Source: Paenibacillus qinlingensis (GTDB lineage Bacteria > Bacillota > Bacilli > Paenibacillales > NBRC-103111). Taken from it: DNA of 64,000 nucleotides. A program made the translations under genes and the position numbers. The number at the start of each line of letters is the position of its first letter. Positions within the stretch are counted from its first letter, which is position 1. The notes below the pieces were generated by a model. It made no database searches, was not told where the DNA came from, and was given only the letters and a program-made list of their open reading frames with translations. Where the stretch lies: positions 248,001 through 312,000 of the forward strand of contig NZ_JABMKY010000001.1 of NCBI RefSeq assembly GCF_013204845.1. The letters run 5' to 3'. Shown one piece after another: positions 1 to 64,000 of the stretch.

Positions 1-1
1 G

Positions 2-1330
2 ACACCAGCCATCAGTTCGTATCGGGTTGTCATGCCAGGGAGTACCTATGTAACACCGCCTGAACAAGATAAACAAAACCCACTTGAGGTCGACGCTGCA
101 GCGTTCATCCAAGCCCTAGAGCGGACATCGTCGTCAGATGAGGTTTCCGTATCTCCATCGCCAATTAAACCAGAGCAGCAGCTGGTTGCTGCATTCAGCG
201 GACTCAGTCCACTGATCGCCAAGGAAATCGTATACCGGAGTATGCAAGGAAAAACGGAAGTCGATACCGCATCGCTGTGGCAGGCGTTCAGTGAAGTAAT
301 GACCGCGATGCGCGAGGATCGCTATGAACCTGTCATTGTAGAGCAAGAACCTACAGGCAAACTATTCTTCGCGATGACACCACTTACGCATATCAAGGGC
401 ACGTCGAAATCATACGCTTCGCCAAGCTTATGTTTGGAGCAATTCTATGGCGACAAAGCGGAAAGAGATACGGTTAAACAACGTGTATCTGATTTATTGA
501 AATTTTTACAAAATGAAGTCAATAAAAATGTTAAAAAACTGGAAAAACTCCAAGACACGATCGAAGATTCCAAAGACGCGGATAAATATCGCATTCTTGG
601 AGAACTGTTAACCGCTTCTCTTCACACGATCAAGAAAGGCGACAAAGAAGTCCAAGCCATTAATTACTACGATGAAGATCAGGCGATGATCACCATCACA
701 CTGGACCCGCTTCTTGGCCCGGCAGAGAACGCACAGCGTTATTTTAAGAAATATAGTAAATTGAAAAACAGCACGGTGATCGTTGAGGAGCAAATTGCCC
801 AAACGCACCAAGAGATTACCTATCTCACGACGCTGCTGCAGCAGTTGAGCGTTGCCTCCTTACCGGATATTGAAGAGATTCGCGATGAGCTTATGGAGCA
901 AGGCTACGTGCGCGATCGCAACAAAAAGCAGCGTAAGAAAAAGAAAAAAGATAAGCCCGCTCTAGCCTGCTACGAATCCAGCGAGGGCGTACCTATCTAT
1001 GTTGGTAAAAATAATACGCAGAACGAATATCTGACGAATCGTCTTGCTTCTTCGATGGATACCTGGCTGCACACAAAAGATATCCCTGGCTCTCACGTCG
1101 TCATTCGCGGTGAGTTCAGCGACACCACCTTGCTTGAAGCCGCTCAGCTAGCTGCTTTCTTCAGTCAAGCCAAAAACTCGAGTCAAGTTCCTGTGGATTA
1201 CACAACGATCAAGCACGTCCATAAACCTAACGGCTCGAAGCCTGGCTTTGTCATTTATGTAAATCAGAAAACACTTTATGTGACACCAGAGGAAGAAGAA
1301 ATCAAGCAATTGAAAGTGACTATCAAGTGA
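2..1330 (+). CDS. rqcH: Rqc2/NFACT-family ribosome quality control protein RqcH, 3' part
   Basis: The frame is open from the window edge, so the start lies upstream and the ATG at 32 is internal. RqcH binds stalled 50S-peptidyl-tRNA complexes and directs Ala tailing. Visible are the end of NFACT-N (a PGSTYVTPPEQDK stretch), a long charged coiled coil (roughly residues 125-290 of the visible part, with a Lys-rich patch RKKKKKDK), and a C-terminal NFACT-R domain with WLHTKDIPGSHVVIRG and VPVDYT followed by KPGFVIYV, the family signature. About 430 of the usual 570 residues are present. It converges with galU across a shared terminator. Confidence 0.95.
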   Translation, partial: TPAISSYRVVMPGSTYVTPPEQDKQNPLEVDAAAFIQALERTSSSDEVSVSPSPIKPEQQLVAAFSGLSPLIAKEIVYRSMQGKTEVDTASLWQAFSEVMTAMREDRYEPVIVEQEPTGKLFFAMTPLTHIKGTSKSYASPSLCLEQFYGDKAERDTVKQRVSDLLKFLQNEVNKNVKKLEKLQDTIEDSKDADKYRILGELLTASLHTIKKGDKEVQAINYYDEDQAMITITLDPLLGPAENAQRYFKKYSKLKNSTVIVEEQIAQTHQEITYLTTLLQQLSVASLPDIEEIRDELMEQGYVRDRNKKQRKKKKKDKPALACYESSEGVPIYVGKNNTQNEYLTNRLASSMDTWLHTKDIPGSHVVIRGEFSDTTLLEAAQLAAFFSQAKNSSQVPVDYTTIKHVHKPNGSKPGFVIYVNQKTLYVTPEEEEIKQLKVTIK

Positions 1331-1598
1331 GTACGCAAAAAAGCACGCAAAATCAACACCTGCGCCATTGTAAGTATGATGGGTTCGCTCAATAGTCCGA
1401 AAATAGCCAACTAATCTCGACATCAGCGTCATCCAAACTCAATTAATCCGATTTTGCACACTTAAATCACCCCAAACAACGATTACTAGAGAAAAATAGC
1501 CAATTAATTCGGCAGAATCGGGCTATCTATTCTTTTTTGGGCGGGAACCCCTTTTTAGTTGGGAAATATCGGACTACAACAAAATATGGTGAAAGCCC

Positions 1599-1632
1599 AA
1601 AAAACCTATCGAGCGTCTCGATAGGTTTTTCT
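1599..1632. terminator. Bidirectional intrinsic terminator between rqcH and galU
   Basis: A 13-bp perfect stem, AAAACCTATCGAG pairing with CTCGATAGGTTTT around a CGT loop, has A and T runs on its two sides and so serves both convergent genes. I see no gene in the rest of the 1331-1645 gap. Confidence 0.85.
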
Positions 1633-1645
1633 CCTTATGTACAGA

Positions 1646-2527
1646 CTACTGTTTGTCCCATTGCTGAGTTAATGAAAGAATATAAGCCTTTACTTGCTCT
1701 TGCAAATCCGGGCGCTGTAAGGCAAGTTCAATAGTTGCTTCAATATATCCAAGCTTGTCTCCAACGTCGTATCGCTTCGCTTGCATCAGATAAGCCGCCA
1801 TCTGCTGTTCCTTATTCAGCACGCGCAATGCATCCGTTAATTGAATCTCACCGCCGCGGCCAGGCTCTTGACGCTCCAAAATGCGGAAAATTTCCGGCAA
1901 AATAATATATCGGCCAATTACCGCTAAATTCGAAGGCGCTTGATCACGATCGGGCTTCTCTACCAGATCCTCAATCAATCGATAGTTCGCGTAGCTCGCC
2001 GCTGGAGAAACGATCCCATATTTACTAACATCAGCCCAAGGCACCTCTTGAACCGCAATGACGGAGGTTTCCGTTTGCTCATAGATATCCATCATCTGTT
2101 TAAGCCCTGGCGGTGAAGATTGAAGAATATCATCCCCAAGCAAAACGGCGAATGGTTCATCTCCAATAAATTTGCGCGCGCAGAGAATAGCGTGACCCAA
2201 GCCAAGCGGCTGCTTCTGACGAATGTAATGAACATCCGCTAGATTAGACACCGATTTCACAATCTCCAGCAGCTGAGTGCTCCCTTTTTCTTCAAGCATC
2301 ATCTCAAGCTCTACGGATTTATCAAAATGATCCTCGATCGCACGTTTGTTTCGCCCTGTAACGATGATAATATCCTCAATGCCGGACTCAATCGCTTCTT
2401 CTACAATGTACTGAATCGCTGGTTTGTCAACGATAGGCAGCATTTCCTTAGGCTGCGCCTTCGTTGCGGGCAGGAACCGAGTGCCTAATCCCGCCGCGGG
2501 AATAATAGCTTTCCGAATTTTTTTCAT
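1646..2527 (-). CDS. galU: UTP-glucose-1-phosphate uridylyltransferase
   Basis: Makes UDP-glucose from UTP and glucose-1-phosphate for cell-wall glycopolymers and glycolipids. The 293-residue protein has the N-terminal nucleotidyltransferase signature GLGTRFLPATKAQPKEMLP (residues 13-31), the LGLGHAILCA segment near 108, LLGDD near 129 and the ERQEPGRGGEIQLTDAL block near 216, all typical of bacterial GalU and full length for the family. The ATG is preceded by AGGAGG at good spacing. It is the last gene of a minus-strand group with the PHP and LysR genes. GtaB-type paralogues cannot be separated from GalU by sequence alone. Confidence 0.96.
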   Translation of the reverse strand: MKKIRKAIIPAAGLGTRFLPATKAQPKEMLPIVDKPAIQYIVEEAIESGIEDIIIVTGRNKRAIEDHFDKSVELEMMLEEKGSTQLLEIVKSVSNLADVHYIRQKQPLGLGHAILCARKFIGDEPFAVLLGDDILQSSPPGLKQMMDIYEQTETSVIAVQEVPWADVSKYGIVSPAASYANYRLIEDLVEKPDRDQAPSNLAVIGRYIILPEIFRILERQEPGRGGEIQLTDALRVLNKEQQMAAYLMQAKRYDVGDKLGYIEATIELALQRPDLQEQVKAYILSLTQQWDKQ

Positions 2528-2585
2528 GAATGATCCTCCTAAAAGTTTCGAGTAACCCTTGCAAGCGAAGTGTAAAATTGCAACC

Positions 2586-3437
2586 TCAAAACTCGCTTCG
2601 GAAGCCTACGCTTGACTTTAAATGTTCCACGACATCCATGCCGATGCGTTTCGAGCCGATAGCTCCGTGGAAAGCAGTATCACCACGTACGCCATGGAAA
2701 TCAGAGCCTGCTGTGATCAGCAGTCCCTTACGCTCTGCAAGAAGTCTATATCTTTCCTCATCTTCTGGCGAATGATCAGCATGGTACACTTCAATGCCAT
2801 CTAATCCTTGTGAAGTAATGACCTCTACTAAAGCATCATCGTGATAAATACCGGGGTGTGCAAGCACCGCTTTGCCGCCAGCCTCATGAATCCATGAAAT
2901 CGCCGTAGCCGGCTCAATACGAGGTGGATTGGCGTAAGCAGCCGCTCCAGTAGCCAAATAGCGATCGAAGGCTTCTGTGATTGTGCTTACATAACCTTTA
3001 TTCATAAGCACAGCAGCAATATGTGGCCGCCCAACCGTATCACCTTTGCGCTTCACATTGGCAACTTCTTTAAGAACTTCCTCCATCGTAATGTCGATGC
3101 TTAGCTCCTGCAGTCGTGCAATAATCATCTCATTACGGGTATCCCTTGTATCGCGTAAGGACGATAATCGTTGTAGAAATTGTTCATCCTCAATGTTCAT
3201 GTAATAACCCAGAATATGAATGTCCTGACCGTTCGCAACCGTTGAGATTTCTACTCCGGGAACAACGACAATGCCCAATTCCAAGCCAGCAGCAAGCGCC
3301 TCCGCTACCCCCGAGATGGTATCATGATCGGTAATCGCAATTGCACCTAATCCGGCTTCTAAAGCCATTGCGACATTCGCTCTGGGAGACTGTGTCCCGT
3401 CTGAGGCTGTTGTATGTGAATGTAGGTCTGCTTCCAT
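2586..3437 (-). CDS. PHP-domain phosphoesterase (RNase AM/YciV type)
   Basis: A 283-residue cytosolic metal-dependent phosphoesterase. The PHP metal ligands are visible: DLHSHTTASDG at residues 4-14, ITDHDT near 36-41, the GVEIS motif near 62, HPG near 192 and a terminal GSDFHG. The length and order fit the TrpH/YciV subfamily, whose members degrade 3',5'-nucleoside bisphosphates or short RNA 5' ends; the substrate here is inferred. The start codon lies only 17 bases after the LysR gene stop and has a GGGGG ribosome binding site, so the two are probably cotranscribed. Confidence 0.88.
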   Translation of the reverse strand: MEADLHSHTTASDGTQSPRANVAMALEAGLGAIAITDHDTISGVAEALAAGLELGIVVVPGVEISTVANGQDIHILGYYMNIEDEQFLQRLSSLRDTRDTRNEMIIARLQELSIDITMEEVLKEVANVKRKGDTVGRPHIAAVLMNKGYVSTITEAFDRYLATGAAAYANPPRIEPATAISWIHEAGGKAVLAHPGIYHDDALVEVITSQGLDGIEVYHADHSPEDEERYRLLAERKGLLITAGSDFHGVRGDTAFHGAIGSKRIGMDVVEHLKSSVGFRSEF

Positions 3438-3454
3438 TCGATCCCCCGTCCTTC

Positions 3455-4366
3455 TTATAGAAAACGACTTAAATCTTCTTGTCTCAAGAACGTCATGAAG
3501 CTTACGGCCGAAATCGGCAGCAAGGTCGAGTTTAAATAAATCGCATAAAAGCTGCGCTCAAACACGATATTCTCGATTTTCTTCACTTTAAAAAGGCCTA
3601 GCGTTACCTCATGCTTCACGGACGATTGCGATAAGATGGATATCCCTAATCCCGCTTCAACGGCCGATTTGATGGCTCCTGTGCTTCCTAGCTCCATCAC
3701 AATCTTCATCGAAGAACAATCCATGTTGCAGCGAGCGAATTCTTCCTCCATAACTCTCCTAGTGCCTGAGCCCTGTTCACGCAAAACAAACGGATACTTC
3801 AACAGCTCTTCCAATGTAACAACGGGGGCATCTGCTAATGGATGGTCCGATGGAACGATGAGTCGCAGTTCGTCGCTAAGGATCGGTTCGGTATGCACGT
3901 CCGGATGATGAATAGGCGCCTCAACAAGACCGAAATTGAGCTGATGACTAAGCACCTCGTCCAAGATTTGTGCTGTATTCATTACTTTCATTGAAACAGA
4001 AATGTTCGGGTAATCCTTGCTGAATGGGCCTAGAAGACGAGGTAAAATATACTCTCCCATCGTTAAGCTGGCGCCCAGCTGAAGTCGACCCTCGATCATC
4101 ATTGTAAATTTCGACATCGCGACATCGGTGTCCCGAATAAGTTCAATGCTATTTTTGGCAAATGGCAGTAAAGCTCGTCCTGCTTCGGACAGTTCGATCT
4201 TCTTGGTGCTGCGATGAAAGAGCTTCACGCCAAAGTAATCCTCAAGTGACTGTACTTGCATTGTCACGGCCGGCTGTGTCATATGTAACGCACCGGCTGC
4301 ATGTGAGAAACTGCCTTTTTCCGCTACGGTATAGAAAATGTGTAATTGATGAAAATTAAGTGCCAT
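3455..4366 (-). CDS. LysR-family transcriptional regulator (CysL/YwfK-like)
   Basis: 303 residues. The N-terminal winged helix (residues 1-60, FSHAAGALHMTQPAVTMQVQSLE) is followed by a periplasmic-binding-like effector domain. It has the usual length and no signal peptide. It sits upstream of the PHP and galU genes on the same strand rather than diverging from a target, so the regulated gene is not evident. The sequence resembles the CysL/selenium-metabolism LysR group, but I cannot fix the ligand. Confidence 0.9.
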   Translation of the reverse strand: MALNFHQLHIFYTVAEKGSFSHAAGALHMTQPAVTMQVQSLEDYFGVKLFHRSTKKIELSEAGRALLPFAKNSIELIRDTDVAMSKFTMMIEGRLQLGASLTMGEYILPRLLGPFSKDYPNISVSMKVMNTAQILDEVLSHQLNFGLVEAPIHHPDVHTEPILSDELRLIVPSDHPLADAPVVTLEELLKYPFVLREQGSGTRRVMEEEFARCNMDCSSMKIVMELGSTGAIKSAVEAGLGISILSQSSVKHEVTLGLFKVKKIENIVFERSFYAIYLNSTLLPISAVSFMTFLRQEDLSRFL

Positions 4367-4428
4367 GATCTACCGCCTCTCTTTGCTCCATTATATGAAA
4401 TCGAACCCGTACAGTCCATCAAGACGAC

Positions 4429-4467
4429 AAAAAAAGAGTACGTCTGCCCTAGCTCCAGACATACTCT
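4429..4467 (-). terminator. Intrinsic terminator of the 4482-4919 gene
   Basis: Read on the minus strand, AGAGTATGTCTG pairs with CAGACGTACTCT (one mismatch), followed by a run of seven T. Confidence 0.8.
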
Positions 4468-4481
4468 GCTTAATAACATGA

Positions 4482-4919
4482 TTAGCGCCGCTTGCGACTA
4501 TTCTTGATTAAGGTCATACGACGAGAGTGTCTCAACCAGGAATAGTACGATTTCAAATCGCGCAGCTCCATGGTCTCTGACATTTTACCAAGAAAGGTAA
4601 CAATGATCATTTTGTGCAGAGGATTGCCTACAAGATCCGTCTCGTGCTCCAAATGGGAGAATTCGGCTACGACCACCAAATCATCATCAATCAGATAGAC
4701 GTCTTCTTCGTTCCGATAATAAGGGACCATGCTATCATTTTTAAGCTTCTCCCAAAGAAATGCGCAGATTTCCTCAAGTGAATTGTTATCGCTAGAAATA
4801 CGATCGCTCCATCTTAGCTTAGCATGATTCGTGATCACGATATCCGCTACTTTCTTATCACCTAGCTGTACGAAGAATGGTTCGTAAGTACTCCATCTCC
4901 CCATAACCTTATCTTTCAT
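4482..4919 (-). CDS. Conserved hypothetical protein
   Basis: About 145 residues, soluble and charged, with no signal peptide or membrane segment and a basic tail rich in R and K (RRMTLIKNSRKRR). I do not recognise the family. The start at the second Met is favoured because GGGG lies 8 bases upstream; an in-frame GTG six bases earlier is too close to it. It has its own terminator, so it is probably monocistronic. Codon use resembles its core neighbours. Confidence 0.75.
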   Translation of the reverse strand: MKDKVMGRWSTYEPFFVQLGDKKVADIVITNHAKLRWSDRISSDNNSLEEICAFLWEKLKNDSMVPYYRNEEDVYLIDDDLVVVAEFSHLEHETDLVGNPLHKMIIVTFLGKMSETMELRDLKSYYSWLRHSRRMTLIKNSRKRR

Positions 4920-5140
4920 GATCACATCCCCTTTCCTATTTAAATGGGACCGAATACCTACTCCCTGAAGTTCTGTAAGTTATATTTTACTGTATTATAA
5001 CTTTTTTTCCCATGGAAGAATATATAAAATTATTAATAAGTATTTATGAAGACAACAAACTATGCCTAATTTTCGGAAAATTGAGAAAACTTCTAACAAA
5101 GTCATTCAAAACAACACCGACCCAGGTCGATATCATTGAT

Positions 5141-5172
5141 AAAAAAAAGAAAAAAGCTTCTCACGAAGCTTT
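5141..5172 (-). terminator. Intrinsic terminator downstream of ylbG
   Basis: On the minus strand AAGCTTC and GAAGCTT form a short stem around GTGA, and a T-rich tail follows. Confidence 0.75.
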
Positions 5173-5189
5173 CATTTTGCACTGCAGCC

Positions 5190-5453
5190 TCAAAGCGTGT
5201 AAAATCTAGTTTTGTCAGGAACGTCACTACTATATTCCGTTTTAATTTCATTACGATATGATTTCTCTACCTTCTTGACGTAGGGTAACTTAAGTAGACT
5301 GCGTGTGGTCTCTTCTAATTTGCTCGCATGTATATAAAGAACTGCATAATTCATTTTCTTGGATATGTAATGAAGGGAACCGAACCGCTCCAAATTTCTT
5401 GCGGCTTTGATATCGTTAACCCAAATGATTAATCCGCTTCGCTCAATCATCAT
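5190..5453 (-). CDS. ylbG: YlbG family protein (DUF2129)
   Basis: A small cytosolic protein of 87 residues whose segments NLERFGSLHYISKKMNYAVLY and PYVKKVEKSYRNEIKTEY match the YlbG family, which has no firmly established function. In Bacillus ylbG lies directly beside ylbF. Here the ylbF homologue is at 6540-6989 with an asparaginase gene on the opposite strand between them, a local rearrangement. The start has GAGG 8 bases upstream. Confidence 0.88.
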   Translation of the reverse strand: MMIERSGLIIWVNDIKAARNLERFGSLHYISKKMNYAVLYIHASKLEETTRSLLKLPYVKKVEKSYRNEIKTEYSSDVPDKTRFYTL

Positions 5454-5500
5454 GATTGCAACCTCTTTTCAATAATCCTAGTATGGAGTGATCTCACAAC

Positions 5501-6505
5501 ATGAAGCCATCAAACACTATTGTCCGCGTGACTCGCGGACATATAACAGAAAGCATACATCGCATTCACCTTGCTGTTGTCGATAACCAAGGAACGCTCC
5601 TGCACGGTGCAGGCGATCCGCACCTGCTCACCTTCGCCCGTTCGACGGCGAAGCTGATTCAAGCCTTGCCGGTCATTGAATCCGGCGCGGCTGATCATTT
5701 CGGCCTGTCAGAGGCCGAAATTGCCTTATGCTGCGCTTCCCACAATGGGGAAGCTGAACATGTGAGCACAGCCCGCGGCATTTTGGGCAAGCTGGGGTAT
5801 CATGCCAAGCATCTGCAATGCGGTGCGCATGAGCCGTACCATGCGCCAACTGCACAGGCGATGCGCGAACGGGGAGAGTCCCCGTCAACTTTGCACAACA
5901 ATTGCTCGGGCAAACATTCGGGTATGCTATCCCTCAGCAGACATCTTGGCGCTTCGCCAGATACCTACATGAGCCCGGAACATCCGGTTCAGGTATTGAT
6001 GTTAGATGCTGTGAGCGCCATGTCAGATGTGCCTAAGGAACAGATGGAGCTCGGAATTGACGGCTGCGGCGTCCCTGTGTTTGGAATGCCAATCAACCAT
6101 CTCGCGCTCGCTTTTGCCCGATTGGGCAGCCCCCAAGGGCTATCTGCAGAGCGTGCAAACGCTTGCCAAAGAATTGTCGATGCTGTGCGAAAATATCCTC
6201 AATTCCTCGCAGGAAGCGATCGCTTCGATACGCGATTAATCGAGGTAACAAAAGGACGAGTCATAGGCAAAATGGGCGCTGAAGGAATCTTCGCCCTCTC
6301 CATACCCGACCAAGCCATCGGCTTCGTCTTAAAGGTAGAAGATGGAAACATTCGTGCCTTGTATCCCGCAGTCATTGAAGCATTAAAGCAGCTAGGCTAT
6401 CTGTCGGAAACCGAGGTCAGTGAGCTCAAGGAGTTCCATACACCTGCTGTTCACAACTGGCAAGGAACCGAGGTCGGACGCATCCGCCCCGATTTCTGCC
6501 TGTAA
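5501..6505 (+). CDS. Asparaginase of the Asparaginase II (PF06089, rhizobial) family
   Basis: Predicted to hydrolyse L-asparagine to aspartate and ammonia. The 334 residues show the family's conserved blocks: CCASHNGEAEH near 76, LQCGAHEPYHAP near 108, NNCSGKHSGML near 137, GIDGCGVPVFGMP near 184 and IGKMGAEGIFAL near 256. No signal peptide is seen, so it is cytosolic. It is unrelated to the type I/II AnsA/AnsB fold. It diverges from ylbG with 47 bases between them, and a GGAG site precedes the ATG. Confidence 0.9.
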   Translation: MKPSNTIVRVTRGHITESIHRIHLAVVDNQGTLLHGAGDPHLLTFARSTAKLIQALPVIESGAADHFGLSEAEIALCCASHNGEAEHVSTARGILGKLGYHAKHLQCGAHEPYHAPTAQAMRERGESPSTLHNNCSGKHSGMLSLSRHLGASPDTYMSPEHPVQVLMLDAVSAMSDVPKEQMELGIDGCGVPVFGMPINHLALAFARLGSPQGLSAERANACQRIVDAVRKYPQFLAGSDRFDTRLIEVTKGRVIGKMGAEGIFALSIPDQAIGFVLKVEDGNIRALYPAVIEALKQLGYLSETEVSELKEFHTPAVHNWQGTEVGRIRPDFCL

Positions 6506-6539
6506 TACCACCGCTTTTGATCACGAAGTAGTCCTTACA

Positions 6540-6989
6540 TTAACCGCAATTCCCACTGCAGCTTCCACCGGAGCTGCAGCCTTTGCCGGTTGGCAAGGGA
6601 TTGTTGCTTGGCACTTTAATGGAATCTGATACCGCGTGAGCAATCGTCGTTGAAACGGTGAACAGCAAGTCGTCCAAACGATCCTCAGCTTCTTTATACT
6701 TGCGAACTGCCTCAACAGCCAGGAGTTTCTCTTGCACGTCATTCACAGCTGCTAAGGCATCGTGATAGCTAGGGTGGTAGTGCCCGAAACGTTCGCACTC
6801 CTCAAAAGCATCTTTTTTCCTAGCAAAAACAGCTTGCAAATCTTTGACTTCTCTGCTGTTCTCAACTTCGGTTTTCCAATATAAATAATCTGCAACTTCC
6901 GCAGAAGAATTAATCATATCACCCATATCGTAGGCCTGCATAAGGATAGCCGACATATCCAGTGTTTCGGTTTCCATTGTTTGTAACAT
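6540..6989 (-). CDS. ylbF: YlbF/RicF-type regulator of the Y-complex
   Basis: 149 residues. The helical YlbF/YmcA core (roughly 14-115) carries FGHYHPSY, and the tail is rich in Gly, Ser and Cys (GCSSGGSCSGNCG). In Bacillus RicF joins RicA and RicT to stimulate RNase Y mRNA maturation, and the complex binds Fe-S clusters through Cys residues; the Cys tail here is consistent with that role. A possible AAGG ribosome binding site precedes the ATG. The assignment to RicF rather than a paralogue rests on the Cys tail and on ylbG nearby. Confidence 0.85.
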   Translation of the reverse strand: MLQTMETETLDMSAILMQAYDMGDMINSSAEVADYLYWKTEVENSREVKDLQAVFARKKDAFEECERFGHYHPSYHDALAAVNDVQEKLLAVEAVRKYKEAEDRLDDLLFTVSTTIAHAVSDSIKVPSNNPLPTGKGCSSGGSCSGNCG

Positions 6990-7040
6990 TACGACAACCT
7001 CATCCTTCCTCGCGAAAAAGTCTATAACACTTCTATCATA

Positions 7041-9086
7041 TCACAGTTCGCCAAGAGTTTCTTCCTTTTCTCTCACAGACCCATCGTTGATTCCTGGTAA
7101 TATGAGCTTCATCTCTTTCCAATCCTCACCAGTCCAAGCAATCTCCTCATATTCTTCCCAGCCCTCCAGAATCCAACCTGTTCGATCTTCTCGCAGCATA
7201 CGAGGGATAATGAAGCAGTCTCGTCCTTCTTTTCTCAACTGCAGCACACTTTTCCATTCTATAGCTTTACGAATCATATCCTTACGTGTAGAGGCATGGT
7301 AATCGCGCAACTCTTTAATCCAACTCACAGGAATTTGTTGCATATCTGGATACAACTCCTCCCGCTGTGGCAAATACGGATCAATTTCATACAATTGAAT
7401 CGTATCTTTAGAGTAACAAAGACCCAATACAGGCTCATCCCATGAGGGAATCTCGCCTTCTTCATCGCTCAATAGATTTGGAATTTGATTTGGATTGGGA
7501 TGGAAGCCCATCGCTTCCAAGCATTTCGTCAAATGTTTCACATGCTCCCGTGACACAATAAAATTGGTTTCTCCCAAGCGCTCTCCGAGCAGGTTGCTGC
7601 ACTTCTCATTCCGGAGCAGAGCTTCCGCAACCTCATTCGATTGACAGCGAAGCAAAGTCACATCCGTTAGGTAGAGCTTATCCTTCTGCTCTTCCCACTG
7701 CTGTAAGGTAATGACTACTCCTTCTGGAACTTCATAATAAGCATGATCCCGCAGAACTTGAATCACGTCAGAGCTCCTCAAACCATGATCTAACGCGCGC
7801 CCAAAGCTTTCTTTGGTCAAACGATAGGTACGTACGAGATCAGCGTTCTGCAGGTCAGCAAATGCCGCAACTCCCCACTCTAAGCGCAGAGAAGCATTGG
7901 GTGGTAACAGCACTTCGAAATCAGGCTGAACATACAGCGAAGGATCGTTTCGGTGAGATTGTTCAAGGAGAGAATCTGGACCCTCACCTATACTTAGCCG
8001 AGGCGTGATTAACCATCTGAACCAACGTTGCCCCTCTTGATCTTCTGCTAATTCGACAAAACGAAATGTCGATAATGGCTTAATCCAGGCTATCATCAAC
8101 TCCTGACGCAGAGCCTCATCGTCCACAGGTTTATGTGTAATCGAACAGTACGTGAGAATGGCTTGCAACAGTTCTGAAACACTGTACCACTGCAAGACAG
8201 TCGCCCTTTCCATGCATGCAATCCCATGCTCGAGCCAAACTGGCGCAGGAATCAAGGCCTGTCGCCAAATGCGATACAATTGGGCTTGTTGATATTCATA
8301 GGAGCTTTGCAGCCATCTCTCGAAACGTCGATGATGGAACAGGAATCGGTTGCCCGTTTCATTTTTATAGAGAAAGCCCATTCTCATACCCAATTCAAGC
8401 ATCAACGCGGCAGGCTCATCATAAACGTCCGTAAATGCGTAAGTAAGTCCTGATTGCGTGAGGATTCTTGCAGGTAATCTTACATGTTCCGTAATTTTCT
8501 GCAACTGCTTTTTATGTAAAGTTCCTTTATTCGTAAGGGAAAGTTCAGACTGCCGCGAGCAACTCACCATGCAATGAAACAATTGCTGCGCGAGTCCCCG
8601 TGGATTCGAAGGAACGCTGTCTTCCTCCATGTCTGCTATACAGTCGCTAAGATCCCTTAACTCCTCTAAATCACTTTGCTCGGGGGGCCATAAGATAGGA
8701 AATAGTAGGCTCTGCCACCCAGCGAATGCGTCCTCAGGCAATGTATACAACTGTTCTCCCCAAGATTTGCGAAAAGCAACAATGATACCATAACGACGAA
8801 GCCCCCATAGCCCCAAACTGACTTGAGCGCCAGCCATTTGCAGCACCGCTTCCTTTGCCAACCTCTCGCTAGTAAAAGGCAGACAGCCGAACGTCGACAT
8901 CACCAGGCGCAGCGTGCTCTTCTCATCGGACGTGAGCTCACGGTAGAGTTCAGCTAAGTGGGTAGGAGGTGTGAGAATCTCTTCTAAAGAATCACCTAAT
9001 GTGCGAAGTGCAGAGCACCACGGTTGTCTTAAAATAGATTCCTTTAATGAACCCGGCATTTTCCTTTCCACATGCTCGTACTTCAT
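7041..9086 (-). CDS. XPB/Ssl2 N-terminal-domain (helicase-associated) protein
   Basis: A 681-residue cytosolic protein with no helicase motifs of its own. The C-terminal half (about 380-560) resembles the XPB/Ssl2 N-terminal helicase-associated domain, and the beginning looks like winged-helix repeats. It starts 17 bases after the stop of the XPB-like helicase gene, so the two form an operon and probably a functional pair. The layout recalls the split between XPB ATPase and accessory partner in archaeal XPB-Bax1, but the partner domain here is a different one. The role in DNA repair is inferred. Confidence 0.75.
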   Translation of the reverse strand: MKYEHVERKMPGSLKESILRQPWCSALRTLGDSLEEILTPPTHLAELYRELTSDEKSTLRLVMSTFGCLPFTSERLAKEAVLQMAGAQVSLGLWGLRRYGIIVAFRKSWGEQLYTLPEDAFAGWQSLLFPILWPPEQSDLEELRDLSDCIADMEEDSVPSNPRGLAQQLFHCMVSCSRQSELSLTNKGTLHKKQLQKITEHVRLPARILTQSGLTYAFTDVYDEPAALMLELGMRMGFLYKNETGNRFLFHHRRFERWLQSSYEYQQAQLYRIWRQALIPAPVWLEHGIACMERATVLQWYSVSELLQAILTYCSITHKPVDDEALRQELMIAWIKPLSTFRFVELAEDQEGQRWFRWLITPRLSIGEGPDSLLEQSHRNDPSLYVQPDFEVLLPPNASLRLEWGVAAFADLQNADLVRTYRLTKESFGRALDHGLRSSDVIQVLRDHAYYEVPEGVVITLQQWEEQKDKLYLTDVTLLRCQSNEVAEALLRNEKCSNLLGERLGETNFIVSREHVKHLTKCLEAMGFHPNPNQIPNLLSDEEGEIPSWDEPVLGLCYSKDTIQLYEIDPYLPQREELYPDMQQIPVSWIKELRDYHASTRKDMIRKAIEWKSVLQLRKEGRDCFIIPRMLREDRTGWILEGWEEYEEIAWTGEDWKEMKLILPGINDGSVREKEETLGEL

Positions 9087-9103
9087 TTTTCATGCCTACC
9101 TCC

Positions 9104-10789
9104 TCATCTTATCGCTGGATCCCAGCTTGTAATCTCATATTGATAGCCTTGTTCTACAAGAAAGAGCTGTCTCTTCATTGCAAAATCCTGTTCTTTCGTG
9201 TCTGCGCTAACGAGTGAATAGAAGACAGCCGTGTTCTCGCCATTTCGCTTCGGCCGAAGAATACGACCCAGTCGTTGGGCTTCTTCTTGCCTTGAGCCAT
9301 AACTTCCTGATACTTGAATTGCGATCGCCGCATCTGGCAGATCAACAGCGAAATTCGCCACTTTGGATACGATGAGCAGTGGAAGTTGCCCCTTTTTGAA
9401 GAGCTCATACAGCTCTTCTCGACGTTCATGAGGAATACTGCCGCATATCATGGGAGCACCTGTATGAGCTGCGATTTCTTCCAGTTGATCAATATACTGA
9501 CCGATAATCAACGTTGGTTCATCTGGGTGAAGCTTCAGTAAATGATCAATGACCTCGAGTTTCGCTGTATTCTCCCCAGCAATCCGGAATTGATGCTTAG
9601 CTTCTGAAGCATGGTAATAATCGCGGTCCGTAATCGACAAAGGTACGCGGACTTCTTGGCAGGTCACCTTGGCGAGCCATCCCATTGTTTCGAGTTGCTT
9701 CCACGCCATGTCATACTTCTTAGGGCCGACCAAAGAGAAAACATCACCCTCTAAGCCATCTTCTCTAATTAGTGTTGCCGTTAAACCGAGCCTACGCGTG
9801 GCCTGTATCTCAGCAGTCGCACGAAAAACGGGGGCAGGCAGAAGGTGAACCTCATCATAAATGATGAGGCCCCACTCCCTCTCACTAAATAACCGCAAGT
9901 GCGAGAATTCGGCCTCCTTGCTCCCACGGTGCGTTAGAATTTGATAGGTCGCAATGGTAATCGGCCTAATCTCCTTCGTAGTGCCATTGTACTCACCCAC
10001 CTGATCGCTAGTTAGGCCGGTCTTACTTAATATTTCCCGCTTCCATTGCTTCACAGAGGTTACATTCGAGGTAAGGATCAGTGTTGCACAACTTGCCTTC
10101 GCCATTGCAGCTATCCCTACTACCGTCTTACCAGCTCCGCAAGGAAGTACCAGAACCCCGCTTCCACCATGGCCAACTTGCTGAAAAGCGTCTACAGCTT
10201 GCTTTTGGTAATCACGCAGTTGGAACGGCTCATCCATCCCATCTTCCTCTCGCCAAGGGATCTCCAGAAATTCGCCGCTGCGGTAGGCAGCGAGGTCCTC
10301 TACTGGATAGCCGAGCTTCATTAACTCTTGCTTCAAAATCCCGCGATAGCTCGGTGATATGGCAATAGCCCGTTCACCACGGGCATCCTTGAGATATTTT
10401 TGCAAGGATTCATAGGCACAAATTTCTTTGAAAACGACCGTATCCTCGCTGACTAAGAAGAGTTCCTTTCCTACATGCAGCATACGTAGAATCCCATAGC
10501 GCTTCGTATATTTGCGAATCGTGCTAAGCACAGCAGAAGGTACACCGAATTTGGCATGCTGCTGCAAGCAAGATGTCATCTCTTCCAAGGCCATACCTGC
10601 CGCAGCTGCATTCCATAAAGACAACGGAGTAACTCGATAGGTGTGAAGATGTTCAGGACTTTTCACTAAATCTGCAAAGCGAGCCAGCTTTCCTTGGAGC
10701 TTGTCAAATTCAGGATGATTCGTTTCGAGGAGGATTGATAAATCGCTCTGAACGATCAGAGGCTTTGAAGGATCCATAGTCAATCGCAT
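9104..10789 (-). CDS. XPB-like DNA repair helicase (SF2)
   Basis: 561 residues. The damage-recognition-like N-terminal part is followed by a RecA-like core with motif I LPCGAGKTVVG near residue 219, motif II DEVH near 308, motif III LTAT near 331, an RED motif just after it (IREDGLEG) and motif VI QEEAQRLGRILRP near 502. This order is typical of bacterial XPB, a 3'-5' helicase linked to excision repair and transcription. AGGAGG lies upstream; the ATG or a TTG two codons later could be the start. It is the first gene of the two-gene operon. Confidence 0.92.
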   Translation of the reverse strand: MRLTMDPSKPLIVQSDLSILLETNHPEFDKLQGKLARFADLVKSPEHLHTYRVTPLSLWNAAAAGMALEEMTSCLQQHAKFGVPSAVLSTIRKYTKRYGILRMLHVGKELFLVSEDTVVFKEICAYESLQKYLKDARGERAIAISPSYRGILKQELMKLGYPVEDLAAYRSGEFLEIPWREEDGMDEPFQLRDYQKQAVDAFQQVGHGGSGVLVLPCGAGKTVVGIAAMAKASCATLILTSNVTSVKQWKREILSKTGLTSDQVGEYNGTTKEIRPITIATYQILTHRGSKEAEFSHLRLFSEREWGLIIYDEVHLLPAPVFRATAEIQATRRLGLTATLIREDGLEGDVFSLVGPKKYDMAWKQLETMGWLAKVTCQEVRVPLSITDRDYYHASEAKHQFRIAGENTAKLEVIDHLLKLHPDEPTLIIGQYIDQLEEIAAHTGAPMICGSIPHERREELYELFKKGQLPLLIVSKVANFAVDLPDAAIAIQVSGSYGSRQEEAQRLGRILRPKRNGENTAVFYSLVSADTKEQDFAMKRQLFLVEQGYQYEITSWDPAIR

Positions 10790-10859
10790 ATTCCCTCCTT
10801 TTTCCTTTAGTATGAAAGGAAAGTACTTGATTTAAACATGGTCTCCATGCTAACGTATC

Positions 10860-11048
10860 TCAAAAGAGTTCATATACAGCGATTATCCCGACAATAACGA
10901 TGGCAAATAGTGACACCCATCTTGCAATTACGCCAGGGCGCACACCAACTTTCACCTCTTTCGTGTACCAATGTGCTCTCCTCGCGCGTGCTTCAACCTC
11001 TTTCACATGATCCTCGAATTTTTTCTCTATATCGTATAAGTTCCACAT
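10860..11048 (-). CDS. Small single-pass membrane protein
   Basis: 62 residues: a charged amphipathic N-terminus (YDIEKKFEDHVKEVEARARR) and one C-terminal membrane helix (WVSLFAIVIVGIIAVYELF). The start at MWNLY is chosen because GGGGGG lies 7 bases upstream; an ATG 15 bases earlier overlaps that site. I do not recognise the family. Confidence 0.65.
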   Translation of the reverse strand: MWNLYDIEKKFEDHVKEVEARARRAHWYTKEVKVGVRPGVIARWVSLFAIVIVGIIAVYELF

Positions 11049-11165
11049 GGTAATTCCCCCCATCCTTTGGTTGGAATTGATTTTAACATGGGAAGAAGTA
11101 CCAGAGTTATCTATAAAAAATGATCGTTTCGATCGAAAATAGTGATGGTTGAGGAGTGCATTCAG

Positions 11166-12092
11166 ATGGATCTTACCTTATACAAAACACTGCTCGAAGT
11201 AGCGAAATGGCAAAACTTTACGAAGGCTTCTGAAAAATTGGGCTACGCTCAGTCTAGTGTGACCTCCCAAATTCAAAAGCTAGAGATCGAATACGGGGTT
11301 GAAATTTTTGAACGCATCGATAAAAAGATGAGACCGACGCCTGCGGGGGACATTTTACTGCGATATGCAGCGAAGATTTTGAAGTTATATGAGGAATCCA
11401 AAATCAATGTGGCTGGTCAAACGACGGGAAGCTTCATGATTGGCACGCACGAAACAACATTATTCTCCTATATGCTGCCGCCGTTCCTCGGTGCTTTCAA
11501 GAAGTGCTTTCCAAACATTACGATCACCATCCACGAATTATTGGAAAATGATACGTCCCGTGCGCTAAAGGCAGGTGAATGCGATTTAGGGTTCATCGTG
11601 GACAAAGAACTCAGCGATCCTGATTTAATCTATAGGACGATACAAGAAGAGGAATTTGTCATTGTGGCAGCACCCGATCACCCCTTAGCCCAGAAATTGG
11701 CTATTACACCGGAAGACCTCAATGGCGCTGAAATTCTGATGTCCGTCTCAGGAGGACGTTGTCGGAAATTATTTGAGACCATGCTGCGTAAACATAATGT
11801 GGAATATACACTCACCTATGAAATTAATAACTATGAAACAATCAAAAAATGCGCTATGCACGGGCTTGGACTTTGCTTGCTGCCAAAAACAACCGTTACT
11901 ACGGAAACACAAAACGGGCAGTTAGCGATATTACCGCTGAACTACCCGAATTTTAAATTGAATGTGCAATTATGCTATCATGCCAAACGACAATTATCTG
12001 TACCCTTGACAAACTTCATCCAGTTGATGTGTGAGACTACTCCACACGAACGGCTTTCTCTTGAGCAATCAAGCACAATTCAGCCGCTTTGA
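11166..12092 (+). CDS. LysR-family transcriptional regulator
   Basis: 308 residues from the ATG at 11166, which is preceded by GAGGAG at 9 bases; the longer frame from 11142 lacks such a site. It has an N-terminal winged helix (FTKASEKLGYAQSSVTSQIQKLE) and a LysR substrate-binding domain. Its last 56 bases overlap the 3' end of the convergent Gfo/Idh gene, so transcripts of the two genes are complementary there. The likely target is unknown. Confidence 0.9.
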   Translation: MDLTLYKTLLEVAKWQNFTKASEKLGYAQSSVTSQIQKLEIEYGVEIFERIDKKMRPTPAGDILLRYAAKILKLYEESKINVAGQTTGSFMIGTHETTLFSYMLPPFLGAFKKCFPNITITIHELLENDTSRALKAGECDLGFIVDKELSDPDLIYRTIQEEEFVIVAAPDHPLAQKLAITPEDLNGAEILMSVSGGRCRKLFETMLRKHNVEYTLTYEINNYETIKKCAMHGLGLCLLPKTTVTTETQNGQLAILPLNYPNFKLNVQLCYHAKRQLSVPLTNFIQLMCETTPHERLSLEQSSTIQPL

Positions 12093-13110
12093 ACGTATGC
12101 GCTTGTGTCATCGCATTTTCCGTACGATGGATGCAATCCAGAATCAACTGTCCGAAGAAAGGAAAGCCTACTTGTCCATGCAGACTGTAGTGCTTTTCTC
12201 CTTGTTGGTTAACTAGATACAACTGATCCCCTTGCGGATCGCGAGCAATATCAATATATTTACGCAGCTCGATATACCCCTCAGTTCCAAGAATCAATGT
12301 GCGCCCGTCTCCCCATGTCCCTAAGCCATTAGGTGTCAGCCAATCTACACGGAAATAATTCGTTGCCCCATTGTCCCCAATCAGTGTAGCATCGCCGAAA
12401 TCCTCAAGCTCCGGATAATCCTTCGCATGATAATTCGCTACTTTACTGCTAACGACTGTTGCATCTTTACAGCCCGAATAGAACAAGAACTGTTCGATTT
12501 GATGGCTGCCGATATCACATAGAATACCGCCATATTTATCCTTTTCGAAAAACCACTCCGGACGGCTTGAGGCATTCAAACGGTGAGGTCCTAAGCCAAT
12601 AACTTGAAGTACGCGACCAATCGCGCCTTCTTCAATCAGTTGACCCGCGAAAACTGCACTTTCCACGTGAAGTCGCTCACTATAATAAACAGCATACTTA
12701 CGTCCAGTAGCTTCAACAACGGCCTTCGCAGCAGCAAGCTGGTCCAGGGAAGTAAATGGAGTTTTATCTGTAAAATAATCCTTGCCATGCTCCATCACAC
12801 GAATCCCTAGAGGACCACGCTCTGAAGGCACAGCTGCAGAAGCGACAAGCTTCACTTCTGGATCATGAAGAATCTCCTCTTCAGAAGCAGCAACCTGAGC
12901 CTGAGGAAACTTCGCGACGAATGCCGCTACTTTCGCCGGGTCTTGATCGTACACCCATTTGAGTTCAGCCCCAGCTTCTAGAAGTCCGTTACTCATGCCA
13001 TAAATATGACCATGATCCAACGCAATGACCGCAAAGGTGAACTCCCCTTTTTGAACAACAAGGTTCGGTTTCCCTTTTGGCGCATAATTCATGCCATCAT
13101 TTTTTTGCAT
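12037..13110 (-). CDS. Gfo/Idh/MocA-family oxidoreductase
   Basis: 357 residues with an N-terminal NAD(P)-binding fold (about 28-150; the usual GxGxxG is replaced by ALDHGHIYG, as in some family members) and a C-terminal GFO/IDH-like domain, including WFFEKDKYGGILCDIGSHQIEQFLF. It probably oxidises or epimerises a sugar or cyclitol. It is in tandem with a second family member 20 bases upstream, an arrangement common in carbohydrate-utilisation operons. It overlaps the LysR gene tail to tail. Confidence 0.87.
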   Translation of the reverse strand: MQKNDGMNYAPKGKPNLVVQKGEFTFAVIALDHGHIYGMSNGLLEAGAELKWVYDQDPAKVAAFVAKFPQAQVAASEEEILHDPEVKLVASAAVPSERGPLGIRVMEHGKDYFTDKTPFTSLDQLAAAKAVVEATGRKYAVYYSERLHVESAVFAGQLIEEGAIGRVLQVIGLGPHRLNASSRPEWFFEKDKYGGILCDIGSHQIEQFLFYSGCKDATVVSSKVANYHAKDYPELEDFGDATLIGDNGATNYFRVDWLTPNGLGTWGDGRTLILGTEGYIELRKYIDIARDPQGDQLYLVNQQGEKHYSLHGQVGFPFFGQLILDCIHRTENAMTQAHTFKAAELCLIAQEKAVRVE

Positions 13111-13130
13111 ATCGAATTTCCCCCATGATC

Positions 13131-14282
13131 TTAGACATCAAGTGTTTTAAAGGCTCCTGCTTCTTTACTTGATTTGGAATTTTTGATTTTCTCTTGCAGA
13201 TGCTGTTCAAAAAGGTCTTCATCGATCGGCAAATCAACCCAGTTGTCAGTGAATGTTGAGAGCATGATCGCATTCGAAATCATTAAGCCTTTAATGCCTT
13301 CTGCTCCTGGAGCAATCAATGGTGTTCCATGAAGAATCGCATCAACAAAGTTCTGCGTGATCCCCATGTGGCCTGTTTCTGTGCCTTCAACTGGGATTTC
13401 ACATTTCCAACATTCCGGTTGACCAAAGCCACCTTTGTACGTTTCATTGAATTCTCTCTCGGAAACGCGCAAACGCCAGAACGTCAATTTGCCATCTTCA
13501 ACGACAATTTTACCACGGTCGCCAGACAACTCGAACCGATTCGTCCCCGGTGCTTCTCCTGTTGTCGTTACGAACAATCCTGTTGCCCCATTTTCATACT
13601 CGACGAATGCAGTAACATCATCTTCAACTTCGATATTGCGGTGTTTCCCGAAGTAACAGAACGCACGAACACGTTTCGGCATCATGTCAATCGTCCACTG
13701 CCATAGGTCCAGTTGATGCGGATCTTGGTTAATAAGTACACCGCCGCCTTCTCCAGCCCAAGTTGCACGCCAGCCGCCTGAATCGTAATAGCTTTGAGAT
13801 CTATACCAATTGGTAATAATCCAGTTCGTTCTGCGAATCTCACCTAGTTCACCAGAAGAAACCAGATCCTTCAATTTTTTATAAAGAGGATTTGTACGTT
13901 GATTGTACATCATGCTGAATACTTTACCTGAAGCTTCTGCTGCTTCATTCATTTGACGCACTTGTTTGGTATACACGCCAGCCGGCTTTTCGCAAATAAC
14001 ATGCAGGCCAGCTTGGAAAGCGCGTACAGCTGTTTCAGGGTGATCATAGTGAGGCGTTGCGATCAAAACCCCATCAATCAAGCCAGAAGCCAGAAAATCA
14101 TCAAGATTGTCAAATAACGTGACACCTTCACCAAGATTTTCCTTCGCCCACTCTAAACGATCTGCTCGCGGTTCACAAATAGCGGTAAGAACGCCGCCTT
14201 TGACTTCATTTTTCACTAAATATTTGGCATGTCCAGTTCCCATGTTACCTAGACCAACGATACCAATCCTTACTTTCTCCAC
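13131..14282 (-). CDS. Gfo/Idh/MocA-family oxidoreductase
   Basis: 383 residues. The Rossmann motif GIVGLGNMGTGH (residues 7-18) and the EKPAGV catalytic-lysine block near 98-103 are canonical, as is GGGVLINQDPHQLDLWQW near 184. It starts with GTG preceded by AGGTG. It is the first of two oxidoreductase genes; the pair may act successively on the same sugar, which is inferred from adjacency only. Confidence 0.9.
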   Translation of the reverse strand: MEKVRIGIVGLGNMGTGHAKYLVKNEVKGGVLTAICEPRADRLEWAKENLGEGVTLFDNLDDFLASGLIDGVLIATPHYDHPETAVRAFQAGLHVICEKPAGVYTKQVRQMNEAAEASGKVFSMMYNQRTNPLYKKLKDLVSSGELGEIRRTNWIITNWYRSQSYYDSGGWRATWAGEGGGVLINQDPHQLDLWQWTIDMMPKRVRAFCYFGKHRNIEVEDDVTAFVEYENGATGLFVTTTGEAPGTNRFELSGDRGKIVVEDGKLTFWRLRVSEREFNETYKGGFGQPECWKCEIPVEGTETGHMGITQNFVDAILHGTPLIAPGAEGIKGLMISNAIMLSTFTDNWVDLPIDEDLFEQHLQEKIKNSKSSKEAGAFKTLDV

Positions 14283-14418
14283 TGTACGTCACCTTTTTCT
14301 TGTCAGATTCACAATTATTGAGCACGTTTTCACTTTAGCATATTTAAGGGAGAGCATCTTGTCGCAGATTGACTACCTTATTGCGAACTTTGACAGTTAC
14401 ACACGATTGCGACCTTGT

Positions 14419-16530
14419 TTACTGTCCAGATGCAGGCAATTGAATGTTAACCGTTGTTCCAATGCCAAGCTTGCTTTGATATCGGATCACACCATGGTGT
14501 TCCTCAATGATTGTAAAACTCACCATCATACCAAGCCCTGTCCCTTTTTCCTTTGTTGTATAAAATGGTTCACCTATTCGCGGCAGTCTTTCCTCTGAAA
14601 TACCTTGGCCTTGATCCACAAACTGCAGTTGGACGCCATTAGCATGATTGTTTGCTGTAATGGTCAGTATACCGCCAGTTGGCATCGCTTCAATTGCATT
14701 TTTGATCACGTTGACAAAAACTTGCTTGATTTGATTACGCTCACAATTGACCGACGGAAGAATCGTATTGACAATGAGTATGATTTCAACATTATTCATG
14801 ATTGCTTCCGTATTCAACAATTGAATCACTTCATCAAGTATCGTTACGGGATCATGAGGCATGTAGGCAATGGCTTGCGGCTTCGCGAGAATCAGAAGCT
14901 CGCCTAGAATCAGCTCAATCCGATTAAACTCTTCTTGCATAATGTGATAGTATCGCAGCTTACTCTCTTCGTTCGCGTGGCACATTAGCTTCACAAAGCC
15001 CTTCAGCGCTGTCAACGGATTGCGAATCTCATGTGCGATACCAGCCGCCAATTGGCCAGCAACATGTAGTTTCTCCGTTTTACGAAGCAGCTCCTCCGTC
15101 TGTTTCTGAACCGTAATGTCCTGAACGGTTCCGAATAAACACAGTGCTCGTCCCCACTCGTCATACGTCGTTCTTGCTAGGGTATGCAAGATTCGTATTT
15201 CCTCTCTTATCACAACTCGATAAACGAGATCCAGTGATCCTTCTTGAAGAGCATTTTTGATAGCCGCTTTCGATTTAATCACATCATCGGGATGAATACT
15301 TTCAAGAAGGCCCTCCATAGGCATCTGTTTCACAGCATTTTTACAACCGAATAATGCAGCCAACTCGTCGGATACGTACACAACATTATTAAGTACATCC
15401 CACTCATAATGACCCAAACCTGCTATTTCTTGCGCAATTTCCAATTTAGCTTTACTTTGGATCAACTCATGCTCAATTCGCTTGTGAATGGTAATATCAT
15501 GAACCAATCCACGCACGGCCATTCGTCCCCCGTCTAGAACCACTCGCTCAATTTGAGAACGCAAATGGCGAATATCGCCATCCTGTCGTGTAATTTTGTA
15601 TTCTATATCTGACATCCCAACCAGTATTGCTTGCTTAATCGCGAGTGCTACTTTCTCACGGTCATCTACGATAATGGGCTCAATCGCTTTACATAAATCA
15701 ATTCTTAAAGCAGGTTCCAGCCCATGTATTCGGAACATTTCGGCCGACCATGCCACGGAATCTTCATCCAAATCTCGTTCAAAGCTGCCGAATTGACCTA
15801 AACGTTGTGCCTGTACGAACCGATCTTCAACAATCTTACGTTCTGATATATCACGCCAAATCCCTAAATTCTGAGTGCGTTCACCTCGTTCGTCCGATAG
15901 CCACTTGAAATTGTTTTCTAACCATACATACCAACCCTTTTTATGAAGGAAACGACAGCTTACTCTTCCTTTTCCTTGTTCACTGGCAGCAGACTCTTTT
16001 TCGTTGATAAAAATGTTCCTCAGCCCATCAATATCTTCCGGGTGACAGAAAGCCAATACACTTGTACCGTACATATCCTCTAGTTCATATCCTAGAAGGT
16101 TTTTTATTGAGGGAGAAACATAAAGTAGAATGCTCTCCTCTGATGTTAAGGTAATGAGATCTTGAAAATCGTTTGTATACTTTTGATAGAGATCGTTTTC
16201 CATGGCAAAATGATTGTCAAGCAACTCTGTTTTACGAAGAATAATATGTAAGTTCTCACCAACTGGGTAGGCATTAACGTAAATCCATTGATTGGATGGC
16301 TTTACATACTCTTTGAATGAAGTTTCTTTACCACTCTTCCGAGCTTGATGAAAATTACTGTAGGAAGCGTGCCGAATAGCAGAGGGAAATTCCGCCCACG
16401 CCATTTTACCAATAAGTTCTTCAGGTGCTCGCTTTAAAATACTTGCGCCATAGACGTTTACGTATATAAAATGCCAGTTTGAATCTAGAATGATAAATCC
16501 CACGGAAGCGTTTTCTTCAAACGTGTTCAT
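14419..16530 (-). CDS. Multi-PAS sensor histidine kinase (sporulation-kinase type)
   Basis: About 703 residues, no membrane segments, hence a cytosolic sensor. Four to five PAS/PAC repeats fill residues 1-475, then HisKA with the phospho-acceptor in AAGIAHEIRNPLTALKGF, then an HATPase with NVIKNAIEAM, VDQGQGIS and GTGLGMMVSFTI. The architecture matches KinA/KinE-type kinases feeding Spo0F. No response regulator lies beside it. The downstream Met (16530) is favoured, although GGGGG is 14 bases away; an ATG eight codons upstream overlaps that site. Confidence 0.9.
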   Translation of the reverse strand: MNTFEENASVGFIILDSNWHFIYVNVYGASILKRAPEELIGKMAWAEFPSAIRHASYSNFHQARKSGKETSFKEYVKPSNQWIYVNAYPVGENLHIILRKTELLDNHFAMENDLYQKYTNDFQDLITLTSEESILLYVSPSIKNLLGYELEDMYGTSVLAFCHPEDIDGLRNIFINEKESAASEQGKGRVSCRFLHKKGWYVWLENNFKWLSDERGERTQNLGIWRDISERKIVEDRFVQAQRLGQFGSFERDLDEDSVAWSAEMFRIHGLEPALRIDLCKAIEPIIVDDREKVALAIKQAILVGMSDIEYKITRQDGDIRHLRSQIERVVLDGGRMAVRGLVHDITIHKRIEHELIQSKAKLEIAQEIAGLGHYEWDVLNNVVYVSDELAALFGCKNAVKQMPMEGLLESIHPDDVIKSKAAIKNALQEGSLDLVYRVVIREEIRILHTLARTTYDEWGRALCLFGTVQDITVQKQTEELLRKTEKLHVAGQLAAGIAHEIRNPLTALKGFVKLMCHANEESKLRYYHIMQEEFNRIELILGELLILAKPQAIAYMPHDPVTILDEVIQLLNTEAIMNNVEIILIVNTILPSVNCERNQIKQVFVNVIKNAIEAMPTGGILTITANNHANGVQLQFVDQGQGISEERLPRIGEPFYTTKEKGTGLGMMVSFTIIEEHHGVIRYQSKLGIGTTVNIQLPASGQ

Positions 16531-16609
16531 CTTTTCTATACGGACCCCCTTCATTAATTTCGTTATTATTATCGCTCACTAGGGAGCACCTCGTAAAGAG
16601 AAAGACATA

Positions 16610-16650
16610 AAAAAAGCAACCTTCCCTCAAAATCAGGAAAAGCTGCTTTT
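16610..16650 (-). terminator. Imperfect terminator after the CBS gene
   Basis: On the minus strand AAAAGCAGCTTTTCC pairs imperfectly with GGGAAGGTTGCTTTTTTT and ends in T. Confidence 0.6.
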
Positions 16651-16668
16651 CAATTTGAACGAACTTAT

Positions 16669-17109
16669 TTAATGACTACCAACAAGCGTTTGTTCTTTAG
16701 AAATTTGACTTAAGGCTTCTCCAGCCTCATCTTCATAATTCCCTCGAATAGCCAAATCGCCAATGGCTACAATACCGACAAGTTTCCCATTATCAATGAC
16801 GGGTAACCGCCTAATTTGGTGCTGCGCCATAATCTTTGCGGCTTCATCAACAGTCGTATTAGGAGCCACGGTGATCATTCCCTTCGTCATGACGGTTTCT
16901 ACAGCCGTTGATCCTGAATGTTTTTCCGCATAACCACGAATAACAAGATCTCGATCCGTAACGCCGCCTATGAAGGTATCCCCATCGAGAACCCCAACAA
17001 ATCCAATGTCGTGCTGTTTCATTTTCAACGCAATCTCGAACACATTATCCAATAAAGTAACCGTCACACAGTCTTTACTCATGATGTCCTTCACTAATTT
17101 ATCTGACAA
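16669..17109 (-). CDS. Tandem CBS-domain protein
   Basis: 146 residues forming one Bateman module: CBS1 about 8-60 (VKDIMSKDCVTV, GGVTDRDLVIRG) and CBS2 about 73-125 (VETVMTKGMITV, VGIVAIGDLAIRG). Such stand-alone modules bind adenine nucleotides. The TTG at 17109 is chosen because AGGAGG lies 9 bases upstream, whereas the two ATG codons between them sit directly on the Shine-Dalgarno sequence. Confidence 0.85.
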   Translation of the reverse strand: MSDKLVKDIMSKDCVTVTLLDNVFEIALKMKQHDIGFVGVLDGDTFIGGVTDRDLVIRGYAEKHSGSTAVETVMTKGMITVAPNTTVDEAAKIMAQHQIRRLPVIDNGKLVGIVAIGDLAIRGNYEDEAGEALSQISKEQTLVGSH

Positions 17110-17185
17110 TCTCATCATCCTCCTTGGTGTCATGTTAGGCAACAAATAATTGCTACATTAGCATTCACCAAAGTACGGAGGGCAT

Positions 17186-18355
17186 TCATGCCATATAATC
17201 CAAGGCCATAGACAGGAGTAAATTCGCTGCGTTCAGCATAGATCTTTCATCTATATCGAACTTGGGGTGATGATGAGGATATACGATACCCGCATCCACA
17301 TTACCAGCACCTACGAACATAAAACAGCCTGGTTTCTCTTGCAAATAATAGGAAAAGTCTTCTCCGGCCATAATAAGAGGGGATTCATGTACAGCTTCCT
17401 CACCAAACAAAGCCGCGCCTACTTGAAAGAAACGAGCAGCTTCGTTAGCATCATTGATAACGGTCGGATAGCCTAGCTTATATTCCAAATCGTAGGTTGC
17501 TTGCGACATGTCACAAGTAGCTTGTACAATCCTCTCCATGCGCGTTCTCACTTCTTGTCTTAGTTCTGGGTTGAAGGTACGTACAGTTCCGTTAAGTACA
17601 CTCGTTTCAGCAATGACATTGAAGCTAGTCCCGCCGTGGAACGAGCCTACGCTGACCACACAAGGCTCAACAGGGTCAACTTGACGGCTCACAATCGATT
17701 GTAAATTAACGACTAATTGTGAGGCGACGTACACGCTGTCAATCGTTTGATGAGGCAATCCGCCATGTCCGCCTTTCCCTTGGATGCGAATGGTGAATTC
17801 ATCTGGCGCGGCCATAAAAGCCCCTGATCGCGTGTAAACATGACCAACAGGGAACGGTGTCCATAAATGAACGCCGAATACAGCATCTACACCATCAAGG
17901 GCGCCGTCTTTGATCATCGAGTCAGCTCCACCTGGTGAAATTTCTTCAGCATGCTGGAATAGAAAAACCAGATTCCCTTTGATCTCCGTGCGATGCATGC
18001 TTGCAACCTTGGCAATCCCAAGCAAAGTCGATGTGTGTGCATCATGGCCGCAGGCATGCATAATCCCGCTCTTAGTTGATGTATAGTCACATTTCTTCTC
18101 ATCCTGAATGGGTAGAGCATCCATGTCTGCACGCAGAGCAACCGTCGGTCCCTCGCCGCCTCCGCGAAGCAAACCAACAACACCATTCCCCCCTACGCCA
18201 GTACGCACTTCAATATCCCAGCTTTGCAGATGCTTCGCTACAAATTCTGCTGTCTGGTATTCATGGTAGGAAAGCTCAGGATGCTGATGCAAATAACGTC
18301 TCCAACCCACCATTTCTTCGTAAATGGCTTGGAGACTTTCATGAAAATGATTCAT
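17186..18355 (-). CDS. M20 family amidohydrolase
   Basis: 389 residues of the AmhX/HipO/N-acyl-amino-acid amidohydrolase group. Metal-binding blocks are MHACGHDAHTSTLLG near 98, FQHAEEISPGGA near 134 and AGEDFSYYLQEKPG near 334, with a dimerisation domain between (GKGGHGGLPHQTIDS). It removes acyl groups from amino acids or related amides; the exact substrate is unknown. The ATG at 18355 lies 11 bases from AGGAGG; a GTG overlapping that site is less likely. Confidence 0.9.
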   Translation of the reverse strand: MNHFHESLQAIYEEMVGWRRYLHQHPELSYHEYQTAEFVAKHLQSWDIEVRTGVGGNGVVGLLRGGGEGPTVALRADMDALPIQDEKKCDYTSTKSGIMHACGHDAHTSTLLGIAKVASMHRTEIKGNLVFLFQHAEEISPGGADSMIKDGALDGVDAVFGVHLWTPFPVGHVYTRSGAFMAAPDEFTIRIQGKGGHGGLPHQTIDSVYVASQLVVNLQSIVSRQVDPVEPCVVSVGSFHGGTSFNVIAETSVLNGTVRTFNPELRQEVRTRMERIVQATCDMSQATYDLEYKLGYPTVINDANEAARFFQVGAALFGEEAVHESPLIMAGEDFSYYLQEKPGCFMFVGAGNVDAGIVYPHHHPKFDIDERSMLNAANLLLSMALDYMA

Positions 18356-18561
18356 AAGTTCATCCACCTCCTAAGGCGTGATCACCTAACTATATATCTA
18401 AAATGATCTCTTGAAACCTATTCTATCAAATATCAATCACGGTTTCATCTCTAAAGTGCCATCAAATATTAGAATTTACAGATGGCAATCGACTTGCAGA
18501 ACCTTTAGAAACATACTATCATGAGAAAAGAATGCATACGTACAATATGGAGGCGTTAAAA

Positions 18562-18909
18562 TTGATTATTGAAGCAACTGGCTTAAAAGGCCTGAAAAGC
18601 GATTTGGCTCACTTGGACGAAGTAACAACTAAACTTGGTTTCGTGCGCTGGCAATGGGAATATACCCGAGCTACTTATGATTTTAAAATGGAAGATAAAG
18701 CAAGCAAAGCTGTTTACTTCTTACGTGTAAATGTACGAGTAGAAACAGGTAAGCTAGAATCCCCTTATGCGGTATTATTTCTAGAGGAAGCTTACATAGG
18801 CAAAGAAACGTTCCCACATGGCTTGGACTACAATTCTCCAATCCCAGAGAACGTACTTAAGATCTCCAAACAAAAATTAGACCAACTGCAACAATTATTA
18901 GCAGACTAG
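18562..18909 (+). CDS. YugN-like family protein
   Basis: About 115 residues, soluble. The segments LGFVRWQWEYTRATYDFK, YFLRVNV and EAYIGKETFPHGLDY match the YugN-like family (PF08868), whose function is unknown. The TTG start is supported by GGAGG 8 bases upstream; the ATG ten codons earlier has no ribosome binding site. It ends 13 bases before the ftsW start and is probably cotranscribed with it. Confidence 0.78.
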   Translation: MIIEATGLKGLKSDLAHLDEVTTKLGFVRWQWEYTRATYDFKMEDKASKAVYFLRVNVRVETGKLESPYAVLFLEEAYIGKETFPHGLDYNSPIPENVLKISKQKLDQLQQLLAD

Positions 18910-18922
18910 GCGAGGAATCAGC

Positions 18923-20101
18923 ATGAATCCCCCTCGAAGAGGAACGCCGGATTTTCTGCTGCTTTTATTAACCTTTGTGTTAGTCTGTTTCGGTTTAGTT
19001 ATGGTGTTCAGCGCAAGCTCAATGACAAGTGCGTATCGTTGGGACGATCCATGGTTCTTTACGAGAAAGCAAATAGTTGCTGTCGGGATCGGCACGATAG
19101 GCATGTTATTTTGCATGAATATCCATTACACGAAGTTAAAAAAGCTCGTTATCCCCGCTTTCTTCTTCGTTGTACTCGGCTTAATCTTCGTTGTATTTAC
19201 GAGTAAAGCGAATGGGGCGAGCAGCTGGTACTCACTTGGCAGATACGGGATACAACCGACGGAATTTGCCAAATTAATTGTCGTTCTGTACTTAGCTTCG
19301 CTGATTAGTAATAAAGAAGAGAAATTCAGAAGTTTTCGTAAGGGATTACTCCCTGCCATCTTGATCGTAGGTTTCGTATGTAGCTTGATCCTCTTACAGC
19401 CCGATTTCGGTTCCTGTATGATTCTCTTAGCATGCTCAGCTATTGTCATCATGGTCGGCGGGTCTAACCTCAAGCATATTTTTTATCTTGGAACTATACT
19501 TACGATTATTCTTGGTATTGCAATTCTCTTATACTTGTTGTTAGGCAATACTGACTCTAACTTTAGGCTCAATCGGATAACTTCCTTTATGGATCCATTC
19601 GCTGATCCGCAAGGCTCAGGCTTACAAGTTGTGCAATCCTTGTACGCATTCGGGCATGGCGGACTAACTGGGGCCGGATTCGGACAAGGTATACAGAAGC
19701 TTCATTATTTACCAGAAGCACATAACGATTTCATCTTTGCTATTATAGGCGAGGAGCTCGGATTTATTGGCAGCTCACTCTTCCTGCTCATCTACTTAAT
19801 CTTCATTTGGCGAGGAATTCTCATTGCGGTACGTTGTCCAGACATGTTCGGCATGTTATCCGGTGTAGGAATCATGGTCATGTTCGCTATACAAGCCTTT
19901 ATTAATATCGGCGGCGTCACCAATACCATTCCACTTACTGGTGTAACACTTCCCTTCATCTCAGCAGGCGGTTCCTCCATGATGGTCTCTCTTATCTCTA
20001 TGGGGGTTATTCTCGGAATTTCTCGTGAACAATCTTACAAAGAATTACCAGCTTCACAAAAAACGCAAAAAACCCATAAAAAAAGACCCTTATCGACATA
20101 A
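18923..20101 (+). CDS. ftsW: Septal peptidoglycan glycosyltransferase FtsW (SEDS family)
   Basis: 392 residues with about ten membrane helices, polymerising lipid II at the division septum. SEDS landmarks are MVFSASS near 28, GIQPTEFAKL near 110, LQPDFGS near 155, HNDFIFAIIGEELGF near 263 and the NTIPLTGVTLPFISAGGSS block near 326. FtsW, RodA and SpoVE are close paralogues; FtsW is favoured because ylaN, its neighbour in Bacillus, lies nearby (21757-22044). The basic Gln/Lys tail runs into the terminator. Confidence 0.85.
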   Translation: MNPPRRGTPDFLLLLLTFVLVCFGLVMVFSASSMTSAYRWDDPWFFTRKQIVAVGIGTIGMLFCMNIHYTKLKKLVIPAFFFVVLGLIFVVFTSKANGASSWYSLGRYGIQPTEFAKLIVVLYLASLISNKEEKFRSFRKGLLPAILIVGFVCSLILLQPDFGSCMILLACSAIVIMVGGSNLKHIFYLGTILTIILGIAILLYLLLGNTDSNFRLNRITSFMDPFADPQGSGLQVVQSLYAFGHGGLTGAGFGQGIQKLHYLPEAHNDFIFAIIGEELGFIGSSLFLLIYLIFIWRGILIAVRCPDMFGMLSGVGIMVMFAIQAFINIGGVTNTIPLTGVTLPFISAGGSSMMVSLISMGVILGISREQSYKELPASQKTQKTHKKRPLST

Positions 20102-20127
20102 TATAACGTCGATAGGGTCTTTTTTTA
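20080..20127. terminator. Bidirectional terminator between ftsW and the Asp23 gene
   Basis: AGACCCTTATCGAC pairs with GTCGATAGGGTCT, flanked by A and T runs. Its left arm overlaps the last codons of ftsW. Confidence 0.9.
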
Positions 20128-20133
20128 TGGGGC

Positions 20134-20511
20134 TTATTTTACTCGAAGTTGATCCTCTATTTCTTCTTCGGTAAATGCGACACCTTCTACCTTCACATTA
20201 ACTTCTACCACATTTAACCCAGTCATATTTTCAACGGCTTCCCGAACGTTCTCTTGGAGATCTCTACAAACATCCTGAATTCGGGAGCCATATTTAACGA
20301 TCACTCGTAAATCAATCGCTGCTTCAACTTGTCCTACCTCTACAGAAACGCCACGCTGCACATTTTTACCACTTAAACGCTTAGCTAAGCCTTCTGAGAT
20401 ACCACCTGACATGCCCGCGATGCCTGCTGTTTCCAAGGCGGCAAGCCCTGCAATTGTCGATACTACGTCATCAGAAATTCGAATTAAGCCGGTTTGATTG
20501 TCTTCGGACAT
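20134..20511 (-). CDS. Asp23/Gls24 family envelope stress protein
   Basis: About 125 residues, soluble: the ISDDVVSTIAGLAALETAGIAG start, the VEVGQVEAAIDLRVIVKYG middle and the VNVKVEGV block are the Asp23/Gls24 signature. Members form a membrane-anchored network or link to cell-wall and primary-metabolism functions. The ATG at 20511 has GGGAG 8 bases upstream; the GTG three codons earlier abuts it. It converges with ftsW. Confidence 0.88.
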   Translation of the reverse strand: MSEDNQTGLIRISDDVVSTIAGLAALETAGIAGMSGGISEGLAKRLSGKNVQRGVSVEVGQVEAAIDLRVIVKYGSRIQDVCRDLQENVREAVENMTGLNVVEVNVKVEGVAFTEEEIEDQLRVK

Positions 20512-20672
20512 ACGGATCACTCCCTAAACTTGGTATAAATCTATTGTAATAAGAACAAAAGCGTAAAGCAAGAACTGCCTGCATGTATCCATTTTAATTT
20601 ACAATGCAACACAAAGTAGGTATATTAAGAGAAGTGAAAAATTTCCAATACATTAGAGTCGGAGGGTTCCCA

Positions 20673-21719
20673 TTGAAAGGAAAAATGTTCTACATAGGCT
20701 TGTTAGTCTCGTTCATAGCAGCCGGCATCGCGCATTATACGCACATGAATACAACACTGCAATTTGTAATCGCATGTATCGCCATCGTTTTTGTGGCTGG
20801 ATTCTTAGGAAAAGCAACAGAAAGCGTGGCACATTATGCGGGAGACCGCATGGGAGGGTTCCTCAATGCAACCTTCGGAAATGCGGCTGAGCTCATTATA
20901 GCTTTCTTCTTAGTCAAAGATGGGTTATTCGAAGTCGTCAAAGCCAGTTTAACTGGTGCCATCATCGGGAACTTGTTGCTTGTTCTAGGGCTCAGCATAT
21001 TCGCAGGCGGTTTAAAGTTCAAAGAACAAACCTTTAACGTTAAATTGGCTTCACATAACTCTTCACTAATGATACTGGGTGTTGTCGCGCTCTTCATCCC
21101 TGCATTATTTTCCCGCGGTTTGACCACTGACGAAACAACCTCCATGAGTATGATTGTAGCTATTATCCTAATCATAGCTTATCTGCTCTGGCTGTTCTTC
21201 TCCATGGTAACTCACAAAAGTGTGCTGTCAGATGAAGCCATTGAACACGGTGAGGCTGCATGGTCCAAAGGAACCTCGATCATATTCCTTATCGTTGCGA
21301 CGGCAATGGTTGCCTTTACGAGTGAATGGTTAGTAGGAACCATTGAGGAAGTTAAAGATAAATTCGGTCTGTCCGACCTATTTGTCGGCGCATTCCTCAT
21401 TGCTATTATCGGAAATGCAGCTGAACATAGTGCCGCGGTCATGATGGCCATGAAAAATAAAATGGGAGCAGCCGTGGAAATTGCGGTCGGAAGCTCCTTG
21501 CAAATCGCCCTATTCGTCGCGCCAGTCCTAATCCTGCTTAGCTTCTTCTTCAGTGGTACACCAATGAACATTGTCTTTACCACCTATGAGATTGCAGCCA
21601 TCGGCGTCGCCGTATTCATTACCAAATCCATCACACAGGATGGATCTACGAACTGGTATGAAGGACTTCTTCTCCTGTTCGTCTATATCATTCTTGGTGT
21701 CGTATTCTTCTTAGTCTAA
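20673..21719 (+). CDS. Calcium/proton antiporter (CaCA/CAX family)
   Basis: About 348 residues and 11 membrane helices. The two alpha-repeats carry the CAX signatures GFLNATFGNAAELI (about 54-67) and the second copy AIIGNAAEHSAAVMMAMKNKMG (about 250), which bind Ca2+. It exports Ca2+ in exchange for H+. The TTG start is chosen from GGAGGG 6 bases upstream. Confidence 0.92.
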   Translation: MKGKMFYIGLLVSFIAAGIAHYTHMNTTLQFVIACIAIVFVAGFLGKATESVAHYAGDRMGGFLNATFGNAAELIIAFFLVKDGLFEVVKASLTGAIIGNLLLVLGLSIFAGGLKFKEQTFNVKLASHNSSLMILGVVALFIPALFSRGLTTDETTSMSMIVAIILIIAYLLWLFFSMVTHKSVLSDEAIEHGEAAWSKGTSIIFLIVATAMVAFTSEWLVGTIEEVKDKFGLSDLFVGAFLIAIIGNAAEHSAAVMMAMKNKMGAAVEIAVGSSLQIALFVAPVLILLSFFFSGTPMNIVFTTYEIAAIGVAVFITKSITQDGSTNWYEGLLLLFVYIILGVVFFLV

Positions 21720-21735
21720 ATGCCTATATGCAAAC

Positions 21736-21767
21736 AAAAAAAGTAACCCCTCGGGGTTACTTTTTAT
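21736..21767. terminator. Bidirectional terminator after the antiporter gene and ylaN
   Basis: AAGTAACCCC and GGGGTTACTT around TC, with A and T runs on either side. It overlaps the ylaN stop region. Confidence 0.88.
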
Positions 21768-22044
21768 TGTTCAACGCTTCATACAGCTGCGCAAGATTAC
21801 GTTCAAGCTTATTGAGAATTTGTTTGCCAGGTAATTCGGAGATCAGCCCCGCTCGAATGGCAAAATCAATTTCTCTCGATAGTCCGTACATTTGCGTATC
21901 TAATACCTCTTCGTAAAGTGGACATTGACGTGTCGTCAAGTTTTCCATCTGAACTTCGATCAGCTTTTCGATTTTATCTGCATCTTCTTGAAGAAGATTA
22001 AGCGCCTTTTGATTCATATCCAGCAATAAATCAGATGAAGACAT
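21757..22044 (-). CDS. ylaN: YlaN family protein
   Basis: 95 residues. [22 protein letters not shown] is the YlaN signature. In Bacillus YlaN is conditionally essential, binds Fe(II) and relieves Fur repression; that role is transferred by homology. In Bacillus ylaN adjoins ftsW; here an Asp23 gene and the antiporter lie between. The ATG at 22044 follows GGGGGAAG; the longer frame upstream has no ribosome binding site. Confidence 0.9.
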
Positions 22045-22118
22045 TCCCAACTTCCCCCTATACGCAAAGTCATCCGTCCTTATATGATCTATATTAAGCG
22101 AAATTGCCGTAATATACA

Positions 22119-22164
22119 AGAGAAGGTACCCTCAGAGATTCTGAGAATACCTTCTCTTTTTTCA
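22119..22164. terminator. Hairpin between the HPr-like gene and ylaN
   Basis: AGAGAAGGTA pairs with TACCTTCTCT, with an inner CTCAGA/TCTGAG stem. A T run follows on the plus strand and a shorter one on the minus strand. Confidence 0.7.
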
Positions 22165-22167
22165 AAA

Positions 22168-22416
22168 CTAATCTTGAACGACGTTTACGCCTAGATTATG
22201 CTTCGCAAATACTTCAGCCATAGCTGTTTTCGCTTCATCAGCATCCGGCCCATGAACGTGTAAATCATAGTTGCTGGAGCTAAGTAAAGTCGTAAACAAG
22301 CCAAGGATACTTTTTACATCGATATACTTATTGTCGTATTGAAGAACGATAGATGATCTGAATTTATTAGCTGTTTGGGAAATCTCAACAATTGCTGCAT
22401 TATTAGCACTTGGCAT
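22168..22416 (-). CDS. HPr-like protein lacking the phospho-histidine segment
   Basis: 82 residues that align with HPr from its first helix onward. The regulatory-serine block is present (DVKSILGLFTT, residues 33-43), as is the GPDADEAKTAM helix. The N-terminal strand and the GxHARPA loop with active-site His15 are absent: the protein begins where that loop would be, and no start lies further upstream. It cannot act as an ordinary PTS phosphocarrier; a Crh-like regulatory role is conceivable. GGAGG sits unusually close (1-2 bases) to the ATG. Confidence 0.7.
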   Translation of the reverse strand: MPSANNAAIVEISQTANKFRSSIVLQYDNKYIDVKSILGLFTTLLSSSNYDLHVHGPDADEAKTAMAEVFAKHNLGVNVVQD

Positions 22417-22532
22417 ATTTCATTCCTCCATTATAGTCGCGTAATGAGTTGGTCGTCTTGCTTCCTCTATGATAACTTGGAATAGGAAGGGAAAGCAACT
22501 ACAAAATTTCCTGCATTCTCCATGTAAGCCCT

Positions 22533-23216
22533 TTATTTCGTCTTAGGAGCTAGAGCCTTCTTCACACTATTTCCTAGGAAGACTAACAAGACCAGTATCC
22601 CAAGCAATAAGAGTAATCTCCCTTTATACCTCTGAAAATGAAATAGATCATGCGCAATCATCGACTCTAGGAACACAATAGGAAGCTTACCAAGTAATGT
22701 ACCCCACAAGAAATGCCGAAATCTCATTCGAGTAAGACCTGCGGAGAAGTTAATGGCAGATGATGGCAATATGGGAATCAAGCGTCCGATTAATACATAG
22801 AAAAATCCGTGTCTTTCCATTCGCTTGCTAAATTGCGTAACGATCGGAAAGCGCTCCAATTTCTTTTCTACCCAAGCATGTCCATAATATCGCGCAAAAT
22901 AAAAGGAAGCAACTGCCCCTAAGCACGACATTACATAGTTCACTAGAAATCCCATTTTTATTCCAAATATCGCAACATTAGTACCCGCTACGAGAACAAA
23001 CGGAATGAACGGAAAGAAGGTTTGGAAGAAAATCAAACTCATTCCAATTATTTTACCAGGCCAGCCGATGTCCCTTAAATGTCCGGACAATTGACGCAGA
23101 TTACTATGTGCAAGTTTAATGCCTACAGGATTAAAGAAGAAGAAATATAGCAAGCCAACGAGCACAATACAAATACAAATAAGCAGTCCTGTACGTTTAC
23201 TTTTAAATGCCGACAA
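22533..23216 (-). CDS. TVP38/TMEM64 (SNARE-associated) family membrane protein
   Basis: About 227 residues and five to six membrane helices. The VTT-domain core includes FFPFIPFVLVAGTN, GAVASFYFARYYG and RLIPILPSSAINFSAGLTRM, the family's reentrant-loop region. DedA-like relatives act in membrane lipid homeostasis. The TTG at 23216 is proposed because AAGGGAGG lies about 11 bases upstream; the ATG 23 codons earlier would lie beyond that site. Confidence 0.82.
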   Translation of the reverse strand: MSAFKSKRTGLLICICIVLVGLLYFFFFNPVGIKLAHSNLRQLSGHLRDIGWPGKIIGMSLIFFQTFFPFIPFVLVAGTNVAIFGIKMGFLVNYVMSCLGAVASFYFARYYGHAWVEKKLERFPIVTQFSKRMERHGFFYVLIGRLIPILPSSAINFSAGLTRMRFRHFLWGTLLGKLPIVFLESMIAHDLFHFQRYKGRLLLLLGILVLLVFLGNSVKKALAPKTK

Positions 23217-23247
23217 AATTCGACCATCCTCCCTTAGACCAAAATCA

Positions 23248-23263
23248 TTGTAACATGTTACAA
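23248..23263. promoter_or_regulatory. Perfect 16-bp palindrome upstream of the TVP38 gene
   Basis: TTGTAACATGTTACAA lies 32 bases upstream of the proposed start, where a dimeric repressor could block transcription. It does not match the Rex, NrdR, Fur or TnrA box layouts. Confidence 0.4.
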
Positions 23264-23379
23264 CAGGTTCAGGAAGAGCAAACAAGTGATCGTCATCCTC
23301 TCTTCATGCACTGAATCGAGAAATACGTTCATTCTGGATACATACACATGTATTCGCCACTTCACCTACCTGATGTAAA

Positions 23380-23412
23380 AAGAAAAAAGTGCCTGTCCGA
23401 AGACAAGCACCA
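23380..23412 (-). terminator. Terminator of the GGDEF gene
   Basis: On the minus strand GTGCTTGTC pairs with GACAGGCAC (one wobble) around TTCG, and a T run follows. Confidence 0.85.
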
Positions 23413-23419
23413 ATTTGCG

Positions 23420-25405
23420 TCAACCGATCTGAATTTGATTACGGCCATTATGTTTGGCCTGATAAAGAGCCATATCTGCTCGGTAAAAGAGTGATTCCAC
23501 ACTTATCTTATCCTCTTCCCAATTCCAGTCCGATACGCCGCAGGACACCGTAACTTGAGGCTGCGTCTCTTCCATTACACGCCTCCGAATGCGCTCTGCA
23601 ATACGAATGGCCTGATCCTTAGACACTTGAGGCAAATAGACAGCAAGCTCTTCTCCGCCCCATCTAGCCGCGATATCCATCTCTCTAATACTAGACTTGA
23701 TGATTTGGCTGACATGAATAAGAATCTTATCACCAATTTGGTGGCCGTAAGTGTCATTCACTTTCTTGAAATTATCAATATCAACGACAATAAGAGACCC
23801 GCAGAAGTCTTTCTTCTGCATCAAATTCGCTTGTTCATCCATGTAATGCCGAGCATAGAGGCCAGTTAAATTATCCGTAATCACCATGCGCTTCACTTCA
23901 GCATGCAAGGAGGCGTTCGTCATCGCTAATCCTATATGGCTCGAGAGCACTTGCAAAAGTTTATAGTTGTCATAAGAGAAAAAGTTGGGCAAACGATGCA
24001 CGATGAGGATGACACCCTCTACATTACCGTTTACAAGGATGGGTGAACCAATGAGTGAACGAGAATTCGTTCGCTGCATCAAACTAGAATTCACTTTATC
24101 ATTACTCCAATAATCGGAAATAATGATGGGTTCCTTAGACGAGTAAATCAGACCTGAGAAACCTTGGTCAAGCGTAAATGTCTCATGAAACATGGCAGGT
24201 AAGTTCGTAGCTTGAACAATTAATTGATCATTATCTTTGGAGTTTTGAAGGATACAACTATAATCAGCACCAAAAATACTTAAAATTTCACTAGATGCTG
24301 AATTGAAAATTTCATTTAGACGTAAACTTTGATTAAGCTGTTTGGTAATTTCATTAATGAGTCGCAATTCGTTAATCATCAGATTCGATTGCTCATACAG
24401 CTTCGCATTTTCAAAAGCTGTACCCGCAGAATCTGCCAACAGCGAAATGAATTGCAAATCGGACGCATCAATTTGTTCATCCGTAAACTCCATGTACATG
24501 ACACCATACACGCCTTGTTTTCCTGATAATGGTGCCGCGATGTTGCCTGAGCTTGAAGCGCTCCCTCTGATGGTTGGCTCAAAGATGACTTGACCTTCCA
24601 TAAAAGCTCGCGTTCGAATATCGGACTCTGTCCGTTGGAAGTTCAACGGCTTAACGGACAAATTCGTTGAGTCATTATCTTGTGAAAGAAGTAAATCTAC
24701 ACGCGTGTTAGGGTATACACGGCCCATACAATCAATAACTTCTGTCAAAACAGAATGTACATCAATCTTCGCAAGCAGTTTCTTGGATGCTTCGAAAAGA
24801 ATTACGTGCTTCTTGGATTCCATTTCCTTCAAATGATGAAGGTTATTCAAACGTTCGTACTTTCTACGTTCCTCCACATTTTGGATAGAACTTTGAAAGG
24901 AAAGTGCAAGACTATATAGCAACTGTGCTAGATTTTCCATATTTATACGCGATTGGGTAAAAAGGCCTAAATAAAATTGAACTTTACCATGATTATCCAA
25001 AACTGGCGTAACAGCAATCAAATGCGATTTCAGTTCTCGTACGTGCAAGTCATCGCCATTCATCAATTGCAACAGACCCGCACTTTCACAGCGAGCAAGC
25101 GGATTATCCCCTTGATCTGCAACTTTCCAAGAGATACCTGGTTGCAGGTAATTGCCTATCGAAGGCGTGTCGTTCGAACAAGAGTCGATCACACACAGAT
25201 GCTCGTTTGCGCACAACAGCGCAGTTTGCGAAGGCAGCATGTTCGGACCGAATTGCTGATTCCAGTTTTCAAAAACCTGGTGTAAGTTTGGGTTTGCCTG
25301 CAAACCCTCGTAAGAAAAGTTGCCAGAAAGTATAAAGCCTTGCCGAAGAAACACATCAAAGTGTTCTGCGCGACTATGCTTTTGTATACTGCGAAGTTCA
25401 CTCAT
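23420..25405 (-). CDS. GAF-domain diguanylate cyclase (YtrP-like)
   Basis: About 661 residues, soluble. At least two GAF-like domains (about 210-340 and 350-500) precede a C-terminal GGDEF domain with an intact GGEEL active site near residue 590, so c-di-GMP synthesis is predicted. The I-site RxxD was not clearly seen. The ATG at 25405 follows AAGGAG. In Bacillus a GGDEF/GAF gene also lies by rpsD, so this side of rpsD keeps the ancestral order. Confidence 0.88.
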   Translation of the reverse strand: MSELRSIQKHSRAEHFDVFLRQGFILSGNFSYEGLQANPNLHQVFENWNQQFGPNMLPSQTALLCANEHLCVIDSCSNDTPSIGNYLQPGISWKVADQGDNPLARCESAGLLQLMNGDDLHVRELKSHLIAVTPVLDNHGKVQFYLGLFTQSRINMENLAQLLYSLALSFQSSIQNVEERRKYERLNNLHHLKEMESKKHVILFEASKKLLAKIDVHSVLTEVIDCMGRVYPNTRVDLLLSQDNDSTNLSVKPLNFQRTESDIRTRAFMEGQVIFEPTIRGSASSSGNIAAPLSGKQGVYGVMYMEFTDEQIDASDLQFISLLADSAGTAFENAKLYEQSNLMINELRLINEITKQLNQSLRLNEIFNSASSEILSIFGADYSCILQNSKDNDQLIVQATNLPAMFHETFTLDQGFSGLIYSSKEPIIISDYWSNDKVNSSLMQRTNSRSLIGSPILVNGNVEGVILIVHRLPNFFSYDNYKLLQVLSSHIGLAMTNASLHAEVKRMVITDNLTGLYARHYMDEQANLMQKKDFCGSLIVVDIDNFKKVNDTYGHQIGDKILIHVSQIIKSSIREMDIAARWGGEELAVYLPQVSKDQAIRIAERIRRRVMEETQPQVTVSCGVSDWNWEEDKISVESLFYRADMALYQAKHNGRNQIQIG

Positions 25406-25527
25406 AGGCTCTCCTTCACTCTCTAACAATAGTCCTGAAGTACCAATTTAAAAAGTACTTTCTCCTATCATACTATTTTTTCACATCTATTGCACGATAT
25501 TTTCCTCTCATTCTGGTGATGAGAGAC

Positions 25528-25556
25528 TTGACACTTGCTCCTGTTTTTAATAAAAT
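25528..25556 (+). promoter_or_regulatory. Sigma-A promoter of rpsD
   Basis: TTGACA (25528-25533), a 17-base spacer and TAAAAT (25551-25556) match the consensus nearly perfectly. Transcription would begin near 25563, leaving a leader of about 195 nt. Confidence 0.8.
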
Positions 25557-25562
25557 TAGAAG

Positions 25563-25756
25563 TCGAGTAACACCATGATTTCGGTGAATGCCATTTGTGA
25601 TCACCCTCACTGCTTTTGCTCCTGACAAGACAGCGGCTGAACTACTCTTGACAGGGAATCACATTATGATTCGTTAGCAAAATCGGGCACTTGTCTTCAC
25701 CCTGACATCTAGATGCTATTTACAAACTAATTGTCATGAGAAGGAGTTTTCCCTAT
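25563..25756 (+). ncRNA. Putative rpsD (S4) autoregulatory mRNA leader
   Basis: The distance from the promoter to the rpsD start is long for an ordinary 5' UTR, and Firmicutes rpsD leaders are known S4 binding sites. Local stems are visible, for example GAATCACATTATGATTC. No intrinsic terminator precedes the gene, which fits translational control. I could not model the S4 pseudoknot. Confidence 0.5.
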
Positions 25757-26356
25757 ATGTCACGTTATACAGGACCTAAATTTAAATTAAGCCGTCGTGT
25801 TGGTATTTCCTTGAGCGGTAATGGTAAAGACTTGAAACGCCCATTCCCTCCAGGTCAACATGGCCCAGGACAACGCAAAAAAATGAGCGGTTATGGTGTA
25901 CAATTGAACGAGAAGCAAAAACTTCGTCACATGTACGGTTTGAACGAAAAACAATTCCGCAACTTGTTCGACAAAGCTTCCAAGCTTAAAGGTATTGCCG
26001 GTGAAAACTTCATGGTATTGCTTGAAAGCCGCCTAGACAACTTGGTTTACCGTCTTGGTCTTTCCAACTCCCGTGCAGGTGCTCGTCAACTCGTTGCTCA
26101 TGGTCACGTAACTGTGAACGGCAAAAAAGTTGACATCGCTTCTTACATCGTTTCCACTGGTGATGTGATTTCACTTCGTGAAAGAAGCAAAGGCCTTTCC
26201 ACTGTGAAAGAAGCTCTTGCTAACCGTAACTACCTTCCAACTTACCTTGAGTTTAACGACGCAAGCGTAGAAGGTAAATACATCCGTTTACCAGAACGAT
26301 CCGAACTTCCACAAGAAATTGACGAAAAACAAATCGTCGAGTTCTACAGCCGTTAA
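25757..26356 (+). CDS. rpsD: 30S ribosomal protein S4
   Basis: 200 residues beginning [14 protein letters not shown], with the S4 RNA-binding domain near 90-150 ([27 protein letters not shown]...). It nucleates 16S rRNA assembly. The ATG at 25757 has AAGGAG 10 bases upstream; the ATG-like frame 7 codons earlier overlaps it. The Zn-ribbon Cys residues of some S4 paralogues are absent. In Bacillus tyrS is the next gene; here it lies 30 kb away. Confidence 0.98.
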
Positions 26357-26383
26357 GAGAGCTGAGACGCAAGTCTCTACGAC

Positions 26384-26430
26384 AAAAAGCCCAAAACCCC
26401 TTATGCATAGGCGGTTTCGGGCTTTTTCTT
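26384..26430 (+). terminator. rpsD terminator
   Basis: AAAAAGCCC pairs with GGGCTTTTT, with an inner AAACC/GGTTT stem. It may have been shared with convergent tyrS before the insertion; tyrS now lacks an obvious terminator of its own. Confidence 0.85.
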
Positions 26431-26472
26431 ATTAAATCATCAATGCAAGATAATGCATATTTATGCGCCTAT

Positions 26473-26502
26473 TTGGGGCTAATTGGGGCTTGGTTTGGGG
26501 CT
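26473..26502 (+). repeat. Three TTGGGGCT repeats near the left end
   Basis: Copies at 26473-26480, 26483-26490 and 26495-26502, spaced 10 and 12 bases, lie 40 bases after the rpsD terminator. Such G-rich direct repeats resemble arm-type integrase binding sites beside att sequences; this role is inferred. Confidence 0.45.
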
Positions 26503-26550
26503 AAAAATAATGCGGGTAGACGCTCTTATATTTCCAAACTCTTGTTAAAA

Positions 26551-26617
26551 TGAAGCTGCCTGACGAGTCCACCACGGAAGTGGACGAAACACTCCTACGG
26601 GAGTGTCGCGGATCTCC
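26551..26617 (+). ncRNA. Type I hammerhead self-cleaving ribozyme
   Basis: All catalytic-core elements are in place: CUGACGA at 26560-26566; stem II of 6 bp (26567-26572 with 26580-26585) and a 7-nt loop; GAAA at 26586-26589; stem III of 6 bp (26590-26595 with 26600-26605) capped by a UACG tetraloop; and the cleavage triplet GUC ending at 26607. Stem I is four base pairs (CUGC with GCGG, one wobble), then a mismatch and a few further pairs, and is open to the flanks, which makes it type I. It lies about 100 bases upstream of the small reading frame at 26713. Confidence 0.85.
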
Positions 26618-26712
26618 GCTACGAGTTAGCCGTGTAAGGCTGACCTTTATATAGATGCTCTTTGAGAATCATATAAGGCCCTAACGGGATTCCAATATAG
26701 GAGGCATATCGT

Positions 26713-26931
26713 ATGAAGTATGTAACGAGGATTGCTGACATGATCAAAGTGTTGTTCGATAAAAGCGGGAAAGCACAACCGACTTAGATGGTAATTACTG
26801 AGGACCCGAGGTTAACCGCTAGCGTTCGGCGTAATGCTGAGGTATTAGCGGAGCTCTTGCGTGAAAAGGCGCAACGTGAATCCGCGTACAAAGTTTGGCG
26901 TGAAAAAGTGCACCAGTTGATCAATTATTAA
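26713..26931 (+). pseudogene. Two abutting small frames split by an in-frame TAG, downstream of the hammerhead
   Basis: The first frame encodes 24 residues after a good AGGAGG site 9 bases upstream. Its TAG (26785-26787) is followed at once by ATG in the same frame, which continues for 47 Arg/Glu-rich helical residues (LAELLREKAQRES) to TAA at 26931. It is either a nonsense-interrupted 72-codon gene or a coupled pair. No family is recognised. Confidence 0.5.
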
Positions 26932-26954
26932 AACGGCAGATTGCTTAAACTTCA

Positions 26955-27085
26955 AGAAAAAGCCCTCGATCCCATTTGGGAAGAGGGCTGATATCTTACT
27001 CTAAAGCTTGAATTGCATTGAAACGTCTGAGTTCTTGTCTTCGATTATGAACCTCAGTTCCAATCACATCAATAGCCGTAATTGG
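26955..27085 (-). pseudogene. C-terminal remnant of a minus-strand gene plus its terminator
   Basis: A 29-codon frame (26996-27085, ending RRFNAIQALE) is closed by a stop 7 bases before a terminator (AGCCCTC/GAGGGCT plus T run, about 26955-26989). A stop precedes it immediately, so only the tail of the gene survives. No further gene is seen up to 27238. Confidence 0.4.
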
Positions 27086-27238
27086 TTATGAGTGTCTGTT
27101 ACTTCCCCGGTCCCCACGGACAAGCTCTAACTGTCAAACAACTTTTTCATATGACTTTTTTTTTTGCAGCAATTATGGTAGACTATAAGTATCATTTGTG
27201 TGAGTATTCGACATTATTACAAGAATGATATTTTCAAA

Positions 27239-28117
27239 TTATTTATCAAAAAAAGATTGAAGATGAAACCACAAAGCATCTGTAGTCATATAAGGTTCTC
27301 CTGCATTAATTCTCTTAACGATACGATTGCCTTTAACATTCATTCCTTCTTCTATTGAAAAAAATAATTCAATCCCAGCTCTATGAGCTTCTTGTAAAAC
27401 TGTATCATCATAAGCTCCATATGGAAACGCTAGTAATGAGGGCCGAACACCAAGTTCTTGCTGCAATCGTTTCTGCATTAAGGTAATATCGCTAAAGATT
27501 CTTTTTCTATACTGAGTGTCCGTTTCAAGCACACCATTTTGTTCCATGTACTTTCGGGTCGTTAGAGCTGGTTTTAGGAAGCCGGAAGGATCAGATGGAA
27601 CCGTGTGATGCAAATTGTATGTATGATTATAGAGGCCCATTCCTTTTGCTTGTAACTGGCGCATTTGATCCCAATTCATATGAGGCTTCGCTTCAGGATC
27701 GAACAAATCAGACGATATTCCCACAACAAAGTTTGAGGCTGTTACCTTAAATTCTTGTAAAATAGGCAGGACTTCCTCGTAAAAGGATTCATAGCCATCA
27801 TCGAACGTCAAAACGACAGCATTAGCTGGAATTCTTTTTCCTTTAAGCATATATTGGACGAATTCTTCCATTTGAATGATATGAAAGCCTTTGTCCTTAA
27901 ACATCATTAAGTGTTCTCGTAGTTGCTCGGAACTGATCGTGGTTGAAACCGAGCCGCCTGACGGAACTTGTTTACGAACATCATGGTATAAAAGCACTAT
28001 GACTTTATCTTTATAATAATTTTTTTTCGGAACATCGTTTTTAGCGAAAAGGATGATTGATGCAAATAGCAATCCTAGTATAGTTATGCTTACAATTAAG
28101 TTACGAATGATTAACAT
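27239..28117 (-). CDS. Membrane-anchored polysaccharide deacetylase (NodB family)
   Basis: 292 residues. An N-terminal membrane anchor (LIVSITILGLLFASIILFA) precedes a NodB domain. Motifs are LTFDDGYESF (metal/catalytic Asp pair), NHTYNLHHT (second metal motif) and FPYGAYDD. It probably deacetylates a cell-surface polymer, as in PgaB/IcaB or YheN-like enzymes. The ATG at 28117 has AGAGG 5-6 bases upstream. No partner genes for exopolysaccharide synthesis lie nearby, so it seems to be cargo of the element. Confidence 0.85.
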   Translation of the reverse strand: MLIIRNLIVSITILGLLFASIILFAKNDVPKKNYYKDKVIVLLYHDVRKQVPSGGSVSTTISSEQLREHLMMFKDKGFHIIQMEEFVQYMLKGKRIPANAVVLTFDDGYESFYEEVLPILQEFKVTASNFVVGISSDLFDPEAKPHMNWDQMRQLQAKGMGLYNHTYNLHHTVPSDPSGFLKPALTTRKYMEQNGVLETDTQYRKRIFSDITLMQKRLQQELGVRPSLLAFPYGAYDDTVLQEAHRAGIELFFSIEEGMNVKGNRIVKRINAGEPYMTTDALWFHLQSFFDK

Positions 28118-28291
28118 GAAAATCCTCTTTTCTACATTTCTTTCGCACGCATCACGCATGCACACATCACTAACGAATAAGTATTATACATTGTTGGCAC
28201 TTTTTAATCTATTTTAAAGACTTTCATACATTAGTCAATATAACTAAAGGTCGGCTTGCTCCTAAGACAGCGGAAGAAATTTTGAATAAAG

Positions 28292-28335
28292 AAAATAATC
28301 TACAAACCTCTTGAAGGTTTGTAGATTATTTTTTT
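28292..28335. terminator. Bidirectional hairpin terminator in the 28166-28538 gap
   Basis: A perfect 15-bp stem, AATAATCTACAAACC with GGTTTGTAGATTATT, ending in TTTTTT. A short plus-strand coding tail (ending KTAEEILNKENNLQTS) runs into it and may be a gene remnant; nothing else is seen in this gap. Confidence 0.8.
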
Positions 28336-28538
28336 AGCTATTCTTACTCCGATAAGTAATTTAGGATCGACCGAGCAGTACACTTCTGCGTAGAGTGTTC
28401 ATAATAGTCCGGACGTTCTGAGGTAATCTCTTCGGTAAGAAGCGTCGGATGAAGGTTCACCTCCGAGTGGCATTACCTACCATTCTAAGGCCCGTTTCGC
28501 ATTAAGGGAGTGTATCTCTCCTCTTTTCCGTATTCCAA

Positions 28539-30155
28539 TTATTTATCGGTCAACGATATCGTCCGTAAGCTGGAGTCACTGGAAGTAGCAACGAGAATGC
28601 CGTCGTCGGACGTTTGCATTCGTGCGATTGGGTTCGCCACCTTCAGCAATAGGCGGCCAGAGAAGTCCAGCAGTTCCATTCCATAGGGTGCGTCGTCGCC
28701 CATTACGCAGATCAATCGGTCATTCTTCACCTGCACTGCCTTCACCGAATCATGTAGTACTATCCTGTCCTCACCGTCTGGATTCGCCTGATAGAGATGC
28801 GCTTGGACGACCTTCCCGTCAAATGAGGGCGCAGGCGAGGTATAGAACACTTTCCCGCCGGCCACACTAAACCAGTCCACTGATCGCTCGGTAAGCTTCA
28901 TCTCCCCGGTTCCGTCCAGATCGGAGCGATATAGAGCGTTATCAGCATCCTTTACGTAATATAGTTTGTTGTCGAGGACACGGAACCGGCTAACAGAGGC
29001 GTTCACCAACTTGAGAGAGGCCCCGGTCTGAAGATTGATCTTGTAGATATTGTTCAAGTTACTATTATTCTTAGGGATTGCCGATCCCATAACATAGGCA
29101 CTGTCCCCTACCACAGTCAAGGATCCATCATCGTCTCCGACACCGATACTGTCCGTATTCACTGTCAAATGCCTGCCGTACATAATGTCCGAACTGCCTA
29201 AGAGCTTAGCCGATGACCGATCCTTACCAGATGGCGTTAGAGACAGGTTTCCTGCGAAAGGAGGATTTCCCTCATTAACAATGATGGTGCCATACGCCGT
29301 TTCACGGAAATCCAGATAACCCTGCTGAGCCACCGTCGCCTTCCCGTCAGCTGAAATCTTGACGTAGACATCATGGCCCATCGTAACTCCGCCCATATGA
29401 TAGCTCAACCAGAGGACTTCATCCCGCAACTCGAAGGAAACCCCTTTCTGCATCTCGAAGCCATTCTCTAAATTGTACTCGTATACGGTTTCCTTTTTCG
29501 TAGGGTTCTTGACCGGGGAGCGGTACACGTGATTCGTTGCACCCTGCGTCTCCACGAAATAATAATAACCCTTATACAATGCCACATTGTTCTGCGAAAC
29601 GTAATCGGGGAGCCCCGTCTCAGCCAGTTGTGGATTATGTGACTGAATTGACAAACCATTCACGCTATCCCATGAGTAATCCCAGTTAAATTGGTCATGC
29701 GCGAACCTCCATGTAAGAGGGAAGTACGTCACGTCACGAAAGCTGAGTAGCGGATACTCCTCCTTAGCATTTTCGATGGTCTGACCATTCACGGTAATGG
29801 CCGATGCAGGCACCCCCGCGCGAGAGGAGACCGTATTGAGATAATCAGACTTGTAAGACACATAGGCCGAAGCCACTTGCCCTTGGGAAATCGAAAGCCC
29901 TCCCTGCTCGGACCAACTGGCTTCCAGCCCCAGTAGTCGAGCATCGTACCATGTCATAGGGAAGTACGTGATGTCCTTATATACCAACAAGGGGTACTTG
30001 CGATATGTGTTATCAACTAGGTTTCCATTAAGTTTCACCTTAAATCCTGGAATCGTCACTTTTACATCCGCCGCATCAGCGTTTGCCTCTCCAATGGGAT
30101 TCAGCATTAACAGACTTAGCGATCCGAGAAGTGCAAATACAACAAATTTTTTCAT
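28539..30155 (-). CDS. Secreted protein: two copper-amine-oxidase-N-like domains plus DUF5050-type propeller
   Basis: 538 residues with a signal peptide (FVVFALLGSLSLLMLNPIGEANADA). Two repeats with DITYFPMTW and DVTYFPLTW (about 35-175) match the stalk-type Cu_amine_oxidN1 domain common in Paenibacillus surface proteins. The rest is a beta-propeller-like series (LYYVKDADNALYRSDLDGTG, KVFYTS). No enzymatic motif is seen; it is probably an envelope-stalk or binding protein. Its base composition is visibly GC-richer than neighbouring element genes, which suggests a different origin. AAGGAGG lies 10 bases from the ATG. Confidence 0.8.
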   Translation of the reverse strand: MKKFVVFALLGSLSLLMLNPIGEANADAADVKVTIPGFKVKLNGNLVDNTYRKYPLLVYKDITYFPMTWYDARLLGLEASWSEQGGLSISQGQVASAYVSYKSDYLNTVSSRAGVPASAITVNGQTIENAKEEYPLLSFRDVTYFPLTWRFAHDQFNWDYSWDSVNGLSIQSHNPQLAETGLPDYVSQNNVALYKGYYYFVETQGATNHVYRSPVKNPTKKETVYEYNLENGFEMQKGVSFELRDEVLWLSYHMGGVTMGHDVYVKISADGKATVAQQGYLDFRETAYGTIIVNEGNPPFAGNLSLTPSGKDRSSAKLLGSSDIMYGRHLTVNTDSIGVGDDDGSLTVVGDSAYVMGSAIPKNNSNLNNIYKINLQTGASLKLVNASVSRFRVLDNKLYYVKDADNALYRSDLDGTGEMKLTERSVDWFSVAGGKVFYTSPAPSFDGKVVQAHLYQANPDGEDRIVLHDSVKAVQVKNDRLICVMGDDAPYGMELLDFSGRLLLKVANPIARMQTSDDGILVATSSDSSLRTISLTDK

Positions 30156-30306
30156 CAATACTAATCCTCCTTCGTCATATCAAACATTACTAATTTCGGA
30201 CGATATGTGTAATAAAAAAGTTGCAGTTCTTTGTTTTTTTGCTACATTGGGAAAAATAGGTAATAACATCTCACATATTGACAATGTATTTCTTTAGTTC
30301 CTCATC

Positions 30307-30537
30307 TTATGAATAATGGATTATAAATTTCCTAGCTTTCTTGGTACTCGATTCACGAATAGAAATATGAGACTTCCCTCGATCTGCTCCAACTTGCAAG
30401 CTTAGTTTGTCTGATACACGAAGGCCGCTGTATATCCTTATGCAGAAAAGTAAATACTTTCTAATGCAACTGTTCCTTAAATATTCCTTAATACCATTAA
30501 CGGTTTCATTATCTGTTATCGGTTGTAAAAATTTCAT
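30307..30537 (-). pseudogene. Truncated tyrosine recombinase
   Basis: 76 residues matching the start of small XerC/D-like phage recombinases: YLLFCIRIYSGLRVSDKLSL carries the first catalytic Arg, then GKSHISIRESSTKKARKF, after which the frame ends. The rest of the catalytic domain (HxxR and Tyr) is missing. It lies close to the paired 35-bp sites at 31710 and 33777. Confidence 0.7.
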
Positions 30538-30698
30538 GCATCAGCCTCACCTCCATGTAAATTTCGAAAAGCAAAAAAAGCCGCAAGCGCCAATAGAGCA
30601 TTGGGGGAATAAACATTATCTTCATCACCCACAATAATGGTACACCTTAGTTGAATCTACGACTAATGGAACTTGAAGGAAATAAGGAGTCTTGTATA

Positions 30699-30791
30699 AT
30701 GAAGAAATTAATGTTCCCCAGTTCAATTGTATGCTTGAGCATTGCAACTGCAATATCATTTCCAGTTTACTACGCACTTAAAGGAAGATGA
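30699..30791 (+). CDS. 30-residue single-pass membrane peptide
   Basis: ATG preceded by AAGGAG at 9 bases. A short Lys-containing N-terminus, a hydrophobic helix and a GR end. Such peptides are common in phage-derived regions, but I do not know the family. Confidence 0.5.
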   Translation: MKKLMFPSSIVCLSIATAISFPVYYALKGR

Positions 30792-30937
30792 ATCAGATGA
30801 ATCACATTAGGTGAATAAGCGCGTACTTATAGTATCGATTTATAGTAAAGCGGAGTCAATTTAAGAAATCGAGAGCACTCCATGTTAATGTAATAAAATT
30901 GGTGGGAAGAGTTTACCAGTAATGTCTTCTCTTCCCC

Positions 30938-30974
30938 AAAACCGTTACTGTTAGCGCAGAAACGGTTTTTTTTT
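30938..30974 (+). terminator. Intrinsic terminator after the membrane peptide
   Basis: AAACCGTT pairs with AACGGTTT and nine T follow. Confidence 0.8.
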
Positions 30975-31212
30975 AGGAATCGAAAGGTCTATATTTTTTT
31001 CGTGACTCTTCAAGCTCGATTTTTTTAATTTCCAAATATGGTCGGAACAACAGATGGCCAGATCATCCTTCTGACTTAATGACATCTAACTTTCCATCTG
31101 CAATTAATTTGCGAGCTGTGGAGATTCCAAGAATCTCCGCAGCTTCCCCAGTAAAAACAACATTGGTCCGTAAGAAAGACAGTAAATCTTCAGTAGATGA
31201 AAAATTCAACAT
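30973..31212 (-). pseudogene. Small HTH (excisionase/MerR-like) gene with an in-frame TGA
   Basis: Forty-nine residues containing VVFTGEAAEILGISTARKLIADGKL, a DNA-binding-type helix-turn-helix, end at a TGA (31063-31065). The same frame continues for 29 residues (LEESRKKYRPFDS) with the tail typical of the small phage HTH family, so one nonsense mutation split the gene. GGAG precedes the ATG, and the upstream gene's stop overlaps that site. Confidence 0.6.
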
Positions 31213-31216
31213 GTTG

Positions 31217-31384
31217 TTATCTCCTTAATAGTTTAGTGCTAAGTAGAATCAGCCAAAATGCAATTACGACTAACGCGGCTATACGTATGATGCTTAAATC
31301 ATTCCAATCGATGTCGGCTAGGTAAAGAATAACTAAAGCCGCAAATGAAATATCAGTACTTGTAATTTTTTTTGATCTACTCAT
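31217..31384 (-). CDS. 55-residue membrane protein
   Basis: Two hydrophobic segments (ISFAALVILYLA and IAALVVIAFWLILLSTKLL). Its TAA lies within the Shine-Dalgarno region of the HTH pseudogene, indicating translational coupling. A 7-bp GC-rich hairpin with a GAAA loop (31426-31443, minus-strand view) lies in its leader. Confidence 0.55.
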   Translation of the reverse strand: MSRSKKITSTDISFAALVILYLADIDWNDLSIIRIAALVVIAFWLILLSTKLLRR

Positions 31385-31452
31385 AATTTCACGGTGGTTG
31401 TGATATAATACTCATTAGTTAGGTCGGGGAGGTTTCCCTCCCCTTAGGTTAC

Positions 31453-31554
31453 TTAGCGCTTCTTCCCGGGGCGCTTTTTCTGTTTCTCTTTTTTCTCTAC
31501 ATGTAACTTCTTAATTTCAAAGTACGTTTTGTATAAAAGTAAAATTTTATTCAC
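31453..31554 (-). CDS. Small basic protein, tentative
   Basis: 33 residues from a GTG with no clear ribosome binding site; the tail is Lys/Arg-rich (EKQKKRPGKKR). It precedes the membrane-protein gene in the same direction. Phage-type, family unknown. Confidence 0.3.
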   Translation of the reverse strand: MNKILLLYKTYFEIKKLHVEKKEKQKKRPGKKR

Positions 31555-31709
31555 TAATACTAATATTGGATTATGACAGGAAAACGAAGAGAAATAGAGT
31601 AAATGAGAGATTGTAATTTTAAAGAAACAAGGGTTTTAAGTAATGTTCCACGGAAGGCTAATCAGAGCTCAAGGCGGAATTTGAACGAATTTGATGATTC
31701 GAACCTTGG

Positions 31710-31744
31710 ACATATGTATAAAATAGAAGTTTTTGTACATATGT
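31710..31744. repeat. 35-bp palindromic site, left copy
   Basis: Arms ACATATGTATAAAA and the reverse complement of ACATATGTACAAAAA flank a short asymmetric centre. It is 32/35 identical to the copy at 33777-33811, in the same orientation; the three differences are all in the centre. Confidence 0.75.
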
Positions 31745-31755
31745 ATGAATACACT

Positions 31756-31788
31756 AAAAACCCCTTATGTATCCAAAGGGGTTTTTAT
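31756..31788. terminator. Short hairpin terminator
   Basis: AAAAACCCC pairs with GGGGTTTTT. The rest of 31555-32053 holds only the palindromic site, this hairpin and the duplicated tail. Confidence 0.7.
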
Positions 31789-31828
31789 ATTGTTAACCAT
31801 GAATCGATTACTATTTCGAATTGATTCT

Positions 31829-31898
31829 CGTAAAAGTTCATTCGAAATTTTGGATGTTCCATATCACAGCCCGAAGTCTATTAAAATTATTTAGAGTA
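31829..31898 (+). repeat. Degenerate duplicate of the 3' end of the 32054 gene
   Basis: This stretch repeats 32662-32730 with a few mismatches and single-base indels, covering the last codons and the post-stop sequence (TATTAAAATTATTTAGAGTA). It is the relic of a tandem paralogue lost by deletion. Confidence 0.75.
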
Positions 31899-32053
31899 TC
31901 TGGGATCGTTTTTATGGATGACCCACGGCAATATTTATGTTTTTTTAGTAGATTCGACAAATTGCTCGACATCAATTGACAAGTTATAACGATTTAATAG
32001 TTTAGTATATGTATTTAATTACAAATTAAGTTAAATTTGGAGGTAATTTTATA

Positions 32054-32716
32054 ATGAAAAACGTATTGAACACTAAGAAAATTGCAACATCATTGTTAGC
32101 GGTAGCAATAATCCTTCCACTAGGGCAAGAAGTATTCGCAGCTGAAGCTACACCAAACCAACCAGGTCTTGTTGAAAGTGTTACTCCGGCTACACCATCT
32201 CTTATTAACGGTGTTCCGCAAAGTCGCTTCACACCGTTTGCCCAATATGGACCTTATTTCGACTCTTACAATCCAACTGCAGCACCAACACGTATCGAAC
32301 AATTTCAAGAGATTGTAAGATATACTCATGATAATTCACTAAACAATCAAGCATTCCAAATGAGTGCTTCAATTCAACAATCTACTTCCAAAGGCTCTGA
32401 ATGGTATGGGGAGGTTGCGTTTAGTGGAGAGATCAAAGCAGGTATTTTAGGAAAGATTGGAACCCAAGTTTCTGGTGGTGTAAAAGAAACCCGTTCTACT
32501 AACGAAGCTGTAGGTGTTAGTGGTGGCCCTCTTAATGTTCCTGCGTACCAACGTGGAGAAATAGTTTTCTATTATGCAGGCAGAACTTCCGGCGGAACTT
32601 TGAATTACAAAATGTATGACGACACAATCGGTGGATATCTATACTATAGCAAGCCAGTTAGCGTAAAAGTTCACCCGACAATTTTGGATGTTCATAGCAC
32701 AGCCCGAGTCTATTAA
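32054..32716 (+). CDS. Secreted protein, possibly a beta-pore-forming (ETX/MTX2-like) toxin
   Basis: 220 residues with a clear signal peptide (IATSLLAVAIILPLGQEVFAA). The centre, from SASIQQSTSKGSEWYGEV through KAGILGKIGTQVSGGVKE to a Ser/Thr-rich turn and PLNVPAYQRGEIVFYY, has the alternating polar/hydrophobic pattern and the Pro-Ala-Tyr block seen after the membrane-inserting loop of ETX/MTX2 proteins. This is pattern recognition, not a proven match. GGAGG precedes the ATG. A duplicated tail upstream shows that the gene once existed in tandem. Confidence 0.5.
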   Translation: MKNVLNTKKIATSLLAVAIILPLGQEVFAAEATPNQPGLVESVTPATPSLINGVPQSRFTPFAQYGPYFDSYNPTAAPTRIEQFQEIVRYTHDNSLNNQAFQMSASIQQSTSKGSEWYGEVAFSGEIKAGILGKIGTQVSGGVKETRSTNEAVGVSGGPLNVPAYQRGEIVFYYAGRTSGGTLNYKMYDDTIGGYLYYSKPVSVKVHPTILDVHSTARVY

Positions 32717-32729
32717 AATTATTTAGAGT

Positions 32730-32760
32730 AGCTTAGAGAGAACAACTCTCTAAGCTATTT
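32730..32760 (+). terminator. Terminator of the secreted-protein gene
   Basis: A perfect 11-bp stem, AGCTTAGAGAG with CTCTCTAAGCT around a 5-nt loop; the T tail is weak. Confidence 0.7.
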
Positions 32761-32785
32761 ATTTGAAAGGTGATAAAGCAAAATA

Positions 32786-33391
32786 ATGTATAAAATAAAA
32801 TTCCTATCACTACTTCTTTTATTTATATGTTTGGTCGGATGCAACTCAAGTGCAACTAATCCAACAAATCCAGAAAAAAACGCTAATGTCCTCTATGTTC
32901 AATTTAGCGATCAATTTCATAAATTTAAAGATTCGTATTCCTCGAACAACTTTCTTATGATATCACCAAAAGAAAAAACTGTATTAACCACTTCTTTCCC
33001 ACCTAATACAATCGATACTAGGAAATCAGATACTGTTTCCGACGATATTCAACAACCAACGAAGCTTGAATTGTATTTCAAAGGAAACAAGTTTCCGGTT
33101 TTATTTCAAGTTAGCTTTATGTATTTTCCTTCCTCAGAAGATGCGGGTTTTGTCGCCGTTAATTCAATGTCTGATAATGACAATTTTAATATTTTAAAGG
33201 AATATCAGGACATAATGCGTCCTCGTGAAAAAGAACTCCTGGTTTCCTTCAAAGGGTATTTAGTGAGCATTAAGTGTATTTCAACAAAAAATAATCTCAC
33301 CGAACATGAAATTTCTGAATTTAATCAAAACATCGTGGAGTTCTACTCGGAATTCGAAAACTTGTTATTAGCTGCACAAAAGGGTAATTAA
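32786..33391 (+). CDS. Lipoprotein of unknown function
   Basis: 201 residues. The lipobox LVGC at 16-19 follows a hydrophobic h-region, so it is lipid-anchored outside the membrane. The mature part is polar with no recognised domain. It follows the secreted protein closely on the same strand inside the cassette bounded by the 35-bp sites; a shared role, such as immunity to a neighbouring toxin, is conceivable but unproven. Confidence 0.65.
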   Translation: MYKIKFLSLLLLFICLVGCNSSATNPTNPEKNANVLYVQFSDQFHKFKDSYSSNNFLMISPKEKTVLTTSFPPNTIDTRKSDTVSDDIQQPTKLELYFKGNKFPVLFQVSFMYFPSSEDAGFVAVNSMSDNDNFNILKEYQDIMRPREKELLVSFKGYLVSIKCISTKNNLTEHEISEFNQNIVEFYSEFENLLLAAQKGN

Positions 33392-33576
33392 CAACTATAT
33401 CTGCATTGACCTAACAAAAACCGTCCAATCACTGCATGAAAGATCAACTCCATCTTGGATGAATCAGCTACATACCCTTAAAGCGCTAGCGAATGTGATA
33501 CTTTGAGGTAGATTACATCACGGAACTTGAGAAAATGAAAAACCTGATATCGGAAATCGAAACTTTGAAAAAATAA

Positions 33577-33626
33577 AAAAAGCGGTAGTCTTAGGAGGAG
33601 TGTAATTCCTAGACTACCACTTTTTC
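33577..33626. terminator. Terminator-like hairpin in the 33392-34178 gap
   Basis: GGTAGTCTTAGG pairs with CCTAGACTACC, with A and T runs outside. The gap otherwise holds remnants: a plus-strand coding tail ending at 33575 (ELEKMKNLISEIETLKK), a minus-strand coiled-coil frame at about 33626-33779 truncated exactly at the right 35-bp site, and a weak TTG-initiated frame at 33861-34052. Confidence 0.65.
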
Positions 33627-33776
33627 ACTTCAAGTTCGAACGTCTCGCGCTCCTTCTCCGTATCCTTTCGTTCGCCGAGACGCTCCAGAGCCTCGCACTG
33701 ACGTTCCTCAACTGGCCGCAATTGCTCAGTCCTTAGTTCGTACAGCGCCGCGATATTAGCCTTCTGAACCGCCACG

Positions 33777-33811
33777 ACATATGTATAAAATAATGGTTTT
33801 TGTACATATGT
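33777..33811. repeat. 35-bp palindromic site, right copy
   Basis: Same arms as the site at 31710-31744, direct orientation, 2067 bases apart, central triplet different (ATG instead of GAA). It truncates the adjacent coiled-coil frame, as expected for an insertion junction. Confidence 0.75.
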
Positions 33812-33874
33812 TCTTTTCTATTGTGGGATGATAGTAACCAAAATGGGATAGAAGTTATTCTCAAGGTCCGTTAC

Positions 33875-33892
33875 CGTAGTGCAGACAGGGGG
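33875..33892. repeat. 18-bp direct repeat, left copy
   Basis: CGTAGTGCAGACAGGGGG, identical to 39109-39126. The pair brackets the block of secreted surface proteins. Confidence 0.7.
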
Positions 33893-34178
33893 TTAGTTTA
33901 TCTTCAACTGATGAAAACTTGCTCTCTATCTTTTCCGACAGACCGTTTAATTTAGAATCGACGGTTCCGTTAACCCGAACTGCCATAAGGGCTATGAGAA
34001 CCGCACACAAGGTGGATTGTTGTCCGTGGATGGAGCTCAATGGCTCTGTCAATCAATAAAATAAGAGAGCCCAAAGGATTCTTTTTCCTTGAGCTCGTTC
34101 ACCAGTGCTTCTGGATTAAGATAAATATTAAACCATTCATATATGTAGGTTGAAATGACTAATTTGATGCTACATGCC

Positions 34179-35174
34179 TTACGGCGTTACAACCGAATAT
34201 TCGCTAACTTCAAATGTTTCAATTTTACTAAAAGCTATATAGTCTTTGCGACTCAAGAAGTTCGCTAAATTGAATGTTTTGTTAAAAGCGTATACTTCGG
34301 ATCCCGTACCTTCTGCACGTCCGTTGTACCAGTTGATGAATTTATTGACTTCTGTCATGGATAGATCATATTCATTTTCAAGACCGTTAACTAATGTGAT
34401 TACAAGTAGTGCACGGTTAAAAGATGGGGGTGTAACCGGAGCAGTAGGAGTTGCTGATGCTTCGTTTGAATTGAAACTCTCACCCAGGCTGTTAAATGCT
34501 GATACAACGTAGAAATATTTCACACCATTAGTAACTGAATTGTCTGTATATGAAGTGCCACTATTTGCCGATGAAATTAGAGAATACGAACCATTTTGAG
34601 TTAAGGAACGTTTAACTTTATATGAAGTGGCTCCTTGAACGGAATCCCAGCTTAGGAAAACTTGAGAATTACCTGCAGTTGCAGCCAAGTTCAATGGAGT
34701 ACTAGGTATCGCATCTATTGCACCGTATACATTAAATTCATTTACAGTTTGTCCTGTTTGAGAGATATTTGTGAAACCTACTTTACTCACGCCAGTGACA
34801 TTAACTGGGACTAATGTTCCATCTGATTGAGAAATAGTACTTTTGTAAATCTCTACATTGCTACTATTAAAAAAACTAACGCTAAAATTCGCAGTAGAAT
34901 TTATCTTAATTCCAGTAATCGTAGCCGGACCAGACAATGTATAGCTCGCAAAACTGAGCGTTCCACCTACTGGATAGAACCATTCACCCGTAGACTCATT
35001 ATTATCTGTTAATCGCAAAGTACTTCGTTCAAAATAATCATAACTTGCACCTGTAAGCAATGTTTTACCATCTAAAAGTCCACCTGAAAAGTCATTCGCT
35101 GCAAATACTGATGAAATTGGAATTAGTACTGAAATAATCATAAAAGCCATTAGACTTGAAACAATCTTCCTCAA
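34179..35174 (-). CDS. Secreted protein with fibronectin type III and a C-terminal repeat domain
   Basis: 331 residues, signal peptide ending VFAAN. The N-terminal galactose-binding-like beta domain (about 25-150) is followed by FnIII (about 155-245, SWDSVQGATSYKVKRS, YYVV-like FYVVSAFNSLGES) and a 70-residue C-terminal domain (LVNGLENEYDLSMTEVNKF, FINWYNGRAEGTGSEVYAF). That last domain occurs twice in the Kelch protein at 36837. It starts with TTG after GGGAGA. Probably a surface adhesin or matrix protein. Confidence 0.75.
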   Translation of the reverse strand: MRKIVSSLMAFMIISVLIPISSVFAANDFSGGLLDGKTLLTGASYDYFERSTLRLTDNNESTGEWFYPVGGTLSFASYTLSGPATITGIKINSTANFSVSFFNSSNVEIYKSTISQSDGTLVPVNVTGVSKVGFTNISQTGQTVNEFNVYGAIDAIPSTPLNLAATAGNSQVFLSWDSVQGATSYKVKRSLTQNGSYSLISSANSGTSYTDNSVTNGVKYFYVVSAFNSLGESFNSNEASATPTAPVTPPSFNRALLVITLVNGLENEYDLSMTEVNKFINWYNGRAEGTGSEVYAFNKTFNLANFLSRKDYIAFSKIETFEVSEYSVVTP

Positions 35175-35340
35175 AACAATCTCTCCCTTTTATGTAATAA
35201 TATTAAACAACGTTTATGAATATACAAAATATGACAAGCTTTGTCTAAACAATTCCAGGAAAATAATGTAATTAGAGTAAGTTTGAAATGACACTCCTAA
35301 TAGTTATGCTACTCTATCGTATAATTTTTCTAATTAAATA

Positions 35341-35374
35341 ATAAAAGCCTAAGGGGATCTATCCCCTTAGGCTA
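35341..35374 (-). terminator. Terminator of the 35386 gene
   Basis: A perfect 13-bp stem, AGCCTAAGGGGAT with ATCCCCTTAGGCT, followed by T on the minus strand. Confidence 0.85.
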
Positions 35375-35385
35375 AACAATCAATA

Positions 35386-36627
35386 TTACTGTTGTTCCAT
35401 CATTTCTAACTCTGATATTTGTACAAACTGAGGATTATAAGCATCAACAATTAGTACTCTCCAATATTTGTAGCTCCCCGTTGGCGTCCACGTAAATGCC
35501 TGGTGAGTACCGTTCTGTAAAGCGGTTCCTTCATATTGTGTAGTCCAGGTAGTATTATCATTACTTGCTTCAACCCTAAAATTCTTCATTCCAACACTAT
35601 AACCCGCATATGCGTCTGCTTGATAAATTAATTTAGCAATTGATTTAGCAGAACTAAATTCAACTTTAATCCATGAATTTAATACTTCACTGTTTTGGCT
35701 AGACCAGTTATTTGTTCCGTTAGAATTCCAAAGATTATTAAAGGCTTTATCTGGTGTAAAACTCGCACTGTATGAGCTTGAGGCTGAAAAAGCACTAGTT
35801 GGTAAACCATCTGTCAAGTCTGTACTATAACTGGGTGGTGCTGTTGTCGTAAAACTAAAGGTATAGTCGCTTTTTAATGAAGTATTACCACTTACTATTG
35901 TTCCTGCGGGAATGATTACTGTATATGTCTGACTATTTAATAAATTCTGCGTAGGTTGAATTGTGAGAACATTACTATTAATAGCAAACGTTGATGCGAC
36001 AACATCTGATCCTTGAACAATTTGGATTTGTTTTGTAATGTCTCCAAGCTGGATATTTTTATTAAATATTATATTTATTATTTTGTTTACCGGTACACTT
36101 ATTGAGCTATTTGCTGGGTCTGTACTTACAACAACTAATGGTAACTCAACATCCCACTGTTTTCCTGCATTAATGATTATCGGTGCAACCCCACTGGAAC
36201 TGCGAACAAAACCACTAGCAACAATACTAATATCCGCGCCATTATTCGCTATTAGCTTCCCGGAAAATGGACGGTCTGTGCATAATCCTGACTGTCCACC
36301 GAACGAAAAATGGTACTCTGCAGTATCGTTAGCATTTAAATTAAAAGCTGAACCAGGGGTAATAGTAGAATCAATCCCATCATAAGCACTTCCAACGGAA
36401 TTGAATTGTGATCCGCCTTTTTTATATAAGTTTAACGTAAGATTTGATGCATCTGGATTTAGATTAGTAATATTTAATGATAAATCAACTTGGTTGGATC
36501 CTGAACAAAATGTATTCATTGGAATTGAAAAATTTAACTCATTTGTTGTGGAAGCTGCTGAAACAACTGTAGGGATTGTAAACATAGCAATAAGTAAAAA
36601 TAAACCCAATAACTTCTTCAAACTCAA
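35386..36627 (-). CDS. Secreted protein with Ig-like (Big_5) and F5/8C-type domains
   Basis: 413 residues with a signal peptide (TIPTVVSAAS). A Big_5-like Ig domain covers about 165-265 (VVSTDPANSSISVPVNKIINIIFNK, YTFSFTTTAPP), and a discoidin/F5-8C-like domain about 275-410 (AFNNLWNSNGTNNWSS, WIKVEFSSAKSI, FRVEASNDNTTWT, YWRVLIVDAYN) that may bind carbohydrate. It starts with TTG after AAAGGTGG. It lies in a tandem block with two other surface proteins on the same strand, each with its own leader and two with terminators. Confidence 0.75.
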   Translation of the reverse strand: MSLKKLLGLFLLIAMFTIPTVVSAASTTNELNFSIPMNTFCSGSNQVDLSLNITNLNPDASNLTLNLYKKGGSQFNSVGSAYDGIDSTITPGSAFNLNANDTAEYHFSFGGQSGLCTDRPFSGKLIANNGADISIVASGFVRSSSGVAPIIINAGKQWDVELPLVVVSTDPANSSISVPVNKIINIIFNKNIQLGDITKQIQIVQGSDVVASTFAINSNVLTIQPTQNLLNSQTYTVIIPAGTIVSGNTSLKSDYTFSFTTTAPPSYSTDLTDGLPTSAFSASSSYSASFTPDKAFNNLWNSNGTNNWSSQNSEVLNSWIKVEFSSAKSIAKLIYQADAYAGYSVGMKNFRVEASNDNTTWTTQYEGTALQNGTHQAFTWTPTGSYKYWRVLIVDAYNPQFVQISELEMMEQQ

Positions 36628-36780
36628 TTACCACCTTTTACTAAAATTAAGTTACTCGGTGAATTTTACAATCTACGGCATAATCTGTCTAAACATTTAC
36701 AGGAATATATTGTAATTTCAGTAACTTTAGAATTACTACTTAATTAGTGGCACGTCTATTTGTACATTTCACTTAAATAG

Positions 36781-36808
36781 AAAAAGCCCTATGAATAGCA
36801 ATAGGGCT
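36781..36808 (-). terminator. Terminator of the Kelch gene
   Basis: AGCCCTAT pairs with ATAGGGCT and T follows on the minus strand. Confidence 0.8.
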
Positions 36809-36836
36809 CGGGAATTTGACAATTAATATTATTATT

Positions 36837-38558
36837 TTATTCTGCCGCATCAAATGAATCTACATCAATTTCAGAAATTTCATCAAAAATAATAACATTC
36901 GATCGATTTAGGAACGGCCCTTTTGCTAATGGATTTTCAAAAGTATATCTAGCTAGACCAGTTCCACTAGGTTTTGCATCATACCACGTTGAAAAAGCAT
37001 CGTATTCAGTATTAGAGAGTATGAACTCCTCTACCGTTCCAGTCTCAAGTGTTAATGTCAATGCAACCCCCTTTGTAACTGGGGTAATTTCAGCTGTTCC
37101 TGTACTTCCATCTACTGCATATTCATCAAAATCATATTTTAAAATCTTATCGAAAACAAGACTATTCTTGCGCGAAGAGAACGGCCCTTTAAGATGCTGA
37201 TTATCGAATTTGTATTTAGCAGAACCTATACCAGCAGCTCTCGAATCAAACCAATTAACATATGAATTAAATTCTGATTTCGAGAGATCGAACTCTTGCT
37301 CCAGACCATTTGTCATTGTAATTTTCAGTACAATTCTAGTTGGAGCAGTTGGTGTAGCCGAGGCTTCATTTGAGTTAACACTTTCACCTGCGCTATTGAC
37401 AGCTGAAACAACATAATAATAAGTTGTTCCGTTGGTAACAGTTGTATCTGTAAACGTAGTTTCAGTTACATTGGACTGTATTGTAGCATAAGGACCACCT
37501 GCGTTTGTGGAACCTTTAATATTATAATAAGTTGCTCCAGTTACGGAATTCCAGGATAAGTCTACTTTAGAATCACCACCTATAGCTATTAAGTTTGTTG
37601 GAGAATCTGCAACATCCAAAGGTGGTGTGAAACTATAAGTCCCAGTATAATAATGACTACCACCAATGCCACCAAATATATAAATTTTTCCATTTACAAC
37701 ATTAGCACCTGTTTGTTGTCCAAGCCCAGTTGAAGGAGAGTTTGCTAGTGATGTCCAGATATCTTTTACAGGGTCATAAACTTCAACCGGAAAATTATAT
37801 GCTGCACTAGCAGTATATCCCGCTATCGCATAAATCTTATTGTTTAATACTGTAGAAATCAATCCATAACGAGGGGTATACATTGAACTTTTTGTAGTCC
37901 AAGTATTTGTTTGAGTATCGAATATATAAAGTTTATCATTGAGTACACCGTTATTAAACCTTCCACCAAAATAATAAATTTTCCCATTAACAGCTTGAGC
38001 AGTAGCATATAAAATTTTGGCTGGGGAAATTGCTTTTGATGTCCAAGTATTTGTAGTTGGATCATATTCAGCTACTCTATCGGTAGCAGGTGACATTCCA
38101 CCCAAGATATAAATCTTCCCATTAGTAGCAACTAAACTCCCGTTAACTTTTCATCCAGGAGGTGTTGCCTTAAGCACAACTGAGTTCGTTGCTGGATCAT
38201 ATTTATTAAAGTTACCATTGCCTAGTGCTCCATATTGAAAATAAATCTTATCATTTAATTGCGTAGCAGTAGTCTCGTTGCTCTTCGTTATTGTTGCTTT
38301 TACTGACCAAGAATTAGTAGACGGATCATACATATTTACTGCATTTAAATCCACAGAACTTTCAGGGTATGATTGCCCACCAAACGTATAAATCTTCCCA
38401 GCCACTGTTGCCGAGGACGTTTTATATAAACCGCCTGGATTTGGCACATCGCTTTTTTGTTCCCAGGTCCCCCCTGAGTCAGCTGAAGCTAAAATAGGAC
38501 AAATTAGAATTGCTAAAACAAAAGATAAGCCAAGCAAGATTCTTTTTAGATTAAACAA
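36837..38558 (-). pseudogene. Secreted Kelch-repeat/FnIII protein interrupted by one TGA
   Basis: A TTG start with AAAGGTGG 8 bases upstream gives a signal peptide and the first Kelch blades (IYTFGGQSYPE); the frame stops at TGA (38151-38153), where Kelch spacing predicts Trp, and resumes in the same frame for 422 residues. Those hold further Kelch repeats (KIYYFGGRFNNG, IYIFGGIGG), an FnIII domain and two copies of the 70-residue C-terminal domain (FDSRAAGIGSAKYKFDN; YDAKPSGTGLARYTFEN). Without the stop it would be a 573-residue surface protein. Confidence 0.72.
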
Positions 38559-38742
38559 TATTTTTACCACCTTTTGATTATTTGAATTCATCCAGAATCA
38601 TACATTTTATTACATATTTCATCCAACCATTTACTGGATTTTTATGTAAAAATTTCTTTAATACCATAACATTTTCTATTTTTATTAGATAATTACCTAT
38701 TTTAGTAATTAGTTCAAAAAGGTAGGATCTTTATATCCTTTG

Positions 38743-38952
38743 CTATGAATCTAATTGTTGCCCTGATACTTTTCGCAGCTGATTTGCAAGCCAATTATAA
38801 TATTTCTGTTGTTTAGATAACTCAACTAATGTTTCGTCCAAAGCGCCAACTTTTTTATCTTCTACTACATGCCACTCAGGTTTAATCCAAGTGTTAAAAA
38901 TCGTATTTGCCACACCGTTATCAAGAATCACTGCTTGCTGTTGAATGGCCAT
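38743..38952 (-). CDS. Small hypothetical protein
   Basis: 69 residues, charged and probably helical (LVELSKQQKYYNWLANQLRKV). ATG preceded by a GGAAGGGTG stretch. Not recognised; phage-type context. Confidence 0.45.
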   Translation of the reverse strand: MAIQQQAVILDNGVANTIFNTWIKPEWHVVEDKKVGALDETLVELSKQQKYYNWLANQLRKVSGQQLDS

Positions 38953-39108
38953 TCCAACTTTCACCCTTCCGCAGTGCCGTTAGATTCGTCTCGATCGATT
39001 CCAATCCTGTTTATGATAATATCATTTGATTATGCACGTAGATAACCCTTAATGACGACTATAAGTATCTTCCCCTATCGGGATATTTGTTATTTAATAA
39101 TAATAGGG

Positions 39109-39126
39109 CGTAGTGCAGACAGGGGG
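39109..39126. repeat. 18-bp direct repeat, right copy
   Basis: Identical to 33875-33892. Its terminal GGGGG also serves as the ribosome binding site of the next gene. Confidence 0.7.
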
Positions 39127-39133
39127 CCAGGAT

Positions 39134-39439
39134 ATGACCGTCATTATTGATTATAGGAAAATGAAGCAACTCCAGAAAGACCTTGAATCTTTTTCTCAAA
39201 CATCATGTGTTTTCTTGAGAATACTGTTTAATTCAGATTTCATGAAAAACTTCACAAAATTCCACTCGTTTGAAGAATTTTTAAAATTAGGAGGATTTGA
39301 AGTTCAAAACCAAATGGCGTTCAGAAACCCTAGTGATCTGTTCGATGCTCATGTAGCTCAACAGACACAATTTACCGATTGGAAAGACATGCAAGCACAT
39401 GCTGTTAAAAGATACATTCAGCGTTTTCTTGAACTTTAA
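39134..39439 (+). CDS. Hypothetical protein
   Basis: 101 residues, soluble, from an ATG with GGGGG 7-8 bases upstream. N-terminal TVIIDYRKMKQLQKDLESFS, C-terminal helical KRYIQRFLEL. Not recognised. Its left boundary coincides with the 18-bp repeat. Confidence 0.5.
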   Translation: MTVIIDYRKMKQLQKDLESFSQTSCVFLRILFNSDFMKNFTKFHSFEEFLKLGGFEVQNQMAFRNPSDLFDAHVAQQTQFTDWKDMQAHAVKRYIQRFLEL

Positions 39440-39481
39440 AACAACAAATCAAGCTACGTCCCCATCTTTTCAATTAACTCA

Positions 39482-39567
39482 TTCATCTTCATCTTCATCT
39501 TCATCTTCATCTTCATCTTCATCTTCATCTTCATCTTCATCTTCATCTTCATCTTCATCTTCATCTT
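39482..39567. repeat. TTCATC hexanucleotide microsatellite, about 14 copies
   Basis: Uninterrupted TTCATC units over 86 bases. All three plus-strand phases and the minus strand give only low-complexity translations, and no credible gene spans it. The rest of 39440-39780 holds nothing I recognise. Confidence 0.95.
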
Positions 39568-39780
39568 TTCATAGTATGTTTCATGTACCTCAGCAACTTC
39601 AGCTACTTTTTTTGAATACTTGATCCATCCAACCCCATTTCAAGTCGACTGCTCTACGTAGCTCTAACATTAGTGAAAGCTACCCAATTGAATTATTTTC
39701 ATCAAGTCCTTCATTTAGAACAAGAGCTTGGACTACACAACACCGCTTGAATAGTCCACCTATGCTGAGGTGAATCAACT

Positions 39781-40143
39781 ATGATAAATAACAAAAACAC
39801 ACCAATCAAACATTTATTTTCTATTCCAGAAGTACTTTTAAAAAAAGATATATCATGCATCTTTGAAGCTAGAAATGATACTGATACAGAAGCAAATCTG
39901 ACAAGGATCTGGAAGGCACTGAATAGCGCGGGTTATCAAAACGTCGAGAGCCTATTAAACGCAACTCGGACTGATTTAATGAAGGTTAGAGATATCGGGC
40001 AAGCACGTCAGACATTACTTTTCGACTTACTTCATAGAGTATCTGACAAACCTGAAATAGTCCATTACGTTTCTGAGGAGTTAAAAAGAATAAAACTAGA
40101 GGGTATCAAGAAGAAATTACGTGAAATGGGGATGATAAATTAG
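39781..40143 (+). CDS. Protein with an RNA polymerase alpha-CTD-like (HhH) domain
   Basis: 120 residues. Positions about 38-85 (LTRIWKALNSAGYQNVESLL, then TRTDLMKVRDIGQARQTLL) follow the alpha-CTD pattern: two helices, the sequence ...L.K.RNIG-like KVRDIGQA, and a final helix. In alpha that surface contacts UP-element DNA and activators. GAGGTG precedes the ATG. A DNA-binding or polymerase-modulating role is plausible but inferred. Confidence 0.55.
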   Translation: MINNKNTPIKHLFSIPEVLLKKDISCIFEARNDTDTEANLTRIWKALNSAGYQNVESLLNATRTDLMKVRDIGQARQTLLFDLLHRVSDKPEIVHYVSEELKRIKLEGIKKKLREMGMIN

Positions 40144-40548
40144 AATGTTTGCTAATTTATCATGAAAAAAGCTCAATGGACAGCTTTCTCTCGTGCTCTT
40201 TACATCAGTTCTTATATTTTTAGGTTTATTTTCTTTTTTTAACGTTTGGAGGCAGACCTGCATCATACTAAATAGACATATACTGAGTGTCCGACCAAAA
40301 ACACTCTTCACAAATTGCATGTGGGTAAGCGCCTGCGTGTCTTTTTCTTGTTATGCTACACTAAATTGTAGAAAATTGGAGTCTTCTAAGATATTTACTT
40401 GCGCTCCTACACTTAGTAAAATCAATTTCTCTCATACTCCCTCACCTCCCAATACTTCCCAGTTCAACGGAGTAAGCGGAGACTCCTCTATATAACAACT
40501 TAAACCTTCTTTAATGAAAATAGGGAGATAAGACGTTAGTCTCACTCC
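40144..40548. other. Gap without a supported gene
   Basis: Frames on either strand here are low-complexity or Cys/Phe-rich without ribosome binding sites. A weak hairpin (AGGGAG...CTCCCT) lies at about 40522-40550. Confidence 0.4.
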
Positions 40549-41235
40549 CTAAAACATTTTTCTAGAATTATCTTCTAATTCCGATATGATACTGTTAATA
40601 CCAAAAGAATGCATTAATGCTAAGTGATGTTGATAATCCAAATGTCCCTTGTTTTTCTTGTATTCGAGAAAATATTAAAACATCCCTATTTGACTTTTCG
40701 GTAATTGTGCAACAAATATGTTTGAATAGCTGTATTTTTGTTCATCATTTAGTTTCAATTCATCTCTGACGAACTGGAGAATAAAAATGAAATTATCATA
40801 ACACAGCATGAGATTTTTCATAATAGATAAATACGGATTACTAATCATCTCAAATTGAGTGCTATTTATCCCATTTGGATGACGTGAAATATCATTACTC
40901 AAATCAGAATAATATGTTTCGAATAAATCAATACCTGTAAGTTTCCCTGAAGTTACAGATGACACAATAGTTTTGTGAGCTGTAATCAAGTTGAAAAACG
41001 TTGTTTCAAATCTCTGCAAATTCATCATTTCTCTTTGGCCTGCCAGTTCTGCTGTAGATCGGGCAACTACTTCTCTCTGTAACTTAAGTTCCTCTCGTTG
41101 AAGAGATAACTCTTGACGCTGAATAATTATTGTGAAGATTATTCCTGCAAATGCAAGTCCAGTAAAAAGAGAATTAATTGCTCCAAACATATCTCCAGCT
41201 GTACCTCTATCATCTCCAAAAAGCCTAGTCATCAC
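40549..41235 (-). pseudogene. Putative phage abortive-infection protein (putAbiC-like), interrupted
   Basis: The visible start GTAGDMFGAINSLFTGLAFAG, the repeated ELSLQREELKLQRE coiled coil and QRFETTFFNLITAHKTIV match the putAbiC family (PF16872). A TAA (40675-40677) interrupts the frame, which then continues 42 codons (FLEYKKNKGHLDYQHH). The coding frame is also open upstream of the ATG (SIGIASFWLISGFV), so an N-terminal membrane helix has lost its start. It would have been a phage-defence gene carried by the element. Confidence 0.65.
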
Positions 41236-41445
41236 AAAGCCTGAAATTAACCAAAAACTCGCTATTCCTATCGACCAAGAGATAAATGATTTTTAACCCA
41301 CAGTAAAAACCCCAAAAGTTTTGAATGTAACTTAATTCGCCACATGTAAGAGCTTACCTTTAATTAACTATTTCTTTTTTAGTTTGAAGATGCAGTGCCA
41401 ACTCTTGTTTACTCTGTCGGCTTTGCGCTGCTGTCCATACTTAAT

Positions 41446-41968
41446 AATGATTAGCTTCACCGCTTATAAAGGAGGTATCTCTCGCTCTAGACTTTTGCCC
41501 CGTCCAGGAGGTTCACAATGCCCTGAGATACTTTTGGGAAGGTATGGTTTGTCCTACTGTAAGGAATGTGGTACCACTGTTATGATATCACTGTGAGAGT
41601 TGCATTTCCCCAAACGATCAAACGCGAGTCACACAGGCGGTTACGTGGCTTATGGCGAACCAAACTTTGTTCTTATCCTTTTGAAGAGGGAGTCAGCAAA
41701 GTCTAAAAATGTAACCCGCACGCTAATACCATTGTTAAGCGGTAATTTATTCTGATGCTCTTACCCCTAATGCGCCATCTCCGGAATGGAGCCATATTGG
41801 ACTAGGGCTATTGCCCATCATTGTCCTATCCCAATTGGTTTTCTTATCGGCTACTTTTTCTCCTGATCACACATAGTGTCTGGCTTTGCCTCGCAGAGAT
41901 GTAACTACATTGTACTGACTCCTTCGCCTTCTAATAATGGTACAGTTATATTGTAATAAGTAATCATT
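41446..41968 (+). ncRNA. Candidate large structured noncoding RNA
   Basis: No gene fits 41236-42116, but pairing is dense: an 11-bp helix with wobbles between 41471-41481 and 41525-41535; an 11-bp helix (one wobble) between 41686-41696 and 41915-41925 closing 218 nt; an internal 8-bp helix 41696-41703 with 41882-41889; a stacked stem GGAC/GUCC over GGGC-UAUU-GCCC (41799-41826); hairpins at 41869-41879 and 41899-41910; and an outer 8-bp AAUGAUUA/UAAUCAUU pair (41446 with 41961). Wobbles are G-U on the plus strand, fixing orientation. Size and phage context resemble ornate RNAs such as GOLLD and ROOL, but I cannot assign a class. Confidence 0.5.
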
Positions 41969-42116
41969 CCGTGATTTATACGGATTTACTACTAATTCAT
42001 TACTCATTGATTTGGAAGTCTCAATCCAATCTCACCATCAGTATTACGCCCTCTCCCATAGTCAATAACAACGAAGTCCAATGTTCGATTGATCTTTAAG
42101 CTGCTTGCTATGCTGG

Positions 42117-42628
42117 CTATAGCTCGTCTGCAAAAGTTGTTGCCGCTATTGGATCAATATCCTTTTTGTAACCCTTCTCAATGTATGCTCGAGCCTTTAA
42201 ATACTCCATACCGTCTATAAATAAGAGTTTGACTGCTTGTTTCTCATGCGGCTTCCTGATGTTGTTTATTACGCTTTTGATAATATTGGTTATTGCTAAA
42301 TAGAATTTATAGTTCGCGTGCCGACTGTCTTTCAGAACAACGGAGTTACCTGTTACGTCTGCCTTTACTTCTTGTCCAGTAATGCGTTTCGCTGCATTTC
42401 CTTCTACAGAAAGCAAATCATAGGCAGATAAGCCATTCTCCATTTCTTTAAGAGCGTACTCATAGTTTTAATGATATCGACCATATCAACGTATTTTCCG
42501 AGTAGCCACTTTGTCTTGCGGATATCTTCCTCGGTTATTTCATCAAAGTATGTTACTTGAATTATTTTCTTGTTGTCTTCGAGTTCAGCTGAGGAACTCT
42601 CAATGATTGCTCTTAAACCCTTGCTCAT
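42117..42628 (-). pseudogene. Phage-type protein split by a one-base deletion
   Basis: The start (SKGLRAIIESSSAELEDN, ATG at 42628 after GAGGGTG) reads to KTMS near 42465, where the frame shifts by one base; the frame then continues ENGLSAYDLLSVEGNAAKRI to the stop at 42117. Joined, it is about 170 residues. Its end recalls ArpU/sigma-like phage regulators, but weakly. It overlaps the upstream gene by 29 bases. Confidence 0.55.
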
Positions 42629-42953
42629 ATGGATCACCCTCTGTGGATTTATCACTTTGATTAACTTGTATTTGTTTAAGTGCTTCTTCAACAACTGGTG
42701 GCACATCGCAATCGTATACTCCTAACTGGACCTTCTTTAGAGCCTCTACAGCGATATTTAGCAAATGTTCCTTACTTTGCCTCTTTTCAATTTCATCCCA
42801 AGCAGCACGGTATCCCATAATTAATGAGCGCAAAGTGTGAAGTTGGGTTTGATCTTCAATGAGATGTTCGTCGTTTAATTCTTCAAAGTGGTCTTCAAGC
42901 GCATCCAATGCCGACTCAGGCAGCCATGAGATAGTAATCGTTAAAGTATTCAA
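42600..42953 (-). CDS. Phage-type hypothetical protein
   Basis: 117 residues, acidic and helical (ESALDALEDHFEELNDEH, VPPVVEEALKQIQVNQ). Not recognised. Its 3' end overlaps the next gene, indicating coupling within the early-type array. Confidence 0.6.
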   Translation of the reverse strand: MNTLTITISWLPESALDALEDHFEELNDEHLIEDQTQLHTLRSLIMGYRAAWDEIEKRQSKEHLLNIAVEALKKVQLGVYDCDVPPVVEEALKQIQVNQSDKSTEGDPYEQGFKSNH

Positions 42954-42962
42954 GGTGTCCTC

Positions 42963-43385
42963 CTAATAGTTCTCAAAATTCCTTCGCTTTTCGGCAACTC
43001 CGGTATAATAAGTGGAGTCCATTGTGTGGTAGTCCGGCCAATCTGAGTCAAGTGGTGACCCACAATACGGAGGCTCTTGAATCGGGAATGACCACCACAA
43101 CACATCGCCTTTATCTTCGTGCCATTCATCAATTAGGATTGGTATGAAGGCATCATTGAATTGTTTTAGACGTGTAAGTTCTTCACCCAATAATAAATTT
43201 TGTTTTATACGTTGGTTGTACTGCACAGTTATTTCTCGGTTATTTTTGATCTGAAGCTCTCTGGAATCACAAGCTGATTTTATATCCAACCGTAATTGTT
43301 GAATCTCCGTCTGAGATACTAAAAGGTCTGCTTCCAATAATGCTATAACCATGCCATTCTCTTCTAACTGTTGTTTTGCGTTCAT
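42963..43385 (-). CDS. Phage-type hypothetical protein with coiled coil
   Basis: 140 residues: a coiled coil (about 5-70) and a Trp/Pro-rich end (VLWWSFPIQEPPYCGSPLD) typical of small phage proteins. The ATG at 43385 follows GAGGAGG. Confidence 0.6.
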   Translation of the reverse strand: MNAKQQLEENGMVIALLEADLLVSQTEIQQLRLDIKSACDSRELQIKNNREITVQYNQRIKQNLLLGEELTRLKQFNDAFIPILIDEWHEDKGDVLWWSFPIQEPPYCGSPLDSDWPDYHTMDSTYYTGVAEKRRNFENY

Positions 43386-43508
43386 GCCTAACCTCCTCAT
43401 GATCCTCAATATTCAAACGGTGTTCATTTCTTAGTACTACAAATAGTTAGTACTTATTTACACTTGCAATCTTTGTTATGATTTGATTGAAAGGATTGAT
43501 GACTAAGT

Positions 43509-43708
43509 ATGAAAGAGAAAATACTCATTACAATCAGTTGCATGTTACTTGCTACAGGGATACTACTTTGGTATTATGCAATCCATAGTCCCCCCATGTA
43601 GGATTCGACAATCTGGGATACGGCATTATCAGCTTTGCTTTAACTGTACTTGGATTGATCTCGACAATAGCGTCATTAATTTACTCATCATTAAAAAAGT
43701 ATAAATGA
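43509..43708 (+). pseudogene. Small two-helix membrane protein, frameshifted in a C6 run
   Basis: The ATG frame gives a membrane helix (ILITISCMLLATGILLWYY) and stops right after CCCCCC; one more C would restore VGFDNLGYGIISFALTVLGL and a second helix ending SSLKKYK. It is the only plus-strand gene in this part of the array. A C-tract length switch is possible. Confidence 0.55.
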
Positions 43709-43828
43709 TGTTCCTCAATATTCAGCTGTGTTCGTGACCATACCGAACATTACCTCGATATGTTTAGACGCTCCGCCACCATGAAGGAGCGTCTAAACAT
43801 TGCTACAATCCTCAATATTCACGAATGC

Positions 43829-44061
43829 TCATTCAATTTCCGCATGGCATTTCGTCCGATCTTTATACCTCTGAACTTCCGCTAAGACACCACAATGAAA
43901 ATTGCTTGTTTCGTGGAATAGTCTAATTTCTACGTTTCTTTTCTTTGCTTCCTTCACAAGCTCTGTCAAATCGTCTAAAGTGAAATCATTAATCGAAAAG
44001 CAGATTGTATGTGATCCTCCGACTGCTTCTTCTAAGACGCATTTCTTCTTTCTAAATCCAT
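43829..44061 (-). pseudogene. Small phage protein with a frameshift in an A run
   Basis: ATG after GGAGGTG gives nine codons then TAG; adding one base in the GAAGAAAT stretch restores 77 residues (GSHTICFSINDFTLDDLTEL, VEIRLFHETSNFHCG). Not recognised. Confidence 0.5.
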
Positions 44062-44098
44062 TTTCGCACCTCCAAGTCCTTCAATATTCAAGATGTGT

Positions 44099-44287
44099 TC
44101 ATGATTTTGTAGTCACTCTACCGCATTTCGTACATTGGTAGTCGATTTTTCGATTTTTCCAACTATGGTCACATTGGAGGTCATACTTGGTTAACAACTG
44201 CCAAATATCCGGTGGATACATTGTCCTAAATCCTTTCGCAATCTCACGCAATTCATCTACAAGCTGTGCGCTAGGCGTTCTTGCCAT
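44099..44287 (-). CDS. Small zinc-ribbon-like phage protein
   Basis: 62 residues. The C-terminal CDHSWKNRKIDYQCTKCGRV has Cys/His pairs for a metal site. ATG at 44287 with AAGGAGG. Confidence 0.6.
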   Translation of the reverse strand: MARTPSAQLVDELREIAKGFRTMYPPDIWQLLTKYDLQCDHSWKNRKIDYQCTKCGRVTTKS

Positions 44288-44336
44288 TCTCATTCCTCCT
44301 TAAGATCTTCGATATTCACGATGTGTTATTCATCAA

Positions 44337-44516
44337 TTAGTTTTCATCGCCTTCATGACCACACGAACAATCTTTATAGATTTCTTTGCATGTTGGACAG
44401 ATGTCGTTTTTCCCGTCATCATACCCAGCATCGTCCATCATGCAAAATTCGCACTGATCGTCATCTACATGCAAATGCCGTTCTTCCCGTTCCTCTTTGC
44501 ACTCTGGACATATCAT
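44337..44516 (-). CDS. Cys-rich small zinc-binding protein
   Basis: 59 residues with CPEC, CEFC, CPTC and CSC motifs, suggesting two zinc knuckles, in a very acidic chain. The ATG at 44516 has GGAGG 8 bases upstream; the longer frame overlaps the repeated intergenic element. Confidence 0.6.
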   Translation of the reverse strand: MICPECKEEREERHLHVDDDQCEFCMMDDAGYDDGKNDICPTCKEIYKDCSCGHEGDEN

Positions 44517-44624
44517 GTAAAAACCTCCATCAAGATCTTCGATACTCAAAGCTGTCCGTCAGTACCCTTCGAACTCTGGCATTTTATCGAGTTGGCTCTG
44601 CTTATATGTGTGTACCTTAATCTT

Positions 44625-44852
44625 CTAGTCGGGGAACACAGTGTACTCGCCATCAAGCCAATCTAACATTTTCAGACCATCGACAATTGTCTTTCTCATA
44701 ATTGCAAACTCAGTAAACTTAAATTTTACCTTTGCTGCTTTACCCAGATTGCCTACTATTTCATCTACCGAATCGTCGGGAGATATGCATACTGGATCCA
44801 ACCCTGCTGGAATAATTGGCTGCCATGTTTTTACTTCTGTTGTATTAAACAT
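44625..44852 (-). CDS. Phage-type hypothetical protein
   Basis: 75 residues, soluble (WQPIIPAGLDPVCISPDDS, TIVDGLKMLDWLDGEY). GGGAGGG precedes the ATG. Not recognised. Confidence 0.55.
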   Translation of the reverse strand: MFNTTEVKTWQPIIPAGLDPVCISPDDSVDEIVGNLGKAAKVKFKFTEFAIMRKTIVDGLKMLDWLDGEYTVFPD

Positions 44853-45004
44853 TGAAAACCCTCCCAAGTTCTTGATTATTCAGCAATGTCCACTAGTGCG
44901 CAGGAAATATTTTTCTTCAATCGTAATAATCCGTTCCATGAGTTACCTGTGTAGTATATTTTCATAAAGCAGATACTACTTTCATCAAAGGGGGGTGAGC
45001 TGAA

Positions 45005-45307
45005 ATGCCAGCAACAATTTCTGTATTGAACAAGGTGTTAAAAACAGACTTCTGGATGAGAAACCGCCATGACAGACCATCTGATGCTGATATTCAAGCA
45101 GCTGGAATGCAAGCGGCAAATGAGAAAGCCAAAAATGAAGATATTGGTATTGTCCAAGCAATAATCCCAAACGCAAAATTCGATCATGTTGATTATGTTA
45201 GTTACGATATTATTGATTTGGAACAACATAAAACATGGGGGACTAATGAAAGGCATTGGCAATGTCATGCCTTTATTAATTACAAACTGTTTTACACGGA
45301 AGAATAA
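45005..45307 (+). CDS. Hypothetical protein
   Basis: 100 residues from an ATG after GGGGGGTGAG. Soluble, mixed alpha/beta (FWMRNRHDRPSDADIQAAG, HWQCHAFINYKLFY). It is on the strand opposite to the surrounding array and has its own terminator, so it may be a later insertion. Not recognised. Confidence 0.6.
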   Translation: MPATISVLNKVLKTDFWMRNRHDRPSDADIQAAGMQAANEKAKNEDIGIVQAIIPNAKFDHVDYVSYDIIDLEQHKTWGTNERHWQCHAFINYKLFYTEE

Positions 45308-45315
45308 TTCTTAGA

Positions 45316-45344
45316 AATACCCTCATCTTAATTTTGAGGGTATT
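45316..45344 (+). terminator. Terminator of the 45005 gene
   Basis: AATACCCTC pairs with GAGGGTATT; a weak T tail follows. Confidence 0.7.
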
Positions 45345-45369
45345 ATCTCATTAACTTGTACTTCAATAT

Positions 45370-45738
45370 TCAGTCAATCCCTAGGCAATAAATCCATGTC
45401 GAAGTTAGAAGTAATAAATCTAATTTATTAATAGTTATTAAACGTAGGTTTACATCATTACCTAAGCGATCATAAATTTGATACATGTCGTCTTTTCTGA
45501 ATTCAGTTCCCATGAAGTTGTTGAAACTTTTTAAAACTCTCGGCGCCCAATACTTGTTTAGCCCGTTTGCAATTGGTCTTGATACCCAAGCGAACATTTT
45601 GCATTTGAATTCTAATTCGCTCTCTACATTGTCGAGTCGAAAATACAAGTTGTTTCTTGGATTTAAAATTATTTCATTGTTGGCATTAATAAATGATCCT
45701 TCGAATGACCGTAATGCTTTCTTTACGTACTCTTCCAA
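45370..45738 (-). CDS. Hypothetical protein
   Basis: About 122 residues from TTG after GTGGTGAG (an ATG seven codons earlier has no such site). Soluble (ALRSFEGSFINANNEIILNP, FAWVSRPIANGLNKYW). Not recognised. Confidence 0.5.
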   Translation of the reverse strand: MEEYVKKALRSFEGSFINANNEIILNPRNNLYFRLDNVESELEFKCKMFAWVSRPIANGLNKYWAPRVLKSFNNFMGTEFRKDDMYQIYDRLGNDVNLRLITINKLDLLLLTSTWIYCLGID

Positions 45739-45932
45739 GTGGTGCTCACCACATGTCATTCGATATTAAAACGTTTCCTGCATGCATATTAATTATAATA
45801 AAAGTACATAAAGATAATTTCCATTTATTTCAATAATATTACAAGTTGAATTATTAATTGTTTTTAATTGGAATTTATAAAAATATGAAACTCGTGGTTA
45901 AATATAGTAAATTTTAGGAGGAAATACACTTT

Positions 45933-46034
45933 ATGTTGAAAAAAAATTCTAAAAAAACCTTAGCCATTGGTATCATCACATCTTCTCTAATTTTTTCTGT
46001 ACAATCTGCTTTTGCAGCCACAATTGTAGAGTAG
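45933..46034 (+). pseudogene. Signal-peptide remnant of a secreted protein
   Basis: AGGAGG, ATG and a complete signal peptide (Lys-rich start, hydrophobic core, SAFAA) followed six codons later by TAG. The body is gone; 46035-46311 contains only decayed sequence. It resembles the export signal of the 32054 protein. Confidence 0.6.
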
Positions 46035-46311
46035 ACAGCGCCACAGGCCGCTAACTCTGAATTGATTTAGGCATACGTGAGTTTAGCTGCTACGCAGTTA
46101 AGGCTCATTTGATGCCAGACGATGTATTTTGGGTGATGGATGTTAAAGAGCACGAATTCAGCTTAAAGCCGAATCCGAAGGCATTATATCTCCTTATATA
46201 ATTCTACTTCGCTCAACTTCCACACACACTTCTCATAAAACATTCGCCATGGAACACCTTATTTATTAATTTCCAGCACCCCGGGCATAATAACATCGGA
46301 GGTGACTTACC

Positions 46312-46398
46312 ATGAAATGCGTATACTGTGAAAACCTTCAGCAAATCAAAGGCAAGAAAAAACATAAATGCTACATCTGTTCAATCCTTAAACGGTAA
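46312..46398 (+). CDS. 28-residue zinc-knuckle peptide
   Basis: CVYC and CYIC flank a Lys-rich loop; GGAGGTG precedes the ATG. A single treble-clef-like metal site is predicted. Confidence 0.5.
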   Translation: MKCVYCENLQQIKGKKKHKCYICSILKR

Positions 46399-46441
46399 AA
46401 CAATGGTGCCTTCCGGCACCTTAATATTCAGTCGGTGTTCA

Positions 46442-46660
46442 TTACCAATTAGTGCTAAATACAGTGAACGGAAGCTGTTGTATTTTATTTGTTGTATGTA
46501 CGGTACGCCAAAGTATATCCTTTCTTTTGACACATGCGTCTGGTTCACCCCCAGACAACCAATTCATTGTCCGAGCTTCTGCTTTTGTGAGCTTCCTCCC
46601 CATACAAATCTCCGAAGTCTTAACTAACTCCCGATAACGTGGTATTTGCCATTCTTCCAT
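46442..46660 (-). CDS. Phage-type hypothetical protein, possibly truncated
   Basis: 72 residues with GRKLTKAEARTMNWLSGGEP, a block I associate with small Bacillus phage proteins; the C-terminus diverges after it and may be frameshifted. Start chosen at the internal ATG. Confidence 0.4.
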   Translation of the reverse strand: MEEWQIPRYRELVKTSEICMGRKLTKAEARTMNWLSGGEPDACVKRKDILWRTVHTTNKIQQLPFTVFSTNW

Positions 46661-46963
46661 TTCAAAACCTAAATAGGGCTTCATAGTAATAGTCTTTATC
46701 AACCCATGCAATTCGACCGCGATGATTATGTCCTTAATATTGCAAATTCATCCTCACACACGTTCCCTTTTCAATATGTTGTGTGACGTTAATTTGTTTT
46801 TAATGTGCTAACCACTCCCACAACAACAATGTTGGTTAGCCGATCATTGAAACATAATTTTTACTTTTTTTTACAATGTATACTTTATTTCCTTGCGACT
46901 AAACATATACTCGTCCAGCGCTGGTCATTAAAAATAATTGATAACTGGGAGGAGTCAAGTCTA

Positions 46964-47491
46964 ATGAGTGCAACAATGACTGAAATCAAAACTACAGATT
47001 CAGAAGTAATGACTGAAAGATGGGATTGGCCAAATCCGGGAGATATATGCGGTTACACAGGCTATAAAACTAATAAATTTGACCTTAAGCAAAAGGTTGA
47101 AAACGGTGGTTGGATTGTAGCTTGGTCTGATGACATTTCAGAAACGGATGCTATTCAAGGCGTCGTCGCAGCTGGAGTTTCCGTGGTTAGCTCTAATCCA
47201 GGTCCCTTTTTACTTTGGATTGAACAATTAGTTGAACGTACGATTTCGTCACTTGCATCAGATGCGAAGCAAAAGTTCACAGATGAAATACGAAAACAAG
47301 TTAATGAACTCGCCGCGGATGTTATTAAACGAGCTTTACAAGGAAAAGATGCGAGTGAAGCCTTGAAACAATTTGATACTCTCGATGTTAAAGCAGGTGC
47401 AATTAAATATTCCGGAAAAAACGTGGTGTGTGGTAATACAGTAACCACAACTTGGGGAATGAAACCTTATATAGCTTTTAGATTACGTTAA
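46964..47491 (+). CDS. Hypothetical protein with a hydrophobic helix
   Basis: 176 residues from the ATG at 46964 (GGGAGGAG upstream). An N-terminal polar part (WDWPNPGDICGYTGYKTNKF) is followed by a hydrophobic stretch (AIQGVVAAGVSVVSSNPGPFLLWI), a long charged helix and a beta-rich end. There is no signal peptide. It has its own transcription unit facing away from the phage array, like a cargo gene. Not recognised. Confidence 0.55.
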   Translation: MSATMTEIKTTDSEVMTERWDWPNPGDICGYTGYKTNKFDLKQKVENGGWIVAWSDDISETDAIQGVVAAGVSVVSSNPGPFLLWIEQLVERTISSLASDAKQKFTDEIRKQVNELAADVIKRALQGKDASEALKQFDTLDVKAGAIKYSGKNVVCGNTVTTTWGMKPYIAFRLR

Positions 47492-47542
47492 ACTAAATTT
47501 TGATTTAAGTTGAATTCCGAAACCTGAATAAAAATTATTCTT

Positions 47543-47580
47543 GAATTACTCTACTAGGCATAATCTAAGTAGAGTAATTC
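47543..47580. repeat. Perfect 13-bp inverted repeat downstream of 46964-47491
   Basis: GAATTACTCTACT and its complement flank a 12-base loop. Probably a terminator, although no T run follows. Confidence 0.6.
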
Positions 47581-47612
47581 AAATTCCTTTATTGGGGGTG
47601 AATAGGATCACC

Positions 47613-48040
47613 TTAAATGACATCCAAATGATCAGGAGATGCACATCCCAGCAACAACAAAGCAAAATTAAGATGTAACTTGCTGATATTTAACCTCTTT
47701 GCAAGATTGGTACGTTTGATAATGGAATGATGATTTCTGAGATAGAATAGTTGATCCTCCGTCAGCTCTAATTTTGAAAATTCGTGCAACTTGGATATCC
47801 CCTGCTCCGTGGCCCTCTTCTTCCTTGCGACGATTTCAAAAGGAACTGGTAAAGCACGATAAGAAATGCATCCATCTACGCGACCTGAGCTCTCTTTGCA
47901 GCGCCTGAAATGACCAATTTATTTATGAAGTACATAACCGTAATGCGATGTACTCCAATCTTACTGGCAATATCTCTTGGCAACGCTCCTGCTCCTAATT
48001 TCTCGTAAACAGCAGCCTCTTTTCTCGAAAGCTGTAACAT
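47613..48040 (-). pseudogene. Phage HTH regulator with a frameshift
   Basis: From ATG at 48040 (GGAGCGG) the frame encodes a winged-helix-like start (LSRKEAAVYEKLGAGALPRD, IASKIGVHRITVMYFINKL) and stops at 47876. One base restores an 88-residue continuation (GCISYRALPVPFEIVARKKR, LAKRLNISKLHLNFALLLL). Confidence 0.55.
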
Positions 48041-48053
48041 TATTTTCCCGCTC

Positions 48054-48344
48054 CTAATCATTAAAATATCCATAACCAAATTGAGGTTCATTGATCTGTT
48101 CTACGCTCACAACATCCTGCATGAGTTTAGCGAAGACAGCTATTTCCTTTTCATCCATGTTTTCAAGAAGACGTAGCTCTCTCGCCTTCAGTGATCTACC
48201 GGCAGCAGTTGTAAGCAAGGTCAAGATGGGTGATAACTGCTCGGTGCGCATACTCTTTTCTTTCTCAGAATTGCGTAACGCCGTTTGCTTGCGGTTATGT
48301 TCATCCCAATCTTGTTCGTCAAACCAGAAATTTTCTCCATACAT
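48054..48344 (-). CDS. Phage-type hypothetical protein, 5' end uncertain
   Basis: 96 residues from the first ATG (NFWFDEQDWDEHNRKQTALR). The frame stays open about 20 codons upstream to a GAGGTGAT site at 48410, but there only ATC or ATA is available as a start, so the true start codon may have mutated. A possible start-codon loss. Confidence 0.45.
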   Translation of the reverse strand: MYGENFWFDEQDWDEHNRKQTALRNSEKEKSMRTEQLSPILTLLTTAAGRSLKARELRLLENMDEKEIAVFAKLMQDVVSVEQINEPQFGYGYFND

Positions 48345-48413
48345 AACGCGATATTCATCAATGAATACATTCTTTAATTCGTCGTTACTTTCGATATTGA
48401 TATGGCAATCACC

Positions 48414-48700
48414 TCATGCCCTATATGGATTGCTTAGGACTCCTCGACCTCCTCGGCCCCTGTTGTCGTGCATCGCACTTGCTTGCAGCATTGGAAAATA
48501 CCCCCAGAACGTTCGATAGCCTCTGACACAACTGACTTTGGAAACTCAGCACGATCTGCTTTGCTTGGTTTTGAATGGTGATGAGAAAGGATGTCCTTAC
48601 GCCATTCAGCGACTTCTTTTCTATCCTTCGGTCCGCGTTGTTGCAGGCTGATATAAGGCTTCTTCGCTTTCTCCTTGCGTACTGGCTTAGGAAACATCAT
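48414..48700 (-). pseudogene. HNH-endonuclease-like phage protein, frameshifted
   Basis: MMFPKPVRKEKAKK is followed by a degenerate middle and ERSGGIFQCCKQVRCTTT, resembling the Cys-containing beta hairpin of small phage HNH proteins. One base later the other frame gives HDNRGRGGRGVLSNP, the expected His/Arg-Gly-rich block, then a stop. The catalytic half is missing. Confidence 0.5.
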
Positions 48701-48734
48701 CTCTCTCACCACCTCTTCTTATTCAATCGCTTAT

Positions 48735-48944
48735 TTATATTGTGTTGTATAACATAGCGTCGTTACCGATTGTCCATAATGCCATTCCTTCAGGTTTTCT
48801 TATTACAAAAAGTCGAAAATCTTCAAAATAGATTTCTTCTGCTCTAGTAACCACCAGGCGGTGAACAGTCTTGATATTTGTTTCGATATACAGATTGTCA
48901 TCTCGATCTCTCCACAAGGAGCCGGTCATTGTTTTTACATTCAA
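48735..48944 (-). CDS. Phage-type hypothetical protein
   Basis: 69 residues from TTG with AGGAGG 11 bases upstream. Beta-rich (LWRDRDDNLYIETNIKTV, YFEDFRLFVIRKPEGM). Not recognised. Confidence 0.5.
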   Translation of the reverse strand: MNVKTMTGSLWRDRDDNLYIETNIKTVHRLVVTRAEEIYFEDFRLFVIRKPEGMALWTIGNDAMLYNTI

Positions 48945-49022
48945 TTAGCTTTTTTCCTCCTAGCAGAGTTCAATTGTTCAATTGATCTATTTCCAGTTTG
49001 CCGCATAACTACTACCGACGTA

Positions 49023-49249
49023 CTACGGATTTGAACCTATGCCTTCAATGTATCCAACTAGTTCAAGAGTCGCATAATGGCGTTCTCTTTCTTCGGGTGT
49101 GTAATTAGTTGGAAGTACAGCAAAAGCCGTGTAGAAGGCAATAGCCTCTTTTACAGGCGTTGATAGCATGTGTAAGTTGATAAATCTATCGAGAGCATCA
49201 TCTAGCCACCTTTCTTTATTAATGGCTAAGGAAAAATTTCCTTAGCCAC
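49023..49249 (-). pseudogene. Small phage protein, frameshifted near its start
   Basis: GTG after AGAAGG begins a frame that stops within 8 codons inside a perfect 11-bp inverted repeat (49224-49247); one added base joins it to 65 residues (LINLHMLST-type RFINLHMLSTPVKEAIAFY, TPEERERHYATLELVG). The repeat may itself be the lesion. Confidence 0.45.
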
Positions 49250-49259
49250 CTTCTGTTGC

Positions 49260-49509
49260 TTAGGCCGCCAATAAACTGCTCAGCCCATCTAACTCCTTCG
49301 CGTTAGCACTCCAAACCTTAAAGGCTTCTGCTCTTGTTGGTCTTTCGTATTCTTTAACCATGTCCAGTAAATCGCTACATATTTCCTTTTTGCTCTTTCG
49401 TTGTTGAGATTCCGCAAATCGTAGAATCATCACCGGTACTGTTATATCTTGAAGCTGATCATGCTGCTGTTTAGATCGTTTGATAATCCGTTTTAAACCA
49501 GCCGAACAT
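49260..49509 (-). pseudogene. Small phage protein with one extra A
   Basis: ATG after GGAGGAAAT encodes MFGWFK, then a four-A run shifts the frame and stops after 6 codons; removing one A restores 82 residues (RIIKRSKQQHDQLQDITVP, RPTRAEAFKVWSANAKEL). Confidence 0.5.
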
Positions 49510-49510
49510 G

Positions 49511-49684
49511 CTATTTCCTCCAGCTATTTAAATTGCAAATAGCTTTTAAAACATCTATGTAAAGTGGATGAACTGCACCATCCAACGTGCCGCCTGTCGT
49601 GCAAGACAAGCGTAAGCGGATATCCGCGACCATCTCGTTTGATTCAACGAAATGGTTTCGACCAGTATCCATCTGGTTGCTCAT
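49511..49684 (-). CDS. Phage-type hypothetical protein
   Basis: 57 residues whose ATG overlaps the preceding TGA (TGATG), the classic coupling arrangement. Contains VADIRLRLSCTTGGTLDGAV. Not recognised. Confidence 0.55.
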   Translation of the reverse strand: MSNQMDTGRNHFVESNEMVADIRLRLSCTTGGTLDGAVHPLYIDVLKAICNLNSWRK

Positions 49685-49857
49685 CAGGCGGGAGTAGAGA
49701 AAAGAATATAAGTTCCTTTGCGAATAAACTCTGCGTCCCAAACATCAAATACTGGTGTTTCTCCGTGCCATTGTTTGCGACGGACGTTGAATCTGACAAA
49801 CGCACCTTGATCGAGTTCCCCGTCAGTTTCTACGATCCATGTTCCTTGATCATTCAT
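49684..49857 (-). CDS. Phage-type hypothetical protein
   Basis: 57 residues (NDQGTWIVETDGELDQGAFV, RRKQWHGETPVFDVWDAEF), compact and beta-rich. ATG 19 bases after GGGAGG, so the upstream start region may have an indel. Coupled to the next gene. Confidence 0.5.
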   Translation of the reverse strand: MNDQGTWIVETDGELDQGAFVRFNVRRKQWHGETPVFDVWDAEFIRKGTYILFSTPA

Positions 49858-49898
49858 CCATTTTTTTCTTTATATACCTCCCTTGGTTACCTCCCAGC

Positions 49899-49982
49899 TT
49901 ATTTCTTCCGAGAAACCTTTATTAATCCACCTATACTCAGAGCAAATGCCAATGCGATGAAGACCCAAGTAACGATCTCCAT
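49899..49982 (-). CDS. 27-residue membrane peptide
   Basis: GGAGG then ATG; one hydrophobic helix (WVFIALAFALSIGGLI) and a Lys/Arg end. Confidence 0.45.
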   Translation of the reverse strand: MEIVTWVFIALAFALSIGGLIKVSRKK

Positions 49983-50062
49983 GCTGATTACCTCCAGTTT
50001 ATATTTTCAACGCTATATGTTAAGATTAGGGGGAGAGGTCTTTTGACCCCTCCGAGGAACTT

Positions 50063-50182
50063 TTAACGTCTGCGCCCTACGCGTCGTTTTTTGGTTCCTT
50101 TTTTCTCTGCTTCCTTACGAATGATCGTGAGTGCCGTGAAGCACTGGATGATCGCTGTCAGAATTAGTACCCAATCATTCAT
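50063..50182 (-). CDS. 39-residue membrane peptide with basic tail
   Basis: GGAGGGTGAG then ATG; a hydrophobic helix (WVLILTAIIQCFTALTII) followed by a strongly basic tail (KKRRVGRRR). First gene of the minus-strand array, diverging from the regulator pair at 50300. Confidence 0.5.
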   Translation of the reverse strand: MNDWVLILTAIIQCFTALTIIRKEAEKKGTKKRRVGRRR

Positions 50183-50299
50183 TTTCTCACCCTCCACAAT
50201 AAACTAATTTTGTAACGATTTTCGTTATTAGTTAACAATTAGTTCAACTATATTCGTTAAACATTTTGTGTTACAATTAGTGTATAGGAGGTGTGAGTA

Positions 50300-50518
50300 A
50301 TGCTTCGTTTAAAACTTAATAAAGTACTCGCAGAAAAAGAAATTTCAATGTATAAACTCCACGTTATGACCGGAATTCGTGCAAATACTGTAAGTGATTT
50401 AGTGAATAACAAAGCAAAACAGTGGTCTCCAGAAGCATTAACAAAAATTTATGAGGCTTTAGGACTTACGTCTATTAGTCAATTAATTGAATTTACGGAA
50501 GAAGATGACTTGAGTTGA
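50300..50518 (+). CDS. Small XRE-type regulator (YozG-like)
   Basis: 72 residues, essentially one helix-turn-helix (MYKLHVMTGIRANTVSDLVN, LTKIYEALGL). AGGAGG precedes the ATG. The upstream region is AT-rich with repeated GTTAnCAATTAG-like motifs that could be its operator. It overlaps the next gene by 4 bases. Confidence 0.8.
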   Translation: MLRLKLNKVLAEKEISMYKLHVMTGIRANTVSDLVNNKAKQWSPEALTKIYEALGLTSISQLIEFTEEDDLS

Positions 50519-51087
50519 TTACATATGGTTCTGAGGAGGAACTACAAGAATATTTGATCGAAAACTTAGATTTGTATTTTGGTTTAGAATTTGTAGCTAA
50601 AGAGTACCGAATAAACAACTCCTATCGCGTTGATATTCTCGGTAGAGAAGGTGATAATTTTTATATCATCGAATTGAAAAAGGAAATTGCAGATATATCC
50701 GCTTTTAATCAAATCAAAAGATACCTCACCGCATTTAAAAGACAAACCGGAAAATCTGCGTTTGGATACATAGCATCTCCACGAGTTGATGAATTAACTA
50801 AGTTAGCTTGTTTGCATGATGAAAAAATAAGGGCAGTTGAATTACAGAATTTTAAATACATACCAACAACAAGACCAACTTTCGTTAGACCTGTACTCAA
50901 AGAGATTCTTACCGATCGAGGAATTACACATAAGAAGTTATCCGAAATGTCCGGAGTACCGCAAGCAGCTCTATCTAGATTTGATAAAACGCATTCTCAT
51001 AATGCTACTCACATGTTTGCTATTGCAAGAGCACTCAATATCCCGGTTGAAAAACTATTTAAAATTTATGAGGAGCAAGAGGGATAA
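50515..51087 (+). CDS. PD-(D/E)XK nuclease fused to an XRE-type HTH domain
   Basis: 190 residues from TTG, overlapping the upstream stop (TTGA). The N-terminal half has the NucS/DUF91-like core: Asp40 in YRVDILGRE, Glu53 and Lys55 in YIIELKK, and Gln66/Tyr70 in QIKRYL, a complete catalytic set. Residues about 128-188 form a second HTH (ILTDRGITHKKLSEMSGVPQ, MFAIARALNIPVEKLF). A DNA nuclease whose binding or expression is tied to an HTH is unusual. The pair is intact although surrounded by broken genes, which suggests selection. Function unknown; defence or regulation are both possible. Confidence 0.7.
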   Translation: MITYGSEEELQEYLIENLDLYFGLEFVAKEYRINNSYRVDILGREGDNFYIIELKKEIADISAFNQIKRYLTAFKRQTGKSAFGYIASPRVDELTKLACLHDEKIRAVELQNFKYIPTTRPTFVRPVLKEILTDRGITHKKLSEMSGVPQAALSRFDKTHSHNATHMFAIARALNIPVEKLFKIYEEQEG

Positions 51088-51111
51088 GCTCTCTCATGCT
51101 CCTTTTAGATC

Positions 51112-51385
51112 TTATACTTCTGAAAATTGAATACCGTCAAACCTATATTCTGAAAACCCATTCATCAGGAGGATCACCGTGTCAGGCTGCGTGACGAAAT
51201 AAAAGTAATGTTCGACGGCAGTTTCTTTTGTTGGCATGTACATAAAATAAGCAATGATATTGTTACCACGTTTGATCATGGCTTCCTCATGTTTGCATAT
51301 CCATTCACCGTTGTTTTTCTTTTTTTATTTGCACTTCAGCTACTTTGTTCAGGACTCCAAGTTTTTCGTTAGCTGAGAGATTCAT
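51112..51385 (-). pseudogene. Phage-type protein with one extra A
   Basis: ATG after GGGAGA; after 28 codons an A-rich stretch (IKKEK) shifts the frame. Without one A it would be about 90 residues (GEWICKHEEAMIKRGNNIIA, HYFYFVTQPDTVILLMNG). Convergent with the nuclease gene. Confidence 0.5.
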
Positions 51386-51406
51386 TTTTCTCATTCTCCC
51401 TTTTCT

Positions 51407-52169
51407 TTAATTTACTATGGTATTTACTCGATCAACCGCTTGCTTGAGCTTCCCTATCTCCGTTTTCAATTCATCAGAAACTCCAACACTAAGGCGCGAA
51501 CGCAACCGATCTTCCCATCCATAAGTAACGGTAATTCCGCACTCTTTAAAAATTCCTCTAACAATTTCCAAATGATCGGTATATGGCTTTAAACGATTGT
51601 GTTCTCTTTCTAATTCCCTGTTCTTGTCCGATAATTCTTTAATTGTTTTTCCTACTTCTTTTGATACATAATATCCAAGTTGCTTTCGTTCCCTTTTATC
51701 TACTTGTAGTTCTTCAAAATATTCTCTCGCGCTGTTGAGAAATGGATGTCTTTCGTTATCTAAACGGACACATTATAATGTAATAAAGGACAGCTGAAGG
51801 TATCTCGATATTTCTATAGAGAGCCTTGCGTTTGGTCGTAAGACTCTGTTTCTCTGGATAATAGATAAGACCAACCTCTACGGGCAATTCGTCAAGTTGA
51901 ATAAGCCCAGTGGGACATACAAAGCTGAATTGATTGCAATAGGACATGTAACCAGGCCATTTGTTAGCTCGTGTGAAATCACTGTGATCTACTTTCACTT
52001 CATATCCCGTAACACAGGGATTGGCCCATGATTTCATGATGGCCATCGCATCCATTTTTAGAAGTTCTTTATTTGTGTGAGTTGCTCCATTCTTCACTTC
52101 AGTGAGGAAGAAATCTTGCCAGTGCCGTTTTGCTAGTACTTGTTTAATCATGTCCGCTCTAACTTTCAC
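51407..52169 (-). pseudogene. MmcB-like PD-(D/E)XK protein with one extra C
   Basis: The first 134 residues (VRADMIKQVLAKRHWQDFF, GYEVKVDHSDFTRANKWPGY, QFSFVCPTGLIQLDELP) match the phage MmcB-like nuclease group: conserved Glu-Val-Lys and KW motifs. An extra C near 51761 ends the frame; the other frame continues 115 residues as a coiled coil (NRELEREHNRLKPYTDHLEI). Confidence 0.6.
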
Positions 52170-52181
52170 CAGTTGCCCTCC

Positions 52182-52589
52182 TTAATGAAGAATCGTTGCT
52201 TCAGGTCGTTCTCCTTGCGGAATAACCCAAACTTCCTCGTGAGTAAATTCCAAAGTCACTCCCGCCTCGGCCTTTGCAGCTGCTAGAAGAATTATTACAT
52301 TTCCCATTTCCTCGGCAGAATCAGGAGGAACGGCATTTCCGATATACTCTCTTGCCTTAGCATCTGCACAACCAACTAATTGGAATGGTCTTCCATCTGG
52401 CATATATTGAGGAAAAGATTGCAGCAGAGCGAGTTCGTATGTCGTTAACGGTCTGTGCCATGTTCCGTCAAGAGCAACGATGATCCATTCACCTCGCTCA
52501 TTATCTTCCGGTATTCGAGGATCTGCGATAGCAGCAGCGCTTGCGTGGATATCTCCACTGCCGATTACTATTAGACCGACTCGCCATAT
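52182..52589 (-). pseudogene. C-terminal fragment of a C5 cytosine DNA methyltransferase
   Basis: The segments RPLTTYELALLQSFPQYM and AREYIGNAVPPDSAEEMGNV are motifs IX-X of C5 methyltransferases. The catalytic PCQ and ENV motifs are missing, and the frame is open but lacks a start upstream of 52403. The element has lost its methylase. Confidence 0.65.
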
Positions 52590-52745
52590 TCTTTCGCTTG
52601 AAGTTGACTTACAGTGGTTTGGTATTCAGCGAATTTCTTTAACTGAATAAATGCTACATTTTGTTCAAGATGCCCATTTCTGTTTATGTATCTACCTTTT
52701 TCTAAATTGTAAAACATTATAATGGGTTCATTTATTTGTTTTCAT
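52571..52745 (-). pseudogene. Small phage protein with one extra T
   Basis: ATG after GAAAGGTG runs five codons into TGA; dropping one T gives 57 residues (PIIMFYNLEKGRYINRNGHL, FAEYQTTVSQLQAKEYG). It overlaps the methyltransferase fragment by 19 bases. Confidence 0.4.
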
Positions 52746-52917
52746 CACCTTTCTTTGAACTCTTTCTTATAATTACTTGTGCACTCTTTCTACACAAACA
52801 AGCGGTTACTCAAAGAAAAAATCTGTTGTTCTAAAATAGTGGACTACTAAGGCAGACTTCGGTTTATTTTTATTGATTCCATGAATCGCAAAGCGTCTAC
52901 CCACACGCTGATTTTTA

Positions 52918-53190
52918 TTACCAACTATTCACGATTTCTTCTATTGCCTTCAAAGCAGGTTGCGCCAGCCACCACCGTTTACGATTTTTCTTGCGCTCAT
53001 ACATCTTGACTCTAGGGTCAGGTGAAATTTCGTCTTCCAGATAGCGAATTGACATTGAAGTCAGTTCACTGATCTTGTTGATGTCGACGAATAGTAACTG
53101 CTGATTGATTTGTTTCTGCAGTTCTCGTTCGACGTAACTTGCTATTGCTTTTTCATCAATTTCAATGTTGATTTTCGTTGTTTCTAACAA
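52918..53190 (-). CDS. DUF771-type phage protein
   Basis: 90 residues beginning with TTG after AAGGTG. The end KKNRKRWWLAQPALKAIEEI and the middle (VDINKISELTSMSIRYLED) resemble the small HTH-like DUF771 proteins of Bacillus phages. Confidence 0.6.
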   Translation of the reverse strand: MLETTKINIEIDEKAIASYVERELQKQINQQLLFVDINKISELTSMSIRYLEDEISPDPRVKMYERKKNRKRWWLAQPALKAIEEIVNSW

Positions 53191-53265
53191 TCGGATTCAA
53201 CACCTTCGTTTGATGATCGTTATTAAAGGATTTTTCGCACCTTTTTGTCGAATAATGGAAGTTAC

Positions 53266-53562
53266 TCGTATCAAGGCAGAACCCTCCGGTCAATAAGGAG
53301 TGATGCGTCTTCTTCTTTTTCTTCTTTGAGCTTAATTTTTCCACGTGTTTATCATCCGCAATGAGAGATCGCGGTATAGACGCGTTGACCTTGTCCGAAA
53401 AAATTACCGTTTCACCCACCACAGTGAAACGTTGGCTTGAAGGTAGATTTGAACCGGGACACAGGAATTTATCCCGCCTTGCCGATGCCCTTTATGTCCC
53501 TAGTGATATTCTGCTAGGCATAACTTAACTAAAAAGGACCGGAGGGTTCTGCCTTGATACGA
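53266..53562. repeat. 26-bp perfect inverted repeat flanking a 245-bp segment
   Basis: Left arm 53266-53291 and right arm 53537-53562 are exact reverse complements. Each contains GGAGGGTTCTGCC followed by TTG, a ribosome-binding-site/start unit pointing outward. Between them lies the small HTH frame at 53361. Confidence 0.85.
53361..53528 (+). CDS. XRE-type HTH, possibly N-terminally truncated
   Basis: 55 residues containing a full helix-turn-helix (LTLSEKITVSPTTVKRWLEG, LSRLADALYVPSDILLG). No ribosome binding site precedes the ATG. It lies entirely between the 26-bp inverted repeats. Confidence 0.5.
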   Translation: MRDRGIDALTLSEKITVSPTTVKRWLEGRFEPGHRNLSRLADALYVPSDILLGIT

Positions 53563-53595
53563 CTTCAATATCCACTTTTCAAAGAATCCCCGCTC

Positions 53596-53937
<342 letters not shown>

Positions 53938-53959
53938 AGTCTCCTTTCTCACTTTGATC

Positions 53960-54105
53960 GAAAATACGTTTTTTCTTATTATTAAACTAAAATTAACACG
54001 TTAATTTCGTATTTACAATAACAAAATACGTTATATTCGTATTTCCATACTTGCGCGGTTCACATATTTACGATAATATTGTAAATATATACGAATAGAA
54101 CGTAT
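53960..54105. promoter_or_regulatory. Operator region of the divergent lysogeny regulators
   Basis: Two palindromes with the form ATACG-N7-CGTAT lie at 54024-54044 (AAATACG arms) and 54089-54105; half-sites occur near 53960 and 54006. They separate the minus-strand XRE remnant from the plus-strand repressor, as in a cI/cro-type switch. Confidence 0.6.
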
Positions 54106-54125
54106 TTCCTTGAAGGGATGAGTGT

Positions 54126-54590
54126 TTGGGAATGATTGTAGATCCAAAGATTGTAATAGCCGAGAACATTAAGAAATACTTGGAACAACACAATATGACT
54201 CAGAAAACACTTGCTGAAAAGATAAATATTAAGCCCTCCACTGTAAGCGACTATTTAAAATACCGTTCAAAACCATCTCATGGAATCATTCAAAAAATTG
54301 CTGATGTTTTCGGCATTCATAAAAGTGATATTGATACGACGTATAAAAAAGATACACAAGGCCTAACTACATCTCATAGTTCTTTTGGACTTTCTACCAA
54401 AGAAGAACGTGATATTGCTACCGATCTGGAACGCATGATCGGTGAACTAGAAACTAACGAAGCTCTGGCCTTCCATGGTGAACCAATGGATGACGAAACA
54501 AAAGAGCTTATGAAGATTTCCCTTGAAAACTCCTTGCGCTTAGCAAAACAGATGGCCAAGCAGAAATTCAACCCAAACAAAAACAAATAA
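54126..54590 (+). CDS. CI-like XRE repressor
   Basis: 154 residues: HTH at about 20-60 (MTQKTLAEKINIKPSTVSDY), then a helical tail (IATDLERMIGELETNEALAF) typical of repressors paired with ImmA peptidases. TTG after AAGGGA, or the ATG two codons later. Intact, unlike its neighbours. Confidence 0.8.
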   Translation: MGMIVDPKIVIAENIKKYLEQHNMTQKTLAEKINIKPSTVSDYLKYRSKPSHGIIQKIADVFGIHKSDIDTTYKKDTQGLTTSHSSFGLSTKEERDIATDLERMIGELETNEALAFHGEPMDDETKELMKISLENSLRLAKQMAKQKFNPNKNK

Positions 54591-54603
54591 GAGGAATTAC
54601 CTG

Positions 54604-55063
54604 ATGGCAATTAAACAACTTGTCAACCAGCTTATCTGCAAATATGGGACGAACAATCCTTTCACTATAGCTTCCGAGAAATATCCTTGTTCTGTTCGAA
54701 CCGCTTGGCGAAATGATGGGCTACTTTAACACATATAAAAGGATTCCGATGATTCATATTAATTCCGGACTAAATGAAGTCGACCAATGCTTTACCTGTG
54801 CCCATGAACTTGGACATGCGGTTTTGCATCCTAAAGTAAACACGCCATTTCTAAGGCGACACACATTGCAATCAATTGCGAAAATTGAACGGGAAGCAAA
54901 TACTCTGGCAGTTGAACTTCTTATTCCGGATAAGTCAATTCAAAACGGAATGTCTATCTACGAAGCGGTGCGCTTACATGGTGTGACCGAAGAAATTGCA
55001 CATTTGAAGAAACCACCACGCTATAGTTTCTGGAGCGACGAGAAAACATTCTTTAATTTCTAG
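54604..55063 (+). pseudogene. ImmA/IrrE-type metallopeptidase with one extra base
   Basis: The ATG frame (AIKQLVNQLICKYGTNNPFT) shifts near 54688; the other frame resumes with ILVLFEPLGEMMGYFNTY and contains the zinc motif CAHELGHAVLHP and EREANTLAVELLIPD. In intact elements this enzyme cleaves the repressor on induction. Its loss would lock the repressor on. Confidence 0.75.
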
Positions 55064-55159
55064 CCTTCTGCGTTTTCCAGCTGTAGGGCTGTTTACTGCA
55101 CGACCAAACCGAACGTATGATCTCGTTTTAAAATGTGAGATTCTGAAAGGAGGTGTTGT

Positions 55160-56177
55160 CCTACTAATCCGCCCCGAAGAGCGTCTACCCACGCAAAAAA
55201 AGGATGGATACGGAAGGAACTCCACAAAACGAAACATGACGAAGTGTATTACTATTTTCTGAAAAACAGCGAGAAACGCTACATGTACCGACACAAGTAT
55301 TACGATAATCTGGGCAAGCGGAAAGAGAAGAAGGAAGCGCTCAAAGGGCTGGTGGAAGTCAAGGCCGCGCTACTGAACGGGCAAGTGAAACAGGTCGAGC
55401 ATAGCCAGATGACCATAGCCCAATGGCTCGATATGTTGGTATGAAACGTACAACAGCAGTTGGGAAGTCACATCGAGATTACAGCGTAAACACGCCATCA
55501 AACTTCAGATGATGCCGCTTCTCGGGAAGTATACACTCAGCTCTCTGGACAAATCGACGTATGTCGGTGAATATTACAATGTCCTCAAGAAGAAATACAG
55601 TGATAGAACGGTCGCGTTATTCCATCGCTTATTTAAAATTGCGATTAACACAGCAGTGGAGGATGAGATTATTCCCCGTAATCATTTCCAAAAAATCACC
55701 ATTGAGATCAACGGTGATTTGGAGAATGTTCTCACAGCGGCAGAACTAGACTTATTCCTGCAAGTGACCAAGAAGTACGAGAACATTACGAACTATACGC
55801 TCATCCTTGTACTCGCCTTTACTGGCCTTCGCAGAGGTGAAGCGCTTGGTTTGCGGTGGAGGCACGTCAACTTTAATGAGAAAACAGTGACGGTTGAATG
55901 CACTCGCGACCAATATGGATGCAGAACACCAAAAACGAAAAACAGTTACCGTAAGATCCCTGTCGATCAGATGCTGATTAATCAATTGCTCAGTTATCAG
56001 CGCTGGTGCGTAGAGACAAAGTTCTCGTACGGCATGAAGGTGGACAAAGAGAACGACTTCGTCTTCATCTCTTATCAGGACGGCGCGCCGATCGCGGAGA
56101 ACATGGCTTTCTATTCGTTTAAGCGCATACTCAAAATCCTCAAGATGATAAAGAGAAAACACCGATCATTTTCCTAA
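55160..56177 (+). pseudogene. Tyrosine integrase, frameshifted and C-terminally truncated
   Basis: An arm-binding N-terminus (YYYFLKNSEKRYMYRHKYYD) shifts frame near 55438 (WLDM to YETYNSSWEVTSRLQRKHA). The catalytic domain begins with TGLRRGEALGLRW (first Arg) and TKNSYRKIPV, then ends before HxLRHT, LGH and the nucleophilic Tyr. It cannot catalyse excision. It lies next to tyrS, so the right attachment site should be within the last few tens of bases before 56200. Confidence 0.8.
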
Positions 56178-56199
56178 GGGGGTTATTTGTTGTACTAGC

Positions 56200-57462
56200 T
56201 TATTCAAATTTGACGAGGAAGTAATTCTTTTTACCGCGGCGAATAATGAGATAGGATTCACCCAGTCGACCCAATTGCTTCGTCGTCGCTTCCAGATCCG
56301 TTACCTTCACGCCATTTACTGTGACCGCTCCGCTTTCAATGTCTTGACGCGATTGGCGTTTGGATGGTGCTGCTCCCACAGAAATAAGAAGATCAATCAA
56401 CGCGACGTCATCTTGCTCTAAAGTTGTTGAAGGCACATCCTTGAACGCTTCTTCGATTTCAACACGAGATAGTGATTGGATATCACCACTGAATAAGGCG
56501 GCTGTGATATTAAGCGCACTCTCTAGCGCCTCTCCCCCATGAACAAGCTTCGTAACTTCACGTGCCAGCACTTTTTGAGCTTCTCTCTTACCTGGCTCCG
56601 CTGCTACTTCAGCTTCAAGTCGTTCAATTTCTTCCTGGGATTGGAATGTGAAATATTTCAGGAATCGGACAACGTCATTGTCAGCAGTCCCTAACCAGAA
56701 TTGGTAGAACTGGTACGGTGAAGTTTTGTTTGCATCCAGCCAAATAGCTCCGCCTTCCGTTTTACCAAACTTCTGCCCATCACTCTTCGTAACAAGCGGT
56801 AATGTTACACCAAAAGCGCGACGATCCGTTGTTGATTTGCCGATAAGCTCTAGTCCAGCCGTAATATTCCCCCACTGGTCGCTTCCACCAATTTGAACGG
56901 AACAATTCTTCGTTTCATTTAACTTCAAGAAATCATAGGATTGAAGAATCATGTAACTGAACTCTGTAAACGAAATTCCTTTCGTAATACGTGAATCTAC
57001 AGAATCCTTAGCCAACATGTAGTTCACCGTAAAGTTTTTGCCTACATCGCGTAAAAATTCAATCACATTCAGGGAGCCTAACCAATCGTAATTATTCACT
57101 AACTCAGCACTGTTTTCAATTTCAGTTGAGAAATCAAGGAAACGTGATAGCTGATTTTTAATGCTTTGCGACCACGCTTCAACCACTTCAGGGCCGTTCA
57201 ATGTACGTTCATTCGCTTTACCGCTCGGATCTCCAATAAGCCCCGTCCCACCGCCTACCAAAGCTAAAGGAACATGCCCAGCAAGTTGGAATCTTCTCAA
57301 TGTTAAAATAGGAAGCAAACTGCCGATATGCAAGCTATCCGCTGTGGGATCAAAGCCGCAATATAGGACAACGCGCTCTTCGCTCAGCTTCTTGTTTAAA
57401 CCTTCTCTATCCGTAATTTGATGCAGCAAACCGCGAAACTCTAAATCCTTCAGAATACTCAT
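56200..57462 (-). CDS. tyrS: Tyrosyl-tRNA synthetase
   Basis: 420 residues from ATG at 57462 (AAAGGATGG upstream). HIGH-like SLHIGSLLP near 46, the tyrosine-binding VQIGGSDQWGN near 193, KFGKT as the KMSKS loop near 231, and a C-terminal S4 domain (SRQDIESGAVTVNGVKV). Charges tRNA-Tyr. Controlled by the T-box leader upstream. Its stop is only 23 bases from the integrase remnant and no terminator follows it. Confidence 0.97.
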   Translation of the reverse strand: MSILKDLEFRGLLHQITDREGLNKKLSEERVVLYCGFDPTADSLHIGSLLPILTLRRFQLAGHVPLALVGGGTGLIGDPSGKANERTLNGPEVVEAWSQSIKNQLSRFLDFSTEIENSAELVNNYDWLGSLNVIEFLRDVGKNFTVNYMLAKDSVDSRITKGISFTEFSYMILQSYDFLKLNETKNCSVQIGGSDQWGNITAGLELIGKSTTDRRAFGVTLPLVTKSDGQKFGKTEGGAIWLDANKTSPYQFYQFWLGTADNDVVRFLKYFTFQSQEEIERLEAEVAAEPGKREAQKVLAREVTKLVHGGEALESALNITAALFSGDIQSLSRVEIEEAFKDVPSTTLEQDDVALIDLLISVGAAPSKRQSRQDIESGAVTVNGVKVTDLEATTKQLGRLGESYLIIRRGKKNYFLVKFE

Positions 57463-57492
57463 GTGCAACCATCCTTTATTATGAAATGAAAA

Positions 57493-57906
57493 AACAAAAA
57501 AAGCCTTCTTATCCCAAAGGGACGAGAAGACTTGACTCGCGGTACCACCCTAATTAAAACAGCACTTACGTACATCTATGATAAAACCTCTATCGAGGCC
57601 ATTCAAAGATGAGCGACCGCGTTTAAATGATGGTTTTATCGCCCAAATAGAAAGACGTTTTCGGAAGCCAAAAACTTATACTTTCTATTGTGGTAACCAA
57701 AGTCATAGGCACGGCATGCTATTTTCACTCAAGAACCGATAACGAGGTTTAATCGGTAAATACTACTTGTGCAGGCACATTCCTACAGGTTCCCATTTAC
57801 TGCTCAAGACCGTAATTCACTAACCTGCAGGTACCGGTTCGCACCATCCACCGGCTCTCTGAGAGCATCCACAAGCTACCTACTGCTGATCCATCAACGC
57901 ATTTGT
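57493..57906 (-). ncRNA. T-box riboswitch leader of tyrS
   Basis: About 410 nt of leader with the AGAGAGCCGGTGGATGGTG distal stem I loop, the T-box AATTAGGGTGGTACCGCG (57538-57555) and a terminator (CTTCTCGTCCC with GGGATAAGAAG plus T run) just before tyrS. A UAC Tyr codon at 57812-57814 is the likely specifier. Uncharged tRNA-Tyr would favour the antiterminator. Confidence 0.93.
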
Positions 57907-57911
57907 ACTTG

Positions 57912-57940
57912 TTATAACACAGGAATCTGATGCTTGTCAA
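57912..57940 (-). promoter_or_regulatory. Sigma-A promoter of the tyrS T-box operon
   Basis: Minus strand TTGACA (57935-57940), 17-base spacer, TTATAA (57912-57917). Confidence 0.8.
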
Positions 57941-58033
57941 ACCTAGAACTGAACCTTTCTCCCATCAGCATTACCGCAAAAGGTGCAATTATGGTATACT
58001 ATTAGGGGTCATGTAAGGAGGATATTGGAACTT

Positions 58034-61000
58034 ATGCGTAATTTTTTCGCGAAATGGAATCGTCCATGGGTTAGAACGACATTTAAAGTAATTGGAATAT
58101 CATTAAAATGGGCCATTATTTGTGTGTTTTTGGCTGGCCTGCTAGGTGGATCCGCCGCTTTCGGATATGTAAGTGCACTTGTCAAAAAAGATCCTATCCG
58201 CAGCGAAGATGCGATTCGACAACAAATGCAAGAGAATGCTATCACAGGATTCGCCTATTTCAATGATGATGCTGTCATTGGACAATTGCGGACCGAAGAA
58301 GATCGACGTCTTGCGCAGCTCGAAGACATCCCGCAGAACTTGTTAGACGCCGTCCTCGCCATTGAGGATAAGGATTTCTACAATCATCGCGGCATCGATT
58401 TTCGTGGTCTCTACCGTGCAGTCACACAGAAGCTTCTAAATGAAGATGTGCAGACCGGTGGAAGTACAATCACGCAACAGCTAGCTAGACGTGTTTTCCT
58501 CACACTTGATCGCGATGATGGCCGTAAAGCAAGGGAACTGCTGCTTGCACTTCGGATGGAACGCATCATGTCGAAGGATGAAATTTTACTTGCATACTTA
58601 AATAAAATCCCATACGGCAATGGGGCAACTGGTTATAATTTATATGGCATTAAAGCCGCTGCCAAAGGTCTGTTCAATATTGATGATTTAGCCAAATTGA
58701 ATATTGCACAAGCGGCATATTTAGCCGGATTACCTCAATCTCCATCGCAATACTCTGCATTTACAAGTAAGCCAACTTTTGATGAGGATGGCTTCAAAAA
58801 AGCGGTAACGCGACAACAGTTAGTATTAAAGCGGATGATGGAAGAAAGCAAAATCACTAACGATCAATATCAAGATGCCTTGAAATTCGATCTCAAAGCT
58901 TCTATGCCGGCAGCAGCTCAGAAAGCCTATACGACCTACCCTTATCTAATGATCGAGACCGAGCAGGAAGCATCTGAAATTTTATTGAAGCTTCAACATC
59001 CCGAGCTTGATCCGAAGACGAACCAAACCGCTTATAATGAAGCACTCAAAAACATACATACACAGCTATTACGCGGCGGTTATCAAATCTACACCACGAT
59101 TGATAAAACAATTTATGATTCGATGCATGAGATTTCAGCCAACGAGAAGAATTTCGCACCAACGGATGAGAAGAAAGGCGGCATTGAACAGGTCGGTGCC
59201 ATCATGATTGACTCCAAAACGGGTGCCATCAAAGGCATGATTGAGGGTCGCGACTTCTTCGATGAACAGCTGAATCATGCTACGCAAGCCTACAGACAAC
59301 CTGGGTCTACCATGAAGCCGATTGCTGCTTATATCCCTGCACTGGAAAAAGGGGTCATACAGCCTGCCACCATCGTGGATGACATCCCAATCATTCTCAA
59401 AGATGGCGTTAAAGGCTTCCATCTGCCAGAGAACTGGGACCATAAATTCCATGGCCTGATGACGGCGCGAAGAGCTTTAAATCAATCTTATAATATCCCA
59501 GCGATCGATATCTTCCTCAATAAAGTAGGCATTACGCAAGCGTGGGATTTCGCTAAGAAACTTGGCATTACGTCTCTTACTAAAGAAGACAATGTCGCAC
59601 AAACTGGTGTTATTGGTGGTTTAAGTCGTGGAACATCGGTCAAGGAACTAGCAGGTGCGTATGCATCCATTCCGAATAAAGGCGTGTTCAATGCGCCGTA
59701 CTTAATTCGTGAAATTAAAGATTCGAATGGCAAAACCATCTATGCGCAAGAGCAGAAGCCCCAAACGGTGTTCTCACCGCAAACAGCTTACCTAATAACA
59801 GACATGATGAAAACCGTTATTAGCAATGCTAGCCAAGGGACAGCTACAGATCTCATGAAAAAATTCAAATCATACGGCAAAATTGAGATCTCTGGAAAAA
59901 CAGGTTCCACACAAGATGATGCTGATGCTTGGTTCATGGGCTTCACTCCTGATGTAACAGTCGGTGTGTGGATCGGTTATGATCAGCCGATTAATAAATT
60001 GTCTTCCAAAACGGGTCAAACCAACCATGCCAAAGATATCTGGGCGCTCATCTTGAACAAAACAATTGAGCAAAAGCCAAATCTGTTCCCGAACAAAACA
60101 TTCGCGAAGCCAGATGGTATTGTTTCATCAACAGTCTCCAGCTTATCCGGCATGCTTCCGAGTGAGCTGACGACAAGCTCCGAACATCTGGTGACCGATA
60201 TTTTCAACAAAAAATATTTACCTACACAAACAGATAATGTCATGGTTAAAATGAAAATCAGTTCGCTAAATGGGCTTAATTACGTAGCTCAAGAATCAAC
60301 TCCTGCTGATTTCGTACAAGAGAAAGTCGTGATTAAACGCCAAAAATCGATCACGCAATTATTAAAAGAAATCGATGAAGCGATGCAAAAGCTTCCTGAG
60401 AAAAGCAGAAAGCCTATCGATTTCTATAAGCCAACTGATTATGACGTAGATGCTCCTTCCGAAGCTGATCCAAGGGTTGACGATGGCAAAGTACCTCCAG
60501 CGCCTCTGAGCGTCGTAACAGTCAAATCTGGCGATACAGCGACAATTACCTTCCAACCGAACACGGATGCAGATATCGTAGGCTATCGCATTTATCGTTC
60601 AGATAATCAAGGTAAGTTCCAGCTCATGGGAGGAAAAGTCGTGCTTGCAGGTGCTGAAGCGAAGTTTGTAGATCAACTTCAAACGGCAGCTATAACAGGC
60701 TACTATGTCACTGCTGTAGATGTAGCAGGTAAAGAATCCACACCAAGTCGGTCCTCTTATACGGACGGAAGCTCTCTAGATTCATTAATCATCCCTGGTG
60801 TCGATAGCAATGGCAATCCATTGAAAGACCTTACCATTCCATCGCCAGGAACATCGAATGCCGGAACAGACACTGGGAATGGAGCTGGAACTGGGAATGG
60901 AGCCGGAACGGGCACACCTACAGGTAAGCCGGCGTCCAAAGATGCTCCATCCGCCCCAACGGGCATCAAGGCTAAGGCTGAAGAAGCTTCACTTGTCTTA

Positions 61001-61213
61001 ACATGGAAAGCCAATGATGCCAAAGACAAAGTCAAACAGTATGTCGTGTACTTTAGTGATAAAGAAAAAGGCACTTACACGAAACTAGGCACGGTTGAGA
61101 ATGGAACTGAATTCCATTACTACGCAGCAGCTTTCAATGGCTATTACAAAATTACAGCCATTAACGAAGCTGGAGAGTCTAAATTCTCTGCTACTATCGC
61201 TTACAATAAATAA
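58034..61213 (+). CDS. Class A penicillin-binding protein (PBP1A type)
   Basis: 1059 residues. A membrane anchor (about 25-48) is followed by a GT51 glycosyltransferase (IEDKDFYNHRGIDFRGL; GGSTITQQLARRVF) and a transpeptidase with SxxK in QPGSTMKPIAAY, SYN in NQSYNIPA and KTG in SGKTGSTQ. Two FnIII-like domains (about 830-915 and 975-1059) flank a Gly/Thr-rich linker. The start at 58034 follows AAGGAGG by 12 bases; an extended -10 (TGGTATACT, 57992-58000) lies upstream. It diverges from tyrS. Confidence 0.92.
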   Translation: MRNFFAKWNRPWVRTTFKVIGISLKWAIICVFLAGLLGGSAAFGYVSALVKKDPIRSEDAIRQQMQENAITGFAYFNDDAVIGQLRTEEDRRLAQLEDIPQNLLDAVLAIEDKDFYNHRGIDFRGLYRAVTQKLLNEDVQTGGSTITQQLARRVFLTLDRDDGRKARELLLALRMERIMSKDEILLAYLNKIPYGNGATGYNLYGIKAAAKGLFNIDDLAKLNIAQAAYLAGLPQSPSQYSAFTSKPTFDEDGFKKAVTRQQLVLKRMMEESKITNDQYQDALKFDLKASMPAAAQKAYTTYPYLMIETEQEASEILLKLQHPELDPKTNQTAYNEALKNIHTQLLRGGYQIYTTIDKTIYDSMHEISANEKNFAPTDEKKGGIEQVGAIMIDSKTGAIKGMIEGRDFFDEQLNHATQAYRQPGSTMKPIAAYIPALEKGVIQPATIVDDIPIILKDGVKGFHLPENWDHKFHGLMTARRALNQSYNIPAIDIFLNKVGITQAWDFAKKLGITSLTKEDNVAQTGVIGGLSRGTSVKELAGAYASIPNKGVFNAPYLIREIKDSNGKTIYAQEQKPQTVFSPQTAYLITDMMKTVISNASQGTATDLMKKFKSYGKIEISGKTGSTQDDADAWFMGFTPDVTVGVWIGYDQPINKLSSKTGQTNHAKDIWALILNKTIEQKPNLFPNKTFAKPDGIVSSTVSSLSGMLPSELTTSSEHLVTDIFNKKYLPTQTDNVMVKMKISSLNGLNYVAQESTPADFVQEKVVIKRQKSITQLLKEIDEAMQKLPEKSRKPIDFYKPTDYDVDAPSEADPRVDDGKVPPAPLSVVTVKSGDTATITFQPNTDADIVGYRIYRSDNQGKFQLMGGKVVLAGAEAKFVDQLQTAAITGYYVTAVDVAGKESTPSRSSYTDGSSLDSLIIPGVDSNGNPLKDLTIPSPGTSNAGTDTGNGAGTGNGAGTGTPTGKPASKDAPSAPTGIKAKAEEASLVLTWKANDAKDKVKQYVVYFSDKEKGTYTKLGTVENGTEFHYYAAAFNGYYKITAINEAGESKFSATIAYNK

Positions 61214-61224
61214 GAGTACTTGAA

Positions 61225-61259
61225 GAAGAACCTGGCTCCTGCCAGGTTCTTCTTTTTTT
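61225..61259 (+). terminator. Terminator of the PBP gene
   Basis: A perfect 12-bp stem GAAGAACCTGGC/GCCAGGTTCTTC around TCCT and a T run. Confidence 0.92.
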
Positions 61260-61265
61260 GACGGA

Positions 61266-61308
61266 TAAAAAAAGCTTTCTCTGCACCACTGAGGGTACGG
61301 AGAAAGCT
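61266..61308 (-). terminator. Terminator of acsA
   Basis: Minus strand AGCTTTCTC pairs with GAGAAAGCT, followed by seven T. Confidence 0.88.
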
Positions 61309-61323
61309 GTGAATGAACCTAAA

Positions 61324-63048
61324 TTAGTCTTCAATTGTCGATAAATCACCTGTAGGAAGGTTAAGCTCCCAAGCTTTAAGCACACGGCGCATGATCTTCC
61401 CACTGCGTGTTTTTGGCAGCTTGTCCTTGAATTCAATCTCACGTGGTGCTGCATGTGCAGATAGACCTTCTTTGACAAACTTAGAAATTTCAGCTTTCAG
61501 TTCATCAGAAGCAATAAATCCTTCACGCAACGCAATAAACGCTTTGATGATTTCTCCCCGCATAGGGTCTGGTTTCCCAATAACCCCAGCTTCAGCAACA
61601 GCTGGATGCTCAACAAGCTTACTTTCTACTTCAAATGGACCAACGCGCTCACCAGCGGTGTTAATCACATCATCTACGCGACCTTGGAACCAGAAATAAC
61701 CATCCTCATCTTGATAAGCGGAATCTCCGGAAACATACCAACCGGTCAAACGGAAGTACTCTTCATATTTGGAAGGGTTGTTCCAAATTTTACGCATCAT
61801 CGATGGCCAAGGCGTTTTGATCGCAAGGTTCCCCATCCGATTCGGTGGCAGAACGTTACCAGCATCATCTATAATAGCGGCATCAACACCCGGAATTGGA
61901 CGTCCCATAGAGCCTGGTTTAATCGTCATGGATGGATAGTTACAAATCAACTGTCCGCCTGTCTCTGTCATCCACCACGTGTCGTGAATACGTTGATTAT
62001 AAACCTTCATACCCCATCTGACGACTTCTGGATTCAATGGTTCTCCCACACTCAATACATGACGAAGTGCTGACAAATCATAACTTGCAGAAACATCATC
62101 GCCAGCCCCCATCAACATACGGAAAGCCGTTGGTGCACTGTACCAAACGGTTACTTTATACTTCTGAAGTGTATTGTACCAATCCTGTGGACTGAAACGT
62201 CCTCCGCGGATTACATTCGTCGCACCATTCAACCATGGAGCGAAAATCCCGTAGGAAGTCCCTGTAACCCAACCTGGATCTGCCGTACACCAGTAGATAT
62301 CATCTTCTTTTAAATCAAGGACAATTTGTCCCGTATAATAGTGCTGCAACATCGCATTTTGAACGTGGAATACACCTTTCGGTTTCCCTGTTGACCCCGA
62401 AGTATAATGAATAATTAATCCATCTTCGCGATCCAACCATTCAATTTCAAGTTCTGTAGAAGCATTGGCCATTTCCTTATGATAATCAACTTGTCCTTCA
62501 CCAAGCTCGATGTTCTCCCCAACTAGGATCACATGCTTCAAGTGTGGAAGTTCACTATATGGCACACGTGATAATTGACTAGGCGTCGTGATAATCGCAA
62601 CCGCTTCACTATCCGCCAATCGATCACGAACTGCAGTTTCCATGAAAGCTTCAAAAAGCGGTCCAACAACTGCGCCTACTTTGAGCGATCCTAGTAAAGA
62701 ATAATACAGTTCAGGTGTCCGCGGCATGAAAATGAAAACGCGCTCGCCCTTACCAATGCCTAGATTTCTAAGCACATTACCAAACTGATTGGATCTTTCT
62801 TTCATTTGTCCAAAAGTAATCGCTTCATCTCGCGTGCTGTCACTGTAGTACAAAGCGATTTTGTCCTTTTTCTCGCCTTCCGCATGACGGTCAATGGCTT
62901 CATAAGCCATATTCACTTTGCCTGTTTCGTACCAGGAGAAGTTTTTCTCGATGTCTGCCCAATCAAATGTCGCATGTGTTTGTTCGTAATTAGCCATGTT
63001 TGGATTAAGGGATACTGATTTAATGAGTTCATCTTTAATTTGATCCAT
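61324..63048 (-). CDS. acsA: Acetyl-CoA synthetase
   Basis: 574 residues, the ANL fold: A3 motif YTSGSTGKPKGV near 216, WWMTETGG near 365 and YVSGDSA near 443. Converts acetate, ATP and CoA to acetyl-CoA. The C-terminal PKTRSGKIMRR contains the lysine that AcuA acetylates to switch the enzyme off; acuA is divergent beside it. ATG follows GAGGAGG. A cre-like site lies in its leader. Confidence 0.96.
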   Translation of the reverse strand: MDQIKDELIKSVSLNPNMANYEQTHATFDWADIEKNFSWYETGKVNMAYEAIDRHAEGEKKDKIALYYSDSTRDEAITFGQMKERSNQFGNVLRNLGIGKGERVFIFMPRTPELYYSLLGSLKVGAVVGPLFEAFMETAVRDRLADSEAVAIITTPSQLSRVPYSELPHLKHVILVGENIELGEGQVDYHKEMANASTELEIEWLDREDGLIIHYTSGSTGKPKGVFHVQNAMLQHYYTGQIVLDLKEDDIYWCTADPGWVTGTSYGIFAPWLNGATNVIRGGRFSPQDWYNTLQKYKVTVWYSAPTAFRMLMGAGDDVSASYDLSALRHVLSVGEPLNPEVVRWGMKVYNQRIHDTWWMTETGGQLICNYPSMTIKPGSMGRPIPGVDAAIIDDAGNVLPPNRMGNLAIKTPWPSMMRKIWNNPSKYEEYFRLTGWYVSGDSAYQDEDGYFWFQGRVDDVINTAGERVGPFEVESKLVEHPAVAEAGVIGKPDPMRGEIIKAFIALREGFIASDELKAEISKFVKEGLSAHAAPREIEFKDKLPKTRSGKIMRRVLKAWELNLPTGDLSTIED

Positions 63049-63071
63049 AAACGTAAAACCCTCCTCACGAA

Positions 63072-63085
63072 ATAAACCGCTTTCA
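63072..63085 (-). promoter_or_regulatory. Possible cre site upstream of acsA
   Basis: Minus strand TGAAAGCGGTTTAT resembles the CcpA cre consensus (TGAAANCGNTTTCA) with changes at the 3' end. It is 24 bases upstream of the acsA start, where CcpA could block transcription; in Bacillus acsA is repressed by CcpA. A TATAAT box (63134-63139) lies upstream. Confidence 0.5.
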
Positions 63086-63244
63086 CTTTACTGATGAATT
63101 CGAGCAAAATGTGATCGATTTTTGACATGTTCTATTATAACACACTCAGAATATTTCGCCTACGTTTAAGTTTTGCTATGATTTCAAACAAAAGTTTGGT
63201 ATAAAATTACTATGAATCCAAAATAAATGACTACACCGTCCTTC

Positions 63245-63332
63245 ATGGGCGTTACGCATTTATGGAGAAATGCAGCCGACTACTTATGTGAAACATATAA
63301 ACTCTTATATTTTTAGTAAAGGAAACGCCCAT
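63245..63332 (+). ncRNA. Structured leader of acuA
   Basis: ATGGGCGTT (63245-63253) pairs with AACGCCCAT (63324-63332), enclosing a GCATTT/AAATGC hairpin (63255-63272) and a second stem (TTATGT/ACATAA). A run of six T follows the outer stem 7-8 bases later, so it may attenuate transcription. It matches no riboswitch class I recognise. Confidence 0.4.
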
Positions 63333-63363
63333 CATGCTGTTTTTTAGAAGGAGAGCCAAGGTT

Positions 63364-64000
63364 ATGCAGCATATCAAAATCTACCACTCACAAAGCTTGC
63401 GCACTGCTCCCGATCAACCTGAAATTATAATTGAGGGTCCCGTTTCTCCAGAAAAATTGCAGGAACTCACGATGCACGCAAAGCTAGATGCCTTCCGTCG
63501 GCCGAAAGAACAACTCGAAGCACTCATCGAAATTGCTGGGCTACCCGAAGGACGAATTATTCTAGCTAGGGATGGAACCACCATTGTGGGTTACGTCACT
63601 TTCCATTATGCAGATGAAATTGAGCGATGGTCGCAAGGAAATATGAAGGATTTAATTGAACTTGGCGCCATTGAGGTCGCTGATGATTACAGATCGATTG
63701 GTTTAGGTAAAAAAATGATTCAACTGGCATTTGAAGAAGATCAAATGGAAAATGTTATTTGCTTCACAACGGAATATTATTGGCATTGGGATTTGGAAAC
63801 GAGTAAATTAACCGTTTGGGAATATCGTCAAATGATGGAAAAGCTAATGAAAAGCATCGATATGATCTGGTTCGCAACCGATGATCCAGAAATTTGCTCC
63901 CATCCCGCCAACTGTCTGATGGTGAGGATCGGAAAGCAAGTACCCATCTCGTCGGTCGAGCAGTTTGATCGTGTGCGTTTTCAGCAGCGCTTTATGTATT
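63364..64000 (+). CDS. acuA: Acetoin utilization protein AcuA (GNAT acetyltransferase), 3' end outside window
   Basis: The frame from ATG at 63364 (AAGGAGAG upstream) is open to the window edge, 212 codons, at or near the full length of the family. It carries the AcuA blocks GPVSPEKLQELTMH, DAFRRPKEQLEALIEIAGLP, ERWSQGNMKDLIELGAIEV and the acetyl-CoA loop near DDYRSIGLGKKMI. It acetylates AcsA at its C-terminal lysine. The next gene is expected to be acuB, outside the window. Confidence 0.92.
   Translation, partial: MQHIKIYHSQSLRTAPDQPEIIIEGPVSPEKLQELTMHAKLDAFRRPKEQLEALIEIAGLPEGRIILARDGTTIVGYVTFHYADEIERWSQGNMKDLIELGAIEVADDYRSIGLGKKMIQLAFEEDQMENVICFTTEYYWHWDLETSKLTVWEYRQMMEKLMKSIDMIWFATDDPEICSHPANCLMVRIGKQVPISSVEQFDRVRFQQRFMY

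What the first reader, a model, noticed from the sequence alone, without database searches (positions are those of the whole stretch)
41446..41968. About 520-nt region without genes but with extensive long-range pairing
Two 11-bp long-range helices, an 8-bp internal helix, a two-tier stem with UAUU loop and several hairpins are compatible with each other. Wobble pairs are G-U only when read on the plus strand. Large phage RNAs such as GOLLD and ROOL have this size and context. The sequence GGCTTTGC occurs twice (41419, 41882), so the internal helix has two possible partners.
Basis: partly seen in the sequence, partly recalled or inferred. Interest (0 to 1): 0.75.

Follow-up and report, generated by a model that had tools for sequence, protein, structure and literature searches.

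The report
New prophage RNA beside antitermination RNAs
A gene-free stretch of a decayed Paenibacillus-type prophage holds remains of two previously unlisted structured RNA elements, read from the opposite strand to the one first proposed, which sit where related phages carry an RNA known to let RNA polymerase run through stop signals.

Summary
The gene-free stretch is real, but the RNA is on the MINUS strand and is not GOLLD or ROOL: no Rfam family matches. Two conserved RNA elements lie side by side, read leftwards: block 2 (about 41825-41739) and block 1 (41732-41582). Block 1 has 11 known copies, window included, in genomes of this order (named ones Paenibacillus) and phage contigs. In the 10 counted, 97.4% of cells pair and 15 of 38 pairs change on both sides; sliding the partners destroys this. 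G-U outnumbers C-A cells 41 to 3, fixing the strand. At the late-gene junction block 1 follows a late-regulator-like gene; in two prophages it also follows an Rfam epsC/EAR, a known processive antitermination RNA. All 11 EARs confirmed in phage contigs follow a gene of the same profile by 60-121 nt, though none of 48 EAR-motif contigs holds block 1. Best reading: new cis-acting antitermination RNAs (about 50%); a terminated small RNA is the main rival. The window copy is decayed. Neither family, nor EAR in phages, appeared in the paper searches made.

The parts
41582..41732 (-). Block 1 RNA, P1-bounded (covariance-model match 41562-41741 with flanks). P1 41732-41713 with 41601-41582; P3 41703-41697 with 41669-41663; P4 5' side 41656-41651, its 3' side damaged in this copy
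   Evidence: 160.4 bits to model R1; the window row was part of the seed. 97.4% of cells paired, 15 of 38 pairs with two-sided changes over 10 sequences; positions
41739..41825 (-). Block 2 RNA, paired part (aligned stretch 41732-41849): closing stem, GGGC-AATA-GCCC hairpin, CTCC-ATTCC-GGAG-type hairpin, H-type pseudoknot (two pseudoknot pairs are mismatched in this copy)
   Evidence: alignment A9, 22 sequences: 92.9% cells paired, 9 of 22 pairs two-sided, slid controls at most 4
42007..42637 (-). Remnant of a late-regulator-like phage gene (phrog_21810 family), matched in three frames, i.e. broken
   Evidence: tblastn of the intact G025 homologue gives three pieces in frames -1, -3, -2; family
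40675..41235 (-). phrog_8999 protein gene (unknown function) downstream of the RNA; a similar-looking gene (by eye) follows the RNA in G025
   Evidence: PHROGs E 6.2e-15; G025 gene
41836..41932 (.). About 97 nt present here and absent from the G025 prophage; holds partners of two of the six 11-bp complementarities
   Evidence: gap between the two G025 alignments; helices

Best explanation
The minus strand of 41582-41825 carries a degraded copy of two adjacent cis-acting RNA elements of Paenibacillus-type phages. SHOWN: both are conserved structured RNAs, transcribed (by wobble evidence) in the direction of the phage genes; block 1 is a three-way junction closed by a P1 of about 19 bp. SHOWN: in four loci block 1 follows a phrog_21810 (ArpU/RinA-like) gene, and it precedes the terminase in the two of them where a terminase was identified. 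SHOWN: EARs in phage contigs follow genes of the same profile, and two prophages carry EAR and block 1 in tandem. INFERRED: as the nascent RNA leaves RNA polymerase it folds and, alone or with a protein, makes the polymerase resistant to terminators, as EAR does in the eps operon, so that the late operon (context A) or a long early operon (context B) is transcribed through. The window copy has lost about 16 nt and its neighbouring gene is broken, so it is probably inactive.
For: Structure: 97.4% paired, 15 of 38 pairs two-sided, slid controls at most 5; same with L092 added, model-fitted; RNAalifold recovers these helices. Strand: 41 G-U against 3 C-A of 379 cells. Relatives in different families. 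Neighbour: Rfam epsC/EAR at 90.9 bits abutting block 1 in G085 (L006:2780-2889 against 2884-3064) and at 60.4 bits about 530 nt upstream in G093, same strand; EAR is mostly 1 and at most 4 per genome in 117 relatives, so chance adjacency is very unlikely. Slot: epsC above cut-off in 11 of 46 scanned viral contigs chosen by an EAR motif; all 11 have a phrog_21810/ArpU-like gene ending 60-121 nt upstream on the same strand (six of the 11 genes were used to build the search profile, five were not). Terminators on the sense strand within 350 nt: phage EAR 6 of 10 against 24 of 330 random windows (one of the six is weak); block 1 in context A 2 of 4 against 11 of 120 (Fisher 0.054; G025 4 nt and G093 13 nt after the model match, i.e. 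about 24 and 33 nt after P1); block 2 8 of 23 against 98 of 690; a 16-bp stem with a weaker T tail follows P1 in G085. Published role of EAR: PMC2864571 and PMC7858274 (passages).
Against: No transcription or antitermination data. None of the 48 EAR-motif viral contigs carries block 1, and none of 16 viral contigs with a phrog_21810 gene does (two hits at chance level, E 3.9 and 4.1), so neither EAR nor the gene requires it. Only 2 of the 10 block 1 copies scanned with Rfam have an EAR beside them (L021 was not scanned). The seven copies outside context A have no nearby sense terminator (0 of 7; random 14 of 210). Block 1 does not match the EAR model. In G085 another gene lies between the phrog_21810 gene and the EAR. 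The block 2 terminator count includes identical and near-identical sequences. The tool's own terminator scan of G093 did not list the site that my rule found there. Promoter-like sites were within the shuffle range in all five regions scanned, so no start site is proposed.
Confidence: 0.5

Rival explanations
1. Block 1 and block 2 are parts of a short terminated small RNA made at the late junction (like lambda 6S RNA before tR', recalled), acting in trans or being a by-product; the terminator is simply its 3' end.
For: Intrinsic terminators begin 4 and 13 nt after the block 1 model match in G025 and G093, and 10-12 nt after the block 2 motif in 8 of 23 loci.
Against: 0 of 7 copies outside context A have such an end, and in context B the RNA lies between same-strand operon genes. 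EARs in phage contigs also have terminators downstream (6 of 10), and EAR is a cis antiterminator by published account.
Confidence: 0.22
2. A leader-type switch (riboswitch or protein-bound attenuator) that controls only the next gene.
For: Ends shortly before a ribosome binding site in several copies (27, 33, 35, 59 nt in L090, L021, L085, L087).
Against: The distance to the next start varies from 27 to 412 nt in the 9 of 11 copies where one was found, and none was found for L091 and the window. The downstream genes differ between contexts. The tested alternative pairing between P1 and the P3 loop is not above shuffles.
Confidence: 0.15
3. Part of a large ornate phage RNA (GOLLD/ROOL type) or a packaging RNA.
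For: Phage context; three-way junction; tRNA-like stretches follow block 1 in L086 and L092 (seen by eye); the terminase follows in G025 and G085.
Against: No Rfam match up to E 5. ARAGORN finds no tRNA next to block 1; its only hit in the 29 loci scanned is a tRNA-Met in L021 more than 7 kb away. GOLLD often exceeds 800 nt (PMC12286853 passage). Blocks 1 and 2 occur independently of each other.
Confidence: 0.06

Closest known systems
EAR / epsC RNA (Rfam RF01735)
   Same: Structured, same-strand RNA inside long operons of Bacillales-type bacteria; found here in phage contigs after a phrog_21810/ArpU-like gene, and in tandem with block 1 in two prophages
   Different: Block 1 and block 2 do not match the RF01735 model (nothing up to E 5 in 41000-42300); block 1 is a P1-closed three-way junction, block 2 a hairpin series ending in an H-type pseudoknot
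put RNAs of phage HK022 (recalled, no call)
   Same: Phage-encoded RNA that, as recalled, acts on polymerase in cis without a phage protein
   Different: Recalled as much smaller two-hairpin elements at early promoters; not compared here
GOLLD and ROOL RNAs
   Same: Prophage and phage non-coding RNA of unknown function (PMC12286853 passages)
   Different: No model match; far shorter; no tRNA island called next to it
lambda 6S/tR' late leader (recalled, no call)
   Same: Short leader followed by a terminator at the early/late junction
   Different: Lambda is recalled to use protein Q; here the leader itself is a conserved structure

Membership tests
EAR / epsC (RF01735) | Match to the covariance model above gathering score | tested here: not met
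   cmscan of the window and of 41000-42300 up to E 5: none in the region; the EAR hits in L006 and L089 lie beside block 1, not on it
EAR / epsC (RF01735) | Cis position in an operon, upstream of terminators | tested here: inconclusive
   Same-strand operon position met; sense terminators within 350 nt in 2 of 4 context-A copies and 0 of the 7 others
Processive antitermination RNA (functional class) | Read-through of distal terminators dependent on the RNA | not testable with these tools
   Needs a reporter assay
GOLLD / ROOL / OLE / HEARO | Match to the Rfam model | tested here: not met
   No match at gathering in the region, none up to E 5 in 41000-42300; that these models are among the 4227 rests for GOLLD, ROOL and OLE (profiles taken from Rfam) and on recall for HEARO
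GOLLD / ROOL | Neighbouring tRNA island (often present) | tested here: not met
   ARAGORN: 0 in the window; 1 tRNA in 29 related loci, in L021 and more than 7 kb from the element
ArpU late regulator (neighbouring gene) | Match to TIGR01637 | tested here: not met
   0 NCBIfam matches for the G025 and G085 homologues; of five EAR-adjacent genes tested only that of L168 matches TIGR01637 (E 1.1e-23). The shared family is phrog_21810, annotated as unknown function

The most novel reading that the evidence does not exclude
Phages of Paenibacillus-type bacteria have an exchangeable RNA slot after their late regulator: EAR, block 2 and block 1 are unrelated antitermination RNAs that replace or stack on each other (EAR+block 1 in G085, EAR+block 2+block 1 in G093, block 2+block 1 in G025 and the window). 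On this reading the host's eps-operon EAR is one member of a larger, phage-borne set of RNA antiterminators.
Probability: 0.4. Interest if true: 0.78.

Novelty: new variant of a known kind. Interest (0 to 1): 0.6.

Why it matters
Few RNA elements are known (recalled) that by themselves make polymerase ignore terminators. Two new covarying RNA families, plus EAR found in phage contigs at a fixed position after a late-regulator-like gene, suggest that Firmicutes phages switch on late genes with RNA antiterminators. They also give a direct experimental route: one reporter can test all three elements. They would be additions to Rfam in any case.

Tried and rejected
Whole-region fold energy: no excess over shuffles on either strand. 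Plus-strand RNA: rejected by wobble counts. Mutually exclusive pairing of the P1 5' strand with the P3 loop: 84 to 388 of 500 shuffles do as well. Block 1 in another order: the G623 hit (L067, E 3.1e-5) lies in what I read by eye as a repetitive coding stretch and lacks several P1 pairs; treated as chance. Hits to the pattern CAGGCGGTTRYGTGG...: in genome contigs 5 of 36 were real and 31 unrelated; in viral contigs 2 of 4 were real. Record collections: no match for the window region (phages and plasmids) or for a block 1 relative; for block 2, searched in phages only, two 25-nt matches at E 0.1, judged chance. The phrog_21810 gene as a marker for block 1: 0 of 16 viral contigs. EAR as a marker for block 1: 0 of 48 viral contigs. 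The EAR motif scan: 48 contigs, 46 scanned with Rfam (L154 and L177 left out), 11 confirmed; 14 of the others carry another Rfam RNA (Mu-gpT-DE) and no EAR. I first thought of the 215-aa gene as ArpU from memory (so written in early notebook entries); NCBIfam does not support that for these homologues.

Rows dropped: block 1 relatives found twice in different collections were counted once (L009, L052, L063, L085 with L003; L035, L065, L089 with L004; L057, L059, L086 with L011; L058, L061, L088 with L012; L034, L060, L087 with L014; L064, L090 with L013; L008, L062, L084 with L002; L189 with L092). The divergent relative L006 (G085, L091) is not in the A3 and A11 counts. In A9 I used 22 of the 25 distinct block 2 sequences listed; L094, L095 and L108 were left out because their 5' part did not look alike, and L068 and L070, found by blastn, were not in that list. 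In the terminator counts L147 and L098 were left out because the contig ends too soon.

Full report
WHERE. The window is G000:C11:248001-312000 of an 8.9-Mb genome. The five named bacterial relatives of the element are Paenibacillus species. The surroundings are prophage-like: an integrase-family ORF at 55509-56177 beside a tyrosyl-tRNA synthetase gene and its T-box, phage-type regulators, and phrog-family genes on the minus strand down to 40675.

OBSERVATION. The fold as a whole is not unusually stable on either strand. There are more 11-bp helices than expected (six against 2.0; 1 of 100 shuffles as many), but two of the three that use 41896-41942 depend on a stretch missing from the closest relative.

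HOMOLOGUES. DNA searches found matches in 7 of 147 genomes among the relatives and in 14 of 392 in the order, the own genome included in both. Several of these match only the upstream block (block 2) or a neighbouring gene. A covariance model of block 1 (R1, nine sequences) finds 8 of 392 genomes in the order and 3 of 398 in the class, one of which I reject. R2, which includes the divergent G085 copy, finds 3 of 295 in family f10 of G104, one of them new (G757). Eleven distinct block 1 copies are known to me: window, G025, G104, G093, G314, G226, G371, G330, G757, G085 and viral contig L021. The large-scale scans use stricter filters and can miss divergent copies; G085 came in through its neighbouring gene.

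BLOCK 1 STRUCTURE. On the minus strand: P1 (19 pairs around one mismatch), P3 (7 pairs), P4 (6 pairs), then 2 + 4 nearly invariant pairs. In alignment A3, made by MAFFT without structure, 97.4% of 341 cells pair, 15 of 38 pairs have changes on both sides (shuffles 6.8), and sliding the partners by 1 to 3 columns gives at most 5 such pairs and at most 48% paired. I drew the structure by hand on these sequences; RNAalifold finds the same main helices unaided, with small shifts inside P4/P5. With L092 added (model-fitted A11) the numbers are 97.4% of 379 cells and 15 of 38. P1 and P3 carry most of the covariation; the inner P4/P5 pairs hardly vary and so say little.

STRAND. In A11, 41 cells are G-U and 3 are C-A on the minus strand; in A3, counting one pair more, 36 and 3. 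On the plus strand the 41 would be C-A mismatches. The RNA is therefore read leftwards in the window, the direction of the main flanking phage genes in the relatives inspected.

BLOCK 2. Twenty-two sequences (A9) give 92.9% paired cells, 9 of 22 pairs two-sided (shuffles 6.2), slid controls at most 4. RNAalifold, which cannot draw pseudoknots, recovers three of the five helices. Its 3' part is an H-type pseudoknot (GCGS/SCGC with GCGGTA/TTACCGC). It occurs in 17 viral stretches found by pattern and with or without block 1. The strand evidence is weaker than for block 1: 34 G-U against 18 C-A cells in a first version of the structure, half of the G-U from one pair.

CONTEXT. (A) Window, G025, G093 and G085: after a phrog_21810 gene. 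In G085 a 356-aa gene and the EAR come between, in G093 the EAR and block 2. Large-terminase genes follow in G025 and G085; in G093 an integrase-family gene follows. (B) G104/L009, G314, G330, G226, L021 and G757: mid early operon, before SbcC/SbcD-like genes where tested (L086, L088; the others by eye), often after a small MazE/AbrB-type gene (tested in L086). G371 is a third, unclear context. The distance from P1 to the next start ranges from 27 to 412 nt in the 9 of 11 copies where one was found.

THE EAR LINK. Rfam finds epsC/EAR in G085 at 90.9 bits, abutting block 1, and in G093 at 60.4 bits between the phrog_21810 gene and block 2/block 1. EAR occurs in 88 of 117 relatives, mostly once per genome and at most four times (G085 is not in its listed rows), so two such neighbours among the 10 copies scanned is far from chance. 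A motif scan of viral contigs gave 48 stretches; 46 were run through Rfam and 11 hold a true epsC RNA. All 11 have a gene of the phrog_21810/ArpU-like profile ending 60-121 nt upstream on the same strand; none of the other 37 has, 8 of which hold less than 600 nt upstream. Six of those 11 genes built the profile (A10), five did not. PHROGs independently puts four of the five tested genes in phrog_21810 at E 2e-27 to 3e-35; the fifth (L168) is an ArpU by NCBIfam, with only a weak phrog_21810 match. None of the 48 contigs holds block 1; block 2 was not sought in them. So EAR and blocks 1 and 2 share a gene neighbour, and in two prophages stand side by side. G131 also has an EAR (57 bits), downstream of what looks like its large terminase gene (by eye).

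TERMINATORS. My own terminator rule (stem of 6 or more, T-rich tail) finds a sense-strand terminator within 350 nt downstream for 6 of 10 phage EARs (one of them weak; random windows 24 of 330, Fisher 5e-5), 2 of 4 context-A block 1 copies (11 of 120, p 0.054), 0 of the 7 other copies (14 of 210) and 8 of 23 block 2 copies (98 of 690, p 0.013, with identical and near-identical sequences among them). In G025 the terminator starts 4 nt after the model match, about 24 nt after P1, and another precedes the ORF next to the terminase gene (position by eye). In G085 a 16-bp stem with a weak T tail follows P1. The tool's own scan lists the G025 site but not the G093 one.

MECHANISM. EAR is described as antiterminating several intrinsic terminators of the eps operon (PMC7858274 passage) and as likely acting on the elongation complex (PMC2864571 passage). 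By position, strand, tandem arrangement with EAR, and terminators downstream at the late junction, block 1 and block 2 most likely do the same job for phage operons. This is inference; no expression data were available. A terminated small RNA fits context A nearly as well but not context B.

STATE OF THE WINDOW COPY. It lacks about 16 nt in the P4/variable-hairpin part, two P1 pairs and three P4/P5 pairs do not form, its phrog_21810 gene is found in three frames, and no sense terminator follows. It is a remnant; the other relatives carry the argument.

LITERATURE. Searches (phage antitermination RNA in Firmicutes; Paenibacillus prophage non-coding RNA; structured RNA candidates) returned no paper; one returned 7 and 117 returned 3, none of which describes this by its title and the start of its abstract (of these I saw passages of PMC7858274 and PMC12691694 only). 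One search gave the GOLLD/ROOL papers (passages of PMC12286853). Two searches for EAR with Bacillus or phage returned none and one paper, PMC2864571, whose passages list epsC under Bacillales and exopolysaccharide genes. The library lacks most subscription papers, including the processive antitermination review, so 'not in print' holds only for these searches.

Noticed in passing
L147, L148, L152, L153, L155, L160, L161, L163, L164, L165, L168 (viral contigs): EAR/epsC RNAs in phage contigs, in all 11 60-121 nt after a phrog_21810/ArpU-like gene, in 6 of 10 followed by a terminator and, by eye, in 6 of the 9 viewed by an integrase-like gene.
   Followed up: partly
L086:10115-10320 and L092 (minus strand, about 1520-1280): tRNA-like stretches (acceptor- and T-arm-like ends around a long interior) just after block 1; not called by ARAGORN.
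   Followed up: no
window 57515-57906 (-): T-box leader (104.6 bits) upstream of the tyrosyl-tRNA synthetase gene 56200-57468; the prophage integrase-like ORF lies right beside that gene.
   Followed up: no
L085, L087, L088, L189 (context B): Antisense-strand terminator-like sites within 350 nt after block 1; L086 has antisense sites on both sides of the element. They may stop opposing transcription.
   Followed up: no
L071:1108-1177 and L078:5744-5807: Pistol ribozyme and RAGATH-18 RNA about 4.8 and 0.2 kb upstream of phrog_21810-like genes in phage contigs.
   Followed up: no
L085-L087, L021, L092, just 5' of block 1: Hairpin GATGYG-NCTRA-CRCATC directly before P1 in these context-B copies (by eye); in the window, G025 and G093 block 2 sits there instead.
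   Followed up: partly
phrog_21810 family: PHROGs lists it as unknown function; weak similarity of members to transcription-regulator families (phrog_248, phrog_36) and its position suggest a late-gene regulator.
   Followed up: partly
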